A stretch of 22,105 bases of DNA, taken from a virus. The stretch is taken from positions 17,995 through 40,099 of IMG/VR virus record IMGVR_UViG_3300029448_000109. One strand, given 5' to 3'. Positions 1-22,105 of this stretch are shown here, piece by piece. The position numbers and the translations under genes are program-made. The notes under the pieces are model-generated. The model did no database searches. It had not been told where the DNA came from and saw only the letters and a program-made list of their open reading frames with translations. Each line of letters opens with the position of its first letter. Position 1 is the stretch's first letter.

Positions 1-2
1 TA

Positions 3-221
3 TTTGCAGTAATATTTGCACCTTTTATTATGGCATTCTTTAATGAACCTATTACAATAGAAGCAGATAAAGGTAGTGGACTATTTAATTTTGTATTTGG
101 TAATACTTTTTCTAAAGGTAATGGTTGGATAGAATTAAATGGTTATGTCTTGCTTCCAGAAGTTAGACAAACTATGCTTGCTCTAGTTGGATTTTATTTT
201 GGTTCAAGCCAAGTTAAATAA
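3..221 (+). CDS. Probable 3-TM holin, C-terminal part (5' end outside window)
   Basis: The frame is open from the first full codon at base 3 to TAA at 219-221. The ATG at base 30 has no Shine-Dalgarno, so the gene most likely began before the window. The visible part starts with a hydrophobic stretch (FAVIFAPFIMAFF), then a polar segment, then a second hydrophobic helix with the ending LALVGFYFGSSQVK. A last helix followed by F-x-F-G-S and a short polar tail recalls the C-terminus of GTA-type 3-TM holins, where the usual ending is FWFG(S/Q)R. A holin would sit in the inner membrane and time lysis. The family call rests only on this ending. It could be another small phage membrane protein. Confidence 0.45.
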   Translation, partial: FAVIFAPFIMAFFNEPITIEADKGSGLFNFVFGNTFSKGNGWIELNGYVLLPEVRQTMLALVGFYFGSSQVK

Positions 222-276
222 TTTTTCATAAAGGTTAAGAGTTATTCCTAAGGTTGAAAAACCTGTTCCATGGTGC

Positions 277-314
277 GTCACTCATCATTAAAAACTCTCA
301 GTGACATTTTTTTT
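277..314 (+). terminator. Weak rho-independent terminator after the holin-like gene
   Basis: GTCACT (277-282) pairs with AGTGAC (300-305) across a 17-base loop. An A and then eight T (307-314) follow. The stem is short and the loop long, so termination may be partial. A small hairpin, AGGTT-GAAA-AACCT (251-264), lies just upstream. Together they fill the gap between the holin-like gene and the next small gene. Confidence 0.35.
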
Positions 315-341
315 AATCTATTAATCAGGAGAAGTATACCT

Positions 342-503
342 ATGTCTAAATCGTTTTGTGTTATTCATAAAGAATCAGGTAAGGAATGTATAGTAGAAGT
401 AGATAAATATGATAATGCAAATATAAAGAAAGAATTTACTAAAAGAACAGGTATAGAAATTAGCCCTACCGAAATAGGGCTGGTAGAGATATCACCTTGC
501 TAA
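342..503 (+). CDS. Small hypothetical protein (53 aa)
   Basis: The chosen start is the ATG at 342, because AGGAGA (327-332) lies nine bases upstream. A longer reading from 270 would pass through the terminator-like stem and has no ribosome site. The product is soluble and charged (SKSFCVIHKESGKE near the start, a lysine-rich middle) with no membrane segment and no motif I recognise. The last codons form a perfect 7-bp hairpin, AGCCCTA/TAGGGCT (462-481), not followed by a T-run. The gene is the last plus-strand gene before the convergent gap. Confidence 0.6.
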   Translation: MSKSFCVIHKESGKECIVEVDKYDNANIKKEFTKRTGIEISPTEIGLVEISPC

Positions 504-663
504 CGATTTAACATAAGTAGTACCTCTGTAGTTGAGAACAACTTCCATTGTAGACCTCCAATGTTAGCGTTCCTTCACAGATTATCTGCTACTTCCGTCT
601 ATATATAGATGAACGAACTTATTACCTCTTTACTAAATACATATGACTTAGTCAAGAAAAAAG
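504..663. other. Convergent intergenic gap with several small hairpins
   Basis: No credible gene is seen here. The gap separates the 3' ends of a plus-strand and a minus-strand gene. It holds AGTTG-AGAA-CAACT (530-543), CATTG-N8-CAATG (546-563), the palindrome TCTATATATAGA (598-609) and the palindrome TGACTTAGTCA (644-654). Six T follow the stop of the minus-strand gene directly, without a stem. The simplest reading is a region ending transcription from both sides. I searched for a tRNA and found none. Confidence 0.4.
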
Positions 664-864
664 CTACATACCTTCTACTATTGCTTCTTCTTTTATGTTT
701 GTAACAGGTAATGATTTACTTACCCATTTTAATTCCTGACCATCTACATCGCCAAATAAATCATGTCCAATTTCATTTGCTTGTTTGGCATAATCATATT
801 TATCAAAAGAGTTTTTATCTGAACGACCTACTATAATATTTCCTAATTCTGCTAATAGTTTCAT
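664..864 (-). CDS. Hypothetical protein (66 aa), last gene of the minus-strand operon
   Basis: The ATG at 864 overlaps the TGA of the phosphoesterase gene as ATGA, and a GGAG lies in the last codons of that gene, so translation is probably coupled. The protein is small, mixed in charge and without membrane segments (MKLLAELGNIIVGRSDKNSF at the start, ending EEAIVEGM). I recognise no domain. Its place after a phosphoesterase in an early operon suggests an accessory role, but nothing in the sequence says which. Confidence 0.6.
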   Translation of the reverse strand: MKLLAELGNIIVGRSDKNSFDKYDYAKQANEIGHDLFGDVDGQELKWVSKSLPVTNIKEEAIVEGM

Positions 865-1688
865 AACTCCATCATCCTGTTAATTGCTACTTTACCATTA
901 ATTATTACACCACAACCTACAGCCGGTTTCTTACCAGCTTTAGCATAAGCCATAGCATAAGTATCAAAGTCAATACCACAACCTACTTGCATACCAAATA
1001 TTTTAAACTTCCTACCTACTACCCATTCGGTATAAGCTTGAGTGTGTAAGTGTCCTTGTACTGTACTCATCATATCAGCCTTGCATTTAGTACGAGCAGT
1101 ACCAACTTCACCATGTATGTATTGAACATCATCTATATCTACATGATCAGTAAACATCCAACCAGGTGTACCTAATACTTCTTTGTATGATTTAATCCAT
1201 TGGCTAGGAATATTATTTGTTTTGCATTGACGCATAATTAATCTGTCGTGATTCCCGATAGTAACATAAGCATTAGGAAACTCTTTATACCATCTTTTTA
1301 ATCTATGTATAGCTTCTTCTAATTCATCACCACCGGACAATCCATCAGGATCAGTTTCGTGGTATGATGCATAATGGTTATCAATGACATCACCAATAAA
1401 TACAATTTGTGTAGGATTATATTCATCTCTAACATCCTTAACAAAATCAAAGTATTCATCTAGATCAAATGGTGAATGTAGATCACCAATACATAATACA
1501 GTTTGACCACCATTAATTTCATATTTATTTTTAGGACTAATCAGGTCATCTTGATCGTGATGTTTAACATATCTCAATGCTCTTTTAACTGAATCAACAG
1601 ATATATTTTCTTCTAAAGCTGTTTCATATATACCAACTTCATCTGCTCTAGCTTTTATTTCTCTACATCTTTGTATACTATATGCCAT
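861..1688 (-). CDS. Calcineurin-like metallophosphoesterase
   Basis: The protein has 275 residues and shows the full two-metal phosphoesterase signature in order: GDLH (68-71), GDVID (99-103), GNHD (145-148), a histidine in YIHGE (192) and GHLH (212-215). Residues 17-45 before the domain read like a helix-turn-helix (ALEENISVDSVKRALRYV), so the enzyme may have a small nucleic-acid-binding head. Family members cleave phosphomono- or diesters, including DNA ends and nucleotides. The substrate here cannot be read. GGAGGAAC lies just before the ATG at 1688, and the start overlaps the end of the DUF5664-like gene by 11 bases. The operon context favours a role in DNA or nucleotide processing during replication. 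Confidence 0.88.
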   Translation of the reverse strand: MAYSIQRCREIKARADEVGIYETALEENISVDSVKRALRYVKHHDQDDLISPKNKYEINGGQTVLCIGDLHSPFDLDEYFDFVKDVRDEYNPTQIVFIGDVIDNHYASYHETDPDGLSGGDELEEAIHRLKRWYKEFPNAYVTIGNHDRLIMRQCKTNNIPSQWIKSYKEVLGTPGWMFTDHVDIDDVQYIHGEVGTARTKCKADMMSTVQGHLHTQAYTEWVVGRKFKIFGMQVGCGIDFDTYAMAYAKAGKKPAVGCGVIINGKVAINRMMEL

Positions 1689-1953
1689 CTTGTTCCTCCA
1701 ATTTTTTTTCTAGGTTAGCTAATGCTCTCCAGGCAACAGCATCCCAATCTTCATCTAGGATATGTCGCATCATGGAGTCGAGTTCATTCTTTGATTTATT
1801 TCTATCCCAATGCATAGGCTCATCAGGATGTAATTGCTTACTACCTGCTGATGAACGTAATGCTATTGCACACAATGCTCTTGGAAAATATTTAATAACA
1901 CCTGAATAGATGTTTATCTTTTTTCTTTCATTATCGTCTTTAGGTAAAATCAT
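1678..1953 (-). CDS. DUF5664-like protein (possible dATP/dGTP diphosphohydrolase-type domain)
   Basis: The product has 91 residues. The stretch from YFPRALCAIA through HWDRNKSKNELDSMMRHILDE to AWRALANLEKKLEE resembles the small phage DUF5664 family. That family has an N-terminal K-Y/F-x-P-x-A-L helix, an H/N-W after a loop, a RH-L/I pair and a final H/A-x-x-A-L-A-x-L-E helix, and has been linked to dNTP diphosphohydrolases. If the match holds it would act on the nucleotide pool. The usual histidine-rich HxAHAxWNAL segment is AVAWRALANLE here, so one family histidine appears to be missing. The ATG at 1953 overlaps the TGA of the 27-aa membrane peptide gene (ATGA). Confidence 0.5.
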   Translation of the reverse strand: MILPKDDNERKKINIYSGVIKYFPRALCAIALRSSAGSKQLHPDEPMHWDRNKSKNELDSMMRHILDEDWDAVAWRALANLEKKLEEQDGI

Positions 1954-2033
1954 ATGATTGCTTCCATTGCTGCAACAAATACCATTGAGAATAAAATAAT
2001 TGCTAATACTAATGCTATCGCTTCGCTATCCAT
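1950..2033 (-). CDS. 27-aa single-span membrane peptide
   Basis: The frame runs from ATG at 2033 to TGA at 1950-1952. The peptide starts MDSEAIALVLAIILFSM and continues VFVAAMEAII. It is one hydrophobic helix of about 20 residues between acidic ends. Three features support translation. AGGAG lies seven bases upstream. The ATG overlaps the stop of the HNH gene. The TGA overlaps the ATG of the next gene as ATGA. Without it the operon would have a 72-base hole at a point where all other neighbours touch. Its role is unknown; membrane peptides of this size in phages can be lysis or host-takeover factors, but that is inference. Confidence 0.7.
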   Translation of the reverse strand: MDSEAIALVLAIILFSMVFVAAMEAII

Positions 2034-2451
2034 TTAATAACTCCTTTATCATTTCATAATATTTATATGCGTAATCTGAACCATCTGCTTTTGTAGCATC
2101 ATGCAGTTCAGCTAACATAGGTGTAGGTATCTTCCATTTTTCTTTACTTGCTTCCATTAAGTAATGGTATCTATCAGGAAACTTTTCTTTAAACCATTCG
2201 GTAGCATGTAGTACATCCTTGTGCCACCAATGTAGATGACAATAAGAACAAAGACATTTTAAGTTAGATGGTTCTAATTCAAATGCTTTATGAGTACCTA
2301 CGTTTAAAACATGAGAAGCGTGACAGTTACTGCCTTGGACCTCTTTGTTGCATCTTTGGCAAGTGTAACCATCACGCTTTTTACAACACAACTTTGCCTT
2401 AGTTACTAATTTTTTAGTGTACCAAGTTCGGTTGTGTGGTAGTTTAGACAT
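2026..2451 (-). CDS. HNH/NinG-like endonuclease or recombination nuclease
   Basis: The product has 141 residues with a zinc-binding, HNH-type core at residues 27-78: CCKKRDGYTCQRC, then NCHASHVLNVGTH, then NLKCLCSYCHLHWWHK. The first CxxC and later CxxC pairs would hold zinc. The ASH-x-L-N-V-G pattern and the following N-L-x-x-x-C-x-x-C resemble the NinG (Rap) family of phage recombination nucleases as well as general HNH enzymes. It could act on branched replication intermediates. The ATG at 2451 overlaps the TAA of the ssDNA-binding gene (TAATG). A free-standing homing HNH is possible, but the tight operon fit argues for a working replication or recombination role. Confidence 0.68.
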   Translation of the reverse strand: MSKLPHNRTWYTKKLVTKAKLCCKKRDGYTCQRCNKEVQGSNCHASHVLNVGTHKAFELEPSNLKCLCSYCHLHWWHKDVLHATEWFKEKFPDRYHYLMEASKEKWKIPTPMLAELHDATKADGSDYAYKYYEMIKELLNG

Positions 2452-3062
2452 TAGAAAGGAATCTCTTCGTCGCTTTCAACCTGAATAGGATTACGTTCTT
2501 TTAATTTATCTATAAACTCTTGTGCTTTACCATACAAGAAATCTTCATTGTCATCCCAATTCCATTTACCATTACTACGTTTTATTGGAGGTGGCATTCC
2601 ATTTGGATTATCTTTAGTATGTGCTGATCTAACAGTTGTATTATTTTGTTGTAAGTACATAAATGCTTTACCATCTAACTTACCTTTACCTAATACAAAT
2701 GTAACTGTAGAATCTAAATCTAAATTAGGTATGCGCTTAATAAACTGACCAAAAAATTGTGAACTAATTTTGATCTGTAAGTCATATCTTTCTTCAGATT
2801 CATCTAATAAGTTAAGTATAAAGTTATCTCCATACTGTTCATTTTCAACAATACTTGCACCTTCAATAATATTATTAGGCAAAGCATCAGCACGAGCTTC
2901 TCTAACTTCATTTCCTTTATTAGGGCCTGCTGTTAGTTCTCGAATTGTTAATGTTGTGCCTGGAGGTGCATCTTCATTATCCTGAAGACGTTGATTAAAT
3001 TGACCATGATTAATATCAATGATCTTTCCATACTGCTTTGTTCCTAGACTTGTTAGTCCCAT
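2451..3062 (-). CDS. Phage single-stranded DNA-binding protein
   Basis: The product has 203 residues. Three things support the call. The C-terminal tail is acidic and ends in DEEIPF, the pattern SSB proteins use to recruit partners (compare DDDIPF in bacterial SSB). The body is rich in beta-type segments (FILNLLDES, YDLQIKI, VTFVLGKGKLDGKAFMYLQQ) as in an OB fold. The gene lies between a helicase-methyltransferase pair and a recombination-type nuclease. Residues 148-172 form a proline/tryptophan linker before the tail. AGGAGA precedes the ATG at 3062. The 52-base gap upstream (3063-3114) is the only sizeable gap in the minus-strand operon. Confidence 0.72.
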   Translation of the reverse strand: MGLTSLGTKQYGKIIDINHGQFNQRLQDNEDAPPGTTLTIRELTAGPNKGNEVREARADALPNNIIEGASIVENEQYGDNFILNLLDESEERYDLQIKISSQFFGQFIKRIPNLDLDSTVTFVLGKGKLDGKAFMYLQQNNTTVRSAHTKDNPNGMPPPIKRSNGKWNWDDNEDFLYGKAQEFIDKLKERNPIQVESDEEIPF

Positions 3063-3114
3063 ATGTTTTTCTCCTATGTTAATATTTCTCTAATTAAAAA
3101 TAAATACTTACAGA

Positions 3115-4401
3115 TTATACGTCATTTGTCAACAACCTATTCATCAATACTACAAAGGCTTTTGTTGCTACTTGTGGTACTACTCCGTTCCCAAGAAGTC
3201 TAAGTCTGTCCACCCTACTGTCAATCCCATTAGTTGTTCTACCCAACTTGGGTTTAACACGAGGCTCTTCCCATTCGTGTTGTTGTTCGTTTGGTCTTGC
3301 GACTGATTGTACATCCCATGGACTTGTTCTCCCATATTGTGTTTCCCTCTGTCTGTCATCGCTGCTCGACTGTCTTGTTCCTTCGGTGTTCCCCAATTCT
3401 GAAGCTGTCCTTTTCTCGCTAACGCACTCAAACATTTCGATGCCTGACTGTTTCCTTTCATTCTGTACTTCTCGGCTTCTGTCGCTGATGGTGTCGGAAA
3501 GTTGTGAACTACTCTCGGTAGAGTTAGATACTTGTCTTTCGGTGTCATTGTTGGTGTGTCTTTCCAATCCCTTGCCATTGGTGTCGGAAATGTTTCTACT
3601 GCATCCCTTAACTTTGCTCCGAATGTCTGATTGCTCTTGTGACGTTTGCTCTTGAATGTTCCATCTTCCACTATCGTCTTTATTCGACCTCCCTCTGCAT
3701 CCGATGTTCTCGGTGTCGGATAATTCTTCGCATCCTTGTATGCTTGAACTGATTTTGGATGTACTTGTTCTCTTAGATTCGATGGACCTGTTCTGCCTTT
3801 CCTTGTTGTTGTTGCTTGCTTCACTGATGCTTCGTAACTTCTCGTTGGTAACATATCCATTGTGTTTGGAGTAGCCCATGATGAAGACTCTTTTTCTCTG
3901 ATGTGGGAAGCCGACTTCACTCGCTGAGAATACTCCTGCCGTTGCTTGATAACCCAATCTTTCCAAGTCTTTAAGCACATAGTGGAGAACAGATTCTCCT
4001 TCTGCTGTTTTACTTGAGATAATCCCTTCAACATTTTCGAGGAAAACAATTCCTGGTTTACACTCTTCGATTCCTCTACTGAAGTGTGGGTATAAATGTC
4101 TAGAATCTTCAACTCCTTTTCTAGCTCCAGCTTGGCTGAAGGGTTGACAAGGGAAGCCTCCTGATAAGATGTCCACTCTTCCACAAAACTCTTTGTATGG
4201 GAAGGTCTTAACATCCGTGTAGACAGGTGCTGCATCCAACTGTTCGCTTTCCATCTTCGACACCAAGTTTTCGATTGCGAAGGCTTCGATCTCCACATAA
4301 GCGATTGCTCGCAAGTTTGGTAAAACTCGTTCAAGTCCGATTCCGATTCCGTCATAACCTGCACAGAGCGATAGGTGTGTAATTGCTTTGGTATTATCCA
4401 C
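3115..4401 (-). CDS. C5-cytosine DNA methyltransferase (Dcm type)
   Basis: The product has 428 residues and starts with GTG at 4401, seven bases after GGGAGGA (4407-4413). Motif I is LSLCAGYDGIGIGLE (10-24), motif IV with the catalytic cysteine is PCQPFSQAG (84-92), motif VI is ENVEG (122-126), motif VIII is QRKRVFIMG (168-176), and the final conserved segment is RVDRLRLLGNGVVPQ (396-410). It would transfer a methyl group from S-adenosylmethionine to cytosine; no restriction partner is visible, so host-defence evasion or self-marking is likely. Residues 180-370, where target recognition should lie, are polar and repetitive with recurring LSDT/ISDT/LGNT units. The same DNA is open in the +1 frame. 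One 60-base block (3541-3600) has 27 G+C against 17 in a helicase block, so it may be acquired or doubly constrained. Confidence 0.9.
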   Translation of the reverse strand: MDNTKAITHLSLCAGYDGIGIGLERVLPNLRAIAYVEIEAFAIENLVSKMESEQLDAAPVYTDVKTFPYKEFCGRVDILSGGFPCQPFSQAGARKGVEDSRHLYPHFSRGIEECKPGIVFLENVEGIISSKTAEGESVLHYVLKDLERLGYQATAGVFSASEVGFPHQRKRVFIMGYSKHNGYVTNEKLRSISEASNNNKERQNRSIESKRTSTSKISSSIQGCEELSDTENIGCRGRSNKDDSGRWNIQEQTSQEQSDIRSKVKGCSRNISDTNGKGLERHTNNDTERQVSNSTESSSQLSDTISDRSREVQNERKQSGIEMFECVSEKRTASELGNTEGTRQSSSDDRQRETQYGRTSPWDVQSVARPNEQQHEWEEPRVKPKLGRTTNGIDSRVDRLRLLGNGVVPQVATKAFVVLMNRLLTNDV

Positions 4402-4403
4402 AT
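3180..4403 (-). CDS. Overlapping +1-frame protein inside the methyltransferase gene (407 aa)
   Basis: The frame is open from ATG at 4403 to TAG at 3180. The ATG forms TAATG with the helicase stop and uses the same GGGAGGA as the methyltransferase, two bases earlier. The N-terminal half (about 170 residues) is charged and holds no motif I know. From there the protein repeats W/Y/F/N-x-T-P units: WATPNTMD, YPTPRTSD, FPTPMARDW, FPTPSATEAE and WGTPKEQD, most preceded by an L-x-x-x-V-type helix end. It finishes NPSWVEQLMGLTVGWTDL then DFLGTE. Repeats of this type and this ending recall proteins I remember next to phage cytosine methyltransferases; I could not check this. Function unknown. Plus-strand frames here are also unusually open, so a chance open frame is not excluded. 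Confidence 0.5.
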   Translation of the reverse strand: MWIIPKQLHTYRSVQVMTESESDLNEFYQTCEQSLMWRSKPSQSKTWCRRWKANSWMQHLSTRMLRPSHTKSFVEEWTSYQEASLVNPSAKLELEKELKILDIYTHTSVEESKSVNQELFSSKMLKGLSQVKQQKENLFSTMCLKTWKDWVIKQRQEYSQRVKSASHIREKESSSWATPNTMDMLPTRSYEASVKQATTTRKGRTGPSNLREQVHPKSVQAYKDAKNYPTPRTSDAEGGRIKTIVEDGTFKSKRHKSNQTFGAKLRDAVETFPTPMARDWKDTPTMTPKDKYLTLPRVVHNFPTPSATEAEKYRMKGNSQASKCLSALARKGQLQNWGTPKEQDSRAAMTDRGKHNMGEQVHGMYNQSQDQTNNNTNGKSLVLNPSWVEQLMGLTVGWTDLDFLGTE

Positions 4404-5680
4404 TAGTCCTCCCAATTTAAGTGTTTATATGTTTGATGTTCTTTAATAAAATCTAAACTAGCAATAGGTGATTCACCATTTCTATTTTTTTGCCAACGTG
4501 CTACAACATGAGTTCCTTGTATATCATATCTAGGCATGATAGTTTTATTTTGTATTCTTATTCCTTCTTCAGGAACAGTATATAATAATATAATTTGATC
4601 TGCTAAGTTCTCTACATCTTTAGACCAAGACACTCGTAAAGTTTCTTCATTAGGATGACATAATAAAAATAATGGTACTTTAGTTATGTTTCTTAAATCT
4701 AAAAGATTACGAATAAAATCATCATACATAATAGTCTTAGATTGATACTGTTTACCTCCGTCAGAGATTGTTAATAAGTTGTCAATAAAAAATGCATCAG
4801 CCTTATCTCGCCACTCTCTAATGCAATATCCTTTAATATCTGATATGTTCATAGATTTATCACGAATAACTAATTCAAGTTCTTTTAAACCTTTCATAGC
4901 TTCTCTTGCTCTATTTGATTCATCAGTAGTACAACCTGATGGTCTTGTTTTCATCATAAGAGTATTTAGTTGACCATACACAGCAATATATCTAGGAAGT
5001 AATTCTTCTTTTAACATTTCTATACTACAAAATGGTACTCTTTGTTTATTCTTGTGGGCATGAATCATATGTTGAATTGCAAAGGCAGTTTTACCTGTTG
5101 ATCGTGGTGCAGATATAAGAATTAAATCTTGTTTTACTTTACCTAATCTGTTTGTCCATTCGTCAAAGGGCCAAGCAAAATGCCCAGTATTATTTGTTTC
5201 ACAATCTTGTATAAATTTCTCGCCTAGATCATCAAAGGATAATTCTTTCTCTTCCTCTTCAGATGTGCCTATTAAACGCCCTACAATCGATTCTGAAGCA
5301 CTTTCTCCATTATAACAAGAACGTATACCATCTGAGTATATATCTATCTCAGAACGCAATATATATTTTTCTCTAATTATTGCTGCATAATGATTAGAAT
5401 GGTTAGGTATGATTTCACCTTCTTGTAATTCTAATAAATATTCTGCTCCACCAATTTTTTTAAGCATATCTTTATCGTTTAAATAATTAAATATAGTAAC
5501 AGCATCCATAGTAAGTAATTGCTGTTTCATTTCTTTTAATGTTTTAAATAATGTTTGATGTTTAGTTTCATAAAACCAATCAGATTCTAAATATGAGTTC
5601 TTATCTAATCTAGTAGAATCCAATAATACTGAACCTAAAAAACCTCTCTCTGCTTCATCACTATGTGGTGTATCGTTCAT
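4403..5680 (-). CDS. Replicative DNA helicase, DnaB type
   Basis: The chosen start is the ATG at 5680 (425 residues). It overlaps the upstream TGA as ATGA with GAGGA before it. A start at 5725 would overlap the upstream gene by 49 bases. The N-terminal domain begins PHSDEAERGFLGSVLLD (residues 5-21), typical of DnaB. Walker A is SAPRSTGKTA (about 190-199), Walker B is DAFFIDN (about 295-301), and near the end VARWQKNRNGESP matches the DNA-binding and arginine-finger region usually written VAKNRNGPTG. It would form the hexamer that unwinds the fork. The histidine in FLLCHPNEE fits motif H3. It is slightly shorter than bacterial DnaB (about 470 residues). No primase domain is fused. Confidence 0.9.
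   Translation of the reverse strand: MNDTPHSDEAERGFLGSVLLDSTRLDKNSYLESDWFYETKHQTLFKTLKEMKQQLLTMDAVTIFNYLNDKDMLKKIGGAEYLLELQEGEIIPNHSNHYAAIIREKYILRSEIDIYSDGIRSCYNGESASESIVGRLIGTSEEEEKELSFDDLGEKFIQDCETNNTGHFAWPFDEWTNRLGKVKQDLILISAPRSTGKTAFAIQHMIHAHKNKQRVPFCSIEMLKEELLPRYIAVYGQLNTLMMKTRPSGCTTDESNRAREAMKGLKELELVIRDKSMNISDIKGYCIREWRDKADAFFIDNLLTISDGGKQYQSKTIMYDDFIRNLLDLRNITKVPLFLLCHPNEETLRVSWSKDVENLADQIILLYTVPEEGIRIQNKTIMPRYDIQGTHVVARWQKNRNGESPIASLDFIKEHQTYKHLNWED
4407..4413 (-). promoter_or_regulatory. One Shine-Dalgarno serving two starts in different frames
   Basis: The minus strand reads GGGAGGA, then CTA, then ATG, then TG. The ATG (4403) opens the +1-frame protein and the overlapping GTG (4401) opens the methyltransferase. 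The helicase stop TAA (4405-4403) shares its last A with the ATG. Ribosomes ending the helicase could restart in either frame. Confidence 0.7.
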
Positions 5681-6285
5681 ATGGTCCTCGGTTCTATAAT
5701 TTCTTCTATAATAGTATCTTCCCACATTCTATTGCTAGGATTTATCCATGCCTGGAAATGCTTACGATACTTCGGCTCTCTGATTGCTATATAAGCAGGT
5801 ATAGCCATTTTAATATTTAACTTTTCACCATCGGTTAACTTTTTCCAATATCGAAGTGCTGTAAGTTTATTACCTACACGACCATACATAACCCAACACT
5901 CATCAAACAATGTATCTGTTTTAGTATCTTGTTTAGTATATGGTATAGGTTGTTCATCTTTAGAAATTCGATTGTTTAATTCTGAACATTGGAGGGTATA
6001 CCATTTTGTCTGATCATAACCTACTTTATTAAAGTTACCTGAAACAATTAAGCCCTCTGTTTCCATATCACGAAGAAGCCTAGCTATTTTTTGTCTATTC
6101 CAATAAGGATAATGCTTAGCCATTTCAGAAGCTGACTGATACATCCAGGCTTTGCCATCATGTATGTGAGTTTCTTTATCTTGGTTTTGATTAATCCAAA
6201 AACGAATATGCTGTAAGAGTATAGCTTTATCTAAACCATAATTTACAGCATCATCAACTACAAATGCATGTGCTTCATTACCCAT
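5677..6285 (-). CDS. Winged-helix replication protein (initiator or helicase-loader type)
   Basis: The product has 202 residues. The first 90 form a typical phage replication winged helix: YGLDKAILLQHIRFWI, then GKAWMYQSASEMAKHYPYW, then RQKIARLLRDMETEGLI. After a polar linker, residues 125-195 hold a second small domain, FDECWVMYGRVGNKLTALRYWKKL through KHFQAWINPSNRMWED. This resembles the C-terminal region of phage replication proteins that contact the helicase (F-x-x-x-W-x-x-Y ... K-x-x-A-x-x-x-W-x-K-L ... W-x-x-x-x-x-W). It probably recognises the phage origin and loads the DnaB-type helicase, whose gene follows directly. AGGAG precedes the ATG at 6285, which overlaps the stop of the 81-aa gene. 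Confidence 0.72.
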   Translation of the reverse strand: MGNEAHAFVVDDAVNYGLDKAILLQHIRFWINQNQDKETHIHDGKAWMYQSASEMAKHYPYWNRQKIARLLRDMETEGLIVSGNFNKVGYDQTKWYTLQCSELNNRISKDEQPIPYTKQDTKTDTLFDECWVMYGRVGNKLTALRYWKKLTDGEKLNIKMAIPAYIAIREPKYRKHFQAWINPSNRMWEDTIIEEIIEPRTI

Positions 6286-6523
6286 CTATTACTCTCCTAA
6301 TATGACAAACCTCAACAACTTCAGGTTGTTCCTCTTCATTAATAATTTCGATGTGATGTACATGAATATATGTACCTGAACCAATCCTTTCACATTCTAA
6401 CCTACACCATTCGTGGTAATTAGGTGCTTCGTACTGGTTAGGAAATGATTCTTTCGATGGATACACATCGGTAATTTGTATACTACCTTTAATTTTATAG
6501 CCTTGATTACTAATTCTTAACAT
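6278..6523 (-). CDS. Hypothetical protein (81 aa)
   Basis: Translation is well supported: AAGGAG lies just before the ATG at 6523, and the 3' end overlaps the next gene by eight bases. The protein is probably a small beta-rich fold (IKGSIQITDVYP, TYIHVHHIEIIN, EVVEVCHIRRVI). It has two histidine/cysteine clusters but no regular zinc motif. I recognise no family. Its place just before the replication initiator suggests an early, DNA-related role. Confidence 0.6.
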   Translation of the reverse strand: MLRISNQGYKIKGSIQITDVYPSKESFPNQYEAPNYHEWCRLECERIGSGTYIHVHHIEIINEEEQPEVVEVCHIRRVIDG

Positions 6524-6532
6524 ACTACTCCT

Positions 6533-6925
6533 TTATATATAGTCAAACAACACAGATACACTAATGATATTATCATCTTCATCACGAGAAATACGACCAA
6601 TCTTACATGGAACACTTTTTAACTTATTACGATATAAGTCTGTAGTAATATTATCTCTAATATACTTAGTGCTAATATAACGATCACGATTATACTGATA
6701 AGAATTGACATCACCTCTTTCTTTTGCATCTGTTCCCCATTTTTGTATAGTAGATAATTTAGGTAAATAACCAATAGTAGCACCTAGACCAACTTCAACT
6801 TTAAGTGCTAACTCATCATCATCATTAAATTTTTCATCGACAACACAAACTGCATCATCACCCTTGTTAATATCTATTTCATTAAAATTAACAAATGTAA
6901 TACCATTTAACGTAGTTGCTATCAT
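6533..6925 (-). CDS. Small protein with possible HIRAN-like domain (130 aa)
   Basis: The chosen start is the ATG at 6925, five bases after GGAGGG, which lies in the last codons of the upstream gene. The longer reading from 6946 would begin inside that gene. The segment VVDEKFNDDDELALKVEVGL followed by GATIGYLPKL recalls HIRAN domains, which typically read E-x-x-N-P-Y-D-x-x-A-v-x-V ... g-x-x-I-G-Y-l-P. HIRAN domains bind 3' ends of single-stranded DNA and are usually joined to a helicase or nuclease, so a free-standing copy could be a DNA-end adaptor. The match is by eye and modest. The rest of the protein is unremarkable. Confidence 0.45.
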   Translation of the reverse strand: MIATTLNGITFVNFNEIDINKGDDAVCVVDEKFNDDDELALKVEVGLGATIGYLPKLSTIQKWGTDAKERGDVNSYQYNRDRYISTKYIRDNITTDLYRNKLKSVPCKIGRISRDEDDNIISVSVLFDYI

Positions 6926-6926
6926 G

Positions 6927-7235
6927 TTAACCCTCCCACTGTTCATTAATTAATTTATCAATTTCTTTAAACTTTTCAGGATACATCATTCTTGCTGATA
7001 GATATTTTGATCTGAATATATCATTCTCAGTTACGTTAAAGAATGGATCATGTTCATTTTGTATGAAGTTATCGATAGCTGGGTGTAATGTACCTAAATG
7101 ATCACAAGTACATTTCAATGATTCTATATCTTTTCCATCATGTACTAATGCTATTTGCACCTGATCATGTGTTCCGAACACCCTTCTAATTTCCCATTTA
7201 ATGCCTAATATTTCTTGCATGGCTGCTTTGTTCAT
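6927..7235 (-). CDS. Hypothetical protein (102 aa), first gene of the minus-strand operon
   Basis: AAGGAG lies seven bases before the ATG at 7235, about 30 bases downstream of the predicted minus-strand -10 element. The protein begins MNKAAMQEILGIKWEIRRVF and is soluble, with a C-x-C-x-x-H-x-x-x-L-H cluster near residues 42-52 that could bind a metal. I know no family. As the first product of the replication operon it may be a very early protein, but the sequence gives no further clue. Confidence 0.6.
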   Translation of the reverse strand: MNKAAMQEILGIKWEIRRVFGTHDQVQIALVHDGKDIESLKCTCDHLGTLHPAIDNFIQNEHDPFFNVTENDIFRSKYLSARMMYPEKFKEIDKLINEQWEG

Positions 7236-7264
7236 TATTGCTCCTTTTTTTTATTTGAATATTT

Positions 7265-7293
7265 AATTTAATATATATTTAAAAAGTAATCAA
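7265..7293 (-). promoter_or_regulatory. Candidate sigma70 promoter for the replication operon
   Basis: On the minus strand TTGATT (7293-7288) is followed by 17 bases and TAAATT (7270-7265). Each hexamer matches four or five of six consensus bases. The start site would lie about 20 bases before the ATG at 7235. The region is so A+T-rich that other -10 choices, such as TATATT, exist. Confidence 0.35.
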
Positions 7294-7387
7294 TCCTAAA
7301 ATCTGCCTTTTCTTGGTCATTTCTACATTGAAATTTTAACAAAAATTATTTTAATTTAGCTCGCCCCAATTTTTGATCGGAAAAAAA

Positions 7388-7407
7388 ATCGATACCTGGT
7401 TATCGAT
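7388..7407. promoter_or_regulatory. Inverted repeat, candidate operator
   Basis: ATCGATA and TATCGAT are perfect 7-bp arms around CCTGGT. The 20-bp size, A+T-poor core and position midway between divergent promoters fit a repressor or initiator site. The core plus neighbouring base contains CCTGG, a CCWGG site of the kind some C5-cytosine methyltransferases modify. Confidence 0.4.
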
Positions 7408-7493
7408 AAAAATATATCTATAAAAATCAAATTTCTGAGCAAAATTTAACATTAATTTAGTTACGATTATGCTTTAAAAAATGCAAATAATTA

Positions 7494-7502
7494 TGGTACA
7501 TT
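7494..7502 (+). promoter_or_regulatory. Candidate extended -10 promoter for plus-strand early genes
   Basis: TGGTACATT fits the extended -10 pattern TGnTAnnnT, with four of six bases of the hexamer. No good -35 is seen. Transcription would start near 7510, directly at the hairpin GTTAAGGG-N5-CCCTAAC (7512-7531). Confidence 0.3.
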
Positions 7503-7511
7503 ATAGATCAA

Positions 7512-7531
7512 GTTAAGGGAATGACCCTAAC
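7512..7531 (+). promoter_or_regulatory. Imperfect hairpin in the 5' leader of the early operon
   Basis: GTTAAGGG and CCCTAAC pair over seven bases with one bulged A and the loop AATGA. It lies between the promoter candidate and the AAGGAC ribosome site of the gene at 7550, so it could be an operator or an RNA element stabilising the 5' end. Confidence 0.35.
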
Positions 7532-7549
7532 ATAAATAAGGACAAAATT

Positions 7550-7957
7550 ATGAAAAAGAAATACTCAGCTCGGACCTTGAACATGATTCAAGATTATATT
7601 AATAGCTTACAACCATTCGATGAAAGACATTCGGATGTTGTTCGTGCTACAGCATGGTTTAAAACTGAGAATTGGCAAATGGTTCGTTACGTGCTGCGTA
7701 GCAGTAGTGTTGGTAATGGTGCAGTTACTAAAATACAACATAATCAATTCTTCACTCATATGGAAATATTTACTGCTGATGGATATAGAAACCATTGTCA
7801 TGGTAATTATGATATGACTTTTGAAGAAGCTTATGCTGATTTAAAAAAGAGATCATCACGTTACTTCTCTGAGTCGTGTGGATTTGAATATAATTTCAAA
7901 TCTGATTATCATAAAACTGAAGTAATAAGTGATCCATATGCAAAGGAGGTAGCGTAA
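7550..7957 (+). CDS. Hypothetical early protein (135 aa)
   Basis: First gene of the rightward early cluster. A moderate ribosome site (AAGGAC, 7538-7543) precedes the ATG. The protein begins MKKKYSARTLNMIQDYINSL and has an even mix of charged and aromatic residues, with no membrane segment. A histidine-rich middle (HGNYDMTFEEAYADLKKRS follows NHC) is the only local feature. I recognise no family. Its last codons, GGAGGTAGCGTA, serve as the ribosome site of the next gene. Confidence 0.65.
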   Translation: MKKKYSARTLNMIQDYINSLQPFDERHSDVVRATAWFKTENWQMVRYVLRSSSVGNGAVTKIQHNQFFTHMEIFTADGYRNHCHGNYDMTFEEAYADLKKRSSRYFSESCGFEYNFKSDYHKTEVISDPYAKEVA

Positions 7958-8190
7958 TGTCAGATTCAGATATAAATGCAATGGAGGATAGATATCACGA
8001 AGAAGCTATTCGTGATAAAAATCTAGAAGGCACAGATCATCATGCTGATTGGTATGATGATGCTGATGATGAAAGTATTAAAAAATTAGATATATGTGTT
8101 TGGATAGAAGTAGATACATCTATGAGCAAAAAAGAAATTATTAAATTATTAATTGAAAAAACTAAAAAAGAAGATTGGGAGATAAACTAA
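7957..8190 (+). CDS. Hypothetical acidic early protein (77 aa)
   Basis: The ATG overlaps the previous TAA (TAATG) with GGAGG six to seven bases upstream. The N-terminal half is strongly acidic (HHADWYDDADDES), the C-terminal half is lysine-rich helix (MSKKEIIKLLIEKTKKEDWE). Highly acidic small early phage proteins are sometimes DNA mimics that block host nucleases or other DNA-binding proteins. That is a possibility only; no fold can be read from the sequence. Confidence 0.6.
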   Translation: MSDSDINAMEDRYHEEAIRDKNLEGTDHHADWYDDADDESIKKLDICVWIEVDTSMSKKEIIKLLIEKTKKEDWEIN

Positions 8191-8492
8191 TGGAATTAAA
8201 TTCAGTAATTATGAGATACAAAAATACATCAATTAAGGAAGCATTAGAATTATGTGCTAGGCATAATATTGTTCCTGATATTAGTTATGGAGATAATCCA
8301 ACTGTGTGTGCAGTAGTAACTATTAAAGTAGGTAATGTTTGGCATGAATATGACATAAATGATCCACAACTTAAATGGTCTGAATGTAGAGAAGAATGGC
8401 AGAAGCATTGGGATGTTGATCTTATAGAAACTAGTGAGATAAAAACATTAATAGCTAAAAGAAATGAATATAAATTCGAGGAGGTAAAATAA
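8190..8492 (+). CDS. Hypothetical early protein (100 aa)
   Basis: The start chosen is ATG 8190, which overlaps the previous stop as TAATG with GGGAG upstream. An in-frame ATG at 8175 would overlap the upstream gene by 16 bases and has no ribosome site. The protein begins MELNSVIMRYKNTSIKEALE and has a helix-rich start and a tryptophan-rich centre (VGNVWHEYDINDPQLKW). No known domain is evident. Confidence 0.6.
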   Translation: MELNSVIMRYKNTSIKEALELCARHNIVPDISYGDNPTVCAVVTIKVGNVWHEYDINDPQLKWSECREEWQKHWDVDLIETSEIKTLIAKRNEYKFEEVK

Positions 8493-8770
8493 TGAACGAA
8501 ATAATACCATTACAATCGGTTGCAAATGATGCAGTACAAAATATGTTAAATGCTCGTGAGAGTAATTCTAATACGCATATTAGAAATGAGATTAAAGTAG
8601 GTGATGATCTTACTTTCAAATCTTGGACCATGTATGGCAGTCGTAAAGCTACTAGAAAAGTTAAAGAAATTGATAGTTCTGGACGACCTCGTGTAAGATA
8701 CGATGGATGGGATGATTTCCAAGTTCGTTGGAATGAGGTTATAGCTATCAATGGATGGGAGGTTAACTAA
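8492..8770 (+). CDS. Hypothetical early protein with SH3/Tudor-like barrel (92 aa)
   Basis: The ATG overlaps the previous stop, with GAGG upstream. Residues 36-90 read as a small five-strand barrel: VGDDLTFKSW, RKATRKVKEID, RPRVRYDGWDDFQVRW, EVIAING. This layout resembles SH3-like or Tudor-like domains, in which strands are separated by D-G-W turns. Such barrels bind protein tails or nucleic acid, so a role in blocking or recruiting a host factor is conceivable. The call is by pattern only. Confidence 0.55.
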   Translation: MNEIIPLQSVANDAVQNMLNARESNSNTHIRNEIKVGDDLTFKSWTMYGSRKATRKVKEIDSSGRPRVRYDGWDDFQVRWNEVIAINGWEVN

Positions 8771-8772
8771 TG
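8758..8772 (+). repeat. 15-bp direct repeat, left copy (RBS-stop-start junction)
   Basis: GGAGGTTAACTAATG occurs here and again at 8898-8912, exactly 140 bp apart. Each copy contains the ribosome site, the stop of the upstream gene and the ATG of the downstream gene. The two copies bracket the 46-aa gene exactly. Confidence 0.85.
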
Positions 8773-8910
8773 GATAATAAAAAAGCACAAGCAATATTGC
8801 AAAAATTCTCAAATACTAAACGAGGAAAACAACTCGCAAATGAGTATTTTAGATTATGTTTAAAAAATAAAAAAGTTACATTCACTGAAGTTAAAAAGGA
8901 GGTTAACTAA
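8770..8910 (+). CDS. Hypothetical basic mini-protein (46 aa)
   Basis: The frame runs from ATG 8770 to TAA 8908-8910. The ATG overlaps the previous stop (TAATG) and the TAA overlaps the next ATG. GGAGG is seven bases upstream. The protein is lysine-rich and helical (MDNKKAQAILQKFSNTKRGK at the start, ending FTEVKKEVN). Basic helical peptides of this size may bind nucleic acid or a host protein; no family is recognised. Identical 15-bp repeats at both ends make it look like a removable cassette. Confidence 0.68.
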   Translation: MDNKKAQAILQKFSNTKRGKQLANEYFRLCLKNKKVTFTEVKKEVN

Positions 8911-8912
8911 TG
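8898..8912 (+). repeat. 15-bp direct repeat, right copy (RBS-stop-start junction)
   Basis: Second exact copy of GGAGGTTAACTAATG; see the left copy at 8758. Recombination between the two would delete the 46-aa gene and leave both neighbours correctly joined. Confidence 0.85.
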
Positions 8913-9092
8913 ACTTATAATTTATATAAGCAAAATCTAGAGCATGCGAAATTTAAACAACGCACAATCTATGATGTAACTTCTGAAGATTGGAACATGG
9001 TCGAGATGTTAGCTGGAAAATATCCATACTTTCATGCTCGTTATATGAAAACAGATTACAAGAAAATGGAGGTAAAAAATAATGTACGTTGA
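8910..9092 (+). CDS. Hypothetical early protein (60 aa)
   Basis: The ATG overlaps the previous TAA within the 15-bp repeat and has GGAGG upstream. The protein is aromatic-rich and basic (MTYNLYKQNLEHAKFKQRT at the start, then KYPYFHARYMKTDYKKMEV). No family is recognised. Its last codons contain the GGAGG of the next gene, and the two genes overlap by 11 bases. Confidence 0.6.
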   Translation: MTYNLYKQNLEHAKFKQRTIYDVTSEDWNMVEMLAGKYPYFHARYMKTDYKKMEVKNNVR

Positions 9093-9495
9093 TGTAATAT
9101 ATAAAAAATCGATGAACACAACTGATGAGTTTATCAATGGTGATTACAATAAATATTATGTTTCACAACGTGGAATGTATATTCATAATCTAGAGAAACG
9201 ATCAACACTAGCATATCGTGGTTCATATAATTATGGTGACAAATTAGGAGAATTACAAGTTGCTATGTTACGAGATCAAATCAAGCAGCAGAATAAAGCA
9301 AATCGTAATTATCATAAAAGATGGAATCAAGGCGGTGTCATTTGTAAGATTGGATTAAAGAAAAGAAAGTATTATATGGACGTTTATCTATATGAACAAC
9401 AAATACTTCCTTCTTATGAATTAGCTAGTAAGATTAACAGAATACAGAAGATTGTAGATACAACAACAACACAAACAAAAACAGAGAGAGTGTAG
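9082..9495 (+). CDS. Hypothetical early protein (137 aa)
   Basis: The last gene of the rightward early cluster. GGAGG lies eight bases before the ATG at 9082. The protein begins MYVDVIYKKSMNTTDEFING and is tyrosine- and lysine-rich, with a predicted helix LGELQVAMLRDQIKQQNKANR in the middle and a threonine-rich tail. It is basic and may bind nucleic acid. No known domain is seen. A 214-base gap with a terminator follows. Confidence 0.62.
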   Translation: MYVDVIYKKSMNTTDEFINGDYNKYYVSQRGMYIHNLEKRSTLAYRGSYNYGDKLGELQVAMLRDQIKQQNKANRNYHKRWNQGGVICKIGLKKRKYYMDVYLYEQQILPSYELASKINRIQKIVDTTTTQTKTERV

Positions 9496-9709
9496 ACTTA
9501 CACAATGAATCAGGCGACCCATATAACGTGCGCATACATAGCAAGACTTATACCATCGTTGTATGGCGAGCCTACTCTTGACCCATCTATTACAAACAAA
9601 TCGATTACAGAGCATCCTCGTGCCTTTTATACCTATTGTAGTACTTTTCCAGGAGGCAGGGCCTTATTTTAGACCCCACATCGGCTTTTTTAAATGTCAA
9701 AAAATTATA
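9496..9709 (+). other. Gap after early genes; possible 55-aa frame or small RNA
   Basis: The stretch is visibly richer in G+C than its neighbours. One frame is open from ATG 9505 to TAG 9670-9672 (55 aa, MNQATHITCAYIARLIPSLY at the start), but it has no Shine-Dalgarno and no motif. A short CCAT-N6-ATGG stem is visible inside. GCC/GGC pairing followed by six T near 9680-9691 might give a weak terminator. I cannot decide between a small gene, an untranslated RNA and a decayed gene. Confidence 0.3.
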
Positions 9710-9737
9710 GTTTAGACCCATCTAAACACTTTTTTTT
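9710..9737 (+). terminator. Strong rho-independent terminator at the end of the early region
   Basis: GTTTAGA (9710-9716) pairs perfectly with TCTAAAC (9721-9727) around the tetraloop CCCA, followed by AC and eight T (9730-9737). This separates the rightward early genes from the packaging and virion genes. The left arm TTTAGACCC also occurs at 9668-9676. Confidence 0.8.
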
Positions 9738-9746
9738 ATTTCCAAC

Positions 9747-9779
9747 TTTACAAACCACCCATAAAGAGCTATCTACAAT
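9747..9779 (+). promoter_or_regulatory. Weak promoter candidate for the late genes
   Basis: TTTACA (9747-9752) is followed by 17 bases and TATCTA (9770-9775); an overlapping TACAAT (9774-9779) is a better -10 but lies 21 bases from the -35-like box. The position, right after the terminator and just before the first late mini-gene, makes a promoter likely even though the boxes are poor. Confidence 0.3.
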
Positions 9780-9781
9780 AT

Positions 9782-9937
9782 ATGGATGTAGATAACTTAT
9801 CCTTGATGACATGCTACGATTGTAAAAATTATTTTTTTGTACATGAGATACCAATGGATATGAATGACCCAAAATACTGCCCTTATTGTGGCACAATGTT
9901 CGATCAAACGATAGAAATAAGCGAATATGAGCAATAG
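9782..9937 (+). CDS. Zinc-ribbon mini-protein (51 aa)
   Basis: The frame runs from ATG 9782 to TAG 9935-9937. The protein has two CxxC knuckles, CYDC (11-14) and CPYC (33-36), spaced as in a zinc ribbon, with an acidic tail (IEISEYEQ). No Shine-Dalgarno is seen, and the promoter candidate would start transcription almost at the ATG, so it may be translated from a very short or absent leader. Zinc ribbons of this size often bind RNA polymerase or nucleic acid. As the first late gene it could be a transcription factor, but that is inferred from position and fold. Confidence 0.55.
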   Translation: MDVDNLSLMTCYDCKNYFFVHEIPMDMNDPKYCPYCGTMFDQTIEISEYEQ

Positions 9938-10061
9938 ACACTGTAATGAATGTAGTTGTATAGATACCTCAGATAACCCTATCTGTGAGATAGTAGATGA
10001 TATAGGCACAGTAGAACTAGTTTGTATGATGTGTTTAGCGGAGAGAATACATGACGATTGA
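9927..10061 (+). CDS. Cysteine-rich mini-protein (44 aa)
   Basis: The frame runs from ATG 9927 to TGA 10059-10061, overlapping the zinc-ribbon gene by 11 bases and the next gene by 11. It has cysteines at HCNECSC near the start, a single cysteine near residue 20 and CMMC near residues 33-36. The layout C-x2-C-x-C ... C-x2-C suggests a second metal-binding knuckle. The ribosome site is weak, so translation is probably coupled. The two adjacent small metal-binding proteins may act together. No family is recognised. Confidence 0.5.
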   Translation: MSNRHCNECSCIDTSDNPICEIVDDIGTVELVCMMCLAERIHDD

Positions 10062-10209
10062 TAGAAATGTTCCATTTAGATATACACAAAAAGCACAAGA
10101 TATGCGTGATTGGAAAAAGAATCAGGTAGATAATAATAACTTTGAGTACAGTAAAAGCCAAAAAAGCAAGTATCGTAATAACTACGATGAAATCGATTGG
10201 AGTAGATGA
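10051..10209 (+). CDS. Hypothetical basic protein (52 aa) before the terminase genes
   Basis: The frame runs from ATG 10051 to TGA 10207-10209, with GGAGAG eight bases upstream; the TGA overlaps the ATG of the small terminase gene (ATGA). The protein begins MTIDRNVPFRYTQKAQDMRD and is lysine-, asparagine- and tyrosine-rich, ending NYDEIDWSR. No domain is known to me. Its coupling to the terminase genes suggests a packaging-related or regulatory role. Confidence 0.6.
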   Translation: MTIDRNVPFRYTQKAQDMRDWKKNQVDNNNFEYSKSQKSKYRNNYDEIDWSR

Positions 10210-10601
10210 GTGCGCAAGACATATTTAATAAAATTAAAGAAGGCGACAATAAAGTCAATTGGGCTATTGCCTCTGAACTTGCTGAGTTTAGAAGAAAAGC
10301 CAAAAAAATGGTACAGCCAGGCGAGGTTGATTTTTCGGATAAAAAAGCGGTAGAACAAGATTTATACGAAGAATTAAGAAAAGCTTATAAGAGCGGTAAT
10401 GTAGCAGGTGCTAAAGAATTGGCAAGATTACTTAACATTGGTGAAGCATCACAAGATATTATTATACAACCTATAGATTTTAAAGATGCATATAACGAAG
10501 AAAATACGACTACCACAACTGAAGCCGAGGTTTTACCAGATCAACAGTTGGAAAGCGATGGATCAGGGAGCGAAGAACCTATTGATCTCATGGCCCCGTA
10601 G
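10206..10601 (+). CDS. Putative small terminase subunit
   Basis: The product has 131 residues and lies directly before and overlapping the large terminase gene, the usual place of TerS. Residues 1-80 are helical and charged (SAQDIFNKIKEGDNKVNWAI, then DLYEELRKAYKSGNVAGAKELARLL), consistent with a DNA-binding and oligomerising core. The tail is threonine- and acid-rich and overlaps the large-subunit gene. TerS sequences vary greatly, so the call depends on position, size and helical nature. It would recognise phage DNA and control the motor. Any role of the 116-base overlap in setting the ratio of the two subunits is inference. Confidence 0.55.
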   Translation: MSAQDIFNKIKEGDNKVNWAIASELAEFRRKAKKMVQPGEVDFSDKKAVEQDLYEELRKAYKSGNVAGAKELARLLNIGEASQDIIIQPIDFKDAYNEENTTTTTEAEVLPDQQLESDGSGSEEPIDLMAP

Positions 10602-11868
10602 GCATGGAAAAGATGTTACAACCGCTAGTATGTTATCTAAACGTGCTATGCAGCGTGTTGGTTCATACTACTATTTATTTCCTACTCGTAAATGGGCAGA
10701 GCGTGCTATATGGAATAACATTGTAACCATCAATGGCAAAGGCGGACATCTACTAGACCTTATATTCCCACCTGAAATAGTTAATTATAAAAACAATACA
10801 GACATGAAGTTAGGTCTTATCAATGGTTCAGTGATTAACTTTAGTGGTACAGATAACTTAGATTTCGTTGGGCAGGGTGGTTATGGCTATGCATTAAGTG
10901 AGTTCTCACTGCATAAAGAAGAAGTAACCGGGTTTCTTGCTCCTATTTTAGATGAAGGACACTCTTGGATTATTATGAATGGTACTATGCGTGGTAAACG
11001 TAATCAACTTTATCGCATGTATGAAGCAAATAAGAATAGTGATGATTGGTTTTGCGAATGGTTAACACCACAAGAAACTAAAAGATATGCTTGGGTGGGT
11101 GATGATATGAACTTAAACCCTGAGTTGCTTCAAAAAATTGATCCCTTAACAGGGATACCATACATGAACGTCCAGAACAGAGTTGACTCCAAAATGATTT
11201 CATATTCCTTAGCAAGACAAGAGTATCTTAACGAGGCAGTAGCAGATGTAGCTAATTCTGTATATGGATTTGAGATGACTAAGTTAGAAGATAAAAACAA
11301 AATAGGAACATTTAATCCGCCTGATGAACCTGTATACACCTTTTGGGATTTAGGTATGGATGACCCAACTGCTATTGTATTTGCTAAAATAATAAACAAA
11401 AATATATACATTATTGATTTTTATGAAAACACAGGACACGATATAAAGCATTACATCGATGTTATAAAAGAAAAGAACTATAAGTATGCTGGTCATTTTA
11501 TGCCACATGATGCAAAGAAAAGAAATAATAGTATTGGTATAAATATTTTAGATTTTGCTAGAACTGAATTTAATTTTAGAGCAGAGCCAATTCCTAAAAC
11601 TAATTCTGTAAGAGATGATATAGAAATAGTAAGACGTAACTTACCTGATGCATTTATAGATCAAAAGCTAGATTTACTTATTGATCATTTAAAAAATTAC
11701 CAATGGAATCCTGTTACAGGTAAGATACTTCACAATGAACATTCTCATGCAGCAGATGCAGTTCGTATGTTATTTATGGCATATCATCATGGAATGATAA
11801 GAGAATATTTAATTAGTGATAATAAACCCAAGCAAACATTTGTTGAAGATAATTGGATAGTTATATGA
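10486..11868 (+). CDS. terL: Large terminase subunit (packaging ATPase and nuclease)
   Basis: The product has 460 residues. The ATPase domain shows the phosphate-binding loop WPRRHGKD (36-43) and the acidic strand YALSEF with glutamate 139. The nuclease domain starts at FWDLGMDDPTA (asp 288), continues with YIIDFYE (asp 311) and ends with HAADAVRM (asp 424), giving the RNase H-type metal site. It pumps DNA into the prohead and cuts the genome end. The start is uncertain: ATG 10486 has no good Shine-Dalgarno, but PRFYQINSWKA before the P-loop fits terminase N-termini, so the overlap with the small subunit gene is real for at least about 100 bases. The two frames differ by +1, so a frameshift product cannot be excluded. 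Confidence 0.92.
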   Translation: MHITKKIRLPQLKPRFYQINSWKAMDQGAKNLLISWPRRHGKDVTTASMLSKRAMQRVGSYYYLFPTRKWAERAIWNNIVTINGKGGHLLDLIFPPEIVNYKNNTDMKLGLINGSVINFSGTDNLDFVGQGGYGYALSEFSLHKEEVTGFLAPILDEGHSWIIMNGTMRGKRNQLYRMYEANKNSDDWFCEWLTPQETKRYAWVGDDMNLNPELLQKIDPLTGIPYMNVQNRVDSKMISYSLARQEYLNEAVADVANSVYGFEMTKLEDKNKIGTFNPPDEPVYTFWDLGMDDPTAIVFAKIINKNIYIIDFYENTGHDIKHYIDVIKEKNYKYAGHFMPHDAKKRNNSIGINILDFARTEFNFRAEPIPKTNSVRDDIEIVRRNLPDAFIDQKLDLLIDHLKNYQWNPVTGKILHNEHSHAADAVRMLFMAYHHGMIREYLISDNKPKQTFVEDNWIVI

Positions 11869-12194
11869 CACCATTTGAACAATTTTTATTTTTCTATAAA
11901 GATGAGGATGCATTAGAAGCTTTAAGTGAATGTACGCATATATATTGCGATAATGAAGTGTTTGTTTGTGGTTATATGACAAATTCAAACTATATAAGTA
12001 AAAAATCTAATATATCACTTGACATTCCAGATACTTGGTATGTAGTTTTCGCAGCAGGTAAGCTTACAAAGCTATATGATCACTTTGAAAAACTACCTTA
12101 TATTTGTTTTTACAGACATTTAAAAGACAAAAGAATAAGAATTTTAGATTATAATCGATTTAGGAGAATGTATGGGCAGCAGAAAAAAAGCTAA
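11865..12194 (+). CDS. Hypothetical protein between terminase and portal (109 aa)
   Basis: The start chosen is the ATG at 11865, which overlaps the large-terminase TGA as ATGA; the in-frame start at 11853 lies inside that gene. The protein reads MTPFEQFLFFYKDEDALEAL, then IYCDNEVFVCGYMTNS, then DIPDTWYVVFAAGKLTKLYD and ends RRMYGQQKKS. The alternating W-Y-V-V-F-A strand and C-terminal helix loosely recall the acetyltransferase-like small proteins (T7 gp13 type) found in podovirus structural clusters. The similarity is weak. AGGAGA near its 3' end serves the next gene. Confidence 0.5.
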   Translation: MTPFEQFLFFYKDEDALEALSECTHIYCDNEVFVCGYMTNSNYISKKSNISLDIPDTWYVVFAAGKLTKLYDHFEKLPYICFYRHLKDKRIRILDYNRFRRMYGQQKKS

Positions 12195-12381
12195 ACCTAT
12201 TGAACCGCCAAAGTTACAACCTGTAACACCTTTAGTTGATCCTATGGACGTTACACAAACAGCCTTAGATTATCAACAAGCAGCGTCTGCGGATGATATG
12301 ACTATGCAAAGCACAATACTCACAAAACCAAAAAGAAAAAAGAAAACACAAGACGATAGTACTATTCTAGGATCATACTAA
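12172..12381 (+). CDS. Small virion-assembly-type protein (69 aa)
   Basis: AGGAGA (12162-12167) precedes the ATG. The protein is proline- and lysine-rich at the start (MGSRKKAKPIEPPKLQPVTP), glutamine-rich in the middle and ends with MQSTILTKPKRKKK and DDSTILGSY. Twin S-T-I-L-T/G motifs near the C-terminus recall small podovirus proteins next to the portal gene (T7 gp6.7/gp7.3 type), which are minor virion or tail-assembly components. That link is from memory of the pattern. The TAA overlaps the portal ATG (TAATG). Confidence 0.5.
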   Translation: MGSRKKAKPIEPPKLQPVTPLVDPMDVTQTALDYQQAASADDMTMQSTILTKPKRKKKTQDDSTILGSY

Positions 12382-14024
12382 TGGACGGAAAAGACATTAT
12401 AAAAAAATATGATTCCATGCAATCTAATGTGATTGGTAATTGGATGAATCTATGGCAAGAGTGTGCAGATTGGTGTTATCCTAGTAATGATAATATAAAT
12501 CGTATTCGAGTAGGTGGACAAGAAAAACCACCACAACGTATGATTGATACTTGTATAGAAGCTAATAATAATTTTGCTGCAGGTTTCTTTTCGCATATGT
12601 TTCCACCAAATACTGTATGGGCTAGGTATAGACATCCTAATCCTTTAGTAATGCAAAACGAAGAAGTAGCTCAATACTTTGAAAATGTTAGTCGTGTAGC
12701 ACATAGAATACTTATTGGTTCTAATTTTGCACAAGAAGAGTTTCAGGCTTTATTATCTATGGGTTGTTTTGGTACTAACTGTTTATCTTTAGAAGAAGAT
12801 GATAAAAGTATTATACGATTTAAAAATATTGTTATATCTGACATAAGAATAGATGAGAATCATTTAGGTGAGGTAGATACAGTAGCTAGAGAATACAAGT
12901 TAACCTTACGTCAATCATTGCAAAAATTTGGATTTGAAGCATTAGAAACTGCTGGTTTTACTCAAATAGAAAATTTATTAAAAACAAATCCTTCTAAGAA
13001 ATATACATTTATTCAATGTGTGCAACCTAGAATGGACTACGACCCTAAAAGCAAAAGAACTACTAAATTACCTTTTGCATCTTATCACGTATGTAGAGAT
13101 ACAAACAAAATGGTAATGGAAAGTGGTTTTGATTATAATCCTTACAAAATATCAAGATTTATTATTGGTAATGAAGAAATATATGGTCGTTCACCTATGA
13201 GTATGGTCCTAGGAACTGCAAGAAGAACTAATGTAGTTTATCGTTCTATGATTATATCTGCTGAACAACACGCTAATCCTCAATGGTTAGTTCCTGATGA
13301 TGATAGTGTTAGTGGTATGAGTAACAGAGCTGGTTCATTTATAAGATGGAGAGCTACAAATCCTAATGGTAAACCTGAACGTCTTGCACCTAATGGTGAC
13401 CCAGGAATAGCTAATGAGATGTATAAACAACATGATGATCAAATCAAACGTATGTTTTATAATCATTTATTTAGACCATTAGACCAATATAGAAATATGA
13501 CAGCAACCGAAGTAAATGAAAGAATGACTACTGACTTAATGACACTTGCTCCATTTGTATCAAGGTATATAGAAGAACATATTACACCTTTAATGGAACA
13601 TTTGTATTACATTTTAGCTAAGAAGAAACTTTTACCACCATTACCTGAAGCATTAAGAAACTCACCTGATTATGAAATTGATTATGTTGGTAGATTATCT
13701 ATGGCAACTAAATCATTTGAAACAATGGGTGCAATGCAAACTTTAAGAATGTTTGGTGAAGTAGCACAATTAGATCAAAGAATGTTAAAATCCTTAGATA
13801 ACATTGAGCCTGATAAATTATTTAGAGAAATTTGGTACGCTAATAGTTCTAGTATGAATGCATTAAAAGACCCAAGTATTGTAGAAGAAGAAAGGGTAGC
13901 ACAAGCAGAAGCAATGGCAGAGCAACAAGAAATGCAACAAGCACCAGCTATGGCAGATGCAATACAAAAACTTAGTGGCGGAGTAGACCCAAGTAGTATT
14001 TTAAATAATCAACTAGGTGAATAA
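12381..14024 (+). CDS. Portal protein (T7-type head-to-tail connector)
   Basis: The product has 547 residues, close to T7 gp8 (536). The N-terminus (MDGKDIIKKYDSMQSNVIGN, then WMNLWQECADWCYPS) fits the connector family, whose members begin with a helical segment followed by W-x-x-x-x-x-Y-x-x-P. The middle holds FAAGFFSHMFPPNTVWARYR and the later MTATEVNERM-TDLMTLAPFV segment typical of the crown-stem region. It forms the dodecameric ring at the unique vertex through which DNA enters and exits. The C-terminal tail is glutamine- and alanine-rich, as in other connectors. The TAA overlaps the next ATG. Confidence 0.9.
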   Translation: MDGKDIIKKYDSMQSNVIGNWMNLWQECADWCYPSNDNINRIRVGGQEKPPQRMIDTCIEANNNFAAGFFSHMFPPNTVWARYRHPNPLVMQNEEVAQYFENVSRVAHRILIGSNFAQEEFQALLSMGCFGTNCLSLEEDDKSIIRFKNIVISDIRIDENHLGEVDTVAREYKLTLRQSLQKFGFEALETAGFTQIENLLKTNPSKKYTFIQCVQPRMDYDPKSKRTTKLPFASYHVCRDTNKMVMESGFDYNPYKISRFIIGNEEIYGRSPMSMVLGTARRTNVVYRSMIISAEQHANPQWLVPDDDSVSGMSNRAGSFIRWRATNPNGKPERLAPNGDPGIANEMYKQHDDQIKRMFYNHLFRPLDQYRNMTATEVNERMTTDLMTLAPFVSRYIEEHITPLMEHLYYILAKKKLLPPLPEALRNSPDYEIDYVGRLSMATKSFETMGAMQTLRMFGEVAQLDQRMLKSLDNIEPDKLFREIWYANSSSMNALKDPSIVEEERVAQAEAMAEQQEMQQAPAMADAIQKLSGGVDPSSILNNQLGE

Positions 14025-14224
14025 TGGAAGCTATAAAACTCGTAGAAACATACAAGGCAGTTCTAAACACTAATAATGGCAATGAAGTTTTACAAGATTT
14101 GCGTAATCTTTGTGGTATTAATGAACAAGCCGGTTCTCAGTTATCACACTCAGAGTGTGCATATAAAAATGGAATGCAAGATATGTTTAGGTATATCGAA
14201 GCAATGGTGTCAAAGGATGATTGA
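14024..14224 (+). CDS. Bbp19-like small phage protein (66 aa)
   Basis: The protein overlaps the portal stop (TAATG). The central stretch EVLQDLRNLCGINEQ is followed by HSECAYKNGMQDMFRYIEAM. This pattern, V-L-x-D-L-x-x-x-C-G ... Y-x-x-G-x-x-x-x-x-x-x-I, matches the Bbp19-type phage domain found near structural genes (usual form: G-x-x-V-L-x-D-L-x-x-x-C ... E-G-R-R-x-V-x-L-x-I). The function of the family is unknown. It lies between portal and lysozyme and is read in a frame different from both. Confidence 0.6.
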   Translation: MEAIKLVETYKAVLNTNNGNEVLQDLRNLCGINEQAGSQLSHSECAYKNGMQDMFRYIEAMVSKDD

Positions 14225-14873
14225 GGAACAATTTATATTAAGAGCGCAGTCTTATATTCAAGGTAATGAGGGATATAAAAATTATGTTTATGAAGACAGT
14301 CGTGGTTATTTATCCATGGGATATGGTCATAAATTAACCAAAGAAGAAAAGAAAAAATATAAATTAGGAGATAGAGTAAATGAAAAGTTACTTGAAGATT
14401 ATTGGGAAAAAGATTGGAAAATTCATTACAACGCTGCAAAAACAATTGAAGGATATGATAAGCTTACTCTCCAACAAAAACTAGCGTTAGTTGATTTAAC
14501 ATTTAATATGGGTGTTAATTGGGTTAAGAAGTTTCCTAACTTAATTAAAAACGTATCCAAAGCATCAACAGCATTAGATGATTCACAAAAACAATTATAC
14601 ATTTCTAATGCTGCTAATGAATTAAAGTATAAAGATTATGAAAAAAATGATTTAACATTATCTGAATACTGGGGCCAAGTAGGTAATCGTGCATTAAGAA
14701 ACTTTCAATTATTATCAGATGATTATGATGATTGGGATGACTATGCCGACCCTATTATTTCAGATGAAGATGATGAGTTAGAAGAAGTTTTTCAAGCAAC
14801 AGAAGAAAGATATTCTGGAATGTTTGGAAATGAAATCACAGGTCAAAGTATAGATAATATAAATAGACCATAA
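14217..14873 (+). CDS. Glycoside hydrolase family 24 lysozyme (T4-lysozyme type)
   Basis: The start chosen is ATG 14217 (218 residues), overlapping the previous gene by eight bases. The upstream in-frame start at 14076 would read through the whole previous gene out of frame and give an unlikely cysteine-rich start. The catalytic region is NEGYKNYVYEDSRGYLSMGYGHKLT: glutamate of EGY, aspartate of DSRG and a serine six residues on, where T4 lysozyme has threonine 26. Residues later (LTLQQKLALVDLTFNMG) match the helical domain. It cuts peptidoglycan at the N-acetylmuramic acid link. The C-terminal 45 residues form a long acidic tail (DDYDDWDDYAD and DEDDELEEV). It may be endolysin or virion-carried lysozyme. 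Confidence 0.85.
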   Translation: MIEEQFILRAQSYIQGNEGYKNYVYEDSRGYLSMGYGHKLTKEEKKKYKLGDRVNEKLLEDYWEKDWKIHYNAAKTIEGYDKLTLQQKLALVDLTFNMGVNWVKKFPNLIKNVSKASTALDDSQKQLYISNAANELKYKDYEKNDLTLSEYWGQVGNRALRNFQLLSDDYDDWDDYADPIISDEDDELEEVFQATEERYSGMFGNEITGQSIDNINRP

Positions 14874-14889
14874 ATTATAAAGGAGTAAT

Positions 14890-15735
14890 ATGAGTGAAGA
14901 ACAGACACCTGTCGAAGCACCTGTTGAAGTAACAGAAACTGCAACACAGCCTGGTATTCTAAATGATGAAGGGAACTTCAATTCAGATTGGCTACAAGGT
15001 TTACCGGAAGAACTAGGAAATCATAGTATCTTTCAAAAATATACTAACCCTGTTGACCTAGCTAAAGGTGCAATAAATGCACAAAGCATGGTTGGTGGTA
15101 AGTTAGATGATTTTTGGTCATCTGAAAATGAAAATGATATAGCAAAAAGAAAAGAAATAATGGGCATACCATCATCTATTGATGATTACAATATTGATGT
15201 AGAATTACCTGAAGGTATTGAAATATCAGATGATAGAATAGCTGAGTTTAAACAGTTAGCTTATGAGAATGGTATATCCGCAGATGCTGCACAAGCATTG
15301 ATTAACTTTGATATACAGAAAGCAGAACAAGATTTATCTAATGCAGATAAAGATTATAATGTTTCTTTAGATGAAGCTGAAGCCACTTTAAGAGAAGAGT
15401 GGAAAGGTGATGATTACGAATATAATTTATCTAAAGTTGGTCAAGCTATGGATTTTCTAAACCTTGGTGAATTTAAAGATGATCCTGGTATAGCTAACAA
15501 TACAGAATTTATTAAAGCTTTGTTTGAAAATATTGTTCCTCTTATTGGTAATGATGAATTAATTCAAGCAAGAAACGATAATAACTTTGCTTCTATTCAA
15601 GATCAATTAAATGTTATTGATCAACAAATGAATAATTATTCAGGTAATAGAGCTGAAGCTAGTTATCAACAATTAGGAAAACAAAGATTAGCATTATTAG
15701 AGAAAGAACAAGAGATAAGAACAAATAATTCTTGA
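14890..15735 (+). CDS. Capsid scaffolding protein
   Basis: The product has 281 residues, close to T7 gp9 (307), and is strongly acidic and helical. AAGGAG lies five to six bases before the ATG. The N-terminus is E-, P- and T-rich (MSEEQTPVEAPVEVTETAT), the middle contains LPEGIEISDDRIAEFKQLA and repeated charged helices, and the end is a coiled-coil-like QLGKQRLALLEKEQEI. Lack of cysteine and a position just before the capsid gene both fit a scaffold. It would guide prohead assembly and leave before packaging ends. The stop is followed at once by the promoter candidate of the capsid unit. Confidence 0.85.
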   Translation: MSEEQTPVEAPVEVTETATQPGILNDEGNFNSDWLQGLPEELGNHSIFQKYTNPVDLAKGAINAQSMVGGKLDDFWSSENENDIAKRKEIMGIPSSIDDYNIDVELPEGIEISDDRIAEFKQLAYENGISADAAQALINFDIQKAEQDLSNADKDYNVSLDEAEATLREEWKGDDYEYNLSKVGQAMDFLNLGEFKDDPGIANNTEFIKALFENIVPLIGNDELIQARNDNNFASIQDQLNVIDQQMNNYSGNRAEASYQQLGKQRLALLEKEQEIRTNNS

Positions 15736-15760
15736 CAGTAATGTATATTTTTAATATAGA
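15732..15760 (+). promoter_or_regulatory. Near-consensus sigma70 promoter of the capsid unit
   Basis: TTGACA (15732-15737) is a perfect -35 box. It is followed by exactly 17 bases and TATAGA (15755-15760), four of six -10 bases. The -35 lies in the last codons and stop of the scaffold gene. Transcription would start near 15767, giving a leader of about 134 bases before the capsid ATG. It is the best promoter in the window. Confidence 0.7.
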
Positions 15761-15766
15761 AAAAAT

Positions 15767-15889
15767 AGATTTAACGCAGATACCTCTTTACGAGCCTGAT
15801 AAAGAATCAAAGCTGAGAAGCTAATATTAGGCAAGACCCACAGGTGTGGATACTCGTAGCCGATAAACGTAAATTAAAATTAAATTAAT
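15767..15889 (+). ncRNA. Structured 5' leader RNA of the major capsid gene
   Basis: The leader can fold as a closed unit. An outer stem TACGAG (15789-15794) pairs with CTCGTA (15853-15858). Inside are AGCT-GAGA-AGCT (15811-15822), a stem with a GNRA tetraloop, and CCAC-AGGT-GTGG (15838-15849). CCTG (15795-15798) could also pair with CAGG (15841-15844), giving a pseudoknot or switch. GCCTGATAAA and GCCGATAAA occur just inside and after the outer stem. An A+T-rich spacer and GGAGG (15890-15894) then lead to the capsid ATG. It may stabilise the mRNA or control capsid translation. Confidence 0.5.
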
Positions 15890-15900
15890 GGAGGTATATT

Positions 15901-16929
15901 ATGGGTGCTGGTAACCTATTAAATACATATGTAATTGGTTTTGACAGAGCTATTAGAGAAACTGTTGAAGTCAAAGGCGGTAAAATGCGTCCTTACGTTC
16001 AATTAGCTACAGGCGACTTGTTTCGTAAAGAAGGTGTTTACCAAAGAACTACAGGTGGTGGATTACCATCTAAAGTTACAAACCGATTTGGAGATTCTCC
16101 TGTATCGGATATAGACTACAGTCGTAGACGTACATCTCGTGTTGCTTACCAAGATGGTCAGTTCATGGATTGGGCAGACGTTAGTAAAATGGGTGTTGAT
16201 CCTCGTAATGCTAAACTTCAAGTTATGAAAAATAAATTCCTACGTCAGGAAGATATTACACTTGACCAAGCATTGTTAGGTTCTGCTAAAGGCGGAGTTG
16301 ATGGTGAAACTTTTACTTACTTAACTAATTCAAAAAACATGGTTGCTAACGAAGCTGGATTCGGCACGGATGGTTCTCCAACAACAATTACTACTAGATT
16401 TACTTACAAGAAGTTTTTATTAGCTCTTGAAGGTTTTGGTAATAATAATGTTGATGTTGAATCTGCATCTCCTGTGTTTAAAATTTCTTGGGCGCAATGG
16501 AAAGATATGATGGATGATGATAACTTCATCAACTTTGATTATACTGCTCAACGTCCACAAGAATCTAATGCTGGAAGTATTTATGATTATATGGGTGCTA
16601 AATTCTGCATCTCTAACATCATTCCTTGGTCTAGTGCCGCAGCTACAGAATTAGGTACAAGCTCTACAGATGATACTGGTTCAACTGTAAAAGTTGCTGA
16701 TTCAGATATTGTTACTAGTACAGGTACTTGGGATGCAAGTTCTTATACTGTTAGATTGCCTTATGCATTTATGCCTGAAGCAGCATTATTGGAAGTCAAC
16801 CCTGATCTAACTTCAAAAATTAGTGAAAGAGCTGACAAGTCGTTTAACTACTACGCTTACATGAAGGCAGAGTTCGGTGCTGTTAGAATGGAAGAAGAAA
16901 AAGTTATTGTAATCCCTTGCGTAAATTAA
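15901..16929 (+). CDS. Major capsid protein
   Basis: The product has 342 residues, close to T7 gp10A (345). A strong GGAGG lies six bases upstream. The start (MGAGNLLNTYVIGFDRAIRE) is followed by a segment typical of HK97-fold podovirus capsids: TNRFGDSPVSDIDYSRRRTS, then YQDGQFMDWADVSKMGVDPR, then LDQALLGSAKGGVDG. The pattern resembles Phage_capsid_2-type proteins (G-D-T/S-P-x-x-D-x-x-x-S-R-R ... D ... D-P ... D-x-A-x-x-G-x-A). It would form the icosahedral shell. Codons here are richer in G/C-ending and CGT codons than in neighbours, as expected for the most abundant protein. Confidence 0.88.
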   Translation: MGAGNLLNTYVIGFDRAIRETVEVKGGKMRPYVQLATGDLFRKEGVYQRTTGGGLPSKVTNRFGDSPVSDIDYSRRRTSRVAYQDGQFMDWADVSKMGVDPRNAKLQVMKNKFLRQEDITLDQALLGSAKGGVDGETFTYLTNSKNMVANEAGFGTDGSPTTITTRFTYKKFLLALEGFGNNNVDVESASPVFKISWAQWKDMMDDDNFINFDYTAQRPQESNAGSIYDYMGAKFCISNIIPWSSAAATELGTSSTDDTGSTVKVADSDIVTSTGTWDASSYTVRLPYAFMPEAALLEVNPDLTSKISERADKSFNYYAYMKAEFGAVRMEEEKVIVIPCVN

Positions 16930-16939
16930 GGAGAATATT

Positions 16940-17332
16940 ATGCCAAGTTCAAGTGAAGTAACAGCATTAGCATCAGGTTTACAAACTAAGCCTAAGTATC
17001 GTGGTAATGTTCAGGCTATTCCTGTAACAATTGCAAACGCAGATAATGCTGTTTATGATGTATCAGACGTTTTACCTGAAGGTACTCGTGTTATTGCAGT
17101 AAATCTAGATTTTCACGATTTAGACGCTGCTGTATCAGTAGGAACTACTTCAGGCGCAGCAACTATTTGTGCGTCACAAAGTATTTCGGCTGCTACAAGA
17201 GTACAGTTTCCGCAACTCGCTATTGCAGCAGGTTCTGTAGAAGTCCCAGTTGGTGACAAAATTACAGTTACTGTTGGTAATGGTACTGCTGGTAATGTTT
17301 CTGGTTACATTCTTATTGTAACATCAGAGTAA
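16940..17332 (+). CDS. Probable head decoration or minor capsid protein (130 aa)
   Basis: AGGAG precedes the ATG, ten bases after the capsid stop. The protein is rich in valine, alanine, threonine and serine, almost without aromatic residues, and reads as a beta-sandwich: YRGNVQAIPVTIANADNAVY, VIAVNLDFHD, AAVSVGTTSGAATI, KITVTVGNGTAGNVSGYILI. It shares the capsid promoter and terminator, so it should be made at high level. Decoration proteins with this composition sit on the outer capsid surface in many phages. The role is inferred from fold, location and expression unit. Confidence 0.62.
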   Translation: MPSSSEVTALASGLQTKPKYRGNVQAIPVTIANADNAVYDVSDVLPEGTRVIAVNLDFHDLDAAVSVGTTSGAATICASQSISAATRVQFPQLAIAAGSVEVPVGDKITVTVGNGTAGNVSGYILIVTSE

Positions 17333-17335
17333 TAC

Positions 17336-17373
17336 TTAATGGGAGGGTAAAACCTCCCTTAACCTTTTTTTTT
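17336..17373 (+). terminator. Strong rho-independent terminator after the capsid unit
   Basis: GGGAGG (17341-17346) pairs with CCTCCC (17353-17358) around GTAAAA; flanking TTAA bases extend the stem. AACC and nine T (17365-17373) follow. It should end most transcripts started at the capsid promoter. The next gene begins only seven bases later. Confidence 0.85.
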
Positions 17374-17380
17374 ATATATT

Positions 17381-18367
17381 ATGGCATTTACAAAAGTAGA
17401 TATATGCAACTTAGCATTAAGTAAGATTGGTAACGAAAGAAACCAACTTACTAATCCTGATTTTACTTCAAACTCTGGAGTAATTTTCGATCAATGTAAT
17501 TTACAATATACACAAACTTTACACCAACTAGTAAGATTACACTCCTGGGGTTGTTGTAAAGCAAGAAAACAATTATCTAATCCTATTTTAACAGTTACAG
17601 AAGGAGATAATATTATTGATTTAACTTTATCTCCTACAGACGATGTTACTACAGTTAATAGTGAAAGAAGAGTAAATAGATATACAGCAACAGATAGAAC
17701 TTTAAGTTATGACGGAACAAAATTTGTATATCCTTTAACTGTTTTTTTTGCAAGAAATGATGATGATATATGTCAAGATGCTGAACTTAATTTAGATTCT
17801 AGTAGTGAAGTTTTTTCTTCTGCAGCTACAACAAGTATTGAACCACCTAAAACTACTTATACAGGCCCTACTTCTGTATTAGAATTTTCAAGCATTACTG
17901 TATCTGAAAAAAAACCTATTTTTGAATACGATCATATTTATCAAATACCAAGTGATTGTGTAAGAGCTTTATATTTAACAAATGAAAAAGATTCATATAA
18001 TTTTTTAAAACCTAAAGTTGATTGGATAAGAGAAGGTAATACTATTTTAACTAACCATGAAAAAATTTATTTATGTTATGAAGCAGAACCTTTACCTGAA
18101 AACATGGATTCTTTATTTAGAGAAGCGTTTACAACATTATTAGCTCATAATTTAACTATGTCTGTAACAGGTGATAAAGAGTTATCCATATTGTTATTAG
18201 AAAAATTTAATACTGTAATTATGCCTGAAGCAAGAAGAATAAATGGATTTGAAGAAAGTAAAATGCCTACTATAGATAGTGAGTGGTTAGAATCTGCATA
18301 CATATCTGACGCATCATATAATAATTCAAATCCTCCGTTTTCCTCTTCTTCTTATGGTACATTTTAA
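17381..18367 (+). CDS. Tail tubular protein A (T7 gp11-type adaptor)
   Basis: The product has 328 residues. The N-terminus, MAFTKVDICNLALSKIGNER, is the hallmark of the family (V-D-I-C-N-x-A-L-x-x-I-G), followed by RLHSWGCCKARKQL. Residues 230-280 match the helical end of gp11. T7 gp11 is about 196 residues; the extra length lies in the middle, roughly residues 75-190, which contains a serine- and threonine-rich strand region. It forms the ring between portal and nozzle. No Shine-Dalgarno precedes the ATG: the bases before it are the terminator T-run and TATATATT, so translation must use another signal or be weak. Confidence 0.85.
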   Translation: MAFTKVDICNLALSKIGNERNQLTNPDFTSNSGVIFDQCNLQYTQTLHQLVRLHSWGCCKARKQLSNPILTVTEGDNIIDLTLSPTDDVTTVNSERRVNRYTATDRTLSYDGTKFVYPLTVFFARNDDDICQDAELNLDSSSEVFSSAATTSIEPPKTTYTGPTSVLEFSSITVSEKKPIFEYDHIYQIPSDCVRALYLTNEKDSYNFLKPKVDWIREGNTILTNHEKIYLCYEAEPLPENMDSLFREAFTTLLAHNLTMSVTGDKELSILLLEKFNTVIMPEARRINGFEESKMPTIDSEWLESAYISDASYNNSNPPFSSSSYGTF

Positions 18368-18378
18368 TAGGAGAGCTT

Positions 18379-21300
18379 GTGGCTAAGCATGTTATAAATG
18401 CATTTAATGGTGGAGAAGTATCACCTAGTACTTATGCTAGATATGATCAAGAGTTATACAACACTGCCTGTATTAAAATGGAAAATTTTATTCCTATGCA
18501 AGCCGGTGGTGCTGAACGTAGACCAGGAACAAAATATTTATCATCATTAAGTTCATCTACTAATGTAATATATCCATTTGTTTTTAATAATTCTAATACT
18601 TATAATTTAATTTTTTCTAACTTACAACTTCGTATTTATAAAGATAATGTTTTAAAAATTACACTTACTTCACCATATTTAACAGCAGAACTTTATGATT
18701 TAAAATTAACACAATCTGCTGATGTAGTATTTATAACACATCCTAATCATGCAGTAAGGAAGTTATCTAGAGTTTCTGATACAATTTGGACGTTAGAATT
18801 ATTAAATTTTAAATTTCCACCATTATTAGATGAAGACACTGATAAAACATTTTCTATAACTGGTAGTGCAACTAAAGGTAGTACAATAACAATAACTGCT
18901 AATAACGATCAATTTACTACAGATCATATTGGTAGTAGATTTTTAATTAAACAGTTAAGAGATAGTCAAAACTCAAGGTTGGCAGAAGTTAATTCAGTTT
19001 ATGATCATAGTGATGGTTCAACAACTGAACAAGATTACTTTGTATCATCTCTTGTTAATGTTGGTTTTTCTAATTGGTCTATTGAAACAAAAGGTGCATG
19101 GAGAGGAAGAGTAATTATTTTAAGATCATTAGATGGTGGTGATACATACGAAGAATATTTTACATTAGCAGATACATCTGGTGATTTGTTAAAAACTAAT
19201 GATCCTGATGATGATTCTATAACAAATAAAAACTTTACTTTTTCTAGCACAGAGCCAGAGCCAGCAGGTGCTTTGTTAAAAGTTCAATATACACAACCAG
19301 ATGAAACAGTAAGTACATATGATAGTTATAGAAAATTTAGTTTTGAATTAAATGTAGAAGACCCATATTTATATGGATTATGTTTAATAACAGGTAGAAC
19401 ATCAGATACAGTAGCAACAGCAACATTAGAAACACCATTAGCATACACCATATCAGATTATGGTACAAATTGGGAAACATCTACACCTTTTAATAAAGGT
19501 GCTAAAGTAAATTTTGGTGGTGTATTAACAGTAACACCAATAACAGCAGGATCACCTTATTTTATAGAATTAAGAACCGCAGGTGATTCTCCAGGAAGTA
19601 GTGGCTCTGTTTTAGCTAATGTACAAGGTATGACATATGGTGGCTCAAAACTTTGGGTACTAGTTACTAGTAATGCTGATGGTAGTGGAACACAAACAGT
19701 TTATAGTTACACTATAACAAATCAAGGTGGTTCTAATTTAAAATACACTTATTCTGATAATGATAATTTATCAGGAACAACCTATGTAAGGGTTTCAGAT
19801 ATAGCATATTATAATAGTGAGTTGTATGTGTTAGGTGTAAATGTTGCAGCACCTCCATCAGGTTCTAATGGTAATCCACTTACTGAAGGTGGTAACAATT
19901 CATTAGCACAAGGTTCTATATTAAGATATAATACAAGTGGTGTTTATCAATCTACATTTCATAATTTTCCATTAGATAATAGTGGAGGTAATGGTGAAGA
20001 ATTATATGGTACTACATTTACTACAGGTTTAGGATTTGATGGAACACATTTTTATGCAACAGAGCAACAAACAGTAAGAAATTCTACTTCTAGTACTAGT
20101 AATCCACTTAAACAAGTAAAAAGAATTAATAGAAAAATTAATACAGCAGGAAGTCAAGTAGATAGTAATGAATTACTTTTAGCAGGTAATCCAGCTACAG
20201 GAAATCAAGGAACTAATTTTGGAGATATATACACTGATACTAAAAAATTTCAAGATTGGACATCTATCGAAGGTAAATTATATGCTTTAAATGATACTAA
20301 TGAAAGATGGGATACATATGATACGGGTTTTGGAAATTTAAATGTTTCTATAGCTTTAGGACAAACAGTTTCTGATACGTTAAAAGGTACAGCATACGAT
20401 ACTACAAATAGTAAATTATATGCTATACAAGACACAGGTAAAATTATTGAGTTTGGTTTTGTAGGTGATAGTGTATATTATCAATGTACTTCTAAACACA
20501 ACTCATCTAGTACAAGTTTTGCTACATGGTTAGCACAAGGATATTGGGTACAACGATTTCCAGAAACACAAAACTATCAAGAAGGTGCATATTCAGACCA
20601 TAGAGGGTATCCGCATTCTGTAGCTATATATGAAAGCAGATTATGTTTTGGGGGCACAGATACTAATCCTAATACTTTATGGTTAAGTAGAACCAATGAT
20701 TTAGATAATTTTCAAACTGGTGTAAATGCAAACGATTCTATGCGTCTTACAATAAATTCTAATACAATAGATGAAATACAATGGTTATGTCCATCGTCTA
20801 GTTTAGTTATTGGTACAACTGCAAATGAATGGTCCCTAGGTTCAGGTTCAGATCAACTTGCTATAACACCAACGCAATTAAGTATAAAAAGAAAAAGTAA
20901 TTATGGTTCTAGTAAATTACAAGGTGAATTAGTAAATGCATCTGTGTTATTTTTTATGCGCCAAAAAACTAAATTAAGAGAATGGATAGAACAAAACACT
21001 GCAAATGTATTTTTAGCAGCAGATTTAGCATCATATGCTGATCAAGCTACAAAAGGTGGTATACTTCAAATGGCAGTTCAAACGCAACCTGAAACGATTA
21101 TATGGATGGTTAGGACTGATGGTCAACTTATTGGTTTAACATATGAAAAAGAAACAAAAACATTTGGATGGCATAGACATACATTTTTCGGAGCAACAGT
21201 AGAATCAGTATCTGTATTACCTACATCTACAAGTGAAGATTGTGTATATATTATTCTTAAAAAAACTGATAATGAAAGATGTTATGTAAAAATGGATAAT

Positions 21301-21876
21301 CGCAACTGGGGTTCTTCATATACTACAGAATATTTTGGATTAGATAATTACACAACCGCTACTAAATCTTTTACTGATGGTGCTGCTAGTTTTGGAACAG
21401 AAAATGATTTAGCACAATTTGCTGGAGATGAAGTAAAGGTAAAAGTAAATGGTGTATTACAAACAGGAACATACGCAGTTTCAAGTACAGGAACATTAAG
21501 TTTAACTTCTATTAAAGATGCTAGTGGTTCTAATGTTAATGGATCACATACAGTAGTAATAGGACAAGCATACACATCAACACTTGCACCATTATATTCT
21601 GGTATAGAATTTAGAGGTGATACTACAAGAGGAAGTAGAATATCTTTATCTACTGCTTTAGTTAGATTTAAGGATACACTATCAGCTAAAGTAGGACAAA
21701 CAGAAACTAATTTAGATAATGTTAAATTTAAAAATAATACTGAATTAAACAGTGAGGATGCACCATGCTATCTTAGCAATGCTAATGAGTACTTGCAAAC
21801 GCTTTATGTTGTACAAGAAGAACCTCAACCATGTACAGTATTAGGAATGATACTTGATATAGAAGGAGGTAAATAA
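18379..21876 (+). CDS. Tail tubular protein B / nozzle (T7 gp12-type) with inserted propeller-like domain
   Basis: The start is GTG 18379, five bases after AGGAGAG. The protein has 1165 residues against about 794 in T7 gp12. Family hallmarks are NAFNGGEVSPSTYARYDQE (7-25), MENFIPMQAGGAERRPGTKY (34-53), then after the insertion YSDHRGYPHSVAIYESRLCF (738-757) and ANEWSLGSGSDQLAITPTQ. Residues about 405-695 form the insertion, with five blade-like units: MTYGGSKLWVLV, IAYYNSELYVLG, LGFDGTHFYATE, WTSIEGKLYALN and YDTTNSKLYAIQ. The nozzle closes the tail tube and holds the fibres. The inserted domain could be an extra receptor-binding or fibre-anchoring module. The TAA overlaps the next ATG. Confidence 0.87.
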   Translation: MAKHVINAFNGGEVSPSTYARYDQELYNTACIKMENFIPMQAGGAERRPGTKYLSSLSSSTNVIYPFVFNNSNTYNLIFSNLQLRIYKDNVLKITLTSPYLTAELYDLKLTQSADVVFITHPNHAVRKLSRVSDTIWTLELLNFKFPPLLDEDTDKTFSITGSATKGSTITITANNDQFTTDHIGSRFLIKQLRDSQNSRLAEVNSVYDHSDGSTTEQDYFVSSLVNVGFSNWSIETKGAWRGRVIILRSLDGGDTYEEYFTLADTSGDLLKTNDPDDDSITNKNFTFSSTEPEPAGALLKVQYTQPDETVSTYDSYRKFSFELNVEDPYLYGLCLITGRTSDTVATATLETPLAYTISDYGTNWETSTPFNKGAKVNFGGVLTVTPITAGSPYFIELRTAGDSPGSSGSVLANVQGMTYGGSKLWVLVTSNADGSGTQTVYSYTITNQGGSNLKYTYSDNDNLSGTTYVRVSDIAYYNSELYVLGVNVAAPPSGSNGNPLTEGGNNSLAQGSILRYNTSGVYQSTFHNFPLDNSGGNGEELYGTTFTTGLGFDGTHFYATEQQTVRNSTSSTSNPLKQVKRINRKINTAGSQVDSNELLLAGNPATGNQGTNFGDIYTDTKKFQDWTSIEGKLYALNDTNERWDTYDTGFGNLNVSIALGQTVSDTLKGTAYDTTNSKLYAIQDTGKIIEFGFVGDSVYYQCTSKHNSSSTSFATWLAQGYWVQRFPETQNYQEGAYSDHRGYPHSVAIYESRLCFGGTDTNPNTLWLSRTNDLDNFQTGVNANDSMRLTINSNTIDEIQWLCPSSSLVIGTTANEWSLGSGSDQLAITPTQLSIKRKSNYGSSKLQGELVNASVLFFMRQKTKLREWIEQNTANVFLAADLASYADQATKGGILQMAVQTQPETIIWMVRTDGQLIGLTYEKETKTFGWHRHTFFGATVESVSVLPTSTSEDCVYIILKKTDNERCYVKMDNRNWGSSYTTEYFGLDNYTTATKSFTDGAASFGTENDLAQFAGDEVKVKVNGVLQTGTYAVSSTGTLSLTSIKDASGSNVNGSHTVVIGQAYTSTLAPLYSGIEFRGDTTRGSRISLSTALVRFKDTLSAKVGQTETNLDNVKFKNNTELNSEDAPCYLSNANEYLQTLYVVQEEPQPCTVLGMILDIEGGK

Positions 21877-22105
21877 TGCCAATAGGTTTAGGTGCAATAG
21901 TTAGTGCAGGTGCAAGTATACTTGGCGGTGCTGCTCAGTCTAGAGCGCAAAGAGCGCAAGGTAAATTGCAATTAGAAGAAGCAAAGTATAATAAACAAGT
22001 ATATGATAATCGTGCTAAATCCATTGAAATGGCTTCAGGTGCAGAACAACGTCGTATTGGTAAAGCCCAACGTAAAGCACAAGCTGAACAAAAAGTAGCA
22101 TTTGC
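21876..22105 (+). CDS. Internal virion protein, gp14-like (N-terminal part, cut by window end)
   Basis: The ATG overlaps the nozzle TAA with GGAGG seven bases upstream. Seventy-six residues are visible. A glycine/alanine-rich hydrophobic start (MPIGLGAIVSAGASILGGAA) is followed by a long helix rich in arginine, glutamine and alanine (QSRAQRAQGKLQLEEAKYNK and QRRIGKAQRKAQAEQ). This layout fits T7 gp14-type internal core proteins, which leave the capsid during infection to form the outer-membrane channel. The position right after the nozzle gene is also that of gp14. The remainder lies outside. Confidence 0.7.
   Translation, partial: MPIGLGAIVSAGASILGGAAQSRAQRAQGKLQLEEAKYNKQVYDNRAKSIEMASGAEQRRIGKAQRKAQAEQKVAF

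Follow-up and report, generated by a model that had tools for sequence, protein, structure and literature searches.

Introduction

Can one stretch of phage DNA encode two proteins of nearly equal length that belong to a single enzyme? The question is raised by a methyltransferase gene in IMG/VR virus record IMGVR_UViG_3300029448_000109, of which positions 17,995 to 40,099 were analysed; this stretch of 22,105 nucleotides is referred to here as the window. An earlier note, made from the letters of the DNA alone, had described a C5-cytosine methyltransferase frame (frame A) and a second frame, shifted by +1 on the same strand, that is also open across most of it (frame B), and had supposed that the product of the latter could be a partner or specificity subunit of the enzyme. 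Our answer is that one dual-coded phage gene very probably encodes both subunits of a heterodimeric C5-cytosine methyltransferase, its expression and activity being inferred. What sequence comparison establishes is that the motifs of the two frames are complementary, that single-chain and two-gene relatives exist, that the starts overlap and that both frames are under selection.

Layout of the overlapping frames

Both frames lie on the minus strand (Table 1). Read from a TTG, the +1 open reading frame extends from 4415 to 3180, with its stop codon at 3182-3180. The open frame that had been noted is real, and its extent is refined in one respect, namely its conserved start, the ATG at 4403-4401, which overlaps the GTG of the methyltransferase; counted from this ATG, frame B has the 407 codons previously claimed for it and covers about 95% of frame A, the dual-coded length being about 1.2 kb.

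In the ATGTG overlap, the ATG of frame B and the GTG of frame A have one G in common, and in several relatives without ATGTG the ATG of frame A lies seven bases 5' of that of frame B. The upstream DnaB gene ends in TAATG, its TAA overlapping the ATGTG start region. A clear Shine-Dalgarno sequence was missing in some relatives when the start sites of 72 were inspected. That both frames initiate behind one ribosome binding site is an inference from this arrangement.

Table 1. Features of the dual-coded methyltransferase gene, in positions of the window.
Feature	Positions	Strand	Basis
Frame A, putative catalytic subunit, C5-cytosine methyltransferase	3115..4401	minus	428 aa, GTG start; PF00145 4e-39, phrog_363 1e-57, AlphaFold core resembling M.HhaI
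Frame B (+1 to A), putative recognition subunit, cassettes and motif IX	3180..4403	minus	407 aa, ATG start; phrog_1008 6e-19, open in all relatives, four-fold-site test
GGGAGG, Shine-Dalgarno-like, could serve both starts	4408..4413	minus	sequence; purine-rich site in most relatives
Overlapping starts ATGTG (B ATG 4403-4401, A GTG 4401-4399)	4399..4403	minus	kept in 62/72 relatives
Frame A motif I (CAGYDGIGIG)	4336..4365	minus	sequence
Frame A motif IV (GGFPCQPFS, catalytic Cys)	4135..4161	minus	sequence; aligned to M.HhaI
Frame A motif VI (FLENVEG)	4024..4044	minus	sequence
Frame A motif VIII (PHQRKRVF)	3883..3906	minus	sequence
Frame A motif X (RVDRLRLLGNGVVPQVA)	3166..3216	minus	sequence; confident helix in AlphaFold model
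Frame B conserved helix WKDWVIKQRQEYSQRVK, overlapping the catalytic core	3915..3965	minus	invariant or near-invariant columns; confident helix
Frame B cassette 1 (WATPNTMD...)	3723..3878	minus	sequence
Frame B cassette 2 (YPTPRTSD...)	3591..3722	minus	sequence
Frame B cassette 3 (FPTPMARD...)	3501..3590	minus	sequence
Frame B cassette 4 (FPTPSATE...)	3396..3500	minus	sequence
Frame B cassette 5 (WGTPKEQD...)	3258..3395	minus	sequence
Frame B motif IX (LNPSWVEQLMGLTVGWTDL)	3201..3257	minus	L-N-P...L-M-G invariant across distant relatives; spacing as in single-chain methyltransferase

Motifs and predicted structures

Frame A matches PF00145 and TIGR00675 (1e-34) and contains motifs I, IV, VI and VIII in order, with the catalytic PCQ, just as had been reported for the methyltransferase frame. 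Its motif content amounts to I-VIII plus X, and motif inspection of the 428-residue product found motif IX to be absent. In the AlphaFold model of frame A, residues about 1-180 (the core) and the motif X helix are confident, residues 208-362, at the position expected for the small domain, are of low confidence, and a Foldseek search with this model returned a match to M.HhaI. Frame A is thus predicted to be disordered at the expected small-domain position, with a linker joining the core to motif X.

The C-terminal order of frame B is that of [WFY]xTP cassettes followed by 'LNPxWVEQLMGL', which is motif IX. Five (Y/F/N)-(P/G)-T-P units and a segment running from NPSWVEQLMG to GWTDLDFLGTE had been pointed out previously, and the WP/FP/YP-TP units and this segment were located in frame B as claimed. 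The spacing of motif IX in frame B, L-x-P-x5-L-x-G-[FYL], is the same in LTPKECWRLQGFP from the ordinary single-chain methyltransferase of Streptococcus phage IPP62, a gene that has 16 stops in its +1 frame. Profile searches of the PDB with frame B and with the motif IX segment gave no usable or significant match, and a Foldseek search of the frame B model against the PDB gave none, so that the identity of motif IX rests on its spacing, its position and the single-chain relatives.

The AlphaFold model of frame B alone is poor (pTM 0.25); in it a helix at 144-172 is confident, and the part near the first cassettes is of moderate confidence. A poor model may reflect a domain that needs its partner, but taken alone it does not count as evidence. 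No function is known for the N-terminal 170 residues of frame B, which lie over the catalytic core.

By position, the cassettes occupy the target-recognition region, and recognition of DNA by them is inferred. Each of 66 window-type genes has 0-6 cassettes, in 43 distinct orders altogether; typing by single-linkage clustering over-merges the largest group, leaving the count of true cassette types uncertain. That each cassette would recognize one target, by analogy with the multispecific enzymes of Bacillus phages (PMC8936443), is a hypothesis. One relative (L016 2986-3834) represents a natural loss of most cassettes, with one left and both frames still open. In addition, a segment containing HWFRRDKAGFS is common to a frame B cassette of L018 (residues 210-282) and to L101 1925-3067, the DNA methyltransferase of Staphylococcus phage Alsa_2, which from its TSPPYF motif looks to be of the N4/N6 type; this shared segment suggests that the module may be mobile between methyltransferase types.

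Relatives and architectures

Scanning viral contigs, first with the protein of frame B and later with its alignment, yielded 451 relatives, 80 of which were fetched. A search of phage proteins with the +1 protein alone, which had been proposed as a check, gave a match to phage family phrog_1008 (Table 1), a family also matched by the C-terminal half of gp76 of Mycobacterium phage Rita (2e-61), by gp53 of Gordonia phage Upyo (6e-57) and by frame B of Lacticaseibacillus phage R9.1 (3e-36). Rita gp76 is a single chain made up of the core, cassettes of the LLPTP kind, motif IX and motif X; in Upyo, gp54 is the core, and the separate, adjacent gene for gp53 carries cassettes, motif IX and motif X; and in the dual-coded form, motifs I-VIII and X are found in A, the cassettes and motif IX in B. 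Each motif is present once in every architecture, and these three architectures settle the identity of frame B. The supposition of a partner or specificity subunit was right in substance, as far as can be judged from sequence, in that B has the motif IX that A lacks, placed after cassettes that stand in the recognition-domain position of single-chain relatives.

Rita gp76 also bears on an alternative in which programmed +1 frameshifting fuses the core of A to the cassettes and motif IX of B in one chain, as it is such a fusion in one frame; moreover, the shift of A relative to B is identical in all homologs. However, the fusion would be without motif X, which is located in frame A past the end of B, and for this reason we consider frameshifting improbable. 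It would also not account for the conserved ATG that B has of its own at the shared start, and a single shift leaves unexplained why A stays open through the cassettes and B through the core.

It is very unlikely that frame B is an unrelated overprinted protein, for example an inhibitor or anti-restriction factor, instead of a subunit. Such a protein would be compatible with the poor predicted folding of B alone, with its long N-terminal part of no known function and with the lack of a solved-structure match, but B provides exactly the motif missing from A, and the corresponding region is part of the enzyme in the single-chain relative and a separate gene beside the catalytic one in Upyo.

The division of one methyltransferase between two overlapping frames is typical of a large family and not peculiar to the phage of the window, and dual coding likewise appears to occur in hundreds of related genes of phages and bacteria. 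Among 80 viral loci chosen by the catalytic core only, motif IX was found in the +1 frame within A in 64 and in A itself in none, the remainder being mostly loci without a motif-pattern match or incomplete. Examination via frame B covered 86 loci, 80 of them from bacterial genome assemblies; dual coding was seen in 80 of the 86. Clostridia and other Bacillota, Bacteroidetes, Proteobacteria and Acidobacteria are the groups that appear in the record titles. Among phages that have been cultured or deposited, the arrangement is present in R9.1, SalP219, C72C1, C75C1, Paenibacillus phages HB10c2 and Bloom, and Acinetobacter phage ABMM1. The frequency per genome is low, with matches in 4 of 299 genomes of one phylum sample, including the genome on which the sample was centred.

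Some individual loci vary in layout. Frame A is shortened in L010 (2952-4542) and L085 (2464-3057), and in L010 frame B extends far enough to include motif X as well as motif IX, resembling a halfway stage to a pair of separate genes. In L209, frame B continues about 690 nt past the end of frame A, giving an unusually long open frame of 602 aa.

The deposited gene is frame B, not frame A, in Acidovorax phage Alfacinha3 (L268 1496-2662), Synechococcus phage Ssp-JY39 (L273 1469-2584) and Komagataeibacter phage phiKX1 (L102 2651-3259). In the record of Paenibacillus phage Bloom, both overlapping CDSs are annotated as methyltransferases, and the overlap as such has therefore already been annotated. 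A literature search, in which subscription journals were poorly covered, found a precedent for split enzymes and no family-level account of the overlap.

Open frames and selection

Synonymous codons of the window's methyltransferase gene were resampled in 2000 draws and the +1 stops were counted. The expected number is 9.3 +/- 2.7 with the codon usage of the methyltransferase family and 25.9 +/- 3.4 with that of the other window genes, and in neither case did any of the 2000 draws give zero; the sole stop in the tested +1 stretch is frame B's own terminator. Stops number 37-102 in the +1 frames of the window's remaining long genes. Homologous loci, which the earlier note had proposed to check for stops, agree: in 70 distinct relatives, counted to 110 nt before the gene end, frame B has no stops versus 557 +/- 16 expected from the codon usage of those genes. 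The +2 frame of full-length relatives has 10-49 stops. The dual open frames are real, far beyond chance. A caveat raised at the outset, that low stop density contributes, is not the explanation, since resampling, the other genes and the relatives are all against it. The resampling rules out that the frame is open through base composition or stop avoidance.

Constraint was assessed at four-fold sites in 33 disjoint pairs of relatives. Frame A variability at these sites was 0.189 for the core, 0.178 for the cassettes, 0.134 for motif IX and 0.551 after the frame B stop, and it was 0.458 for neighbouring single-coded genes; in 15-nt bins, values of 0.03-0.06 over motif IX give way to 0.57 just past the stop of B. 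Synonymous change in the enzyme frame, a reduction of which had been named as a further check, is lower by a factor of about three or more within the overlap. In the cassettes and motif IX, the four-fold sites of frame B itself vary more (about 0.32) than those of frame A, which makes B the main constrained frame there. When the test was repeated with 38 pairs of remote relatives, most of them bacterial, it gave 0.53 before B opens, and 0.18 and 0.14 within the overlap. A permutation test that holds codon pairs fixed gave a positive average for the core (mean z 2.8) and a weak signal elsewhere; it was too conservative, and the four-fold-site test was used instead.

Third-position divergence is far greater in the window's neighbours (DnaB, about 0.5 per codon) than in the methyltransferase core (0.09 for the window against L006), a contrast to which horizontal transfer of the methyltransferase could add. 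Both frames are kept in relatives, as had been supposed, and the aligned relatives demonstrate protein-level selection on both. The idea that frame B is a chance product of base composition or codon usage, for which the plus-strand frames that are also open here and the reduced stop expectation under the family's own codon usage might be cited, can be dismissed in view of the stop-free relatives, the abrupt change in synonymous variability at the stop of B, and the existence of a single-coded gene and a single-chain enzyme that are homologous to B.

Comparison with known systems

The nearest known case is M.EcoHK31I (YGGCCR), whose small polypeptide (beta, about 176 aa) is read from a different frame within the large gene, both polypeptides being needed for activity. 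Likewise, frame B of the window lies inside the frame A gene in another frame. The large polypeptide of M.EcoHK31I has motifs I-VIII and X, with motif IX on the separate small polypeptide (PMC3404938), a likeness that concerns motif content and not a sequence alignment. There are also differences. The recognition domain of M.EcoHK31I has been placed on the large subunit (PMC3404938), whereas the recognition region of the window appears to lie in B, which in addition is 407 aa long, starts together with A at ATGTG, covers 95% of it and has several cassettes.

M.AquI is naturally split between motifs VIII and IX, its catalytic motifs being on a different subunit from IX (PMC3404938), and it resembles the window in this alpha/beta division; Upyo gp54/gp53 also resembles M.AquI. 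However, the beta subunit of M.AquI has motifs IX and X and a distal recognition region, whereas in the window motif X belongs to A, and almost the whole of A is overlapped by B. The methylases of Rita (gp76) and related actinophages share a homologous core and cassette-IX region (phrog_363, phrog_1008), but have motifs I-X all in one frame of one protein.

The multispecific C5 methyltransferases of Bacillus phages (SPR, phi3T, H2) are single-chain, single-frame enzymes. In the window, the putative modules sit in a second frame and their targets are unknown. The Bacillus phage enzymes carry several recognition modules in tandem (PMC8936443); the cassettes of the window would be comparable if they do recognize DNA, which is inferred from their position. 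Compared with known systems, the unusual features are the overlap of about 95%, the overlapping starts, cassettes whose rearrangement affects both frames simultaneously and the wide spread of the family.

Proposed function and implications

In the arrangement that we propose, frame A would give the catalytic domain (motifs I-VIII), a disordered linker and motif X, and frame B, which is one base out of register with A and begins two bases before it behind the same Shine-Dalgarno-like sequence, would give the small domain, made up of target-recognition cassettes and then motif IX. Made side by side, the two proteins would form one heterodimeric enzyme with motifs I-X once each, which may methylate the phage genome and thereby allow escape from host restriction. 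Translation of both frames, heterodimer assembly, enzyme activity, the part of the cassettes in DNA recognition and the role against restriction are inferred.

A more extended reading, on which we find the arguments evenly balanced, combines several propositions: the cassettes are independent recognition modules; methylation specificity is changed by recombining units that have to remain open and functional in two frames; in the group of the window, B was extended over the whole catalytic domain and acquired another functional domain in that part; and the ratio of the subunits is fixed by their shared ribosome binding site at the ATGTG overlap.

This locus provides an unusually clear case of a long, same-strand, dual-coded gene in DNA phages, with single-coded edges that serve as internal controls. 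Dual coding explains why depositors have annotated sometimes A and sometimes B, and by implication many phage and bacterial proteins now labelled as entire cytosine methyltransferases make up only half of one, and recoding the codons of the annotated frame for cloning would abolish the second half unnoticed. Because single-chain, two-gene and dual-coded forms all survive, the family offers a tractable system for the evolution of two proteins in one sequence.
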